Part shown: one piece after another, positions 1-64,000 of the stretch
Layout: the number at the start of each line of letters is the position of its first letter
Numbering within the stretch: the stretch's first letter is position 1
DNA from: Rhabditoides inermis
Lineage: Eukaryota; Nematoda; Chromadorea; Rhabditida; Rhabditidae
DNA: 64,000 nt
Direction: 5' to 3'
Assembly (NCBI GenBank): GCA_963966185.1
Contig: CAWZYM010000141.1
Span: 326,001-390,000, forward strand
Notes under the pieces: model-generated
Databases searched by the model: none
The model's input: only the letters and a program-made list of their open reading frames with translations
What the model was told of the DNA's origin: nothing
Translations under genes and position numbers: made by a program

Positions 1-16
1 AGAGAGAAATGTTGTA

Positions 17-259
17 ATGACTATATTGGACTATCATGGTCTTTTTGCAATTATTCCATCTCGTACTCGTGGCTCTCATGAATTTAGAATTGTTCCATCA
101 TTTGATCACACAGGCCGTACCAGCACTTTTTTAAGCAGAACCTTCGCAATATGGAATGCGCTTTCTCGTGACCTAATCTCCATCAATGATCCCTCTATCT
201 TCAAATCACAACTCTCTACATTAGATCTCATGCCACCTAGCAAATTGCGCAACCTATAG
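17..259 (+). pseudogene. Non-LTR retrotransposon ORF, C-terminal tail
   Basis: The plus-strand frame reads to a TAG at 257-259. Its end resembles the region after the reverse transcriptase in many LINE ORFs: an R-G-S-H-E-F-R-I-V-P stretch, a short variable part, then a T-F-L-S-R-T-F-A-I-W-N-A-L-S core and an F-K-S-Q-L block close to the stop. The R..F..R....WN.L signature is typical of the C-terminus of Jockey/CR1/RTE-like ORF2 proteins. No catalytic RT motif lies inside the window, so this is either the 3' end of an element running off the left edge or a 5'-truncated copy. It lies just upstream of an exon of the gene at 480-2190 in the same orientation, so it probably sits in an intron. The clade cannot be assigned from 80 residues. 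Confidence 0.6.
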
Positions 260-479
260 AGAGCTCTCCCCCCACTTCCTTTTCCATGTAATACTATGTG
301 ATTATGTTCGTGTTCAATATCATTGAAACCCCGTTTATACCTGCCGTTTGTATTGCTCACTTTTTGTTTATAATTGCGTTTTTTTCCATGTTATCGGTAA
401 TAATCCTATCTAACCTATCTAATGGACGCAACATTAGATGTTAGATTCTAGTGTAGAGTGTGATGATGTTTTTTTCCAG
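260..479 (+). other. LINE 3' UTR and intron end
   Basis: This stretch is AT-rich and non-coding, between the LINE-like stop codon and the splice acceptor (TTTTTTTCCAG, ending at 479) of the next exon. It has short repeated CTATCTAACC-like words near 408-420, which could mark the LINE 3' end. No exact end can be set. Confidence 0.35.
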
Positions 480-2190
480 GGCGATGCTGGCGGATGTGTG
501 CTGCGATCCGGTCTTCTACCTCAAAGAGGCGATCGAGTACCGCTACGTGCGGGTCGAGCAGGCTGTCGGAAAGGCTATCGCCAGCGATATGAGGTGAGGA
601 GGGAGGGATGAAGAGAGAGAGATAGAGAGAGAGAGAGAATGCCAGTGTTATTCAGCATCGACAAGAAGCTGTTCAAGAACGAGTGCTACGACACGTTCAG
701 TAAGCTGATGCAGGGTGAGTGTCTCTGTCTGTTCAGTGTTTGGATCTCTCGTTTATGTATGGATCTCTCGTTAATGTAACAAATTGTGAAAGCTACTTTC
801 CGATTCTAATGAATGCACATTGATTGAATTAGTGCCTGCGAACCATAACAATTGTACCAATGCAGTCGTGCGCGGCTACCTCTCCGAGAGTTGCAAGCTG
901 GACAGCCAGAGCGAGCAGCGCCTCTACACGGACATTGTCAGGTGGATTCGCGAGAATAAGCCGGCAGAGGATAGGACGGCGAGGTTAGGCGCGCGCGAGA
1001 GAGAGAAATGGGGAGGGAGGGTAGTTATTTGTCACTTTTCAGCCTGCTGTCACTGGTTCGGTTTGAGCTGCTCGACATCGAGTTCCTCGTGGACACTGTG
1101 GGAAAGGATGAGGTGGTGAGGGGACACCCGGAGAGCTTCCAGAGGATGTGGGCCATCGTGGGGGTGAGTGAGGGGGGGGGGAGGGAGGGAGGGAGAGAGA
1201 GAGAGAGATGTGTTTCCAGGCGAGGGCGAAGCGCGACCCGCCGTCTCTCACTGCCGCCGCCCTCTCTGACCGCACTCTCGGACAGTGCCTGTCGTCTGGC
1301 GCGCCGGCTGGTCTCTTCATCGCACCCGCGGCACTCGGCAAGCAGATCGAGGTACTCTCCCTCCCCCTCTCACTCTCTCTCCTTCTCTTCTAGAGCCTCA
1401 ATCGCGTTTCGCTCGTCCTCATTGTGCTCTGGAGCTGCCCCCGCCGCTGTATGAAGAAGGCAGCAGTCGCGCGGGAAGTGGCGGCCCGCTTCGGAGTCAC
1501 CCTGTGAGTCTCTCTATCTCTCTCTCTCTCCCTCCCTCGTATTTATGTATGTATGTATGTATGTATGTATGTATGTATGTATGTATGTATGTATGTATGT
1601 ATGTATGTATGTATGTATGTATGTATGTATGTATGTATGTATGTATGTATGTATGTATGTATGTATGTATGTATGTATGTATGTATGTATGTATGTATGT
1701 ATGTATGTATGTATGTATGTATGTATGTATGTATGTATGTATGTATGTATGTATGTATGTATGTATGTATGTATGTATGTATGTATGTATGTATGTATGT
1801 ATGTATGTATGTATGTATGTATGTATGTATGTATGTATGTATGTATGTATGTATGTATGTATGTATGTATGTATGTATGTATGTATGTATGTATGTGTGG
1901 AATCGTGATGGGAAAACATCGTTAGACATTGTATTCTAATTACAGTATAGCGTGTTCCATTATTGTTGTTGATAATGGAGAGTTGGACCAGCGTCTAAAA
2001 GACGAGAAAGAAGGAAGATGAGAGAGTACGAAAATGATTGAATTTCAGATCACGCTTCTGTCGAAGGCAGCGCGTGCCTCCTTTGCTCGCAGCATCTAGA
2101 GACTGGGCGGATGGAGAGAGGAGGGAGGAGGAGGCGTCCAGTGCGCGACATCGACATTCGAGATGCATCATATTTATAGATTATAGCTAG
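480..2190 (+). CDS. BACK-like domain protein, 3' exons (partial gene)
   Basis: Seven exons can be proposed from GT-AG sites and codon phase: 480-593, ~638-714, 866-983, 1043-1163, 1220-1351, 1394-1503 and 2049-2190. Phase is kept exactly from exon 2 through exon 6: GTC is split at 714/866, AGC at 983/1043, and two phase-0 junctions follow. Exons 3-4 read like a BACK domain: a G-Y-L-S-E stretch, S-E-Q-R-L-Y, an R-W-I-R-E-N segment, then L-L-S-L-V-R-F-E-L-L and E-F-L-V-D-T-V. BACK domains follow BTB domains in Cullin-3 adaptors, so a BTB domain may lie to the left of the window; none is visible here. No kelch repeats follow. The exon 2 acceptor is uncertain (646 breaks phase, 638 keeps it). The last exon reads to TAG 2188-2190 by strict phase, but another frame stops at 2097-2099. 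Introns are 28-545 bp. Exons are GC-rich, unlike the surroundings. Confidence 0.55.
1545..1897. repeat. (ATGT)n microsatellite, about 88 copies
   Basis: An essentially uninterrupted ATGT tract of about 353 bp in the last intron of the BACK-like gene. It follows a CT-rich run just after the splice donor at 1504. A 4 bp unit with no stop in some frames produces long false ORFs on both strands. Confidence 0.97.
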
Positions 2191-2986
2191 ATATTTCCTC
2201 ACCTACCTTTTTGAGCACGTCTAGGTGCACTGTACATGTATTTCTATAGAAGTTGTGACTAACGAATACATGTTTAATGAATACTGTCCCGATCACAAGC
2301 TTTGACAATTCGGCCGTGACGTCACGGCCCGGGCCGTGACATAGCGTGACATTGATTATATATCGTTACCTGATTAAACTAAAATTAAACCAACAACATC
2401 ATTAAACTCAGCATGCTTGATTTGTACGGAATGCACATTTTAATCGCATTTTCATGATTTAAATTGACACCCGGGTGTACATGTGAGAAACGATTTTCAG
2501 CTAAAAAGTAGCGGCTGTTATAGAAGTCACATTAAGTATAGATAAACGAACTTTCGGATTTATACCTATCTATATATTGTTGATCTGTATACAAAATATA
2601 ATCGTGAAGTTTATTACATTCATCTAGATATTTCGATGCAAAGTGGCTGTTTCAAATTGACATCTTTCGATCCGTACACTTTTCACGGGCTTAATGACGT
2701 CCGATCGGAATGAGATTTGCACCATTGAACTTCACATCTTTCACTTCATCTTATTATAATTTTGTTTCAGCATTTCGTTTTCATGATTTCCGCTATGTTT
2801 TCACACTCGAGTCTTGTTTCGAGAACCCAGTGCGAGAAGGGAGGGGGCGGGGCGTAGAGGAGTCGCGTCTCTCTGGCTGTGCCCTGCCACAGGCGGGCGA
2901 GACTGCGACGCGATAACACATCAGACTTCCCCACTTCAACTTCATGAATTCAAAATTTTTCAATCTGAAATTGTTCTCAGTTTGTC
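2191..2986. other. Non-coding intergenic stretch
   Basis: I see no gene here. It is AT-rich, with a GC-rich palindrome at 2312-2329 and a G-rich patch near 2835-2870. The 3' end of the BACK-like gene should lie in its first part, but I see no convincing canonical AATAAA. Confidence 0.4.
2312..2329. promoter_or_regulatory. Perfect palindrome containing a CRE
   Basis: GGCCGTGACGTCACGGCC is an 18 bp perfect palindrome with the cAMP-response-element octamer TGACGTCA at its centre. A half-site GGGCCGTGAC follows at once at 2331-2340, and another GTGAC lies within 20 bp. Known family: CREB/ATF bZIP sites. Whether it drives any promoter is unknown; no transcript start is visible. Confidence 0.4.
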
Positions 2987-3558
2987 ACAAACATTTAGAG
3001 CTTCAAAAAGAGGTCTCATAAGAACATAAGCAACTAACACTATGAAGTCCACGCTTTCAGACCAGTCTCGTTTGCGCACGGCGTTATTTGAGAAACCAGC
3101 CACGATTTTTGTTGCACTGTTTTTGTCTCGTTGAGACAAGTAAAATGACATCTTATTTTTGAAATTTGGATCATTTTGAACATATCCAGGAATTGCCACC
3201 CGGACTAATTGCCAGTTAAAGATGAGTGAATGCGCAAATCTACCTACTACTCCCTCTTTTATGGCTATTTCCCTTTGGCAAAATGTCGAGTCTTGGCATC
3301 AAGCCATGCCGCCACGCAGTCACTCATCTTGATAAGTCAGGGTGGCAATTCCTGGATGTGTTCAAAGTGGTCCAAATTTCAAAAATAAGATGTCATTTCA
3401 CTTGTCTCAACGAGACAAAAACAGTGCAACAAAAATCGTAGCTGGTTTCTCAAACAACGCCGTGCGCAAACGAGACTGGTCTGAAAGCGTGGACTTCATA
3501 GTGTTAGTTGCTTATGTTCTTATGAGACCTCTTTTTGAAGCTCTAAATATTTGTTGCT
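2987..3558. repeat. Foldback inverted repeat, arms ~215 bp
   Basis: The left arm (about 2987-3204) is the near-perfect reverse complement of the right arm (about 3340-3558), with only scattered mismatches. An inner 11 bp pair AAGATGAGTGA / TCACTCATCTT at about 3219 and 3321 extends the stem, leaving a loop of roughly 90 nt. Both arms carry the same ~60-residue open frame, reading outward on opposite strands, as expected from duplicated DNA. It could be a foldback or MITE-type element, or a hairpin transcript source. No transposase is seen, and I did not identify a target duplication. Confidence 0.75.
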
Positions 3559-3675
3559 TTATTTTTATTATGCCGCGTTGTTGACTGCAGTCGGGATAGA
3601 TGTCCGGGTCGGCGTTTTCTTACAAACAAATACCATGAACCGGCAACAATGCCGAGCATTTCGCGACTTTACAAA

Positions 3676-3903
3676 CAGACAGACATCATACACACCACGC
3701 TTTATCCCTTCTTCCTCTACTCGAACAACAGTGACATGACCACTCCTCCTCTCCTCTCCCTATACTATAATGAGAGTGTAAGACAGACAGACAGACAGAC
3801 ATCATACACACCACGCTTTATCCCTTCTTCCTCTACTCGAACAACAGTGACATGACCACTCCTCCTCTCCCCTCCTCTCCCTATACTATAATGAGAGTGT
3901 AAG
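3676..3903 (+). repeat. Two monomers of the ~120 bp (GACA)-containing satellite
   Basis: Two copies of the monomer that dominates the window: a (GACA)n run, CATCATACACACCACGC, TTTATCCCTTCTTCCTCTAC, TCGAACAACAGTGACATG, a CCTCCTCTCC pair and TATAATGAGAGTGTAA. It is separated from the array at 8012 by Gypsy-2 and about 400 bp of other sequence. Confidence 0.95.
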
Positions 3904-3999
3904 ACATACAGACAGAGTTCAGAGTTCAGAGGTTTATCCGGAATCGTTATATCTGTACATGACATTGCAATCACAACAATATGAATAGAAGCATGCAGT
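3904..3999. other. Left flank of Gypsy-2
   Basis: A short non-satellite stretch that, before Gypsy-2 inserted, was continuous with 7711-8011. It ends in CAGT (3996-3999), the left copy of the target duplication. A GAGGTTTATCCGG word here also occurs in the Gypsy-2 LTR, possibly by chance or from an older fragment. Confidence 0.6.
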
Positions 4000-4275
4000 T
4001 GCGGTGCTCTATGGTGTAGCGGCGAGCTCGTGAATACTCCACAGTCCGCAAGTAGTAAATACCCAAGCCACGGGTCAGCTTCACCCGTGGGAGTCGTAGT
4101 GGCTCCGCAAGGTAGAGCCCTGGTTCCCCTCAGATAACCAACATTATAGAAAGAGGTTTATCCGGCCAGGGCCACCACACAACTGGCGATGGGGGCGCGC
4201 TGGCCAGCCACGCCCCCTCGCTCTCTCATCCTAGATATGATCCTACGCGGGGGATTAGCGGGGGTGAGTATCGCA
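4000..4275 (-). repeat. Gypsy-2 3' LTR
   Basis: 276 bp, plus-strand ends TGCGGTGC...GTATCGCA, identical by eye to 7435-7710. On the minus strand it starts TGCGATAC, directly after the polypurine tract. Confidence 0.95.
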
Positions 4276-4291
4276 TCCCCCCCTTCCGACA
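4276..4291 (-). other. Gypsy-2 polypurine tract
   Basis: Minus strand reads GTCGGAAGGGGGGGA just before the LTR start. A purine run touching the 3' LTR is the expected plus-strand DNA primer site. Confidence 0.8.
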
Positions 4292-4591
4292 AGAAAGGCG
4301 CCCTCGGCTTTCAAATACATAGAGTAAAAATACAAAATACACACAAAATAGTACAAAAACGAACTCATCAATATAAAATAACTCAGCATCACAAATCATA
4401 CAATTCACACAATGTATGTACACAATAATCACTTCCTCTTCTTAGCTAGCCTAGCAGATCGCCGCACGAAGACTCTTCTTTCCGCGGCTCCCTTCCCGGC
4501 TCCGGTATCTGCATCCGACGACGTCCTCGTCGCTTCTCCAGCAGCATCCGTTGCTCCCGGGGCGGCTCCAGCGGAGGCGTCGTCGTCTCCC
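4292..4591. other. Gypsy-2 3' non-coding part
   Basis: Between the integrase remnant and the polypurine tract: an AT-rich stretch (4315-4440), then a GC-rich one to 4591. I see no recognisable protein domain here and no envelope-like gene. Confidence 0.4.
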
Positions 4592-5050
4592 TCAGCTCCT
4601 CCAGTGGCTGGCGACTGCTGCTTCTCCTGTGCAGCTCGCGTCTTCTGTCGTACGGCAATTGCTGTTGGCCTCCTGGTTATACGCTGTCGTCGTGTTGTGC
4701 TTCACTCCAAGCTGGCACATGGACGAAACGAATTTGGTCGAAGTGAAGTTCGCTCCACGGTCGCTGACGAGAGTCTCCGGAAACCCTAGTACAGTGAAGA
4801 CGCGGTCGATGAGCACGTTGATAACGTTCTCAGTCTTCTGGTCGGCAATCGGTACGGCTGTGGCCCATCTCGAGAACGCGTCAACGGCAACGAGGATGAA
4901 CCGGTGGCCCTCTCGAGTGACTTGTAGCGGGCCGATGACGTCGACATGTAGGCGATGCATCTCACGGGCGGCCAGCGGGAACTCTCCGAGTGGCTCCTTC
5001 CCGATGAATGCCGCCAGTCTTGGGTCGATCCTTCCGACGCTTCCCCGCAA
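4592..5050 (-). pseudogene. Integrase core fragment of Gypsy-2
   Basis: The minus-strand frame holds an integrase catalytic-core fragment: H-V-D-V-I-G-P-L with the first Asp, then R-F-I-L-V-A-V-D-A-F-S-R-W, then L-V-S-D-R-G-A-N-F with the second Asp. After A-Y-N-Q the usual N-G-x-x-E-R segment with the catalytic Glu is replaced by unrelated residues, so the DDE triad is incomplete. The N-terminal HHCC zinc finger is absent: the core follows a remnant of RT almost directly. This is a deletion derivative and cannot be an active integrase. Confidence 0.85.
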
Positions 5051-5290
5051 TTTCGTCCACGGCGTCGTCGACGCGTGGCATCGAATACGCTGTCTTCTCG
5101 GTGATGGCGTTCAGCGCGCGGTAGTCCTGGACGATCCGGTGCGTCCCGTCCTTCTTCTTGACGAGCCGTATAGGTGATGAAAACGGCGAGTCGCTCGGTG
5201 CGATGATGCCATTGAGCATCTCGTCCAACTGCCTCTGCACCTCCTGACGCAGCTCTCCGGGTATCCTTGGTACTCGGCTGGCGGGTCGTA
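5041..5290 (-). pseudogene. Reverse transcriptase N-terminal fragment of Gypsy-2
   Basis: The minus-strand frame reads through R-Q-E-V-Q-R-Q-L-D-E-M-L, then G-I-I-A-P-S-D-S-P-F-S-S-P-I, L-V-K-K-K-D-G, D-Y-R-A-L-N-A-I-T and M-P-R-V-D-D-A-V-D-E-I-A-G. This is the fingers part of Ty3/Gypsy RT (motifs 1 and 2). The palm with the catalytic Asp residues (motif A and YxDD) is missing. At about 5041-5050 the sequence passes to the integrase core in another frame, marking an internal deletion of RT palm, RNase H and integrase zinc finger. Confidence 0.85.
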
Positions 5291-5296
5291 GACGGC

Positions 5297-6090
5297 CTGA
5301 CGGCGGCACGGCGGCGACATACAGCACGGCGGCGGCAGACGGCACGGCGGCGACATACAGCACGGCGGCGGCAGACGGCACGGCGGCGACAGACAGCACG
5401 GCGGCGGCAGATGGCACGGCGGCGACAAACAGCACGGCGGCGGCAAACGGCACGGCGGCGATATACTGCACGGCGGCTGCAGACGGCACGGCGGCGATAT
5501 ACAGCACGGCGGCGACATACAGCACGGCGGTTGCAGACGGCACGGCGGCGGCACGGCGGCGTCATACATCACGGCGGCTGCAGACGGCACGGCGGCGATA
5601 TACAGCACGGCGGCGACATACAGCACGGCGGCGGCAGATGGCACGGCGGCGACAAACAGCACGGCGGCGGCAGACGGCACGGCGGCGACAGACAGCACGG
5701 CGGCGGCAGATGGCACGGCGGCGACAAACAGCACGGCGGCGGCAAACGGCACGGCGGCGATATACTGCACGGCGGCTGCAGACGGCACGGCGGCGATATA
5801 CAGCACGGCGGCGACATACAGCACGGCGGTTGCAGACGGCACGGCGGCGGCACGGCGGCGTCATACATCACGGCGGCTGCAGACGGCACGGCGGCGATAT
5901 ACAGCACGGCGGCGACATACAGCACGGCGGCGGCAGATGGCACGGCGGCGACAAACAGCACGGCGGCGGCAAACGGCACGGCGGCGATATACTGCACGGC
6001 GGCTGCAGACGGCACGGCGGCGATATACAGCACGGCGGCGACATACAGCACGGCGGTTGCAGACGGCACGGCGGCGGCACGGCGGCGTCT
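5297..6090. repeat. GC-rich 18 bp minisatellite inside Gypsy-2
   Basis: About 44 units of 18 bp built on CACGGCGGCGGCAGACGG and CACGGCGGCGACATACAG. A longer pattern with GTCATACATCACGG recurs 299 bp apart (about 5560 and 5859), and a related block ends the tract. No unit holds a stop in several frames on either strand, so long ORFs appear everywhere. One minus-strand frame (A-V-P-S-A-A-A-V-L-Y-V-A-type repeats) runs without a stop into the RT fragment at 5290. Confidence 0.93.
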
Positions 6091-7416
6091 GGAGTGTCTG
6101 CGCAGCTTCTCGAAACAGCTGATCAGTCCGGCCGCGTCCGGGTGGTCAATCCGGGGTCGTTGTCCCTGCAATGAGGAACCGAGACACGCTCAAATTCCTC
6201 ATGCGGGAGGAGACAGACCAAAGTAATCACGCGCGACCACGAACTGCGAGTCAAAGAAAGATTCAATGCGGTCTATGGGGGGAAGATGGGGAAATACATA
6301 TGCGCTCGGAAATGTTGGTCCCTCGTCTATCGACGTCTCTCTAGGCCGAGTTTCCATTATTCTCGTTTCGCGCGGGGATTTGCATATATGCCTAATTACC
6401 CCGGGGGGATAAAGAGAGAGTGTGGGTTGATGGGAGGGAGAGAGAAAGAGAGTGCGCGAGAGAAAGGAAACCAGATGGCCCACATGATTGCAAATCTCCT
6501 ACACATGCATGCCCTTTTCGCGCACTCGTCAATACAAGAGAGATTATTACGAAGAGAGTGTAGAGAGTGTCAGAGAAATGGGTTACGGTAGGTGAGAAAA
6601 TGGAGAAAGAGGAGGGGTATACAATAGCTGTTGTAGCGGTGAAAAATTACAAGTTCAGAAAAATTGAGATAACGACGAAAAGGGGGAGGTTAGAAAAGAG
6701 GATTTGGGACAACATATAAGCGACATAAATAATAAATTGAAAACAAGCGATAATAGACCAGGGAGAGAATAAGGGAGGAATGACAGCGCATGAACAACAA
6801 TGATAAAATGCAGTATACTGTGTCTCCTGCCTGCAACGATACGCGCGAGTTGACAAGGCTCACGCGAATGCAAGACAGTGACTGCGTGGTCGCGCGGATC
6901 CAAGAAAGGAATGCAAATACAATCCTTGAGGACTACATTCCGAACACATTATCAAGCGCGCCAATGTTATGGTTGAAAATTATGAATAATAATTAAATAT
7001 TAAAATGAATGGTGTGAAAAAAAGAATTTTAGAAATATAATATGAGAAGCGCTTGATACTGCATTGGAACTGAGACCATATTATAGCACATCAAAAGGAA
7101 TAGGAAGGTACAGTGCTATAACAAGACAATGAGAGACAAAAAGAGAAATGGGGAAACACTGGAACGGAACCAACTCATCTGGATCAATTGTCCGGCCGGA
7201 TCCAGGCATACCCGGGGAGTCTCAGCTTCTCCCGGGAGTCCACTTGCAAACCGGCCTCCGCTCTGCGAAAAGGGAGTGGTAGGTGAGGCGGGATACAAGA
7301 ATAAGCCGGCGTCGGTCCGTCGCGAGTGTCAGCGGTTAAGTAGTCAGGGGCAATACAGTTAGCGATGCTCGCCGAGGTGGGCCAGTCCGGGCGCTGACCT
7401 CGGCGAGTGACTGCAG
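6091..7416. other. Gypsy-2 leader, no recognisable gene
   Basis: The region between the primer-binding site and the minisatellite. It has GA-rich runs (about 6410-6620), an AT-rich middle and no domain I recognise. A minus-strand frame ending in the minisatellite (6171 downward) may be a gag remnant, but it has only ~30 non-repeat residues and starts at TTG. This is leader or decayed gag. Confidence 0.45.
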
Positions 7417-7434
7417 AGCTTTGGTGAACCTCCA
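7417..7434 (-). other. Gypsy-2 primer-binding site
   Basis: Minus strand reads TGGAGGTTCACCAAAGCT directly after the 5' LTR. It starts with TGG, the complement of a tRNA 3' CCA. The matching tRNA would end in GGTGAACCTCCA; I do not name it. Confidence 0.75.
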
Positions 7435-7710
7435 TGCGGTGCTCTATGGTGTAGCGGCGAGCTCGTGAATACTCCACAGTCCGCAAGTAGTAAATACCCA
7501 AGCCACGGGTCAGCTTCACCCGTGGGAGTCGTAGTGGCTCCGCAAGGTAGAGCCCTGGTTCCCCTCAGATAACCAACATTATAGAAAGAGGTTTATCCGG
7601 CCAGGGCCACCACACAACTGGCGATGGGGGCGCGCTGGCCAGCCACGCCCCCTCGCTCTCTCATCCTAGATATGATCCTACGCGGGGGATTAGCGGGGGT
7701 GAGTATCGCA
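7435..7710 (-). repeat. Gypsy-2 5' LTR
   Basis: 276 bp copy of 4000-4275 with no difference seen by eye, followed by the target duplication CAGT at 7711-7714. Confidence 0.95.
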
Positions 7711-8011
7711 CAGTAGGGCCAAGATCTTGGTAGGCTAACGCCGGGGGAATACAGTTTAGCAATCAAGGTTAGTGGTGGACGACGATTCTTGATCGATACT
7801 CAGTCGATACTTGATCGCTAATCAGCCCAATCCATTCGAGTACGATGGTAGGTGGATAGGCTCCGGTAGTTCCTTTGCTCCCACGTAGTCGCATGTATCT
7901 CCTCGAGCCAGTAGTACTGCATCCTCGTGAGCTTCTGCATCGCCTTGCTCAAGGGTACTCGCGCAGGATCATTTAGTCGAACCGATTGCACAGCGCGGAG
8001 AAAGAAGAAAA
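7711..8011. other. Unassigned stretch between Gypsy-2 and satellite
   Basis: About 300 bp of moderate-GC sequence that is neither satellite nor LTR. On the minus strand a frame runs from the satellite to a TAG near 7818-7820 and gives about 55 residues with a K-L-T-R-M-Q-Y-Y-W-L-E-E motif. The composition looks protein-like, but I recognise no family. It may be a fragment of an older mobile element. Confidence 0.35.
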
Positions 8012-8253
8012 AGACAGACAGACAGACAGACATCATACACACCACGCTTTATCCCTTCTTCCTCTACTCGAACAACAGTGACATGGCCACTCCTCCTCTC
8101 CCCTCCTCTCCCTATACTATAATGAGAGTGTAAGACAGACAGACAGACAGACATCATACACACCACGCTTTATCCCTTCTTCCTCTACTCGAACAACAGT
8201 GACATGGCCACTCCTCCTCTCCCCTCCTCTCCCTATACTATAATGAGAGTGTA

Positions 8254-8298
<45 letters not shown>

Positions 8299-9729
8299 TC
8301 ATACACACCACGCTTTATCCGTTCTTCCTCTACTCGAACAACAGTGACATGGCCACTCCTCCTCTCCCCTCCTCTCCCTATACTATAATGAGAGTGTAAG
8401 ACAGACAGACAGACAGACATCATACACACCACGCTTTATCCCTTCTTCCTCTACTCGAACAACAGTGACATGACCACTCCTCCTCTCCCCTCCTCTCCCT
8501 ATACTATGATGAGAGTGTAAGACAGACAGACAGACAGACAGGCATCATACACACCACGCTTTATCCCTTCTTCCTCTACTCGAACAACAGTGACATGACC
8601 ACTCCTCCTCTCCCCTCCTCTCCCTATACTATAATGAGAGTGTAAGACAGACAGACAGACAGACATCATACACACCACGCTTTATCCCTTCTTCCTCTAC
8701 TCGAACAACAGTGACATGGCAACTCATCCTCTCCCCTCCTCTCCCTATACTATGATGAGAGTGTAAGACAGACAGACAGACAGACATCATACACACCACG
8801 CTTTATCCCTTCTTCCTCTACTCGAACAACAGTGACATGACCACTCCTCCTCTCCCCTCCTCTCCCTATACTATAATGAGAGTGTAAGACAGACAGACAG
8901 ACAGACATCATACACACCACGCTTTATTCCTTCTTCCTCTACTCGAACAACAGTGACATGACCACTCCTTCTCTCCCCTCCTCTCCCTATACTATGATGA
9001 GAGTGTAAGACAGACAGACAGACAGACATCATACACACCACGCTTTATCCCTTCTTCCTCTACTCGAACAACAGTGACATGACCACTCCTCCTCTCCCCT
9101 CCTCTTCCTATACTATAATGAGAGTGTAAGACAGACAGACAGACAGACATCATACACACCACGCTTTATTCCTTCTTCCTCTACTCGAACAACAGTGACA
9201 TGGCCACTCCTCCTCTCCCCTCCTCTCCCTATATTATAATGAGAGTGTAAGACAGACAGACAGACAGACATCATACACACCACGCTTTATCCCTTCTTCC
9301 TCTACTCGAACAACAGTGACATGACCACTCCTCCTCTCCCCTCCTCTCCCTATACTATAATGAGAGTGTAAGACAGACAGACTGACAGACATCATACACA
9401 CCACGCTTTATCCCTTTTTCCTCGACTCGAACAACAGTGACATGACCACTCCTCCTCTCCCCTCCTCTCCATATACTATAATGAGAGTGTAAGACAGACA
9501 GACAGACAGACATCATACACACCACGCTTTATCCCTTCTTCCTCTACTCGAACAACAGTGACATGACCACTCCTCCTCTCCCCTCCTCTCCCTATAGTAT
9601 AATGAGAGTGTAAGACAGACAGACAGGCAGACAGACAGACATCATACACACCACGCTTTATCCCTTCTTCCTCTACTCGAACAACAGTGACATGACCACT
9701 CCTCCTCTCCCCTCCTCTCCCTATACTAT
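8012..9729 (+). repeat. ~120 bp satellite array, left segment
   Basis: About 14 head-to-tail monomers. Most have the long CT-rich part (two CCTCCTCTCC copies) and TATACTATAATGAG; one near 8250-8297 has an expanded GACA run of about 11 units. The last monomer is cut by Gypsy-1 at CTATACTATA (9721-9730). Before that insertion it was continuous with the array at 24789. Confidence 0.96.
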
Positions 9730-9730
9730 A

Positions 9731-10568
9731 GTGAACGTTGGCGCTGGTTAGCGTGCGTTACCGGACCCATGTCTACTGTACCCCAGTAATGACAATAAGA
9801 CAGTGGCTCCGAAGAGAGAGATTTATATAAGTAAGAGCATGATAAACAACCGATGAGCATGTGGAATGATACATAGAGTATGCAGTAATGAGCGATACCA
9901 GTGAACTACGACACACTTGTAGTTAACAACACATACAATAGTAAAGGACACTGAGTAGAAGACTGCTACTCGAAAGCGTGTGCCTGAACTAGGTGACTAA
10001 AGAAGTGAAGTGGGTGTCTGGGTCATGGTTTATATAGTGGCATACTGGCGGGAGAATACTGATAGACTCTGATCTATGGGCGGGAATACACTGATCTACG
10101 AGTGAGTGAATAGTCTGGGCGGGAATAGGAGGAGTGAGGGGAGCTAAGGGGCGCGGCTGGCATGCCGGCGTAGAATGTGGGTCACGGGAAGTGAGCGGGC
10201 CTATAGAAGGGGCCGCGAACGTCGCTCATCCTTCCTCGTAGTTGCTCTTCCTCTCCTCGTCCCTGCTCGTGCCATCGCCATCGGGTGCGCGTGTGGAATG
10301 TGCGCCCGATGAGTAAGTGCTCGGTCTGCTCGCACGTGGTGTAGCTCCCACCTGGAGTGGACTCTACTTGGTCCCTTTCACTCACCGGCACTACGTACGT
10401 AGAGCTGTTACTCGCGGCACTCTCAGTACTCGCGATACTCTCGGCACTCGCGGTACTCTCGGTACTGTAAGTACCGCGCCTCTGTAAGTTAAGAGACCCG
10501 ACTGTCCCAGCCTACACTAGAGTATACTAAGACGAGTGCACACATAGTGAACCTCACACTATGTGACA
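9731..10568 (-). repeat. Gypsy-1 3' LTR (intact)
   Basis: 838 bp. Minus strand begins TGTCACATAG next to the polypurine tract. It is the empty-site reference for the PLE insertion at 9933-9936 (ATAC). A plus-strand run of short repeats of the CACTCTC / ACTCGCG type lies at about 10410-10470. Confidence 0.93.
10029..10037 (-). promoter_or_regulatory. Possible TATA box in Gypsy-1 LTR
   Basis: Minus strand reads CTATATAAA, about 535 bp into the LTR, consistent with a U3 promoter. A second TATATAA lies near 9820, so the choice is tentative. The same motif occurs in the other LTR at about 24249-24257. Confidence 0.35.
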
Positions 10569-10580
10569 TCTCCCCCACCT
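10569..10580 (-). other. Gypsy-1 polypurine tract
   Basis: Minus strand reads GGTGGGGGAGA directly before the LTR start TGTCAC. This placement fixes orientation and LTR edge. Confidence 0.85.
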
Positions 10581-11001
10581 TGAACAAGTCGAAGCTCCAT
10601 GATTCGACTAAAAGTGTCCACTTTGCACTCGTCAAAGAGTCTTCTTGTTCGTATTCCGATCCATCCGATCGTCGATTCTGAAGATAAGGAATTAGTCTAT
10701 GCTGACCCCAGACCCCTGTTCCATACCTTTTCCTGTCCGCTCTGTCCATCTGTCTCGATGATTGCAGACAATTCTACAGTTTCGGAAAACCAAGAAAAAA
10801 TACAATGTTGTGATACGAAGAAAAATAAAGAGAATAAAACAGTACTACAGCTATAAAGTGTTCTACAATGGAGATAAAGTGGTACTACGGTAATTATCGT
10901 ACCTTCTCTATATCGATCTGCTGTCCCACCAAAAATAGTAAAGAGAAAAGAAAAATTAGTGCGATACATAGGCACTACGGCCCGAAAACACCCGATCCCA
11001 C
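10581..11001. other. Gypsy-1 3' non-coding region
   Basis: About 420 bp between the pol stop and the polypurine tract, AT-rich in the middle. No envelope-like ORF is present. Confidence 0.5.
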
Positions 11002-14000
11002 CTACTTGCGTTGATTCCGCTTCTTGTGAGGTCCGTGCTTCTTGTTCGGTCGTCTCTCATGGGGAATCTCCTCCTCGAACGATGCATCCAGATTCGCATC
11101 TGCTGGGCAGGGTGGAGGTGGTTTGTGTCCCGGCACATCCACTTGCACCGCTCCCGCTGCGTCCAGTGCCCGTCTCTCAACGTCCGGCATCTTCTTCGAA
11201 GTGCCCGCTGGACCTGAAATGATATTACATTTCTTTACCTGATCCATGTGTACTTGTAGTGGCTCCGCTGTCGGTGTAGACTCACTGCGAATGATGAGGT
11301 GAGGACGCTGCACTCGCATCACCCTATACTGTCCTAGCCACGGCAGATGAAGCTTCTTGGACTCATGCAAGTGAATGCCTGAATCCTTCAGCAGCACTCT
11401 GTCGCCGACAGTTACCTCCAACGGCTTCTTTGACGATCTGATCTTGAACTGCATTCGCGCCTTCTCATTCGATGCTCTCGCAACTTCCCAGGCTGCCAGA
11501 AGAGACTCGACGATCAGCTTCTTGTCCTCGTCTCTGCTATTGTCGTCTGGATTGACCAACTCCGTCTCGCCAATCAGCGTGTCAATGTTGTAGAGCGGCT
11601 CCCTTCCGTACATCATGAAGAACGGCGATTCTCCCGTGCTGCCGTGGATCGAAGTGTTGTAGCTGAACGTCACTGCCTGCAAGTAGACGTCCCACTCCTT
11701 CGTGCTCGTGTCCACGTAGCATCGTAGTGCCTGCTCCAGTGAGAGAAACACTCTCTCCACGACGCCTGCTGACTGGTGGTGATTGGGGGTCGAGAAGTGT
11801 TGCTCGATCTGCAGTAGCTCGAGCACCTGCTTCATCAGGTTGCTCCTGAGATACTGTGCATTATCCATATGTAGTTCTACGACTGCCCCGAACTTAAGAA
11901 TACACTCATTGAGAAGCGCCTTAGCTACCGTCCTAGCCTTACAGTCCGGTGCCGCTACAGTAATCGCCCACTTGGTAAAGTGATCGATCATACATACAAT
12001 GAACCTGTTACCTGTCGTAGACTTGTTGAAAGGTCCACACAGATCCAGATACATCTTCTGGAAGGGCGAGTGTGCGACGATCGGGACGATCTTCTCCCGA
12101 TTCGGCTGGTTTGTCCGCTTGCGCTGACATGTCTCGCATCCCGCGGCGTAAGCGATGGCCTCTTCTTGCATTCCTAGCCACGCGTACCGCCTTCGAAGCT
12201 TCGCGAGTGTGCGGCTACCGTTCTGATGTCCGCCGCCGCTACGAGCCTCGTGGTACTCCTTTACCAGCTCCGCTCGACTTGATTCGGGAATCACGATCCG
12301 TTCCCTCTCCCGCGCCTTGCCTTCCGAGATGTTCCGCTTGTCATTCGGATCGACGCTCCTGAAAACAAGACTACCGTTCTTGCCAACAGAACAACTTAAT
12401 GCAAACTCCATAAACTTCCTGTACTGCTGGATGGTCTCGCCTTCCTCCCTATCCACCGTCTCCTGTCTTAGCGCCACATGAATCCTCTGGCAGAACTTGT
12501 CATCCATCTGTCTCTGCAATAAAGACTGGTTGTCCTCCATAGCTCTCACCTTCGGGTTCGTGCGATGTGGCCTGTTCATGTTGACCATGATCGGTAGACA
12601 CACCGGGAACTCGATGATGTCCTCCACTTCCGGTGTACCATCCTTGAACCTGTCGACCGGGTTGCACCTGGACAGATAGTCCGCCATCACGTTTGCTCTT
12701 CCCTTGATGTAGTGGAAGGAGACGTCTCTTGCTTGCAGCTCGACCACCCACTTGACCAAACGGTCGTGAGTGTCTCCGCCCTTCAGCAGAGTAGTCAACG
12801 GCTTGTGGTCTGTAAAGATCTTGGTATGGTTACCGTAGATGATAGGGCGAAAGTGCCGCGTCGCGGCGACGATAGCGAAAAGCTCCGCATCTGTCGCGCT
12901 GTACAGTCTTCTTTGCACTTCTGACAGTGCCTTGCTGAAGTATCCAATCGGTGCCAGCTTCTTGGATCCCGGCTCGACTGCCTGCATGAGAACTGCTCCG
13001 ACGGCGTCCTTTGAAGCGTCTGTGTGCATCACGAACTCGTCGTTTCTTGGGTGGTGCAGACATGGCTCATTGACGATCGCCGTCTTGATATCCTCGAAAG
13101 ACTTGTCCTCAACAGCTGTCCACTGGAAAGGTGCCTTAGCCTTCGTCAAGTCGCGCAGCGGCTTGGCTAAGCCCGCCAGGTTGTGGATGAATGCTGCAAG
13201 AAAGTTGGCAAAACCCAAAAAAGATTGTACCTGCTTGACAGTCTTTGGTGCCTTGAAGTTCTTCGCCACTAAGATGTGTCGCCGGCTCGGCCTGTACACA
13301 TCTCCGTCGATCTCGAATCCTAGGAACGTGATTGTTCCTAGCCCAATCTCCGTCTTCTTGGCAGACGCCTTGAGGTTGAACTGCCGCAGCCTGTCCAGCA
13401 CTCTCCTCAGCGACTCCAAGTGGTTCTCGAAGGTGTCGTTGTAGATGATGATGTCATCCATGTAGGCGCTCACATTGCTGTGAAGTCCTGCCAAGACCCT
13501 TCCCATAGCGTTATTGAACGCTGCCGGTCCATTCGTTATGCCAAACGGCATGAACCTGAAAAGAAAGTTACCTTGCGGTGTTGTTATGCCGCACTTCCTC
13601 TTCGCCTTGTCGCTCAGTTTCAGCTGCATGAAACCTGAAGCGAGATCGATGCTGGAATAGTACCTGTGTCCAGCCATCTTCCGAAGAACATCGTCCATGA
13701 GTGGCAACTCATGGTGCTGCTTCAACGTGACTGCGTTGAGCTTCCGGAAGTCCGTGCACAGCCGAATACTTCCGTCCTTCTTACCTACCGGGACTGCGTT
13801 ATGCATCCATTCCCGCTGCGTGGTCGGCTCGATCCGCCCCGCTGCCAGCCAGGCTGCCACTTGGTCGGCCAGTTCCTGCTGATACTTGTTCGGGTACCGT
13901 ATCCTCCTCGGGTAGTACGTACACCGCTCCGTGAATGTCTCGATCTCCACGAGATCGGCCTCGTATGCGCCCAAGTCATACGACGACGACGACATCACGT

Positions 14001-14118
14001 CCTTAAACTCGCAAAATAAATTACGAATCACCTGCTTTTGCTCCTCCGTAAGGATGCTTCCAGACAGGTCTGGGATATAGAAGTCCCTCGCTGGTTCAGG
14101 CAGCGTAAGCGGCTTCTC
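11002..14118 (-). CDS. pol: Gypsy-1 pol: RT, RNase H, integrase
   Basis: An open frame on the minus strand from just after a TGA (14119-14121) to the stop at 11002. I give the whole frame because no convincing ATG starts it; a GTG lies at 14031, and 29 upstream codons read like a normal RT lead-in. Counting from that GTG: RT motif A S-S-I-D-L with Asp129 and Y-M-D-D at 190-193; RNase H with Asp338 (H-T-D-A-S), Glu383 and Asp451; integrase zinc finger His594, His602, Cys632, Cys635; catalytic triad Asp663, Asp723 and Glu759. After the core, an L-P-W-L-G-Q-Y segment resembles the GPY/F module. No chromodomain is seen. All key residues are present, so RT and integrase may be active. Protease is absent from this frame. 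Pol is in the -1 frame relative to the gag-like ORF. It makes and integrates element cDNA. Confidence 0.93.
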   Translation of the reverse strand, partial: EKPLTLPEPARDFYIPDLSGSILTEEQKQVIRNLFCEFKDVMSSSSYDLGAYEADLVEIETFTERCTYYPRRIRYPNKYQQELADQVAAWLAAGRIEPTTQREWMHNAVPVGKKDGSIRLCTDFRKLNAVTLKQHHELPLMDDVLRKMAGHRYYSSIDLASGFMQLKLSDKAKRKCGITTPQGNFLFRFMPFGITNGPAAFNNAMGRVLAGLHSNVSAYMDDIIIYNDTFENHLESLRRVLDRLRQFNLKASAKKTEIGLGTITFLGFEIDGDVYRPSRRHILVAKNFKAPKTVKQVQSFLGFANFLAAFIHNLAGLAKPLRDLTKAKAPFQWTAVEDKSFEDIKTAIVNEPCLHHPRNDEFVMHTDASKDAVGAVLMQAVEPGSKKLAPIGYFSKALSEVQRRLYSATDAELFAIVAATRHFRPIIYGNHTKIFTDHKPLTTLLKGGDTHDRLVKWVVELQARDVSFHYIKGRANVMADYLSRCNPVDRFKDGTPEVEDIIEFPVCLPIMVNMNRPHRTNPKVRAMEDNQSLLQRQMDDKFCQRIHVALRQETVDREEGETIQQYRKFMEFALSCSVGKNGSLVFRSVDPNDKRNISEGKARERERIVIPESSRAELVKEYHEARSGGGHQNGSRTLAKLRRRYAWLGMQEEAIAYAAGCETCQRKRTNQPNREKIVPIVAHSPFQKMYLDLCGPFNKSTTGNRFIVCMIDHFTKWAITVAAPDCKARTVAKALLNECILKFGAVVELHMDNAQYLRSNLMKQVLELLQIEQHFSTPNHHQSAGVVERVFLSLEQALRCYVDTSTKEWDVYLQAVTFSYNTSIHGSTGESPFFMMYGREPLYNIDTLIGETELVNPDDNSRDEDKKLIVESLLAAWEVARASNEKARMQFKIRSSKKPLEVTVGDRVLLKDSGIHLHESKKLHLPWLGQYRVMRVQRPHLIIRSESTPTAEPLQVHMDQVKKCNIISGPAGTSKKMPDVERRALDAAGAVQVDVPGHKPPPPCPADANLDASFEEEIPHERRPNKKHGPHKKRNQRK

Positions 14119-14258
14119 TCAGATGTCCTGCTGTAATAACATTAGCAGCCACCCCACTCACCGTCCCTGGGTTGCTCTGCTCCTCTGCCTGGCGTAGAGT
14201 GTTGGATGGTGGGTGCGAAGAATGCCTCAACGGGCATGATGGGAAAAGGCCTGTACAC
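14119..14258 (-). other. Broken junction between gag-like ORF and pol
   Basis: 140 bp in which every minus-strand frame is interrupted. One frame contains a V-A-A-N-V-I-T-A-G-like string, as found between protease and RT in related elements. I find no D-S/T-G protease motif here or upstream. Likely a deletion or frameshift zone. Confidence 0.45.
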
Positions 14259-14960
14259 TCAGTGAGTGTAGGCCCGAAAGGAGTTCTGAGTCACTTCGAG
14301 AAGCGTAAGATCACAGATCTTCTGCCCTCCCCGCACAGTAACGTCAGCCCTCGTGGGGTTCTGAATGTAAACGTAACTCTGCTCACCCTGAATGAGCTCC
14401 TTCACTGCGTTGAGCTTCGGAGTAAGCAGAGTGATGAGCTCATCGCACTGCTGGTTCATGAGGCTGTCCACCTTATCCCGGACCATGGCCTCAATGAGCC
14501 TCGGCGCCGCCTCATTGATCTTACCCATGATCATGTTATCCAAGCGCTCGCTGGCGGTGTCGTCCAGACCAGCCGCGATGGCAGCGCGGAGCTCCTCCTT
14601 TGCCTTACCCAGCTCTTCCTGCAGCTTGACCTCGACCTGCTGTTTCACCTGGTTCATCTGCCCCTCCAGATGTGTGATCCAGCTCTTTACCTCTTCATCA
14701 AACTCTTTGAGAGAGTCCCTGTTCCTGTTCTCGACCACCTTGGCAATCGCCTTAGTGTTCTTATGACACGAAACAATCGACTTCACAACCGAATCTTTTA
14801 TTCCCTTAAGCATGGCGATGTCAACCGCTCCTCCGTTGTCTTCATCCAGCAACTTCGCGTTCAGCTCCGCTAGCGAGCCGTCGCTGAGGTTGAGATGCTT
14901 GATCGCCTCCGTAACCGTCAGACTGTCCGAGATGGAGCTCCCACGATTCCGTCCGGCCAT
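14259..14960 (-). CDS. Gag-like coiled-coil ORF, truncated
   Basis: 233 residues from a true ATG at 14960. The N-terminal two thirds are charged and helix-rich with heptad-like spacing (for example the K-S-W-I-T-H-L-E-G-Q-M-N-Q-V-K-Q-Q-V-E stretch), suggesting a coiled coil. The last ~45 residues (Y-V-Y-I-Q-N-P-T-R-A-D-V, then G-G-Q-K-I-C-D-L-T) look like the linker that follows the protease in Gypsy polyproteins. There is no capsid-like domain, no CCHC zinc knuckle and no protease motif between them. I infer an internal deletion joining the gag N-terminus to the post-protease linker. It could instead be a divergent short gag. This leaves Gypsy-1 without a visible way to make particles or process pol. 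Confidence 0.55.
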   Translation of the reverse strand: MAGRNRGSSISDSLTVTEAIKHLNLSDGSLAELNAKLLDEDNGGAVDIAMLKGIKDSVVKSIVSCHKNTKAIAKVVENRNRDSLKEFDEEVKSWITHLEGQMNQVKQQVEVKLQEELGKAKEELRAAIAAGLDDTASERLDNMIMGKINEAAPRLIEAMVRDKVDSLMNQQCDELITLLTPKLNAVKELIQGEQSYVYIQNPTRADVTVRGGQKICDLTLLEVTQNSFRAYTH

Positions 14961-17733
14961 ACTGTCCGCTGTAATCTTTTTCTTTTACGCCGAAGCGAGA
15001 AAAGTTCAGAATGAGGTATAGGGCGGGATGGTGCACTACGTGCTCCAGAGAACTCACAATCAGACCCCTGAAGACAGAGAGAGTAAACTACACCTGTTGA
15101 TAGCTTGTTGTTGCCCAAGTCGAGTTGATCTGAAAGTACAACTTGACTCGCATCGAAGTAGACGCGAACAGCGAAGCATATCTCGGCACGAAAATAACGC
15201 GAAAATCAAAGCATATGAAGAGACAAGACAGACAAGAAAGATGTCGTCAAACAGAAGAACCCATATAACGGTGCGTCGCCAATAGAAAAGAAAAATAAAG
15301 CGTAAGGTTATAAAAGTCTACCGTATATTACCCTATAGCATCTATATGTTACACCTGTAACTCATGCATAGTTAATATTACCTAGAGTACTGGTTATGAT
15401 CCGGATACATCATAAAGAAACAAATGAAACATCATTACTCGATGTCACTCCCAACCCAGGAGTGTGTGACTAGTAATCCCTACTCAATCCACCATTCAAT
15501 AGTTGTTTCCACCAATACTCATTCCCGTTTGTTATACTCTACATGCGCTGACCATGTAGCCGTATCCCGGCTGGGAAATACAAAGCCCGAGGTATCCTAG
15601 GGTTGCGAACTCCCTTACCCCTAGTAATGTCCAGTGACAGTTGATGTCCACCGCACATAGCAAGTAGATTACAAGGTATGAAACCATTACCGCCAAATGT
15701 TGCAAAAAAGAACAACCACAACATTTGCACCCGCTCGCAACCGTCGTTGCGCCGGCACCATCGCGACCCGATTTCCACCCTAAGTGACTCGTTCGCTTAG
15801 GCTGTCTTTCTCCGTCAGAAAGAATATTTACCCGGTTGCTTACTTACGGAGAGAATGCCCTACATTCGCCGCATTTCGCATAGCAAAAAACAAAACCCTG
15901 CAGTATGTGAATCAAAAAATTGATTGATTGATTGATTCAACTGCGTTCGAGAGGCGCTACCTCACCGAACCCCTTGTACCAGCTAGACTGTTCTAGAAGA
16001 ACCAGCCCAGCTACACGTTTAGAAAAACACTGCGCAGTTGTTTACTCTTAACGTGATTGCAGTTTGTTGCGTTATTTATGATACAAAAGCGCTCAGCAAA
16101 AACCGTATCATCAAATACCCGCCACTGTTGCGCAAGCAAAAACCAAAATGCTTCGCACCCGCGATTCGCCGCAATACCCTTTACCCATTACCCCTGCAAG
16201 TTATTAAAATAATGCAATTTGGCTTGAATATCTACACGCCCGGGCCCATGAAGGCGCACAGACTACCAATCAACATTAAAATAATAAACAAAGTGTAGAA
16301 ACCAACCTTTGGAAGATCCCTTCGTCGTTCTCAACTTGCACCGTTGGCACGAAAACGATTCTTGCTCCATAATCAGTTGTCGAACCTGTCGGCCCCCATT
16401 AGGAATGAACAAACCGACAAAAACTGAGAAACTGAGAAACCAACCTTTCCGAAGATCCCTTCGTAGCTCTCAACTTGCACCGTTGGCTCGAAATCGAATT
16501 CATTGTGCTTGATTGCACCGAACAGCTTCCACTCGTCCTTCCGTCGTTGTACAGCCACGAATCGTCGAATATCTTCTTCTCCGCTTGTCCCATCGAGGGA
16601 AAAAATAGGGCGGAGAGCCGTGCTACGACGGCGAGAAAATATGGCAAAAATAACGAGACAAGAAATAAGGTTTAAAAAAATAAGGAAGACGATACTGGAA
16701 TGATAAAATAATATTTTTAGAAAACAAATTCGAATAAAAATGTTTTCAAAGCAAATAGAATCTTACTGTATCCGTATTTTTCCCTGTCTCCTTCGCGGCG
16801 AGACCCGGTGATCAGTCGGATGCTTTGCCGTCAACCGAATTATTGCGTACTCGAATATTCTTTTTCATGATTTTTCAATCATAAAAAACACGCCCGTTGT
16901 CTTTCCGGCTGAATTTGCTAAAAACAACGTCGAACAACACGCAAACTGTGCGCTCAACACAAAATACACGTGACACAGGTGGTATAAGGGCAGTATGTGA
17001 CGACAACGCGTTACGGTTTCGGGAAAGCTGTTGCTATTCCCGTCCGCCGTATTTCGCAAATACCGCAAAACTCAAATTCCATCATCACTTTACGATGCTT
17101 CATCTCTACACAGCTTCCTCAGCTACTAGGTACAGTAGAAATGCCTTCTCTGTACGCTCTGATCATTTCGATCGTTCTCTGTGCGACCGAGAGTTCGCAC
17201 TCTGTTCGATAGAACAGACTGTCTGTTCAAAGATTGTTGGGAGCGGGATTGCGCACTACGTGCACAAGAGAGACATACGAGAATGAGATTTCAAACTCAC
17301 CTAACTCCACTTGAGACGCATGGCAATACTTCGAACCCATCAGTCTTCTAGTCGACACAGCTTCTCTTTTCCGAGATATGGCATCTTACCTCATGCTCAT
17401 ACTCGTTCACAAACACACACAATAAAACACAATACTGTGGTGAATCGAAAACACGTCATACACGAAGAAATCAATATGCGACAAACAGTCAAACCAACAC
17501 GCATGCGAGCGGCTGGGTGTTGTTTTGAAAACAAAGGTCAGAGAAGGGGGGAACCATATTAATAGGAACCGCGCAACTCTTTCCAATGCAATCAATACGC
17601 AGATCGGGGGAGAGAGAATAGCTCTTTCCGCCTTCACCACGATTACAACAATGCACATGAAATCAACGAATAACACGAGGTGATAAAAATAGAGAATAGA
17701 GGTGGTGGTCTTTTCTAACAAAAGAGTAAGAAA
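14961..17733. other. Gypsy-1 long leader, no recognisable gene
   Basis: About 2.8 kb between the primer-binding site and the gag-like ORF. No frame on either strand shows a domain I know. A ~65 bp direct repeat at 16298-16362 and 16436-16502 carries CTCAACTTGCACCGTTGGC. A GCACTACGTGC-containing word occurs near 15031 and 17256. A (GATT)n run lies near 15920. The middle is AT-rich. It may include captured host sequence or a decayed part of the element. Confidence 0.5.
16298..16502. repeat. Tandem ~138 bp-spaced direct repeat in Gypsy-1 leader
   Basis: Two ~65 bp copies (GAAACCAACCTTT, GAAGATCCCTTCGT, CTCAACTTGCACCGTTGGC, CGAAA) at about 16298 and 16436 with a few differences. Confidence 0.7.
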
Positions 17734-17750
17734 ACACGAGCTGGCTACCA
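17734..17750 (-). other. Gypsy-1 primer-binding site
   Basis: Minus strand reads TGGTAGCCAGCTCGTG next to the 5' LTR. The matching tRNA would end in CTGGCTACCA; I do not name it. Confidence 0.75.
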
Positions 17751-17956
17751 GTGAACGTTGGCGCTGGTTAGCGTGCGTTACCGGACCCATGTCTACTGTA
17801 CCCCAGTAATGACAATAAGACAGTGGCTCCGAAGAGAGAGATTTATATAAGTAAGAGCATGATAAACAACCGATGAGCATGTGGAATGATACATAGAGTA
17901 TGCAGTAATGAGCGATACCAGTGAACTACGACACACTTGTAGTTAACAACACATAC
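17751..17956 (-). repeat. Gypsy-1 5' LTR, piece next to the leader
   Basis: 206 bp identical by eye to 9731-9936. It ends in ATAC at the PLE junction. Confidence 0.94.
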
Positions 17957-19421
17957 TTTTGAAGTTTTTTCATCACGAGTAAAGATGCACCTAAGCAAAC
18001 GCTACAATGAAGAATATGATAAATTTGATTTTCAGTACATTAACTATTCTAAAGAAACTTTATCTCAACTACAAAAACACTTTGTCATAACACCAATAGA
18101 TAAGGCAGAAGGAAACTTTGCGCTGACATGTAACAAACTTTACATTCAAATCATGAATAAAGAACTAGGCTACGATGCCATAAACAACGTGGTGAACAGT
18201 AGTAATGAAACATATGCTTTGTATGAAAAAGAGTCCATCGACAACATTGTGCTTAGGCATATTTCTGAAACAAAATCTTTTAATACAATTGAGGCTGATA
18301 ATAAAACATTACCTAGAATTTATGCGATCCCAAAAATGCATAAAAGCCCAATAAAATTTCGATTTATAACTGGAGCTTTTAATAGTAGTCTCAAACCAAT
18401 TTCATTAGAATTGCAGTTGATACTATCCCATCTCAAATCACATTTTGCTAATTATTGCAAATTGATCAGACAGCGTAACAATACCGAAATATACTGGTCA
18501 ATCAAAAACAGCCAAGAAGCAATCAATTCCATCAACAATATCACAAATAAACAGCATAAAGACCTCTATTGTGCTGATTTTGCTAGTTTGTTCACAAATC
18601 TTCCCCATGGAGTTGTCATGCAGAATATGTTCAAACTTGTAGACCTATGTTTTAACAATAGCGGGAAAAAGTACATTATTTCCGGTTATAAAAAGGCATA
18701 TTATTCTAACGATGAGAATAATGCAAATAGAAACAAATATACACCAGTAGATGTGAAATTCATGATTCAATATATTCTTCACAACAGTTTTGCAATTTAT
18801 GGAGATAAACTTTTCAAGCAAACATCCGGTATCCCTCAGGGAAACAATGCCTCTCCATCGTTGGCAGACCTAACACTTTCTTTCATGGAATTCGAATACG
18901 TTAAAGCAAATGAAAATGTTTTCAAGTCTGGTTTCAAGGCATATAGGTATATGGATGATCTCTTGATTGTCCATAATCCTACAAATGATGCTCTGCAGAG
19001 AACAGTTGACAGTGTATACCATAGTTCCCTCACACTAGAACAAACGAACGTCGGACCAAACAATGCAATCTTCTTGGATTTGAATATTTCAAAGGCACAT
19101 AACCAGTTCTCAGTGGAATTATATAACAAAACAGATGATTACAATTTTGAAGTAGTCAGATATCCGAACTACAATTCTAATATAAAGATGTCTGTGGGTT
19201 GGAACACAATGAACGGTGAACTCACACGCATTTTCAGAACATGCACAGAGACAGCTTCCTTTAAGGTTAGATGCAAACAGTTAGTGTGCAACTTTCTCAA
19301 AAATGAGTATCCGCGGAGAAAAGTAGAATTAGAATTCTGTAAATTAGTTATGCGGAATAAATCAATGATGGTAAAGCATAACATTCGTGGTGTGTCTGAT
19401 GTTCTATCACTAATCAAGTAA
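17957..19421 (+). pseudogene. PLE ORF, 5'-truncated copy (RT only)
   Basis: The open frame from 17985 to the TAA at 19419-19421 covers the RT part of the full protein from about residue 516 onward. It lacks the nuclease and the C-x-C domain. It keeps motif A (D-F-A-S-L-F) and Y-M-D-D. In the G-x-P-Q-G motif it has Ile (ATC, 18831-18833) where the full copy has Thr (ACC, 23127-23129). The truncation is at 22253 of the full copy. No promoter or start of its own is evident; it serves as the upstream terminal repeat. Confidence 0.9.
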
Positions 19422-19728
19422 ATCTAATAATTATGGCGCGCCAAACTAGAACTGTCTGCTACTGTGCCTCTCTCTTGTCTCTCACCCACTGACCCACAGT
19501 CGCCGCCTCTCTCGCCTCTCTCTTACCCGCTGACCCACAGTCGCGCATTGTCTGCGCCCCCTATTATTTTCGCACTGATTGCCGCTGCCACATCTACTCT
19601 TCCCCCGCATATTCTCCTCGCAACGGCTCTTCCATATGAGTTATCTGTTATTTCGATCATTATTTTATAATATTTACTAACTAGTATATGTTTGTTGTTG
19701 TCCTTGTCTTATATGTTTGTGTTAACCT
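19422..19728 (+). other. PLE 3' UTR, first part (copy 1)
   Basis: A non-coding tail after the stop with a pyrimidine-rich block in which CTGACCCACAGTCGC occurs twice (near 19488 and 19530), then an AT-rich stretch. The same sequence follows copy 2 at 23718-24024. Confidence 0.7.
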
Positions 19729-19820
19729 CTCATGCGTGGTCATCTCTGATGAGTGCTCCGCCTCGCATGAGACTGTCCGAACAATCCAGTCAGGTGAAAG
19801 GAGCCGAAACTGGATTGTTC
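19729..19820 (+). ncRNA. Rearranged hammerhead-ribozyme-like motif (copy 1)
   Basis: Two perfect hairpin stems are visible. Stem A is CTCATGCG (19729-19736) with CGCATGAG (19764-19771); its loop holds TCATCT (19740-19745), CTGATGA (19746-19752) and GTGCTCC (19753-19759). Stem B is GAACAATCCAGT (19779-19790) with ACTGGATTGTTC (19809-19820); its loop holds C (19791), AGGTGA (19792-19797), AA, GGAGCC (19800-19805) and GAA. The pieces match a hammerhead. Stem B is helix III with A15.1-U16.1 in place and GTC as the cleavage triplet. TCATCT pairs with AGGTGA as helix I (one G-U). GTGCTCC pairs with GGAGCC as helix II (one bulged T). CTGATGA and GAAA are the core. The strand order (helix I/core/II, then III/cleavage/I, then II/GAAA/III) is not a circular permutation of types I-III. 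Activity is inference. Confidence 0.6.
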
Positions 19821-19856
19821 TTCATGTATTTCTTATCACAACTCCCCCTTTTTCTA

Positions 19857-20765
19857 ATTTTGATTGTCGGGAGCTGTGGGTGAGGTGAGGTGAGATACCC
19901 ACTCCCCATGGCGCCCCGTCTCTCCCCTCTTCATATTGATTTGATCCATATTCCCGCCAATTTGGCTCACTCTCATAGTCCACGTCTCCCTCTCCGCATG
20001 TTTTATGGTTTTGACCTGACAACATGAACGCAGCAATTCGGCTATATTGTTAGCCACCCGCCTTTCGGCAATAGTGTCTCTATTTGAGGCACGACCCTTG
20101 TAGTATCCATATTTTGGATACGAACTTTTGGCCCAATTTGGGCCACACAATATGATATTAGCTTCACACTCTCCCACTTACAATCGACAATGCGGCTACT
20201 ACTGGCCACACTGCCGTCTGGCACTAGTGTCTCTATTTGAGGCACGACCACCCTAGTATCCATATTTTGGATACGCAACATTAGCCCTATTTTGGGCTAA
20301 CCCCTTGATCCTTCGGGATCTTATCTGCATTTACATTTACTTTATTCAGACTATATCTAATCAATCCTTGTAAATAACATACAATCCTTTTCAAATTCGT
20401 GTTTTCCACTACCGGCTGAAATGCCACGAGCCGTTCCAACTAAGTTTGGTTTTCTGTCTCTCTTTATCATTCCCTCAATACCACCTTTCAATCCAACCAT
20501 TCTCACCAAACCTCTACTGCATTCGAAAAGAATGCAATCTATGTTTCCCTTGGAATAGATGCTTAGTGTCTCGAATGATTCACATGAAAAGTAGCATCAC
20601 TGATCATTCCATCAAGGAGGAAGGACACCTCGGGGATCTCGTTATCCCGCTTAAACCGGCTTCATGATGTGATGAGGTTATAGTAGCACAGGGGTTCTCT
20701 CGGGCTTGCCTGGGAGGGCTCGGCTTAGTTGCCACCCGGTGACACGGGCCCTGTCGCCAACCTGC
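19857..20765 (+). promoter_or_regulatory. PLE 5' leader with hairpin series
   Basis: About 0.9 kb of non-coding leader, found only in the full copy. A ~75 bp block occurs twice, about 152 bp apart (20068-20145 and 20221-20300), sharing TAGTGTCTCTATTTGAGGC and the hairpin GTATCC-ATATTTT-GGATAC (20103-20121, 20256-20274). Further short stems follow: GGCCC/GGGCC, TTAGCCC/GGGCTAA, and GATCC-TTCG-GGATC (20307-20320), a UUCG-tetraloop hairpin. GGTGACACGGG (20738-20748) pairs with CCCGTGTCACC (20829-20839) across the start codon. It could be a promoter, translation or packaging structure. Confidence 0.55.
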
Positions 20766-23717
20766 ATGAAGTGTCGAGTCGGGGCGCTCCCTTTGATATT
20801 CTATCCGCACATTCTTTCCATTCGCCTCCCCGTGTCACCCGTACGGAGGACGTGCCTCCACAAAACCCCGGCCGTGGTGGGCCATTATAAATCACCAGCG
20901 AACCAACAGAAAACCCCATATTATACTCAAACTAGTTTTGAGAGCAGAAAAATAGGTGGAAGACATGTTATTCAAGTACCATATAACAATGACCATATAG
21001 GTGAATCTTGTGGAAAGTCGAGATGTGTTATTTGTCCGAAAATTAGTTTCACTGATCATGTTATTAGTAATGCTACAGGACGTACCATTTCTACTAACAA
21101 ACACGCGACTACTTGTTGTTCTACCAAAAACTTAATATATATGATTACTTGTAATCGGTGCAGGCTACAATATGTAGGTGAAACCACCACAACCGTGAAA
21201 CAACGAATGTCAGCTCACCGCCACAGTTTCAAAAATGGTATTCTGAATACATATTTGAGTAAGCACTTCAAACTTTCGGATCATGATCATGAAGATTTCT
21301 CAATAGACATTCTCGACAGTGCGGAAGAAAATCGTGACAAAACTATCCTTCATGAAAAAGAACAGTTTTGGATTCGAATGATGGTTACTGCCTATCCCTT
21401 TGGACTCAATGATCAAATAAAAGGATTCGGTAATATCTCTGATTTAAGTATTCAAAATTGTAAAATTAAGTCGCACCCCTACTTCTCTATGCAAATCAAA
21501 AATGTCAGTAAGAAATGTCGTGGTAAAAAGAGAAGAAGTCGGCCAGCAAATTATAATTTAATGTCGATATCAGATATTGTTTCGGAAGTTGAAAAGAACA
21601 AAGGCTTTTCATTGCACAAGTTTTTTAAAACTATTTCACGAAATAATACGGATAAGTTGATTGATTTTATGATAAATAATTCTGATTTTAATAATTTGAA
21701 TAAACTCACTCAACTTAAGATTTTTGCGGGAACGTGTAAATCACTTATGAAACTAAACAATGCACAACAAACAGTTACACGTTTTCACAATTTGAAAATT
21801 AATTATGATGGAAAATTCTTGGAAAGTGTGAACATTGCGAAAATAATCAACCGTAGCTTCCGTAATATAATTACACGAGAACAAATTTATAACGATAAAA
21901 ATGTGTTGAATACTAGAATACTTTACCAATACGATCTTCCAATTTCCTCTGTAATTTGTAACTATAACCGCTTCCTTAAAACACTAACCACAGAACGTAT
22001 ACGGGAAATTTTACTAGGCGATTGCATGTGTGATTCAAAGTATTCCCAATATAAAGATTCTCACCATGAACATGTGGTCACTGGTAATTTGAATATTATT
22101 GAGGACATCAATTTGAGAACAATAATGCTGAAAGGTACGAAGTTCAGAACACCAAAACTAGTTAACAAAATAGAAAGTCTTGAAACTATTCTAGAACATG
22201 TAACCACTCACTTGGATAAACTTCAGAAGAGTTATAACATTCCACTAAATACTTTTGAAGTTTTTTCATCACGAGTAAAGATGCACCTAAGCAAACGCTA
22301 CAATGAAGAATATGATAAATTTGATTTTCAGTACATTAACTATTCTAAAGAAACTTTATCTCAACTACAAAAACACTTTGTCATAACACCAATAGATAAG
22401 GCAGAAGGAAACTTTGCGCTGACATGTAACAAACTTTACATTCAAATCATGAATAAAGAACTAGGCTACGATGCCATAAACAACGTGGTGAACAGTAGTA
22501 ATGAAACATATGCTTTGTATGAAAAAGAGTCCATCGACAACATTGTGCTTAGGCATATTTCTGAAACAAAATCTTTTAATACAATTGAGGCTGATAATAA
22601 AACATTACCTAGAATTTATGCGATCCCAAAAATGCATAAAAGCCCAATAAAATTTCGATTTATAACTGGAGCTTTTAATAGTAGTCTCAAACCAATTTCA
22701 TTAGAATTGCAGTTGATACTATCCCATCTCAAATCACATTTTGCTAATTATTGCAAATTGATCAGACAGCGTAACAATACCGAAATATACTGGTCAATCA
22801 AAAACAGCCAAGAAGCAATCAATTCCATCAACAATATCACAAATAAACAGCATAAAGACCTCTATTGTGCTGATTTTGCTAGTTTGTTCACAAATCTTCC
22901 CCATGGAGTTGTCATGCAGAATATGTTCAAACTTGTAGACCTATGTTTTAACAATAGCGGGAAAAAGTACATTATTTCCGGTTATAAAAAGGCATATTAT
23001 TCTAACGATGAGAATAATGCAAATAGAAACAAATATACACCAGTAGATGTGAAATTCATGATTCAATATATTCTTCACAACAGTTTTGCAATTTATGGAG
23101 ATAAACTTTTCAAGCAAACATCCGGTACCCCTCAGGGAAACAATGCCTCTCCATCGTTGGCAGACCTAACACTTTCTTTCATGGAATTCGAATACGTTAA
23201 AGCAAATGAAAATGTTTTCAAGTCTGGTTTCAAGGCATATAGGTATATGGATGATCTCTTGATTGTCCATAATCCTACAAATGATGCTCTGCAGAGAACA
23301 GTTGACAGTGTATACCATAGTTCCCTCACACTAGAACAAACGAACGTCGGACCAAACAATGCAATCTTCTTGGATTTGAATATTTCAAAGGCACATAACC
23401 AGTTCTCAGTGGAATTATATAACAAAACAGATGATTACAATTTTGAAGTAGTCAGATATCCGAACTACAATTCTAATATAAAGATGTCTGTGGGTTGGAA
23501 CACAATGAACGGTGAACTCACACGCATTTTCAGAACATGCACAGAGACAGCTTCCTTTAAGGTTAGATGCAAACAGTTAGTGTGCAACTTTCTCAAAAAT
23601 GAGTATCCGCGGAGAAAAGTAGAATTAGAATTCTGTAAATTAGTTATGCGGAATAAATCAATGATGGTAAAGCATAACATTCGTGGTGTGTCTGATGTTC
23701 TATCACTAATCAAGTAA
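20766..23717 (+). CDS. Penelope-like GIY-YIG nuclease / reverse transcriptase (Naiad type)
   Basis: 983 residues from the first ATG at 20766. The frame is open further up to a TTG at 20706, and the residue numbers here count from that TTG (ATG = 21). N-terminal GIY-YIG nuclease: I-Y-M at 144-146, Cys149 and Cys152, Y-V-G at 156-158, Arg167, His171, and probable catalytic Glu219 in H-E-K-E-Q-F-W. The Cys pair plus downstream His residues fit the CCHH zinc motif of PLE nucleases. A linker has C-M-C at 440-442 followed by H-H-E-H-V-V-T-G-N-L, the C-x-C domain of N-terminal-nuclease PLEs. RT: motif A D-F-A-S-L-F with Asp723, G-T-P-Q-G around 807-811, Y-M-D-D at 847-850. It nicks the target and reverse-transcribes its RNA there. 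No in-frame TGA, so no selenocysteine version. All catalytic residues are present; it may be active. Confidence 0.92.
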   Translation: MKCRVGALPLIFYPHILSIRLPVSPVRRTCLHKTPAVVGHYKSPANQQKTPYYTQTSFESRKIGGRHVIQVPYNNDHIGESCGKSRCVICPKISFTDHVISNATGRTISTNKHATTCCSTKNLIYMITCNRCRLQYVGETTTTVKQRMSAHRHSFKNGILNTYLSKHFKLSDHDHEDFSIDILDSAEENRDKTILHEKEQFWIRMMVTAYPFGLNDQIKGFGNISDLSIQNCKIKSHPYFSMQIKNVSKKCRGKKRRSRPANYNLMSISDIVSEVEKNKGFSLHKFFKTISRNNTDKLIDFMINNSDFNNLNKLTQLKIFAGTCKSLMKLNNAQQTVTRFHNLKINYDGKFLESVNIAKIINRSFRNIITREQIYNDKNVLNTRILYQYDLPISSVICNYNRFLKTLTTERIREILLGDCMCDSKYSQYKDSHHEHVVTGNLNIIEDINLRTIMLKGTKFRTPKLVNKIESLETILEHVTTHLDKLQKSYNIPLNTFEVFSSRVKMHLSKRYNEEYDKFDFQYINYSKETLSQLQKHFVITPIDKAEGNFALTCNKLYIQIMNKELGYDAINNVVNSSNETYALYEKESIDNIVLRHISETKSFNTIEADNKTLPRIYAIPKMHKSPIKFRFITGAFNSSLKPISLELQLILSHLKSHFANYCKLIRQRNNTEIYWSIKNSQEAINSINNITNKQHKDLYCADFASLFTNLPHGVVMQNMFKLVDLCFNNSGKKYIISGYKKAYYSNDENNANRNKYTPVDVKFMIQYILHNSFAIYGDKLFKQTSGTPQGNNASPSLADLTLSFMEFEYVKANENVFKSGFKAYRYMDDLLIVHNPTNDALQRTVDSVYHSSLTLEQTNVGPNNAIFLDLNISKAHNQFSVELYNKTDDYNFEVVRYPNYNSNIKMSVGWNTMNGELTRIFRTCTETASFKVRCKQLVCNFLKNEYPRRKVELEFCKLVMRNKSMMVKHNIRGVSDVLSLIK

Positions 23718-24152
23718 ATCTAATAATTATGGCGCGCCAAACTAGAACTGTCTGCTACTGTGCCTCTCTCTTGTCTCTCACCCACTGACCCACAGTCGCC
23801 GCCTCTCTCGCCTCTCTCTTACCCGCTGACCCACAGTCGCGCATTGTCTGCGCCCCCTATTATTTTCGCACTGATTGCCGCTGCCACATCTACTCTTCCC
23901 CCGCATATTCTCCTCGCAACGGCTCTTCCATATGAGTTATCTGTTATTTCGATCATTATTTTATAATATTTACTAACTAGTATATGTTTGTTGTTGTCCT
24001 TGTCTTATATGTTTGTGTTAACCTCTCATGCGTGGTCATCTCTGATGAGTGCTCCGCCTCGCATGAGACTGTCCGAACAATCCAGTCAGGTGAAAGGAGC
24101 CGAAACTGGATTGTTCTTCATGTATTTCTTATCACAACTCCCCCTTTTTCTA
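23718..24152 (+). other. PLE 3' UTR (copy 2)
   Basis: The same 435 bp tail as 19422-19856, ending CCCCCTTTTTCTA at the junction with Gypsy-1 LTR. It contains the second hammerhead-like motif. Confidence 0.85.
24025..24116 (+). ncRNA. Rearranged hammerhead-ribozyme-like motif (copy 2)
   Basis: An identical copy of 19729-19820, offset by exactly 4,296 bp: CTGATGA at 24042-24048, the GTC triplet ending at 24087, GAAA at 24102-24105. Predicted cleavage after 19791 and 24087 would release one 4,296 nt unit containing the whole ORF. Activity is untested. Confidence 0.6.
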
Positions 24153-24788
24153 ATACAATAGTAAAGGACACTGAGTAGAAGACTGCTACTCGAAAGCGTG
24201 TGCCTGAACTAGGTGACTAAAGAAGTGAAGTGGGTGTCTGGGTCATGGTTTATATAGTGGCATACTGGCGGGAGAATACTGATAGACTCTGATCTATGGG
24301 CGGGAATACACTGATCTACGAGTGAGTGAATAGTCTGGGCGGGAATAGGAGGAGTGAGGGGAGCTAAGGGGCGCGGCTGGCATGCCGGCGTAGAATGTGG
24401 GTCACGGGAAGTGAGCGGGCCTATAGAAGGGGCCGCGAACGTCGCTCATCCTTCCTCGTAGTTGCTCTTCCTCTCCTCGTCCCTGCTCGTGCCATCGCCA
24501 TCGGGTGCGCGTGTGGAATGTGCGCCCGATGAGTAAGTGCTCGGTCTGCTCGCACGTGGTGTAGCTCCCACCTGGAGTGGACTCTACTTGGTCCCTTTCA
24601 CTCACCGGCACTACGTACGTAGAGCTGTTACTCGCGGCACTCTCAGTACTCGCGATACTCTCGGCACTCGCGGTACTCTCGGTACTGTAAGTACCGCGCC
24701 TCTGTAAGTTAAGAGACCCGACTGTCCCAGCCTACACTAGAGTATACTAAGACGAGTGCACACATAGTGAACCTCACACTATGTGACA
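24153..24788 (-). repeat. Gypsy-1 5' LTR, outer piece
   Basis: 636 bp identical by eye to 9933-10568. It ends TGTGACA (24788) against the satellite, with flank CTATG. Confidence 0.94.
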
Positions 24789-27700
24789 CTATGATGAGAG
24801 TGTAAGACAGACAGACAGACAGACAGGCATCATACACACCACGCTTTATCCCTTCTTCCTCTACTCGAACAACAGTGACATGGCAACTCATCTTCTCCCC
24901 TCCTCTCCCTATACTATGATGAGAGTGTAAGACAGACAGACAGACAGACAGACATCATACACACCACGCTTTATCCCTTCTTCCTCTACTCGAACAACAG
25001 TGACATTGCCACTCCTTCTCTCCCCTCCTCTCCCTATACTATAATGAGAGTGTAATACAGACAGACAGACAGACATCATACACACCACGCTTTATCCCTT
25101 CTTCCTCTATTCGAACAACAGTGACATGGCCACTCCTCCTCTCCCCTCCTCTCCCTATACTATAATGAGAGTGTAAGACAGACAGACAGACAGACATCAT
25201 ACACACCACGCTTTATCCCTTCTTCCTCTACTCGAACAACAGTGACATGGCCACTCCGCCTCTCCCCTCCTCTCCCTTTACTATAATGAGAGTGTAAGAC
25301 AGACAGACTGACAGACATCATACACACCACGCTTTATCCCTTTTTCCTCTACTCGAACAACAGTGACATGACCACTCCTCCTCTCCCCTCCTCTCCCTAT
25401 ACTATGATGAGAGTGTAAGACAGACAGACAGACAGACAGACATCATACACACCACGCTTTATCCCTTCTTCCTCTACTCGAACAACAGTGACATGACCAC
25501 TCCTCCTCTCCCCTCCTCTCCCTTTACTATAATGCGAGTGTAAGACAGACAGACAGACAGACAGACATCATACACACCACGCTTTATCCCTTCTTCCTCT
25601 ACTCGAACAACTGTGACATGGCCACTCCTCCTCTCCCCTCCTCTCCCTATAGTATAATGAGAGTGTAAGACAGACAGACAGACAGACAGACAGACATCAT
25701 ACACACCACGCTTTATCCCTTCTTCCTCTACTCGAACAACAGTGACATGACCACTCCTCCTCTCCCCTCCTCTCCCTATAGTATAATGAGAGTGTAAGAC
25801 AGACAGGCAGACAGACAGACAGACATCATACACACCACGCTTTATCCCTTCTTCCTCTATTCGAACAACAGTGACATGGCCACTCCGCCTCTCCCCTCCT
25901 CTCCCTTTACTATAATGAGAGTGTAAGACAGACAGACTGACAGACATCATACACACCACGCTTTATCCCTTCTTCCTCTACTCGAACAACAGTGACATGG
26001 CCACTCCTCCTCTCCCCTCCTCTCCCTATACTCTAATGAGAGTGTAAGACAGACAGGCAGACAGACAGACAGACATCATACATACCACGCTTTATCCCTT
26101 CTTCCTCTACTCGAACAACAGTGACATGGCCACTCCTCCTCTCCCTATAGTATAATGAGAGTGTAAGACAGACAGGCAGACAGACAGACAGACATCATAC
26201 ACACCACGCTTTATCCCTTCTTCCTCTACTCGAACAACAGTGACATGGCCACTCCGCCTCTCCCCTCCTCTCCCTTTACTATAATGAGAGTGTAAGACAG
26301 ACAGACTGACAGACATCATACACACCACGCTTTATCCCTTCTTCCTCTACTCGAACAACAGTGACACGACCACTCCTCCTCTCCCTATAGTATAATGAGA
26401 GTGTAAGACAGACAGACAGGCAGACAGACAGACATCATACACACCACGCTGTATCCCTTCTTCCTCTACTCGAACAACAGTGACATGGCCACTCCGCCTC
26501 TCCCCTCCTCTCCCTTTACTATAATGAGAGTGTAAGACAGACAGACTGACAGACATCATACACACCACGCTTTATCCCTTCTTCCTCTACTCGAACAACA
26601 GTGACATGACCACTCCTCCTCTCCCTATAGTATAATGAGAGTGTAAGACAGACAGACAGACAGACAGACAGACATCATACACACCACGCTTTATCCCTTC
26701 TTCCTCTACTCGAACAACAGTGACATGACCACTCCTCCTCTCCCCTCCTCTCCCTATAGTATAATGAGAGTGTAAGACAGACAGGCAGACAGACAGACAG
26801 ACATCATACACACCACGCTTTATCCCTTCTTCCTCTATTCGAACAACAGTGACATGGCCACTCCGCCTCTCCCCTCCTCTCCCTTTACTATAATGAGAGT
26901 GTAAGACAGACAGACTGACAGACATCATACACACCACGCTTTATCCCTTCTTCCTCTACTCGAACAACAGTGACATGGCCACTCCTCCTCTCCCCTCCTC
27001 TCCCTATACTCTAATGAGAGTGTAAGACAGACAGGCAGACAGACAGACAGACATCATACATACCACGCTTTATCCCTTCTTCCTCTACTCGAACAACAGT
27101 GACATGGCCACTCCTCCTCTCCCCTCCTCTCCCTATAGTATAATGAGAGTGTAAGACAGACAGGCAGACAGACAGACAGACATCATACACACCACGCTTT
27201 ATCCCTTCTTCCTCTATTCGAACAACAGTGACATGGCCACTCCGCCTCTCCCCTCCTCTCCCTTTACTATAATGAGAGTGTAAGACAGACAGACTGACAG
27301 ACATCATACACACCACGCTTTATCCCTTCTTCCTCTACTCGAACAACAGTGACATGGCCACTCCTCCTCTCCCCTCCTCTCCCTATACTCTAATGAGAGT
27401 GTAAGACAGACAGGCAGACAGACAGACAGACATCATACATACCACGCTTTATCCCTTCTTCCTCTACTCGAACAACAGTGACATGGCCACTCCTCCTCTC
27501 CCTATAGTATAATGAGAGTGTAAGACAGACAGGCAGACAGACAGACAGACATCATACACACCACGCTTTATCCCTTCTTCCTCTACTCGAACAACAGTGA
27601 CATGGCCACTCCGCCTCTCCCCTCCTCTCCCTTTACTATAATGAGAGTGTAAGACAGACAGACAGACAGACATCATACACACCACGCTTTATCCCTTCTT

Positions 27701-30700
27701 CCTCTACTCGAACAACAGTGACACGACCACTCCTCCTCTCCCTATAGTATAATGAGAGTGTAAGACAGACAGGCAGACAGACAGACAAACATCATACACA
27801 CCACGCTTTATCCCTTCTTCCTCTACTCGAACAACAGTGACATGGCCACTCCTCCTCTCCCTATAGTATAATGAGAGTGTAAGACAGACAGGCAGACAGA
27901 CAGACAGACATCATACACACCACGCTTTATCCCTTCTTCCTCTACTCGAACAACAGTGACATGGCCACTCCGCCTCTCCCCTCCTCTCCCTTTACTATAA
28001 TGAGAGTGTAAGACAGACAGACTGACAGACATCATACACACCACGCTTTATCCCTTCTTCCTCTACTCGAACAACAGTGACATGACCACTCCTCCTCTCC
28101 CTATAGTATAATGAGAGTGTAAGACAGACAGGCAGACAGACAGACAGACATCATACACACCACGCTTTATCCCTTCTTCCTCTACTCGAACAACAGTGAC
28201 ATGGCCACTCCTCCTCTCCCTATAGTATAATGAGAGTGTAAGACAGACAGGCAGACAGACAGACAGACATCATACACACCACGCTTTATCCCTTCTTCCT
28301 CTACTCGAACAACAGTGACATGGCCACTCCGCCTCTCCCCTCCTCTCCCTTTACTATAATGAGAGTGTAAGACAGACAGACTGACAGACATCATACACAC
28401 CACGCTTTATCCCTTCTTCCTCTACTCGAACAACAGTGACAGACCACTCCTCCTCTCCCCTCCTCTCCCTTTACTATAATGAGAGTGTAAGACAGACAGA
28501 CAGACAGACATCATACACACCACGCTTTATCCCTTCTTCCTCTACTCGAACAACAGTGACATGACCACTCCTCCTCTCCCCTCCTCTCCCTATAGTATAA
28601 TGAGAGTGTAAGACAGACAGACAGGCAGACAGACAGACATCATACACACCACGCTTTATCCCTTCTTCCTCTATTCGAACAACAGTGACATGGCCACTCC
28701 GCCTCTCCCCTCCTCTCCCTTTACTATAATGAGAGTGTAAGACAGACAGACTGACAGACATCATACACACCACGCTTTATCCCTTCTTCCTCTACTCGAA
28801 CAACAGTGACATGGCCACTCCTCCTCTCCCCTCCTCTCCCTATACTCTAATGAGAGTGTAAGACAGACAGGCAGACAGACAGACAGACATCATACATACC
28901 ACGCTTTATCCCTTCTTCCTCTACTCGAACAACAGTGACATGGCCACTCCTCCTCTCCCTATAGTATAATGAGAGTGTAAGACAGACAGGCAGACAGACA
29001 GACAGACATCATACACACCACGCTTTATCCCTTCTTCCTCTACTCGAACAACAGTGACATGGCCACTCCGCCTCTCCCCTCCTCTCCCTTTACTATAATG
29101 AAAGTGTAAGACAGACAGACTGACAGACATCATACACACCACGCTTTATCCCTTCTTCCTCTACTCGAACAACAGTGACACGACCACTCCTCCTCTCCCT
29201 ATAGTATAATGAGAGTGTAAGACAGACAGGCAGACAGACAGACAAACATCATACACACCACGCTTTATCCCTTCTTCCTCTACTCGAACAACAGTGACAT
29301 GGCCACTCCTCCTCTCCCTATAGTATAATGAGAGTGTAAGACAGACAGGCAGACAGACAGACAGACATCATACACACCACGCTTTATCCCTTCTTCCTCT
29401 ACTCGAACAACAGTGACATGGCCACTCCGCCTCTCCCCTCCTCTCCCTTTACTATAATGAGAGTGTAAGACAGACATACTGACAGACATCATACACACCA
29501 CGCTTTATCCCTTCTTCCTCTACTCGAACAACAGTGACATGACCACTCCTCCTCTCCCTATAGTATAATGAGAGTGTAAGACAGACAGGCAGACAGACAG
29601 ACAGACATCATACACACCACGCTTTATCCCTTCTTCCTCTACTCGAACAACAGTGACATGGCCACTCCTCCTCTCCCTATAGTATAATGAGAGTGTAAGA
29701 CAGACAGGCAGACAGACAGACAGACATCATACACACCACGCTTTATCCCTTCTTCCTCTACTCGAACAACAGTGACATGGCCACTCCGCCTCTCCCCTCC
29801 TCTCCCTTTACTATAATGAGAGTGTAAGACAGACAGACTGACAGACATCATACACACCACGCTTTATCCCTTCTTCCTCTACTCGAACAACAGTGACATG
29901 ACCACTCCTCCTCTCCCTATAGTATAATGAGAGTGTAAGACAGACAGGCAGACAGACAGACAGACATCATACACACCACGCTTTATCCCTTCTTCCTCTA
30001 CTCGAACAACAGTGACATGGCCACTCCTCCTCTCCCTATAGTATAATGAGAGTGTAAGACAGACAGGCAGACAGACAGACAGACATCATACACACCACGC
30101 TTTATCCCTTCTTCCTCTACTCGAACAACAGTGACATGGCCACTCCGCCTCTCCCCTCCTCTCCCTTTACTATAATGAAAGTGTAAGACAGACAGACTGA
30201 CAGACATCATACACACCACGCTTTATCCCTTCTTCCTCTACTCGAACAACAGTGACACGACCACTCCTCCTCTCCCTATAGTATAATGAGAGTGTAAGAC
30301 AGACAGACAGACAGACAGACAGACATCATACACACCACGCTTTATCCCTTCTTCCTCTACTCGAACAACAGTGACATGGCCACTCTTCCTCTCCCTATAG
30401 TATAATGAGAGTGTAAGACAGACAGGCAGACAGACAGACATCATACACACCACGCTTTATCCCTTCTTCCTCTACTCGAACAACAGTGACATGGCCACTC
30501 CGCCTCTCCCCTCCTCTCCCTTTACTATAATGAGAGTGTAAGACAGACAGACTGACAGACATCATACACACCACGCATTATCCCTTCTTCCTCTACTCGA
30601 ACAACAGTGACATGACCACTCCTCCTCTCCCTATAGTATAATGAGAGTGTAAGACAGACAGGCAGACAGACAGACAGACATCATACACACCACGCTTTAT

Positions 30701-33700
30701 CCCTTCTTCCTCTACTCGAACAACAGTGACATGGCCACTCCTCCTCTCCCTATAGTATAATGAGAGTGTAAGACAGACAGGCAGACAGACAGACAGACAT
30801 CATACACACCACGCTTTATCCCTTCTTCCTCTACTCGAACAACAGTGACATGGCCACTCCGCCTCTCCCCTCCTCTCCCTTTACTATAATGAGAGTGTAA
30901 GACAGACAGACTGACAGACATCATACACACCACGCTTTATCCCTTCTTCCTCTACTCGAACAACAGTGACAGACCACTCCTCCTCTCCCCTCCTCTCCCT
31001 TTACTATAATGAGAGTGTAAGACAGACAGACAGACAGACATCATACACACCACGCTTTATCCCTTCTTCCTCTACTCGAACAACAGTGACATGACCACTC
31101 CTCCTCTCCCCTCCTCTCCCTATAGTATAATGAGAGTGTAAGACAGACAGACAGGCAGACAGACAGACATCATACACACCACGCTTTATCCCTTCTTCCT
31201 CTATTCGAACAACAGTGACATGGCCACTCCGCCTCTCCCCTCCTCTCCCTTTACTATAATGAGAGTGTAAGACAGACAGACTGACAGACATCATACACAC
31301 CACGCTTTATCCCTTCTTCCTCTACTCGAACAACAGTGACATGGCCACTCCGCCTCTCCCCTCCTCTCCCTTTACTATAATGAGAGTGTAAGACAGACAG
31401 ACTGACAGACATCATACACACCACGCTTTATCCCTTTTTCCTCTACTCGAACAACAGTGACATGACCACTCCTCCTCTCCCTCCTTTCCCTATACTATGA
31501 TGAGAGTGTAAGACAGACAGACAGACAGACAGACAGACATCATACACACCACGCTTTATCCCTTCTTCCTCTACTCGAACAACAGTGACATGACCACTCC
31601 TCCTCTCCCCTCCTCTCCCTTTACTATAATGAGAGTGTAAGACAGACTGACTGACAGAAATCATACACACCACGCTTTATCCCTTCTTCCTCTACTCGAA
31701 CAACAGTGACAGGACCACTCCTCCTCTCCCCTCCTCTCCCTTTACTATAATGAGAGTGTAAGACAGACAGACAGACAGACATCATACACACCACGCTTTA
31801 TCCCTTCTTCCTCTACTCGAACAACAGTGACATGACCACTCCTCCTCTCCCCTCCTCTCCCTATAGTATAATGAGAGTGTAAGACAGACAGGCAGACAGA
31901 CAGACAGACATCATACACACCACGCTTTATCCCTTCTTCCTCTATTCGAACAACAGTGACATGGCCACTCCGCCTCTCCCCTCCTCTCCCTTTACTATAA
32001 TGAGAGTGTAAGACAGACAGACTGACAGACATCATACACACCACGCTTTATCCCTTCTTCCTCTACTCGAACAACAGTGACATGGCCACTCCTCCTCTCC
32101 CCTCCTCTCCCTATACTCTAATGAGAGTGTAAGACAGACAGGCAGACAGACAGACAGACATCATACATACCACGCTTTATCCCTTCTTCCTCTACTCGAA
32201 CAACAGTGACATGGCCACTCCTCCTCTCCCTATAGTATAATGAGAGTGTAAGACAGACAGGCAGACAGACAGACAGACATCATACACACCACGCTTTATC
32301 CCTTCTTCCTCTACTCGAACAACAGTGACATGGCCACTCCGCCTCTCCCCTCCTCTCCCTTTACTATAATGAGAGTGTAAGACAGACAGACTGACAGACA
32401 TCATACACACCACGCTTTATCCCTTCTTCCTCTACTCGAACAACAGTGACACGACCACTCCTCCTCTCCCTATAGTATAATGAGAGTGTAAGACAGACAG
32501 GCAGACAGACAGACAAACATCATACACACCACGCTTTATCCCTTCTTCCTCTACTCGAACAACAGTGACATGGCCACTCCTCCTCTCCCTATAGTATAAT
32601 GAGAGTGTAAGACAGACAGGCAGACAGACAGACAGACATCATACACACCACGCTTTATCCCTTCTTCCTCTACTCGAACAACAGTGACATGGCCACTCCG
32701 CCTCTCCCCTCCTCTCCCTTTACTATAATGAGAGTGTAAGACAGACAGACTGACAGACATCATACACACCACGCTTTATCCCTTCTTCCTCTACTCGAAC
32801 AACAGTGACATGACCACTCCTCCTCTCCCTATAGTATAATGAGAGTGTAAGACAGACAGGCAGACAGACAGACAGACATCATACACACCACGCTTTATCC
32901 CTTCTTCCTCTACTCGAACAACAGTGACATGGCCACTCCGCCTCTCCCCTCCTCTCCCTTTACTATAATGAGAGTGTAAGACAGACAGACTGACAGACAT
33001 CATACACACCACGCTTTATCCCTTCTTCCTCTACTCGAACAACAGTGACAGACCACTCCTCCTCTCCCCTCCTCTCCCTTTACTATAATGAGAGTGTAAG
33101 ACAGACAGACAGACAGACATCATACACACCACGCTTTATCCCTTCTTCCTCTACTCGAACAACAGTGACATGACCACTCCTCCTCTCCCCTCCTCTCCCT
33201 ATAGTATAATGAGAGTGTAAGACAGACAGACAGGCAGACAGACAGACATCATACACACCACGCTTTATCCCTTCTTCCTCTATTCGAACAACAGTGACAT
33301 GGCCACTCCGCCTCTCCCCTCCTCTCCCTTTACTATAATGAGAGTGTAAGACAGACAGACTGACAGACATCATACACACCACGCTTTATCCCTTCTTCCT
33401 CTACTCGAACAACAGTGACATGACCACTCCTCCTCTCCCCTCCTCTCCCTATACTATATACTATAATGAGAGTGTAAGACAGACAGACAGACAGACATCA
33501 TACACACCACGCTTTATCCCTTCTTCCTCTACTCGAACAACAGTGACATGACCACTCCTCCTCTCCCCTCCTCTCCCTATAGTATAATGAGAGTGTAAGA
33601 CAGACAGACTGACAGACATCATACACACCACGCTTTATCCCTTTTTCCTCTACTCGAACAACAGTGACATGACCACTCCTCCTCTCCCCTCCTCTCCCTA

Positions 33701-36700
33701 TACTATGATGAGAGTGTAAGACAGACAGACAGACAGACAGACATCATACACACCACGCTTTATCCCTTCTTCCTCTACTCGAACAACAGTGACATGACCA
33801 CTCCTCCTCTCCCCTCCTCTCCCTTTACTATAATGCGAGTGTAAGACAGACAGACAGACAGACAGACATCATACACACCACGCTTTATCCCTTCTTCCTC
33901 TACTCGAACAACTGTGACATGGCCACTCCTCCTCTCCCCTCCTCTCCCTATAGTATAATGAGAGTGTAAGACAGACAGACAGACAGACAGACAGACATCA
34001 TACACACCACGCTTTATCCCTTCTTCCTCTACTCGAACAACAGTGACATGACCACTCCTCCTCTCCCCTCCTCTCCCTATAGTATAATGAGAGTGTAAGA
34101 CAGACAGGCAGACAGACAGACAGACATCATACACACCACGCTTTATCCCTTCTTCCTCTATTCGAACAACAGTGACATGGCCACTCCGCCTCTCCCCTCC
34201 TCTCCCTTTACTATAATGAGAGTGTAAGACAGACAGACTGACAGACATCATACACACCACGCTTTATCCCTTCTTCCTCTACTCGAACAACAGTGACATG
34301 GCCACTCCTCCTCTCCCCTCCTCTCCCTATACTCTAATGAGAGTGTAAGACAGACAGGCAGACAGACAGACAGACATCATACATACCACGCTTTATCCCT
34401 TCTTCCTCTACTCGAACAACAGTGACATGGCCACTCCTCCTCTCCCTATAGTATAATGAGAGTGTAAGACAGACAGGCAGACAGACAGACAGACATCATA
34501 CACACCACGCTTTATCCCTTCTTCCTCTACTCGAACAACAGTGACATGGCCACTCCGCCTCTCCCCTCCTCTCCCTTTACTATAATGAGAGTGTAAGACA
34601 GACAGACTGACAGACATCATACACACCACGCTTTATCCCTTCTTCCTCTACTCGAACAACAGTGACACGACCACTCCTCCTCTCCCTATAGTATAATGAG
34701 AGTGTAAGACAGACAGACAGGCAGACAGACAGACATCATACACACCACGCTGTATCCCTTCTTCCTCTACTCGAACAACAGTGACATGGCCACTCCGCCT
34801 CTCCCCTCCTCTCCCTTTACTATAATGAGAGTGTAAGACAGACAGACTGACAGACATCATACACACCACGCTTTATCCCTTCTTCCTCTACTCGAACAAC
34901 AGTGACATGACCACTCCTCCTCTCCCTATAGTATAATGAGAGTGTAAGACAGACAGACAGACAGACAGACAGACATCATACACACCACGCTTTATCCCTT
35001 CTTCCTCTACTCGAACAACAGTGACATGACCACTCCTCCTCTCCCCTCCTCTCCCTATAGTATAATGAGAGTGTAAGACAGACAGGCAGACAGACAGACA
35101 GACATCATACACACCACGCTTTATCCCTTCTTCCTCTATTCGAACAACAGTGACATGGCCACTCCGCCTCTCCCCTCCTCTCCCTTTACTATAATGAGAG
35201 TGTAAGACAGACAGACTGACAGACATCATACACACCACGCTTTATCCCTTCTTCCTCTACTCGAACAACAGTGACATGGCCACTCCTCCTCTCCCCTCCT
35301 CTCCCTATACTCTAATGAGAGTGTAAGACAGACAGGCAGACAGACAGACAGACATCATACATACCACGCTTTATCCCTTCTTCCTCTACTCGAACAACAG
35401 TGACATGGCCACTCCTCCTCTCCCCTCCTCTCCCTATAGTATAATGAGAGTGTAAGACAGACAGGCAGACAGACAGACAGACATCATACACACCACGCTT
35501 TATCCCTTCTTCCTCTATTCGAACAACAGTGACATGGCCACTCCGCCTCTCCCCTCCTCTCCCTTTACTATAATGAGAGTGTAAGACAGACAGACTGACA
35601 GACATCATACACACCACGCTTTATCCCTTCTTCCTCTACTCGAACAACAGTGACATGGCCACTCCTCCTCTCCCCTCCTCTCCCTATACTCTAATGAGAG
35701 TGTAAGACAGACAGGCAGACAGACAGACAGACATCATACATACCACGCTTTATCCCTTCTTCCTCTACTCGAACAACAGTGACATGGCCACTCCTCCTCT
35801 CCCTATAGTATAATGAGAGTGTAAGACAGACAGGCAGACAGACAGACAGACATCATACACACCACGCTTTATCCCTTCTTCCTCTACTCGAACAACAGTG
35901 ACATGGCCACTCCGCCTCTCCCCTCCTCTCCCTTTACTATAATGAGAGTGTAAGACAGACAGACAGACAGACATCATACACACCACGCTTTATCCCTTCT
36001 TCCTCTACTCGAACAACAGTGACACGACCACTCCTCCTCTCCCTATAGTATAATGAGAGTGTAAGACAGACAGGCAGACAGACAGACAAACATCATACAC
36101 ACCACGCTTTATCCCTTCTTCCTCTACTCGAACAACAGTGACATGGCCACTCCTCCTCTCCCTATAGTATAATGAGAGTGTAAGACAGACAGGCAGACAG
36201 ACAGACAGACATCATACACACCACGCTTTATCCCTTCTTCCTCTACTCGAACAACAGTGACATGGCCACTCCGCCTCTCCCCTCCTCTCCCTTTACTATA
36301 ATGAGAGTGTAAGACAGACAGACTGACAGACATCATACACACCACGCTTTATCCCTTCTTCCTCTACTCGAACAACAGTGACATGACCACTCCTCCTCTC
36401 CCTATAGTATAATGAGAGTGTAAGACAGACAGGCAGACAGACAGACAGACATCATACACACCACGCTTTATCCCTTCTTCCTCTACTCGAACAACAGTGA
36501 CATGGCCACTCCTCCTCTCCCTATAGTATAATGAGAGTGTAAGACAGACAGGCAGACAGACAGACAGACATCATACACACCACGCTTTATCCCTTCTTCC
36601 TCTACTCGAACAACAGTGACATGGCCACTCCGCCTCTCCCCTCCTCTCCCTTTACTATAATGAGAGTGTAAGACAGACAGACTGACAGACATCATACACA

Positions 36701-39700
36701 CCACGCTTTATCCCTTCTTCCTCTACTCGAACAACAGTGACAGACCACTCCTCCTCTCCCCTCCTCTCCCTTTACTATAATGAGAGTGTAAGACAGACAG
36801 ACAGACAGACATCATACACACCACGCTTTATCCCTTCTTCCTCTACTCGAACAACAGTGACATGACCACTCCTCCTCTCCCCTCCTCTCCCTATAGTATA
36901 ATGAGAGTGTAAGACAGACAGACAGGCAGACAGACAGACATCATACACACCACGCTTTATCCCTTCTTCCTCTATTCGAACAACAGTGACATGGCCACTC
37001 CGCCTCTCCCCTCCTCTCCCTTTACTATAATGAGAGTGTAAGACAGACAGACTGACAGACATCATACACACCACGCTTTATCCCTTCTTCCTCTACTCGA
37101 ACAACAGTGACATGGCCACTCCTCCTCTCCCCTCCTCTCCCTATACTCTAATGAGAGTGTAAGACAGACAGGCAGACAGACAGACAGACATCATACATAC
37201 CACGCTTTATCCCTTCTTCCTCTACTCGAACAACAGTGACATGGCCACTCCTCCTCTCCCTATAGTATAATGAGAGTGTAAGACAGACAGGCAGACAGAC
37301 AGACAGACATCATACACACCACGCTTTATCCCTTCTTCCTCTACTCGAACAACAGTGACATGGCCACTCCGCCTCTCCCCTCCTCTCCCTTTACTATAAT
37401 GAAAGTGTAAGACAGACAGACTGACAGACATCATACACACCACGCTTTATCCCTTCTTCCTCTACTCGAACAACAGTGACACGACCACTCCTCCTCTCCC
37501 TATAGTATAATGAGAGTGTAAGACAGACAGGCAGACAGACAGACAAACATCATACACACCACGCTTTATCCCTTCTTCCTCTACTCGAACAACAGTGACA
37601 TGGCCACTCCTCCTCTCCCTATAGTATAATGAGAGTGTAAGACAGACAGGCAGACAGACAGACAGACATCATACACACCACGCTTTATCCCTTCTTCCTC
37701 TACTCGAACAACAGTGACATGGCCACTCCGCCTCTCCCCTCCTCTCCCTTTACTATAATGAGAGTGTAAGACAGACATACTGACAGACATCATACACACC
37801 ACGCTTTATCCCTTCTTCCTCTACTCGAACAACAGTGACATGACCACTCCTCCTCTCCCTATAGTATAATGAGAGTGTAAGACAGACAGGCAGACAGACA
37901 GACAGACATCATACACACCACGCTTTATCCCTTCTTCCTCTACTCGAACAACAGTGACATGGCCACTCCTCCTCTCCCTATAGTATAATGAGAGTGTAAG
38001 ACAGACAGGCAGACAGACAGACAGACATCATACACACCACGCTTTATCCCTTCTTCCTCTACTCGAACAACAGTGACATGGCCACTCCGCCTCTCCCCTC
38101 CTCTCCCTTTACTATAATGAGAGTGTAAGACAGACAGACTGACAGACATCATACACACCACGCTTTATCCCTTCTTCCTCTACTCGAACAACAGTGACAG
38201 ACCACTCCTCCTCTCCCCTCCTCTCCCTTTACTATAATGAGAGTGTAAGACAGACAGACAGACAGACATCATACACACCACGCTTTATCCCTTCTTCCTC
38301 TACTCGAACAACAGTGACATGACCACTCCTCCTCTCCCCTCCTCTCCCTATACTATAATGAGAGTGTAAGACAGACAGACTGACAGACATCATACACACC
38401 ACGCTTTATCCCTTCTTCCTCTACTCGAACAACAGTGACATGACCACTCCTCCTCTCCCCTCCTCTCCCTATACTATAATGAGAGTGTAAGACAGACTGA
38501 CTGACAGAAATCATACACACCACGCTTTATCCCTTCTTCCTCTACTCGAACAACAGTGACAGGACCACTCCTCCTCTCCCCTCCTCTCCCTTTACTATAA
38601 TGAGAGTGTAAGACAGACAGACAGACAGACATCATACACACCACGCTTTATCCCTTCTTCCTCTACTCGAACAACAGTGACATGACCACTCCTCCTCTCC
38701 CCTCCTCTCCCTATAGTATAATGAGAGTGTAAGACAGACAGGCAGACAGACAGACAGACATCATACACACCACGCTTTATCCCTTCTTCCTCTATTCGAA
38801 CAACAGTGACATGGCCACTCCGCCTCTCCCCTCCTCTGCCTTTACTATAATGAGAGTGTAAGACAGACAGACTGACAGACATCATACACACCACGCTTTA
38901 TCCCTTCTTCCTCTACTCGAACAACAGTGACATGGCCACTCCTCCTCTCCCCTCCTCTCCCTATACTCTAATGAGAGTGTAAGACAGACAGGCAGACAGA
39001 CAGACAGACATCATACATACCACGCTTTATCCCTTCTTCCTCTACTCGAACAACAGTGACATGGCCACTCCTCCTCTCCCTATAGTATAATGAGAGTGTA
39101 AGACAGACAGGCAGACAGACAGACAGACATCATACACACCACGCTTTATCCCTTCTTCCTCTACTCGAACAACAGTGACATGGCCACTCCGCCTCTCCCC
39201 TCCTCTCCCTTTACTATAATGAGAGTGTAAGACAGACAGACTGACAGACATCATACACACCACGCTTTATCCCTTCTTCCTCTACTCGAACAACAGTGAC
39301 ACGACCACTCCTCCTCTCCCTATAGTATAATGAGAGTGTAAGACAGACAGACAGGCAGACAGACAGACAAACATCATACACACCACGCTTTATCCCTTCT
39401 TCCTCTACTCGAACAACAGTGACATGGCCACTCCTCCTCTCCCTATAGTATAATGAGAGTGTAAGACAGACAGGCAGACAGACAGACAGACATCATACAC
39501 ACCACGCTTTATCCCTTCTTCCTCTACTCGAACAACAGTGACATGGCCACTCCGCCTCTCCCCTCCTCTCCCTTTACTATAATGAGAGTGTAAGACAGAC
39601 AGACTGACAGACATCATACACACCACGCTTTATCCCTTCTTCCTCTACTCGAACAACAGTGACATGACCACTCCTCCTCTCCCTATAGTATAATGAGAGT

Positions 39701-42700
39701 GTAAGACAGACAGGCAGACAGACAGACAGACATCATACACACCACGCTTTATCCCTTCTTCCTCTACTCGAACAACAGTGACATGGCCACTCCTCCTCTC
39801 CCTATAGTATAATGAGAGTGTAAGACAGACAGGCAGACAGACAGACAGACATCATACACACCACGCTTTATCCCTTCTTCCTCTACTCGAACAACAGTGA
39901 CATGGCCACTCCGCCTCTCCCCTCCTCTCCCTTTACTATAATGAGAGTGTAAGACAGACAGACTGACAGACATCATACACACCACGCTTTATCCCTTCTT
40001 CCTCTACTCGAACAACAGTGACAGACCACTCCTCCTCTCCCCTCCTCTCCCTTTACTATAATGAGAGTGTAAGACAGACAGACAGACAGACAGACATCAT
40101 ACACACCACGCTTTATCCCTTCTTCCTCTACTCGAACAACAGTGACATGACCACTCCTCCTCTCCCCTCCTCTCCCTATAGTATAATGAGAGTGTAAGAC
40201 AGACAGACAGGCAGACAGACAGACATCATACACACCACGCTTTATCCCTTCTTCCTCTATTCGAACAACAGTGACATGGCCACTCCGCCTCTCCCCTCCT
40301 CTCCCTTTACTATAATGAGAGTGTAAGACAGACAGACTGACAGACATCATACACACCACGCTTTATCCCTTCTTCCTCTACTCGAACAACAGTGACATGG
40401 CCACTCCTCCTCTCCCCTCCTCTCCCTATACTCTAATGAGAGTGTAAGACAGACAGGCAGACAGACATACAGACATCATACATACCACGCTTTATCCCTT
40501 CTTCCTCTACTCGAACAACAGTGACATGGCCACTCCTCCTCTCCCTATAGTATAATGAGAGTGTAAGACAGACAGGCAGACAGACAGACAGACATCATAC
40601 ACACCACGCTTTATCCCTTCTTCCTCTACTCGAACAACAGTGACATGGCCACTCCGCCTCTCCCCTCCTCTCCCTTTACTATAATGAAAGTGTAAGACAG
40701 ACAGACTGACAGACATCATACACACCACGCTTTATCCCTTCTTCCTCTACTCGAACAACAGTGACACGACCACTCCTCCTCTCCCTATAGTATAATGAGA
40801 GTGTAAGACAGACAGACAGACAGACAGACAGACATCATACACACCACGCTTTATCCCTTCTTCCTCTACTCGAACAACAGTGACATGGCCACTCTTCCTC
40901 TCCCTATAGTATAATGAGAGTGTAAGACAGACAGGCAGACAGACAGACATCATACACACCACGCTTTATCCCTTCTTCCTCTACTCGAACAACAGTGACA
41001 TGGCCACTCCGCCTCTCCCCTCCTCTCCCTTTACTATAATGAGAGTGTAAGACAGACAGACTGACAGACATCATACACACCACGCATTATCCCTTCTTCC
41101 TCTACTCGAACAACAGTGACATGACCACTCCTCCTCTCCCTATAGTATAATGAGAGTGTAAGACAGACAGGCAGACAGACAGACAGACATCATACACACC
41201 ACGCTTTATCCCTTCTTCCTCTACTCGAACAACAGTGACATGGCCACTCCTCCTCTCCCTATAGTATAATGAGAGTGTAAGACAGACAGGCAGACAGACA
41301 GACAGACATCATACACACCACGCTTTATCCCTTCTTCCTCTACTCGAACAACAGTGACATGGCCACTCCGCCTCTCCCCTCCTCTCCCTTTACTATAATG
41401 AGAGTGTAAGACAGACAGACTGACAGACATCATACACACCACGCTTTATCCCTTCTTCCTCTACTCGAACAACAGTGACAGACCACTCCTCCTCTCCCCT
41501 CCTCTCCCTTTACTATAATGAGAGTGTAAGACAGACAGACAGACAGACATCATACACACCACGCTTTATCCCTTCTTCCTCTACTCGAACAACAGTGACA
41601 TGACCACTCCTCCTCTCCCCTCCTCTCCCTATAGTATAATGAGAGTGTAAGACAGACAGACAGGCAGACAGACAGACATCATACACACCACGCTTTATCC
41701 CTTCTTCCTCTATTCGAACAACAGTGACATGGCCACTCCGCCTCTCCCCTCCTCTCCCTTTACTATAATGAGAGTGTAAGACAGACAGACTGACAGACAT
41801 CATACACACCACGCTTTATCCCTTCTTCCTCTACTCGAACAACAGTGACATGGCCACTCCGCCTCTCCCCTCCTCTCCCTTTACTATAATGAGAGTGTAA
41901 GACAGACAGACTGACAGACATCATACACACCACGCTTTATCCCTTTTTCCTCTACTCGAACAACAGTGACATGACCACTCCTCCTCTCCCTCCTTTCCCT
42001 ATACTATGATGAGAGTGTAAGACAGACAGACAGACAGACAGACAGACATCATACACACCACGCTTTATCCCTTCTTCCTCTACTCGAACAACAGTGACAT
42101 GACCACTCCTCCTCTCCCCTCCTCTCCCTTTACTATAATGAGAGTGTAAGACAGACTGACTGACAGAAATCATACACACCACGCTTTATCCCTTCTTCCT
42201 CTACTCGAACAACAGTGACAGGACCACTCCTCCTCTCCCCTCCTCTCCCTTTACTATAATGAGAGTGTAAGACAGACAGACAGACAGACATCATACACAC
42301 CACGCTTTATCCCTTCTTCCTCTACTCGAACAACAGTGACATGACCACTCCTCCTCTCCCCTCCTCTCCCTATAGTATAATGAGAGTGTAAGACAGACAG
42401 GCAGACAGACAGACAGACATCATACACACCACGCTTTATCCCTTCTTCCTCTATTCGAACAACAGTGACATGGCCACTCCGCCTCTCCCCTCCTCTCCCT
42501 TTACTATAATGAGAGTGTAAGACAGACAGACTGACAGACATCATACACACCACGCTTTATCCCTTCTTCCTCTACTCGAACAACAGTGACATGGCCACTC
42601 CTCCTCTCCCCTCCTCTCCCTATACTCTAATGAGAGTGTAAGACAGACAGGCAGACAGACAGACAGACATCATACATACCACGCTTTATCCCTTCTTCCT

Positions 42701-45700
42701 CTACTCGAACAACAGTGACATGGCCACTCCTCCTCTCCCTATAGTATAATGAGAGTGTAAGACAGACAGGCAGACAGACAGACAGACATCATACACACCA
42801 CGCTTTATCCCTTCTTCCTCTACTCGAACAACAGTGACATGGCCACTCCGCCTCTCCCCTCCTCTCCCTTTACTATAATGAGAGTGTAAGACAGACAGAC
42901 TGACAGACATCATACACACCACGCTTTATCCCTTCTTCCTCTACTCGAACAACAGTGACACGACCACTCCTCCTCTCCCTATAGTATAATGAGAGTGTAA
43001 GACAGACAGGCAGACAGACAGACAAACATCATACACACCACGCTTTATCCCTTCTTCCTCTACTCGAACAACAGTGACATGGCCACTCCTCCTCTCCCTA
43101 TAGTATAATGAGAGTGTAAGACAGACAGGCAGACAGACAGACAGACATCATACACACCACGCTTTATCCCTTCTTCCTCTACTCGAACAACAGTGACATG
43201 GCCACTCCGCCTCTCCCCTCCTCTCCCTTTACTATAATGAGAGTGTAAGACAGACAGACTGACAGACATCATACACACCACGCTTTATCCCTTCTTCCTC
43301 TACTCGAACAACAGTGACATGACCACTCCTCCTCTCCCTATAGTATAATGAGAGTGTAAGACAGACAGGCAGACAGACAGACAGACATCATACACACCAC
43401 GCTTTATCCCTTCTTCCTCTACTCGAACAACAGTGACATGGCCACTCCGCCTCTCCCCTCCTCTCCCTTTACTATAATGAGAGTGTAAGACAGACAGACT
43501 GACAGACATCATACACACCACGCTTTATCCCTTCTTCCTCTACTCGAACAACAGTGACAGACCACTCCTCCTCTCCCCTCCTCTCCCTTTACTATAATGA
43601 GAGTGTAAGACAGACAGACAGACAGACATCATACACACCACGCTTTATCCCTTCTTCCTCTACTCGAACAACAGTGACATGACCACTCCTCCTCTCCCCT
43701 CCTCTCCCTATAGTATAATGAGAGTGTAAGACAGACAGACAGGCAGACAGACAGACATCATACACACCACGCTTTATCCCTTCTTCCTCTATTCGAACAA
43801 CAGTGACATGGCCACTCCGCCTCTCCCCTCCTCTCCCTTTACTATAATGAGAGTGTAAGACAGACAGACTGACAGACATCATACACACCACGCTTTATCC
43901 CTTCTTCCTCTACTCGAACAACAGTGACATGGCCACTCCTCCTCTCCCCTCCTCTCCCTATACTCTAATGAGAGTGTAAGACAGACAGGCAGACAGACAG
44001 ACAGACATCATACATACCACGCTTTATCCCTTCTTCCTCTACTCGAACAACAGTGACATGGCCACTCCTCCTCTCCCTATAGTATAATGAGAGTGTAAGA
44101 CAGACAGGCAGACAGACAGACAGACATCATACACACCACGCTTTATCCCTTCTTCCTCTACTCGAACAACAGTGACATGGCCACTCCGCCTCTCCCCTCC
44201 TCTCCCTTTACTATAATGAAAGTGTAAGACAGACAGACTGACAGACATCATACACACCACGCTTTATCCCTTCTTCCTCTACTCGAACAACAGTGACACG
44301 ACCACTCCTCCTCTCCCTATAGTATAATGAGAGTGTAAGACAGACAGACAGACAGACAGACAGACATCATACACACCACGCTTTATCCCTTCTTCCTCTA
44401 CTCCAACAACAGTGACATGGCCACTCCTCCTCTCCCTATAGTATAATGAGAGTGTAAGACAGACAGGCAGACAGACAGACAGACATCATACACACCACGC
44501 TTTATCCCTTCTTCCTCTACTCGAACAACAGTGACATGGCCACTCCGCCTCTCCCCTCCTCTCCCTTTACTATAATGAGAGTGTAAGACAGACAGACTGA
44601 CAGACATCATACACACCACGCTTTATCCCTTCTTCCTCTACTCGAACAACAGTGACATGACCACTCCGCCTCTCCCCTCCTCTCCCTTTACTATAATGAG
44701 AGTGTAAGACAGACAGACTGACAGACATCATACACACCACGCTTTATCCCTTCTTCCTCTACTCGAACAACAGTGACATGACCACTCCGCCTCTCCCCTC
44801 CTCTCCCTTTACTATAATGAGAGTGTAAGACAGACAGACAGACAGACATCATACACACCACGCTTTATCCCTTCTTCCTCTACTCGAACAACAGTGACAT
44901 GGCCACTCCGCCTCTCCCCTCCTCTCCCTTTACTATAATGAGAGTGTAAGACAGACAGACTGATAGACATCATACACACCACGCTTTATCCCTTCTTCCT
45001 CTACTCGAACAACAGTGACAGACCACTCCTCCTCTCCCCTCCTCTCCCTTTACTATAATGAGAGTGTAAGACAGACAGACAGACAGACATCATACACACC
45101 ACGCTTTATCCCTTCTTCCTCTACTCGAACAACAGTGACATGGCCACTCCTCCTCTCCCTATAGTATAATGAGAGTGTAAGACAGACAGGCAGACAGACA
45201 GACAGACATCATACACACCACGCTTGATCCCTTCTTCCTCTACTCGAACAACAGTGACATGACCACTCCTCCTCTCCCCTCCTCTCCCTTTACTATAATG
45301 AGAGTGTAAGACAGACTGACTGACAGACATCATACACACCACGCTTTATCCCTTCTTCCTCTACTCGAACAACAGTGACAGGACCACTCCTCCTCTCCCC
45401 TCCTCTCCCTTTACTATAATGAGAGTGTAAGACAGACAGACAGACAGACATCATACACACCACGCTTTATCCCTTCTTCCTCTACTCGAACAACAGTGAC
45501 ATGACCACTCCTCCTCTCCCCTCCTCTCCCTATAGTATAATGAGAGTGTAAGACAGACAGGCAGACAGACAGACAGACATCATACACACCACGCTTTATC
45601 CCTTCTTCCTCTATTCGAACAACAGTGACATGGCCACTCCGCCTCTCCCCTCCTCTCCCTTTACTATAATGAGAGTGTAAGACAGACAGACTGACAGACA

Positions 45701-48700
45701 TCATACACACCACGCTTTATCCCTTCTTCCTCTACTCGAACAACAGTGACATGGCCACTCCTCCTCTCCCCTCCTCTCCCTATACTCTAATGAGAGTGTA
45801 AGACAGACAGGCAGACAGACAGACAGACATCATACATACCACGCTTTATCCCTTCTTCCTCTACTCGAACAACAGTGACATGGCCACTCCTCCTCTCCCT
45901 ATAGTATAATGAGAGTGTAAGACAGACAGGCAGACAGACAGACAGACATCATACACACCACGCTTTATCCCTTCTTCCTCTACTCGAACAACAGTGACAT
46001 GGCCACTCCGCCTCTCCCCTCCTCTCCCTTTACTATAATGAGAGTGTAAGACAGACAGACTGACAGACATCATACACACCACGCTTTATCCCTTCTTCCT
46101 CTACTCGAACAACAGTGACAGACCACTCCTCCTCTCCCCTCCTCTCCCTTTACTATAATGAGAGTGTAAGACAGACAGACAGACAGACATCATACACACC
46201 ACGCTTTATCCCTTCTTCCTCTACTCGAACAACAGTGACATGACCACTCCTCCTCTCCCCTCCTCTCCCTATAGTATAATGAGAGTGTAAGACAGACAGA
46301 CAGGCAGACAGACAGACATCATACACACCACGCTTTATCCCTTCTTCCTCTATTCGAACAACAGTGACATGGCCACTCCGCCTCTCCCCTCCTCTCCCTT
46401 TACTATAATGAGAGTGTAAGACAGACAGACTGACAGACATCATACACACCACGCTTTATCCCTTCTTCCTCTACTCGAACAACAGTGACATGGCCACTCC
46501 TCCTCTCCCCTCCTCTCCCTATACTCTAATGAGAGTGTAAGACAGACAGGCAGACAGACAGACAGACATCATACATACCACGCTTTATCCCTTCTTCCTC
46601 TACTCGAACAACAGTGACATGGCCACTCCTCCTCTCCCTATAGTATAATGAGAGTGTAAGACAGACAGGCAGACAGACAGACAGACATCATACACACCAC
46701 GCTTTATCCCTTCTTCCTCTACTCGAACAACAGTGACATGGCCACTCCGCCTCTCCCCTCCTCTCCCTTTACTATAATGAAAGTGTAAGACAGACAGACT
46801 GACAGACATCATACACACCACGCTTTATCCCTTCTTCCTCTACTCGAACAACAGTGACACGACCACTCCTCCTCTCCCTATAGTATAATGAGAGTGTAAG
46901 ACAGACAGACAGACAGACAGACAGACATCATACACACCACGCTTTATCCCTTCTTCCTCTACTCGAACAACAGTGACATGGCCACTCCTCCTCTCCCTAT
47001 AGTATAATGAGAGTGTACGACAGACAGGCAGACAGACAGACAGACATCATACACACCACGCTTTATCCCTTCTTCCTCTACTCGAACAACAGTGACATGG
47101 CCACTCCGCCTCTCCCCTCCTCTCCCTTTACTATAATGAGAGTGTAAGACAGACAGACTGACAGACATCATACACACCACGCTTTATCCCTTCTTCCTCT
47201 ACTCGAACAACAGTGACATGACCACTCCGCCTCTCCCCTCCTCTCCCTTTACTATAATGAGAGTGTAAGACAGACAGACTGACAGACATCATACACACCA
47301 CGCTTTATCCCTTCTTCCTCTACTCGAACAACAGTGACATGACCACTCCGCCTCTCCCCTCCTCTCCCTTTACTATAATGAGAGTGTAAGACAGACAGAC
47401 TGACAGACATCATACACACCACGCTTTATCCCTTCTTCCTCTACTCGAACAACAGTGACAGACCACTCCTCCTCTCCCCTCCTCTCCCTTTACTATAATG
47501 AGAGTGTAAGACAGACAGACTGACAGACATCATACACACCACGCTTTATCCCTTCTTCCTCTACTCGAACAACAGTGACAGACCACTCCTCCTCTCCCCT
47601 CCTCTCCCTATACTATAATGAGAGTGTAAGACAGACAGACAGACAGACATCATACACACCACGCTTTATCCCTTCTTCCTCTACTCGAACAACAGTGACA
47701 TGACCACTCCTCCTCTCCCCTCCTCTCCCTATAGTATAATGAGAGTGTAAGACAGACAGACAGGCAGACAGACAGACATCATACACACCACGCTTTATCC
47801 CTTCTTCCTCTATTCGAACAACAGTGACATGGCCACTCCGCCTCTCCCCTCCTCTCCCTTTACTATAATGAGAGTGTAAGACAGACAGACTGACAGACAT
47901 CATACACACCACGCTTTATCCCTTCTTCCTCTACTCGAACAACAGTGACATGGCCACTCCTCCTCTCCCCTCCTCTCCCTATACTCTAATGAGAGTGTAA
48001 GACAGACAGGCAGACAGACAGACAGACATCATACATACCACGCTTTATCCCTTCTTCCTCTACTCGAACAACAGTGACATGGCCACTCCTCCTCTCCCTA
48101 TAGTATAATGAGAGTGTAAGACAGACAGGCAGACAGACAGACAGACATCATACACACCACGCTTTATCCCTTCTTCCTCTACTCGAACAACAGTGACATG
48201 GCCACTCCGCCTCTCCCCTCCTCTCCCTTTACTATAATGAGAGTGTAAGACAGACAGACTGACAGACATCATACACACCACGCTTTATCCCTTCTTCCTC
48301 TACTCGAACAACAGTGACAGACCACTCCTCCTCTCCCCTCCTCTCCCTTTACTATAATGAGAGTGTAAGACAGACAGACAGACAGACAGACATCATACAC
48401 ACCACGCTTTATCCCTTCTTCCTCTACTCGAACAACAGTGACATGACCACTCCTCCTCTCCCCTCCTCTCCCTATAGTATAATGAGAGTGTAAGACAGAC
48501 AGACAGGCAGACAGACAGACATCATACACACCACGCTTTATCCCTTCTTCCTCTATTCGAACAACAGTGACATGGCCACTCCGCCTCTCCCCTCCTCTCC
48601 CTTTACTATAATGAGAGTGTAAGACAGACAGACTGACAGACATCATACACACCACGCTTTATCCCTTCTTCCTCTACTCGAACAACAGTGACATGGCCAC

Positions 48701-51700
48701 TCCTCCTCTCCCCTCCTCTCCCTATACTCTAATGAGAGTGTAAGACAGACAGGCAGACAGACAGACAGACATCATACATACCACGCTTTATCCCTTCTTC
48801 CTCTACTCGAACAACAGTGACATGGCCACTCCGCCTCTCCCCTCCTCTCCCTTTACTATAATGAGAGTGTAAGACAGACAGACTGACAGACATCATACAC
48901 ACCACGCTTTATCCCTTCTTCCTCTACTCGAACAACAGTGACAGACCACTCCTCCTCTCCCCTCCTCTCCCTATACTATAATGAGAGTGTAAGACAGACA
49001 GACAGACAGACATCATACACACCACGCTTTATCCCTTCTTCCTCTACTCGAACAACAGTGACATGACCACTCCTCCTCTCCCCTCCTCTCCCTATAGTAT
49101 AATGAGAGTGTAAGACAGACAGACAGGCAGACAGACAGACATCATACACACCACGCTTTATCCCTTCTTCCTCTATTCGAACAACAGTGACATGGCCACT
49201 CCGCCTCTCCCCTCCTCTCCCTTTACTATAATGAGAGTGTAAGACAGACAGACTGACAGACATCATACACACCACGCTTTATCCCTTCTTCCTCTACTCG
49301 AACAACAGTGACATGGCCACTCCTCCTCTCCCCTCCTCTCCCTATACTCTAATGAGAGTGTAAGACAGACAGGCAGACAGACAGACAGACATCATACATA
49401 CCACGCTTTATCCCTTCTTCCTCTACTCGAACAACAGTGACATGGCCACTCCTCCTCTCCCTATAGTATAATGAGAGTGTAAGACAGACAGGCAGACAGA
49501 CAGACAGACATCATACACACCACGCTTTATCCCTTCTTCCTCTACTCGAACAACAGTGACATGGCCACTCCGCCTCTCCCCTCCTCTCCCTTTACTATAA
49601 TGAGAGTGTAAGACAGACAGACTGACAGACATCATACACACCACGCTTTATCCCTTCTTCCTCTACTCGAACAACAGTGACAGACCACTCCTCCTCTCCC
49701 CTCCTCTCCCTTTACTATAATGAGAGTGTAAGACAGACAGACAGACAGACAGACATCATACACACCACGCTTTATCCCTTCTTCCTCTACTCGAACAACA
49801 GTGACATGACCACTCCTCCTCTCCCCTCCTCTCCCTATAGTATAATGAGAGTGTAAGACAGACAGACAGGCAGACAGACAGACATCATACACACCACGCT
49901 TTATCCCTTCTTCCTCTATTCGAACAACAGTGACATGGCCACTCCGCCTCTCCCCTCCTCTCCCTTTACTATAATGAGAGTGTAAGACAGACAGACTGAC
50001 AGACATCATACACACCACGCTTTATCCCTTCTTCCTCTACTCGAACAACAGTGACATGGCCACTCCTCCTCTCCCCTCCTCTCCCTATACTCTAATGAGA
50101 GTGTAAGACAGACAGGCAGACAGACAGACAGACATCATACATACCACGCTTTATCCCTTCTTCCTCTACTCGAACAACAGTGACATGGCCACTCCTCCTC
50201 TCCCTATAGTATAATGAGAGTGTAAGACAGACAGGCAGACAGACAGACAGACATCATACACACCACGCTTTATCCCTTCTTCCTCTACTCGAACAACAGT
50301 GACATGGCCACTCCGCCTCTCCCCTCCTCTCCCTTTACTATAATGAAAGTGTAAGACAGACAGACTGACAGACATCATACACACCACGCTTTATCCCTTC
50401 TTCCTCTACTCGAACAACAGTGACACGACCACTCCTCCTCTCCCTATAGTATAATGAGAGTGTAAGACAGACAGACAGACAGACAGACAGACATCATACA
50501 CACCACGCTTTATCCCTTCTTCCTCTACTCGAACAACAGTGACATGGCCACTCCTCCTCTCCCTATAGTATAATGAGAGTGTAAGACAGACAGGCAGACA
50601 GACAGACAGACATCATACACACCACGCTTTATCCCTTCTTCCTCTACTCGAACAACAGTGACATGGCCACTCCGCCTCTCCCCTCCTCTCCCTTTACTAT
50701 AATGAGAGTGTAAGACAGACAGACTGACAGACATCATACACACCACGCTTTATCCCTTCTTCCTCTACTCGAACAACAGTGACATGACCACTCCGCCTCT
50801 CCCCTCCTCTCCCTTTACTATAATGAGAGTGTAAGACAGACAGACTGACAGACATCATACACACCACGCTTTATCCCTTCTTCCTCTACTCGAACAACAG
50901 TGACATGACCACTCCGCCTCTCCCCTCCTCTCCCTTTACTATAATGAGAGTGTAAGACAGACAGACAGACAGACATCATACACACCACGCTTTATCCCTT
51001 CTTCCTCTACTCGAACAACAGTGACATGGCCACTCCGCCTCTCCCCTCCTCTCCCTTTACTATAATGAGAGTGTAAGACAGACAGACTGACAGACATCAT
51101 ACACACCACGCTTTATCCCTTCTTCCTCTACTCGAACAACAGTGACAGACCACTCCTCCTCTCCCCTCCTCTCCCTATACTATAATGAGAGTGTAAGACA
51201 GACAGACAGACAGACATCATACACACCACGCTTTATCCCTTCTTCCTCTACTCGAACAACAGTGACATGACCACTCCTCCTCTCCCCTCCTCTCCCTATA
51301 GTATAATGAGAGTGTAAGACAGACAGACAGGCAGACAGACAGACATCATACACACCACGCTTTATCCCTTCTTCCTCTATTCGAACAACAGTGACATGGC
51401 CACTCCGCCTCTCCCCTCCTCTCCCTTTACTATAATGAGAGTGTAAGACAGACAGACTGACAGACATCATACACACCACGCTTTATCCCTTCTTCCTCTA
51501 CTCGAACAACAGTGACATGGCCACTCCTCCTCTCCCCTCCTCTCCCTATACTCTAATGAGAGTGTAAGACAGACAGGCAGACAGACAGACAGACATCATA
51601 CATACCACGCTTTATCCCTTCTTCCTCTACTCGAACAACAGTGACATGGCCACTCCTCCTCTCCCTATAGTATAATGAGAGTGTAAGACAGACAGGCAGA

Positions 51701-54700
51701 CAGACAGACAGACATCATACACACCACGCTTTATCCCTTCTTCCTCTACTCGAACAACAGTGACATGGCCACTCCGCCTCTCCCCTCCTCTCCCTTTACT
51801 ATAATGAAAGTGTAAGACAGACAGACTGACAGACATCATACACACCACGCTTTATCCCTTCTTCCTCTACTCGAACAACAGTGACACGACCACTCCTCCT
51901 CTCCCTATAGTATAATGAGAGTGTAAGACAGACAGGCAGACAGACAGACAAACATCATACACACCACGCTTTATCCCTTCTTCCTCTACTCGAACAACAG
52001 TGACATGGCCACTCCTCCTCTCCCTATAGTATAATGAGAGTGTAAGACAGACAGGCAGACAGACAGACAGACATCATACACACCACGCTTTATCCCTTCT
52101 TCCTCTACTCGAACAACAGTGACATGGCCACTCCGCCTCTCCCCTCCTCTCCCTTTACTATAATGAGAGTGTAAGACAGACAGACTGACAGACATCATAC
52201 ACACCACGCTTTATCCCTTCTTCCTCTACTCGAACAACAGTGACATGACCACTCCTCCTCTCCCTATAGTATAATGAGAGTGTAAGACAGACAGGCAGAC
52301 AGACAGACAGACATCATACACACCACGCTTTATCCCTTCTTCCTCTACTCGAACAACAGTGACATGGCCACTCCTCCTCTCCCTATAGTATAATGAGAGT
52401 GTAAGACAGACAGGCAGACAGACAGACAGACATCATACACACCACGCTTTATCCCTTCTTCCTCTACTCGAACAACAGTGACATGGCCACTCCGCCTCTC
52501 CCCTCCTCTCCCTTTACTATAATGAGAGTGTAAGACAGACAGACTGACAGACATCATACACACCACGCTTTATCCCTTCTTCCTCTACTCGAACAACAGT
52601 GACAGACCACTCCTCCTCTCCCCTCCTCTCCCTTTACTATAATGAGAGTGTAAGACAGACAGACAGACAGACATCATACACACCACGCTTTATCCCTTCT
52701 TCCTCTACTCGAACAACAGTGACATGACCACTCCTCCTCTCCCCTCCTCTCCCTATAGTATAATGAGAGTGTAAGACAGACAGACAGGCAGACAGACAGA
52801 CATCATACACACCACGCTTTATCCCTTCTTCCTCTATTCGAACAACAGTGACATGGCCACTCCGCCTCTCCCCTCCTCTCCCTTTACTATAATGAGAGTG
52901 TAAGACAGACAGACTGACAGACATCATACACACCACGCTTTATCCCTTCTTCCTCTACTCGAACAACAGTGACATGGCCACTCCGCCTCTCCCCTCCTCT
53001 CCCTTTACTATAATGAGAGTGTAAGACAGACAGACTGACAGACATCATACACACCACGCTTTATCCCTTCTTCCTCTACTCGAACAACAGTGACATGACC
53101 ACTCCGCCTCTCCCCTCCTCTCCCTTTACTATAATGAGAGTGTAAGACAGACAGACTGACAGACATCATACACACCACGCTTTATCCCTTCTTCCTCTAC
53201 TCGAACAACAGTGACATGACCACTCCGCCTCTCCCCTCCTCTCCCTTTACTATAATGAGAGTGTAAGACAGACAGACAGACAGACATCATACACACCACG
53301 CTTTATCCCTTCTTCCTCTACTCGAACAACAGTGACATGGCCACTCCGCCTCTCCCCTCCTCTCCCTTTACTATAATGAGAGTGTAAGACAGACAGACTG
53401 ATAGACATCATACACACCACGCTTTATCCCTTCTTCCTCTACTCGAACAACAGTGACAGACCACTCCTCCTCTCCCCTCCTCTCCCTTTACTATAATGAG
53501 AGTGTAAGACAGACAGACAGACAGACATCATACACACCACGCTTTATCCCTTCTTCCTCTACTCGAACAACAGTGACATGGCCACTCCTCCTCTCCCTAT
53601 AGTATAATGAGAGTGTAAGACAGACAGGCAGACAGACAGACAGACATCATACACACCACGCTTGATCCCTTCTTCCTCTACTCGAACAACAGTGACATGA
53701 CCACTCCTCCTCTCCCCTCCTCTCCCTTTACTATAATGAGAGTGTAAGACAGACTGACTGACAGACATCATACACACCACGCTTTATCCCTTCTTCCTCT
53801 ACTCGAACAACAGTGACAGGACCACTCCTCCTCTCCCCTCCTCTCCCTTTACTATAATGAGAGTGTAAGACAGACAGACAGACAGACATCATACACACCA
53901 CGCTTTATCCCTTCTTCCTCTACTCGAACAACAGTGACATGACCACTCCTCCTCTCCCCTCCTCTCCCTATAGTATAATGAGAGTGTAAGACAGACAGGC
54001 AGACAGACAGACAGACATCATACACACCACGCTTTATCCCTTCTTCCTCTATTCGAACAACAGTGACATGGCCACTCCGCCTCTCCCCTCCTCTCCCTTT
54101 ACTATAATGAGAGTGTAAGACAGACAGACTGACAGACATCATACACACCACGCTTTATCCCTTCTTCCTCTACTCGAACAACAGTGACATGGCCACTCCT
54201 CCTCTCCCCTCCTCTCCCTATACTCTAATGAGAGTGTAAGACAGACAGGCAGACAGACAGACAGACATCATACATACCACGCTTTATCCCTTCTTCCTCT
54301 ACTCGAACAACAGTGACATGGCCACTCCTCCTCTCCCTATAGTATAATGAGAGTGTAAGACAGACAGGCAGACAGACAGACAGACATCATACACACCACG
54401 CTTTATCCCTTCTTCCTCTACTCGAACAACAGTGACATGGCCACTCCGCCTCTCCCCTCCTCTCCCTTTACTATAATGAGAGTGTAAGACAGACAGACTG
54501 ACAGACATCATACACACCACGCTTTATCCCTTCTTCCTCTACTCGAACAACAGTGACAGACCACTCCTCCTCTCCCCTCCTCTCCCTTTACTATAATGAG
54601 AGTGTAAGACAGACAGACAGACAGACATCATACACACCACGCTTTATCCCTTCTTCCTCTACTCGAACAACAGTGACATGACCACTCCTCCTCTCCCCTC

Positions 54701-57700
54701 CTCTCCCTATAGTATAATGAGAGTGTAAGACAGACAGACAGGCAGACAGACAGACATCATACACACCACGCTTTATCCCTTCTTCCTCTATTCGAACAAC
54801 AGTGACATGGCCACTCCGCCTCTCCCCTCCTCTCCCTTTACTATAATGAGAGTGTAAGACAGACAGACTGACAGACATCATACACACCACGCTTTATCCC
54901 TTCTTCCTCTACTCGAACAACAGTGACATGGCCACTCCTCCTCTCCCCTCCTCTCCCTATACTCTAATGAGAGTGTAAGACAGACAGGCAGACAGACAGA
55001 CAGACATCATACATACCACGCTTTATCCCTTCTTCCTCTACTCGAACAACAGTGACATGGCCACTCCTCCTCTCCCTATAGTATAATGAGAGTGTAAGAC
55101 AGACAGGCAGACAGACAGACAGACATCATACACACCACGCTTTATCCCTTCTTCCTCTACTCGAACAACAGTGACATGGCCACTCCGCCTCTCCCCTCCT
55201 CTCCCTTTACTATAATGAAAGTGTAAGACAGACAGACTGACAGACATCATACACACCACGCTTTATCCCTTCTTCCTCTACTCGAACAACAGTGACACGA
55301 CCACTCCTCCTCTCCCTATAGTATAATGAGAGTGTAAGACAGACAGACAGACAGACAGACAGACATCATACACACCACGCTTTATCCCTTCTTCCTCTAC
55401 TCGAACAACAGTGACATGGCCACTCCTCCTCTCCCTATAGTATAATGAGAGTGTACGACAGACAGGCAGACAGACAGACAGACATCATACACACCACGCT
55501 TTATCCCTTCTTCCTCTACTCGAACAACAGTGACATGGCCACTCCGCCTCTCCCCTCCTCTCCCTTTACTATAATGAGAGTGTAAGACAGACAGACTGAC
55601 AGACATCATACACACCACGCTTTATCCCTTCTTCCTCTACTCGAACAACAGTGACATGACCACTCCGCCTCTCCCCTCCTCTCCCTTTACTATAATGAGA
55701 GTGTAAGACTGACAGACTGACAGACATCATACACACCACGCTTTATCCCTTCTTCCTCTACTCGAACAACAGTGACATGACCACTCCGCCTCTCCCCTCC
55801 TCTCCCTTTACTATAATGAGAGTGTAAGACAGACAGACAGACAGACATCATACACACCACGCTTTATCCCTTCTTCCTCTACTCGAACAACAGTGACATG
55901 GCCACTCCGCCTCTCCCCTCCTCTCCCTTTACTATAATGAGAGTGTAAGACAGACAGACTGACAGACATCATACACACCACGCTTTATCCCTTCTTCCTC
56001 TACTCGAACAACAGTGACAGACCACTCCTCCTCTCCCCTCCTCTCCCTATACTATAATGAGAGTGTAAGACAGACAGACAGACAGACATCATACACACCA
56101 CGCTTTATCCCTTCTTCCTCTACTCGAACAACAGTGACATGACCACTCCTCCTCTCCCCTCCTCTCCCTATAGTATAATGAGAGTGTAAGACAGACAGAC
56201 AGGCAGACAGACAGACATCATACACACCACGCTTTATCCCTTCTTCCTCTATTCGAACAACAGTGACATGGCCACTCCGCCTCTCCCCTCCTCTCCCTTT
56301 ACTATAATGAGAGTGTAAGACAGACAGACTGACAGACATCATACACACCACGCTTTATCCCTTCTTCCTCTACTCGAACAACAGTGACATGGCCACTCCT
56401 CCTCTCCCCTCCTCTCCCTATACTCTAATGAGAGTGTAAGACAGACAGGCAGACAGACAGACAGACATCATACATACCACGCTTTATCCCTTCTTCCTCT
56501 ACTCGAACAACAGTGACATGGCCACTCCTCCTCTCCCTATAGTATAATGAGAGTGTAAGACAGACAGGCAGACAGACAGACAGACATCATACACACCACG
56601 CTTTATCCCTTCTTCCTCTACTCGAACAACAGTGACATGGCCACTCCGCCTCTCCCCTCCTCTCCCTTTACTATAATGAGAGTGTAAGACAGACAGACTG
56701 ACAGACATCATACACACCACGCTTTATCCCTTCTTCCTCTACTCGAACAACAGTGACAGACCACTCCTCCTCTCCCCTCCTCTCCCTTTACTATAATGAG
56801 AGTGTAAGACAGACAGACAGACAGACAGACATCATACACACCACGCTTTATCCCTTCTTCCTCTACTCGAACAACAGTGACATGACCACTCCTCCTCTCC
56901 CCTCCTCTCCCTATAGTATAATGAGAGTGTAAGACAGACAGACAGGCAGACAGACAGACATCATACACACCACGCTTTATCCCTTCTTCCTCTATTCGAA
57001 CAACAGTGACATGGCCACTCCGCCTCTCCCCTCCTCTCCCTTTACTATAATGAGAGTGTAAGACAGACAGACTGACAGACATCATACACACCACGCTTTA
57101 TCCCTTCTTCCTCTACTCGAACAACAGTGACATGGCCACTCCTCCTCTCCCCTCCTCTCCCTATACTCTAATGAGAGTGTAAGACAGACAGGCAGACAGA
57201 CAGACAGACATCATACATACCACGCTTTATCCCTTCTTCCTCTACTCGAACAACAGTGACATGGCCACTCCTCCTCTCCCTATAGTATAATGAGAGTGTA
57301 AGACAGACAGGCAGACAGACAGACAGACATCATACACACCACGCTTTATCCCTTCTTCCTCTACTCGAACAACAGTGACATGGCCACTCCGCCTCTCCCC
57401 TCCTCTCCCTTTACTATAATGAAAGTGTAAGACAGACAGACTGACAGACATCATACACACCACGCTTTATCCCTTCTTCCTCTACTCGAACAACAGTGAC
57501 ACGACCACTCCTCCTCTCCCTATAGTATAATGAGAGTGTAAGACAGACAGACAGACAGACAGACAGACATCATACACACCACGCTTTATCCCTTCTTCCT
57601 CTACTCGAACAACAGTGACATGGCCACTCCTCCTCTCCCTATAGTATAATGAGAGTGTAAGACAGACAGGCAGACAGACAGACAGACATCATACACACCA

Positions 57701-60700
57701 CGCTTTATCCCTTCTTCCTCTACTCGAACAACAGTGACATGGCCACTCCGCCTCTCCCCTCCTCTCCCTTTACTATAATGAGAGTGTAAGACAGACAGAC
57801 TGACAGACATCATACACACCACGCTTTATCCCTTCTTCCTCTACTCGAACAACAGTGACATGACCACTCCGCCTCTCCCCTCCTCTCCCTTTACTATAAT
57901 GAGAGTGTAAGACAGACAGACTGACAGACATCATACACACCACGCTTTATCCCTTCTTCCTCTACTCGAACAACAGTGACATGACCACTCCGCCTCTCCC
58001 CTCCTCTCCCTTTACTATAATGAGAGTGTAAGACAGACAGACAGACAGACATCATACACACCACGCTTTATCCCTTCTTCCTCTACTCGAACAACAGTGA
58101 CATGGCCACTCCGCCTCTCCCCTCCTCTCCCTTTACTATAATGAGAGTGTAAGACAGACAGACTGACAGACATCATACACACCACGCTTTATCCCTTCTT
58201 CCTCTACTCGAACAACAGTGACAGACCACTCCTCCTCTCCCCTCCTCTCCCTATACTATAATGAGAGTGTAAGACAGACAGACAGACAGACATCATACAC
58301 ACCACGCTTTATCCCTTCTTCCTCTACTCGAACAACAGTGACATGACCACTCCTCCTCTCCCCTCCTCTCCCTATAGTATAATGAGAGTGTAAGACAGAC
58401 AGACAGGCAGACAGACAGACATCATACACACCACGCTTTATCCCTTCTTCCTCTATTCGAACAACAGTGACATGGCCACTCCGCCTCTCCCCTCCTCTCC
58501 CTTTACTATAATGAGAGTGTAAGACAGACAGACTGACAGACATCATACACACCACGCTTTATCCCTTCTTCCTCTACTCGAACAACAGTGACATGGCCAC
58601 TCCTCCTCTCCCCTCCTCTCCCTATACTCTAATGAGAGTGTAAGACAGACAGGCAGACAGACAGACAGACATCATACATACCACGCTTTATCCCTTCTTC
58701 CTCTACTCGAACAACAGTGACATGGCCACTCCTCCTCTCCCTATAGTATAATGAGAGTGTAAGACAGACAGGCAGACAGACAGACAGACATCATACACAC
58801 CACGCTTTATCCCTTCTTCCTCTACTCGAACAACAGTGACATGGCCACTCCGCCTCTCCCCTCCTCTCCCTTTACTATAATGAAAGTGTAAGACAGACAG
58901 ACTGACAGACATCATACACACCACGCTTTATCCCTTCTTCCTCTACTCGAACAACAGTGACACGACCACTCCTCCTCTCCCTATAGTATAATGAGAGTGT
59001 AAGACAGACAGGCAGACAGACAGACAAACATCATACACACCACGCTTTATCCCTTCTTCCTCTACTCGAACAACAGTGACATGGCCACTCCTCCTCTCCC
59101 TATAGTATAATGAGAGTGTAAGACAGACAGGCAGACAGACAGACAGACATCATACACACCACGCTTTATCCCTTCTTCCTCTACTCGAACAACAGTGACA
59201 TGGCCACTCCGCCTCTCCCCTCCTCTCCCTTTACTATAATGAGAGTGTAAGACAGACAGACTGACAGACATCATACACACCACGCTTTATCCCTTCTTCC
59301 TCTACTCGAACAACAGTGACATGACCACTCCTCCTCTCCCTATAGTATAATGAGAGTGTAAGACAGACAGGCAGACAGACAGACAGACATCATACACACC
59401 ACGCTTTATCCCTTCTTCCTCTACTCGAACAACAGTGACATGGCCACTCCTCCTCTCCCTATAGTATAATGAGAGTGTAAGACAGACAGGCAGACAGACA
59501 GACAGACATCATACACACCACGCTTTATCCCTTCTTCCTCTACTCGAACAACAGTGACATGGCCACTCCGCCTCTCCCCTCCTCTCCCTTTACTATAATG
59601 AGAGTGTAAGACAGACAGACTGACAGACATCATACACACCACGCTTTATCCCTTCTTCCTCTACTCGAACAACAGTGACAGACCACTCCTCCTCTCCCCT
59701 CCTCTCCCTTTACTATAATGAGAGTGTAAGACAGACAGACAGACAGACATCATACACACCACGCTTTATCCCTTCTTCCTCTACTCGAACAACAGTGACA
59801 TGACCACTCCTCCTCTCCCCTCCTCTCCCTATAGTATAATGAGAGTGTAAGACAGACAGACAGGCAGACAGACAGACATCATACACACCACGCTTTATCC
59901 CTTCTTCCTCTATTCGAACAACAGTGACATGGCCACTCCGCCTCTCCCCTCCTCTCCCTTTACTATAATGAGAGTGTAAGACAGACAGACTGACAGACAT
60001 CATACACACCACGCTTTATCCCTTCTTCCTCTACTCGAACAACAGTGACATGGCCACTCCGCCTCTCCCCTCCTCTCCCTTTACTATAATGAGAGTGTAA
60101 GACAGACAGACTGACAGAAATCATACACACCACGCTTTATCCCTTTTTCCTCTACTCGAACAACAGTGACATGACCACTCCTCCTCTCCCTCCTCTCCCT
60201 ATACTATGATGAGAGTGTAAGACAGACAGACAGACAGACAGACATCATACACACCACGCTTTATCCCTTCTTCCTCTACTCGAACAACAGTGACATGACC
60301 ACTCCTCCTCTCCCCTCCTCTCCCTTTACTATAATGAGAGTGTAAGACAGACTGACTGACAGAAATCATACACACCACGCTTTATCCCTTCTTCCTCTAC
60401 TCGAACAACAGTGACAGGACCACTCCTCCTCTCCCCTCCTCTCCCTTTACTATAATGAGAGTGTAAGACAGACAGACAGACAGACATCATACACACCACG
60501 CTTTATCCCTTCTTCCTCTACTCGAACAACAGTGACATGACCACTCCTCCTCTCCCCTCCTCTCCCTATAGTATAATGAGAGTGTAAGACAGACAGGCAG
60601 ACAGACAGACAGACATCATACACACCACGCTTTATCCCTTCTTCCTCTATTCGAACAACAGTGACATGGCCACTCCGCCTCTCCCCTCCTCTCCCTTTAC

Positions 60701-63498
60701 TATAATGAGAGTGTAAGACAGACAGACTGACAGACATCATACACACCACGCTTTATCCCTTCTTCCTCTACTCGAACAACAGTGACATGGCCACTCCTCC
60801 TCTCCCCTCCTCTCCCTATACTCTAATGAGAGTGTAAGACAGACAGACAGACAGACAGACAGACATCATACATACCACGCTTTATCCCTTCTTCCTCTAC
60901 TCGAACAACAGTGACATGGCCACTCCTCCTCTCCCTATAGTATAATGAGAGTGTAAGACAGACAGGCAGACAGACAGACAGACATCATACACACCACGCT
61001 TTATCCCTTCTTCCTCTACTCGAACAACAGTGACATGGCCACTCCGCCTCTCCCCTCCTCTCCCTTTACTATAATGAGAGTGTAAGACAGACAGACTGAC
61101 AGACATCATACATACCACGCTTTATCCCTTCTTCCTCTACTCGAACAACAGTGACACGACCACTCCTCCTCTCCCTATAGTATAATGAGAGTGTAAGACA
61201 GACAGGCAGACAGACAGACAAACATCATACACACCACGCTTTATCCCTTCTTCCTCTACTCGAACAACAGTGACATGGCCACTCCTCCTCTCCCTATAGT
61301 ATAATGAGAGTGTAAGACAGACAGGCAGACAGACAGACAGACATCATACACACCACGCTTTATCCCTTCTTCCTCTACTCGAACAACAGTGACATGGCCA
61401 CTCCGCCTCTCCCCTCCTCTCCCTTTACTATAATGAGAGTGTAAGACAGACAGACTGACAGACATCATACACACCACGCTTTATCCCTTCTTCCTCTACT
61501 CGAACAACAGTGACATGACCACTCCTCCTCTCCCTATAGTATAATGAGAGTGTAAGACAGACAGGCAGACAGACAGACAGACATCATACACACCACGCTT
61601 TATCCCTTCTTCCTCTACTCGAACAACAGTGACATGGCCACTCCTCCTCTCCCTATAGTATAATGAGAGTGTAAGACAGACAGGCAGACAGACAGACAGA
61701 CATCATACACACCACGCTTTATCCCTTCTTCCTCTACTCGAACAACAGTGACATGGCCACTCCGCCTCTCCCCTCCTCTCCCTTTATTATAATGAGAGTG
61801 TAAGACAGACATACTGACAGACATCATACACACCACGCTTTATCCCTTCTTCCTCTACTCGAACAACAGTGACAGACCACTCCTCCTCTCCCCTCCTCTC
61901 CCTTTACTATAATGAGAGTGTAAGACAGACAGACAGACAGACATCATACACACCACGCTTTATCCCTTCTTCCTCTACTCGAACAACAGTGACATGACCA
62001 CTCCTCCTCTCCCCTCCTCTCCCTATAGTATAATGAGAGTGTAAGACAGACAGACAGGCAGACAGACAGACATCATACACACCACGCTTTATCCCTTCTT
62101 CCTCTATTCGAACAACAGTGACATGGCCACTCCGCCTCTCCCCTCCTCTCCCTTTACTATAATGAGAGTGTAAGACAGACAGACTGACAGACATCATACA
62201 CACCACGCTTTATCCCTTCTTTCTCTACTCGAACAACAGTGACATGGCCACTCCTCCTCTCCCCTCCTCTCCCTATACTCTAATGAGAGTGTAAGACAGA
62301 CAGGCAGACAGACAGACAGACATCATACATACCACGCTTTATCCCTTCTTCCTCTACTCGAACAACAGTGACATGGCCACTCCTCCTCTCCCTATAGTAT
62401 AATGAGAGTGTAAGACAGACAGGCAGACAGACAGACAGACATCATACACACCACGCTTTATCCCTTCTTCCTCTACTCGAACAACAGTGACATGGCCACT
62501 CCGCCTCTCCCCTCCTCTCCCTTTACTATAATGAAAGTGTAAGACAGACAGACTGACAGACATCATACTCACCACGCTTTATCCCTTCTTCCTCTACTCG
62601 AACAACAGTGACACGACCACTCCTCCTCTCCCTATAGTATAATGAGAGTGTAAGACAGACAGACAGACAGACAGACAGACATCATACACACCACGCTTTA
62701 TCCCTTCTTCCTCTACTCGAACAACAGTGACATGGCCACTCCTCCTCTCCCTATAGTATAATGAGAGTGTAAGACAGACAGGCAGACAGACAGACAGACA
62801 TCATACACACCACGCTTTATCCCTTCTTCCTCTACTCGAACAACAGTGACATGGCCACTCCGCCTCTCCCCTCCTCTCCCTTTACTATAATGAGAGTGTA
62901 AGACAGACAGACTGACAGACATCATACACACCACGCTTTATCCCTTCTTCCTCTACTCGAACAACAGTGACATGACCACTCCGCCTCTCCCCTCCTCTCC
63001 CTTTACTATAATGAGAGTGTAAGACAGACAGACTGACAGACATCATACACACCACGCTTTATCCCTTCTTCCTCTACTCGAACAACAGTGACATGACCAC
63101 TCCGCCTCTCCCCTCCTCTCCCTTTACTATAATGAGAGTGTAAGACAGACAGACAGACAGACATCATACACACCACGCTTTATCCCTTCTTCCTCTACTC
63201 GAACAACAGTGACATGGCCACTCCGCCTCTCCCCTCCTCTCCCTTTACTATAATGAGAGTGTAAGACAGACAGACTGACAGACATCATACACACCACGCT
63301 TTATCCCTTCTTCCTCTACTCGAACAACAGTGACATGACCACTCCGCCTCTCCCCTCCTCTCCCTTTACTATAATGAGAGTGTAAGACAGACAGACTGAC
63401 AGACATCATACACACCACGCTTTATCCCTTCTTCCTCTACTCGAACAACAGTGACATGACCACTCCTCCTCTCCCCTCCTCTCCCTATACTATGATGA
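24789..63498 (+). repeat. ~120 bp satellite array, main block (~38.7 kb)
   Basis: About 320 head-to-tail monomers of 119-125 bp. Main variants: long monomers with two CCTCCTCTCC copies; short ones lacking 10 bp there (CTCCTCCTCTCCCTATAG); B-type with CCGCCTC, CTTTACTATAATG and GACAGACTGACAG; forms with CACGACC, CAGACC or CAGGACC in place of CATGACC. GACA runs vary in length. Over long parts a trimer of short-B-short monomers repeats at 359 bp (for example 27464, 27823, 28182). Larger duplications have offsets of 8,301, 10,509, 8,438 and 7,076 bp. The minus-strand frames of 73-161 residues arise because long monomers approach multiples of 3; they are not genes. Confidence 0.97.
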
Positions 63499-63530
63499 GG
63501 GCCGTCGGCGTCCTCCGCTCTCCACTGCCC

Positions 63531-63573
<43 letters not shown>

Positions 63574-63678
63574 ATCATTCTCTGATCACTACTGTAACCC
63601 TGATTGTACGCCGCCTTGTCGCCACCCTCGACTCGGTCACTCCTTGGGGCCGTCGGCGTCCTCCGCTCTCCACTGCCC

Positions 63679-63721
<43 letters not shown>

Positions 63722-63830
63722 CCTTATCATTCTCTGATCACTACTGTAACCCTGATTGTACGCCGCCTTGTCGCCACCCTCGACTCGGTCACTCCTTGGG
63801 GCCGTCGGCGTCCTCCGCTCTCCACTGCCC

Positions 63831-63879
<49 letters not shown>

Positions 63880-64000
63880 CCTCATCATTCTCTGATCACT
63901 ACTGTAACCCTGATTGTACGCCGCCTTGTCGCCACCCTCGACTCGGTCACTCCTTGGGACCGTCGGCGTCCTCCGCTCTCCACTGCCCCCTTCTCTCTCT
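63499..64000 (+). repeat. ~150 bp tandem repeat with internal CT tract
   Basis: Three full units start at 63499, 63648 and 63800, and a partial one at 63958. Each is GGCCGTCGGCGTCCTCCGC..., a (CT)n tract, TTATCATTCTCTGATCACTA..., then ...GACTCGGTCACTCCTTGG. Unit lengths are about 149, 152 and 158 bp; the difference is in the CT tract. The last unit has GGACCG for GGCCG. It continues past the window. It abuts the satellite within ATGATGAG. Confidence 0.93.

Follow-up and report, generated by a model that had tools for sequence, protein, structure and literature searches.

The 64,000-nucleotide stretch of the Rhabditoides inermis genome analysed here (the window) very probably encodes an active type-CSG hammerhead ribozyme near the 3' terminus of a Penelope-like element (PLE) retrotransposon family. 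Insertions that start exactly at the predicted cut suggest that the RNA cuts in living cells. The preliminary description of this DNA had proposed a hammerhead in a non-canonical strand order, which the anatomy of the site supports, and had taken that order to be unknown; the latter view is outdated, as Eckert et al. 2023 (NAR, PMC10085705) named it type-CSG from two sequences that cleave in vitro. The strand order is thus known already and, as far as our searches show, what is new is a natural host, abundance, covariation and a genomic footprint.

Architecture of the ribozyme

A sequence check and a descriptor scan found all of the hammerhead parts where the preliminary description had placed them, within 19729-19820 of the forward strand (Table 1). 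All 12 pairs of helix III and all 6 of helix I (one of them G-U) are present, as are the 6 pairs of helix II with their bulged T; stem A has the 8 perfect pairs described and, beyond a T-T mismatch, 2 further G-C pairs. When window positions 19729-19820 are numbered as ribozyme columns 1-92, stem A pairs columns 1-8 with 36-43 and 10-11 with 33-34, helix I pairs 12-17 with 64-69, helix II pairs 25 with 77 and 27-31 with 72-76 (T26 bulged) and helix III pairs 51-62 with 81-92; the core occupies columns 18-24, and cleavage is predicted at the bond C63/A64.

The blocks follow one another in the type-CSG order, CUGAnGA, cleavage site, GAAA, both in the window and in 11 of 11 representatives of the families described below, and the conserved core nucleotides of this type (CUGAnGA, GAAA, A15.1-U16.1 and H17) are in place. 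H17 is A in locus L154, and single copies with altered cores exist (e.g. L061). The helix that joins stems I and II in type-CSG hammerheads is present in the form of stem A. PLE type I hammerheads have the order core-GAAA-site, which differs from that of the window ribozyme.

Table 1 Features of the ribozyme and its host element in the window.
Feature	Position	Strand	Remarks
5'-truncated upstream PLE copy (C-terminal part of RT ORF and 3' UTR)	17953..19858	+	head-to-tail with the full copy
Stem A, 5' strand	19729..19739	+	8 pairs, T-T mismatch, 2 pairs; links distal ends of helices I and II
Helix I, 5' strand, TCATCT	19740..19745	+	
Catalytic core CTGATGA (block C)	19746..19752	+	present in 11/11 representatives
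Helix II, 5' strand, GTGCTCC	19753..19759	+	T19754 bulged
Stem A, 3' strand	19761..19771	+	
Helix III, 5' strand	19779..19790	+	last base is the T of position 16.1
Cleavage-site GTC	19789..19791	+	
Predicted scissile bond C19791/A19792 (block S)	19791..19792	+	5' end of cleavage-start insertions
Helix I, 3' strand, AGGTGA	19792..19797	+	
Linker between helices I and II, 2 nt	19798..19799	+	AA in window; TA, AA or A in relatives
Helix II, 3' strand, GGAGCC	19800..19805	+	
GAAA (block G)	19806..19809	+	final A is A15.1
Helix III, 3' strand	19809..19820	+	
Tail to the element's 3' terminus	19821..19858	+	common 3' ends; presumed start of reverse transcription at tail end
Complete PLE unit (5' UTR, ORF, 3' UTR ending TCTAAT)	19859..24154	+	
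ORF, 1013 aa stop to stop	20676..23717	+	GIY-YIG at aa 152-200, then RVT_1 at aa 718-879
Second ribozyme, 3' UTR of full copy	24025..24116	+	identical to 19729-19820

These pairings suggest how the RNA would fold. Hairpin A, with the core in its loop, and hairpin B, with the cleavage site and GAA in its loop, would kiss via helices I and II and so rebuild a standard hammerhead core, probably in cis. Stem A would adjoin helix I and lie one nucleotide from helix II, with the 2-nt linker on the other side, and stem and linker together would replace the loop I-loop II contact of ordinary hammerheads. The cut, presumably made by the RNA itself, would fall between C19791 and A19792 and would leave a 3' piece of 67 nt (19792-19858) carrying the end where reverse transcription is expected to start.

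The pairing does call for helices I and II to form a kissing pseudoknot between hairpins A and B. The preliminary description had offered such a kissing-loop or, failing that, assembly in trans; the kissing part holds, and trans assembly is not required, since each of the published type-CSG RNAs cleaves in vitro as one molecule. Cleavage in trans, between two RNA molecules or two tandem units, we consider improbable: the pseudoknot is made by two separately folding hairpins, so exchange between copies would be possible, and genomic junctions cannot separate cis from trans, but the two hairpins lie 0-7 nt apart (7, 6 or 0 nt) in 11 of 11 representatives, and the published RNAs cleave co-transcriptionally as single short molecules (PMC10085705).

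Those two RNAs, CSG-1 and CSG-2, resemble the window ribozyme in the block order core-site-GAAA, in the crossing helices, in the helix uniting stems I and II and in the kept core (PMC10085705). Their 3' product is published as 29 nt, a figure which may include flanking letters, and window 19792-19820 is also 29 nt. Type-SGC and type-GCS hammerheads are likewise non-circular permutations with two pseudoknots, but have other block orders (PMC10085705).

Searches of random sequence, folding and Rfam models

A type-CSG descriptor demanding at least 5 pairs in helix III, 4 in helix I and 4 in helix II matched the two strands of the window only at 19746 and 24042. On 2.66e9 bases of order-1 Markov random sequence it returned 6 loose matches, far weaker than those of the window, and none of these reaches 8/5/5 pairs in helices III/I/II. 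Folded without pseudoknots, 19700-19850 forms both hairpins, with z = -3.83 against shuffles. Loop-loop duplex energies are -7.6 to -10.6 kcal/mol and come entirely from helix II; helix I alone gives -4.4 kcal/mol, and the helix I of family 3 (see below) gives -0.3.

An Rfam scan of the window returned no match at the gathering score, and the best hammerhead in a permissive scan was type III, which covers hairpin B alone and scores 16.7 bits where the cut-off is 48.5. That the Rfam models do not report the ribozyme, and that the case for catalysis comes from sequence, would suit a structured 3' UTR that resembles a hammerhead by chance and has no catalytic activity. Such a coincidence is nevertheless extremely unlikely, given a random expectation far below one, the covariation in the helices and the clustering of insertion 5' ends on the predicted bond.

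The host element and its genomic copies

The ribozyme lies downstream of the ORF, its end 38 nt short of the element's 3' end. It had been placed in the tail of a PLE with an N-terminal GIY-YIG, and the Pfam domains of the ORF agree: GIY-YIG and RVT_1 are both above cut-off. With GIY-YIG upstream of RT in one ORF, we take this to be a Naiad-type Penelope-like element. According to the preliminary description, PLEs with an N-terminal nuclease are reported to lack canonical hammerheads. The region shared by the truncated copy and the full copy (17953-19858 and 22249-24154) is 99.95% identical. The 5' UTR contains a direct repeat of about 110 bp at 80% identity (20034-20143 and 20188-20297). Two other features of the window are a tandem array of about 317 copies with a period of about 121 bp (24788-63499), starting about 630 bp past the 3' end of the PLE, and a 1038-aa ORF on the opposite strand (11002-14118) that by eye resembles an LTR retrotransposon polyprotein (RT, RNase H, integrase).

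The genome searched was the window's own (172.6 Mb, 599 contigs). A nucleotide search gave 40 scored copies at 98-100% identity (the best 40 of 170 candidates), including 14 ribozyme pairs. A protein search, in which 45 of 654 candidates were scored (48 rows), gave at least 16 stop-free full-length ORFs at 99-100% identity, with further groups among the scored candidates at about 92%, 57-59% and 48-49%. Fourteen of the 16 stop-free copies are flanked by ribozymes on both sides, with spacings of about 4.15-5.6 kb in 13 pairs and 11.2 kb in the pair on C89; the copies on C10 and C318 have the downstream ribozyme only. These 14 ribozyme pairs around stop-free ORFs form a partial-tandem arrangement with repeated terminal regions, as known for PLEs with minimal type I hammerheads (PMC6155905). 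According to the same review, all PLE sequences then available carry hammerheads, usually minimal and without helix III or a tertiary contact, whereas the window ribozyme has a 12-pair helix III and a stem that replaces the contact.

The idea that the ribozyme is more conserved than its flanks is true only in part. In locus L025 the ribozyme is 96% identical, the distal 3' UTR 72% and the 5' UTR 77%, but the 78 nt directly upstream of the ribozyme match it at 94%, and locus L022, a mosaic, has an upstream identity of 99-100%. These 78 nt (window 19651-19728), conserved like the ribozyme at 94-100% in three subfamily copies, are possibly a further RNA element.

Related families

A 3' half-motif of the ribozyme has 275 matches in the genome, of which 107, all exact, belong to the window family (family 1), 122 to families 2 and 4 and 46 to family 3. 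The matches sit in 3' UTRs of Penelope-like elements from five groups, with RT identity going down to 48%. The family 2 ribozyme, a diverged one, was found in L048 with an Infernal model of the window family, and 40 of its copies were scored (the best 40 of 271 candidates). One copy, L090, lies downstream of a broken PLE RT frame, the pieces of which are 50-71% identical to family 4 and, where matched, 40-56% identical to the window protein. In G000:C229:445486-469180, seven family 3 half-motifs follow one another at an exact spacing of 3945 bp, apparently as a head-to-tail PLE array. A family-1/2 pattern had no match in IMG/VR viral contigs or prokaryote genome contigs, which are unlikely homes for such a retroelement.

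3' UTRs were fetched from 11 distant elements: six of family 3 (the 57-59% group), four of family 4 and one of family 5 (the 48-49% group). In 11 of 11, at 48-59% RT identity, CTGATGA is followed by the site and then by GAAA. A strict descriptor (helix III at least 5, I at least 4, II at least 3 pairs) accepts four of them, all from family 4 (L138-L141), and the other seven, six from family 3 and one from family 5, fail through mismatches. Families 2 and 4 have full helices except for one helix I mismatch in the F2b representative (L089); family 3 has a perfect 6-pair helix II, 4 of 6 pairs in helix I and 1-2 mismatches in helix III; and the one copy seen of family 5 carries A-A where helix II would have its first pair. 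One copy each of families 3 and 4 has an N-terminal GIY-YIG above the Pfam cut-off, with no RVT_1 match reported for these two copies, which are nevertheless 48-58% identical to the window protein over 920-944 aa.

Covariation of the helices

When the families were aligned with MAFFT, families 3 and 5 were misplaced, as was the helix III strand of families 2 and 4. We therefore segmented 11 representatives by hand, checking each row against its locus, and counted pairs that occur as at least two standard types differing on both sides. Such two-sided changes with pairing kept were found at 3 of 6 pairs in helix I, 3 of 6 in helix II, 8 of 12 in helix III and 9 of 11 in stem A; the representatives are related and were chosen and aligned by us, and the figures are counts rather than independent events. 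The preliminary description had held that the match would be coincidental if cleavage and compensatory changes in helices I and II were both lacking; both helices have compensatory changes. Stems I, II and III all covary, with mismatches in family 3 (I and III), in family 5 (II) and in F2b (one in I).

Stem A has 10-11 of its 11 pairs in 9 of 11 representatives, and 6 of 11 in the two of family 3. As segmented here, it adjoins helix I with no gap in each of the 11, and a single G separates it from helix II. The linker joining the two 3' strands measures 2 nt, or 1 nt in family 3.

Exchanging strands between families loses pairs, clearly so in helix III and stem A: a helix III from families 1 and 2 keeps 7 of 12 pairs (12 of 12 unswapped), and a stem A from families 1 and 5 keeps 4 of 11 (10 of 11 unswapped). 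Between families 1 and 2, helices I and II lose little, 5 of 6 versus 6 of 6; some other combinations lose more. A swap between families 1 and 3 leaves 1 of 6 pairs in helix I and all 6 in helix II, and the helix I 5' strand of family 3 forms 4 or 5 of 6 pairs with 3' strands of other families, compared with 4 of 6 with its own.

Insertions starting at the predicted cut

Cleavage at C63/A64, followed by copying of the 3' piece all the way to its 5' end, should leave some insertions with A64 as their first base. A pattern beginning at A64 has 107 matches, 100 of them listed, and the same pattern with TCCAGTC upstream has 95, all listed; the 7 unlisted matches of the first equal in number the 7 later-contig places in the second listing. 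Of 20 listed places without TCCAGTC, 12 have a changed but ribozyme-like upstream sequence and 8 have unrelated sequence up to A64; two of the 8 have common flanks, leaving 7 independent loci. A pattern without the A at column 64 found 9 further places, all of which were fetched: L147 starts at A64 and has an internal 2-nt insertion, L142 and L145 start at column 65, L143 and L144 start at about column 73, and L146, L148, L149 and L150 carry point changes or deletions.

Within columns 58-73, the range set by the search patterns used, the 5' junctions of the window family fall at A64 in 9 loci (8 independent), at column 65 in two and at about column 73 in two, and these patterns found none at the remaining positions. 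The chance of 8 of 12 independent junctions falling at one pre-named position among 16 is about 1e-7 by a hand binomial, with detection unequal across positions because the second pattern loses about a quarter. Scattered junctions also occur outside this range: the nearest upstream is L028, at about column 57, with L024 and L026 farther up, and L105, L114 and L116 each have a junction at a place of their own.

The 75 nt upstream of the 8 independent A64 sites bear no more likeness to the ribozyme region than shuffles do, with 130-298 of 300 shuffles matching it at least as well, versus 0 of 300 at two control loci with ribozyme remnants. The flank of L121 looked faintly ribozyme-like by eye, a candidate that we rejected, as 253 of 300 shuffles were at least as good (extended locus L129); flanks of L104-L122 were read via extended loci L123-L130. 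At the junction, flank and ribozyme agree over 2 bases in L104, 1 base in L117, L120 and L122 and none in L107, L118, L121 and L147. In the first four of these loci, such chance agreement makes the exact end uncertain by 1-2 bases.

The A64 inserts reach the element's 3' end after 65-67 nt in L104, L107, L117, L118 (and its twin L119), L120 and L147; the insert in L121 is 56 nt long through an internal deletion, and that in L122 runs into a CT repeat without a clear end. No clear target-site duplication was seen at nine cleavage-start loci, where the longest string common to both flanks is 4-8 nt. We also looked for copies that stop where the 5' product would end, with a pattern expected to overlook roughly a quarter; none were found, the two matches (L063, L148) being A64G point mutants.

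In families 2 and 4, 6 of the 100 listed matches (of 122) lack GGTC; two of these (L151, L152) start at T64 and the other four are point mutants. Upstream of the two starts, the adjoining 75 nt are no more ribozyme-like than shuffles. A further families 2/4 pattern, searched over the whole genome, found L151, L152 and L157, the last of which was rejected as a cleavage start, having the motif upstream and an internal 7-nt duplication. In a set of scored family 2 copies, 8 junctions lie at 8 different places, and none of the 46 family 3 copies is a cleavage start.

Two kinds of unusual junction were seen along the way. L106 and L157 have 7-nt duplications directly at the cleavage site, which may be template jumps from a cleaved 5' end, or slippage. 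In L145 (G000:C276:241870-242090) the tail beginning at column 65 is fused to a segment resembling, by eye, the RT coding region of the PLE itself, which would fit a jump of reverse transcription between element RNAs.

We read the A64-start inserts as 3' cleavage products that were reverse-transcribed. A roadblock to reverse transcriptase would explain their ends less well, since a stable helix would be expected to stop the enzyme at column 92 or 77 rather than at 64. In R2 and related elements, HDV-like ribozymes lie at the element's 5' end, and their cleavage sets the 5' ends of insertions. The window ribozyme is similar in that its cut would fix an insertion 5' end, but its fold is unrelated and its cut, near the element's 3' end, would give short tail inserts.

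Possible roles of cleavage

What the ribozyme does for its element is less certain than its identity, because 14 of 16 copies are uncut upstream, family 3 has 0 of 46 cleavage starts and the strict descriptor rejects 7 of 11 distant relatives. The arrangement fits best with a role in resolving head-to-tail transcripts made from partly tandem copies, in which cleavage would also separate the tail from the RNA body. The cut in the downstream copy would part tail from body in this way, which makes a brake or a protein-regulated step a serious rival. Since 14 of the 16 intact ORF copies carry both an upstream and a downstream ribozyme, their template RNAs must have been uncut at the upstream one; at the slow rates published for the two type-CSG RNAs in vitro (0.004 and 0.026 per min, PMC10085705), many transcripts would escape, and intact tandem pairs need such escape.

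The ribozyme could also be real and cutting, with the cutting a side activity or brake and the fold mainly an RT binding site, so that uncut RNA is productive and cut RNA leads to short dead-end inserts. We regard this as possible, though on the doubtful side. The stop-free ORF copies behind an uncut upstream ribozyme (14 of 16) would fit it, as would the 78 nt directly upstream that are conserved like the ribozyme in three subfamily copies; in another PLE, moreover, the hammerhead needed protein in order to cut, and insertion in vitro did not depend on cleavage (PMC11167929). On the other hand, the core, the site and both pseudoknot helices are kept across groups at 48-59% RT identity, which is more than a mere binding hairpin would require.

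For the wider group, we think it somewhat probable that type-CSG is the standard 3'-terminal ribozyme of a whole PLE clade, an old, vertically kept rearrangement that shapes retrotransposition and whose cleavage in vivo is recorded as insertions starting at the scissile bond.

CSG-1 and CSG-2 are two similar sequences, the covariation of which their authors call modest, and for which no host or element is known to us from the main text (PMC10085705). By comparison, the type found in the window has 275 half-motif matches in one genome, spread over five diverged groups in a retrotransposon host, with junctions at the cut site. No paper on type-CSG hammerheads in PLEs was found by title or abstract in the open-licence PMC literature. 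Type-CSG hammerheads would gain from these findings a natural host, hundreds of copies, five diverged covarying groups and a genomic record of cleavage at the predicted bond, and the ribozymes of PLEs would no longer be minimal type I motifs only. The old question of what use a ribozyme is to PLEs becomes testable, in a family with many near-identical stop-free copies.
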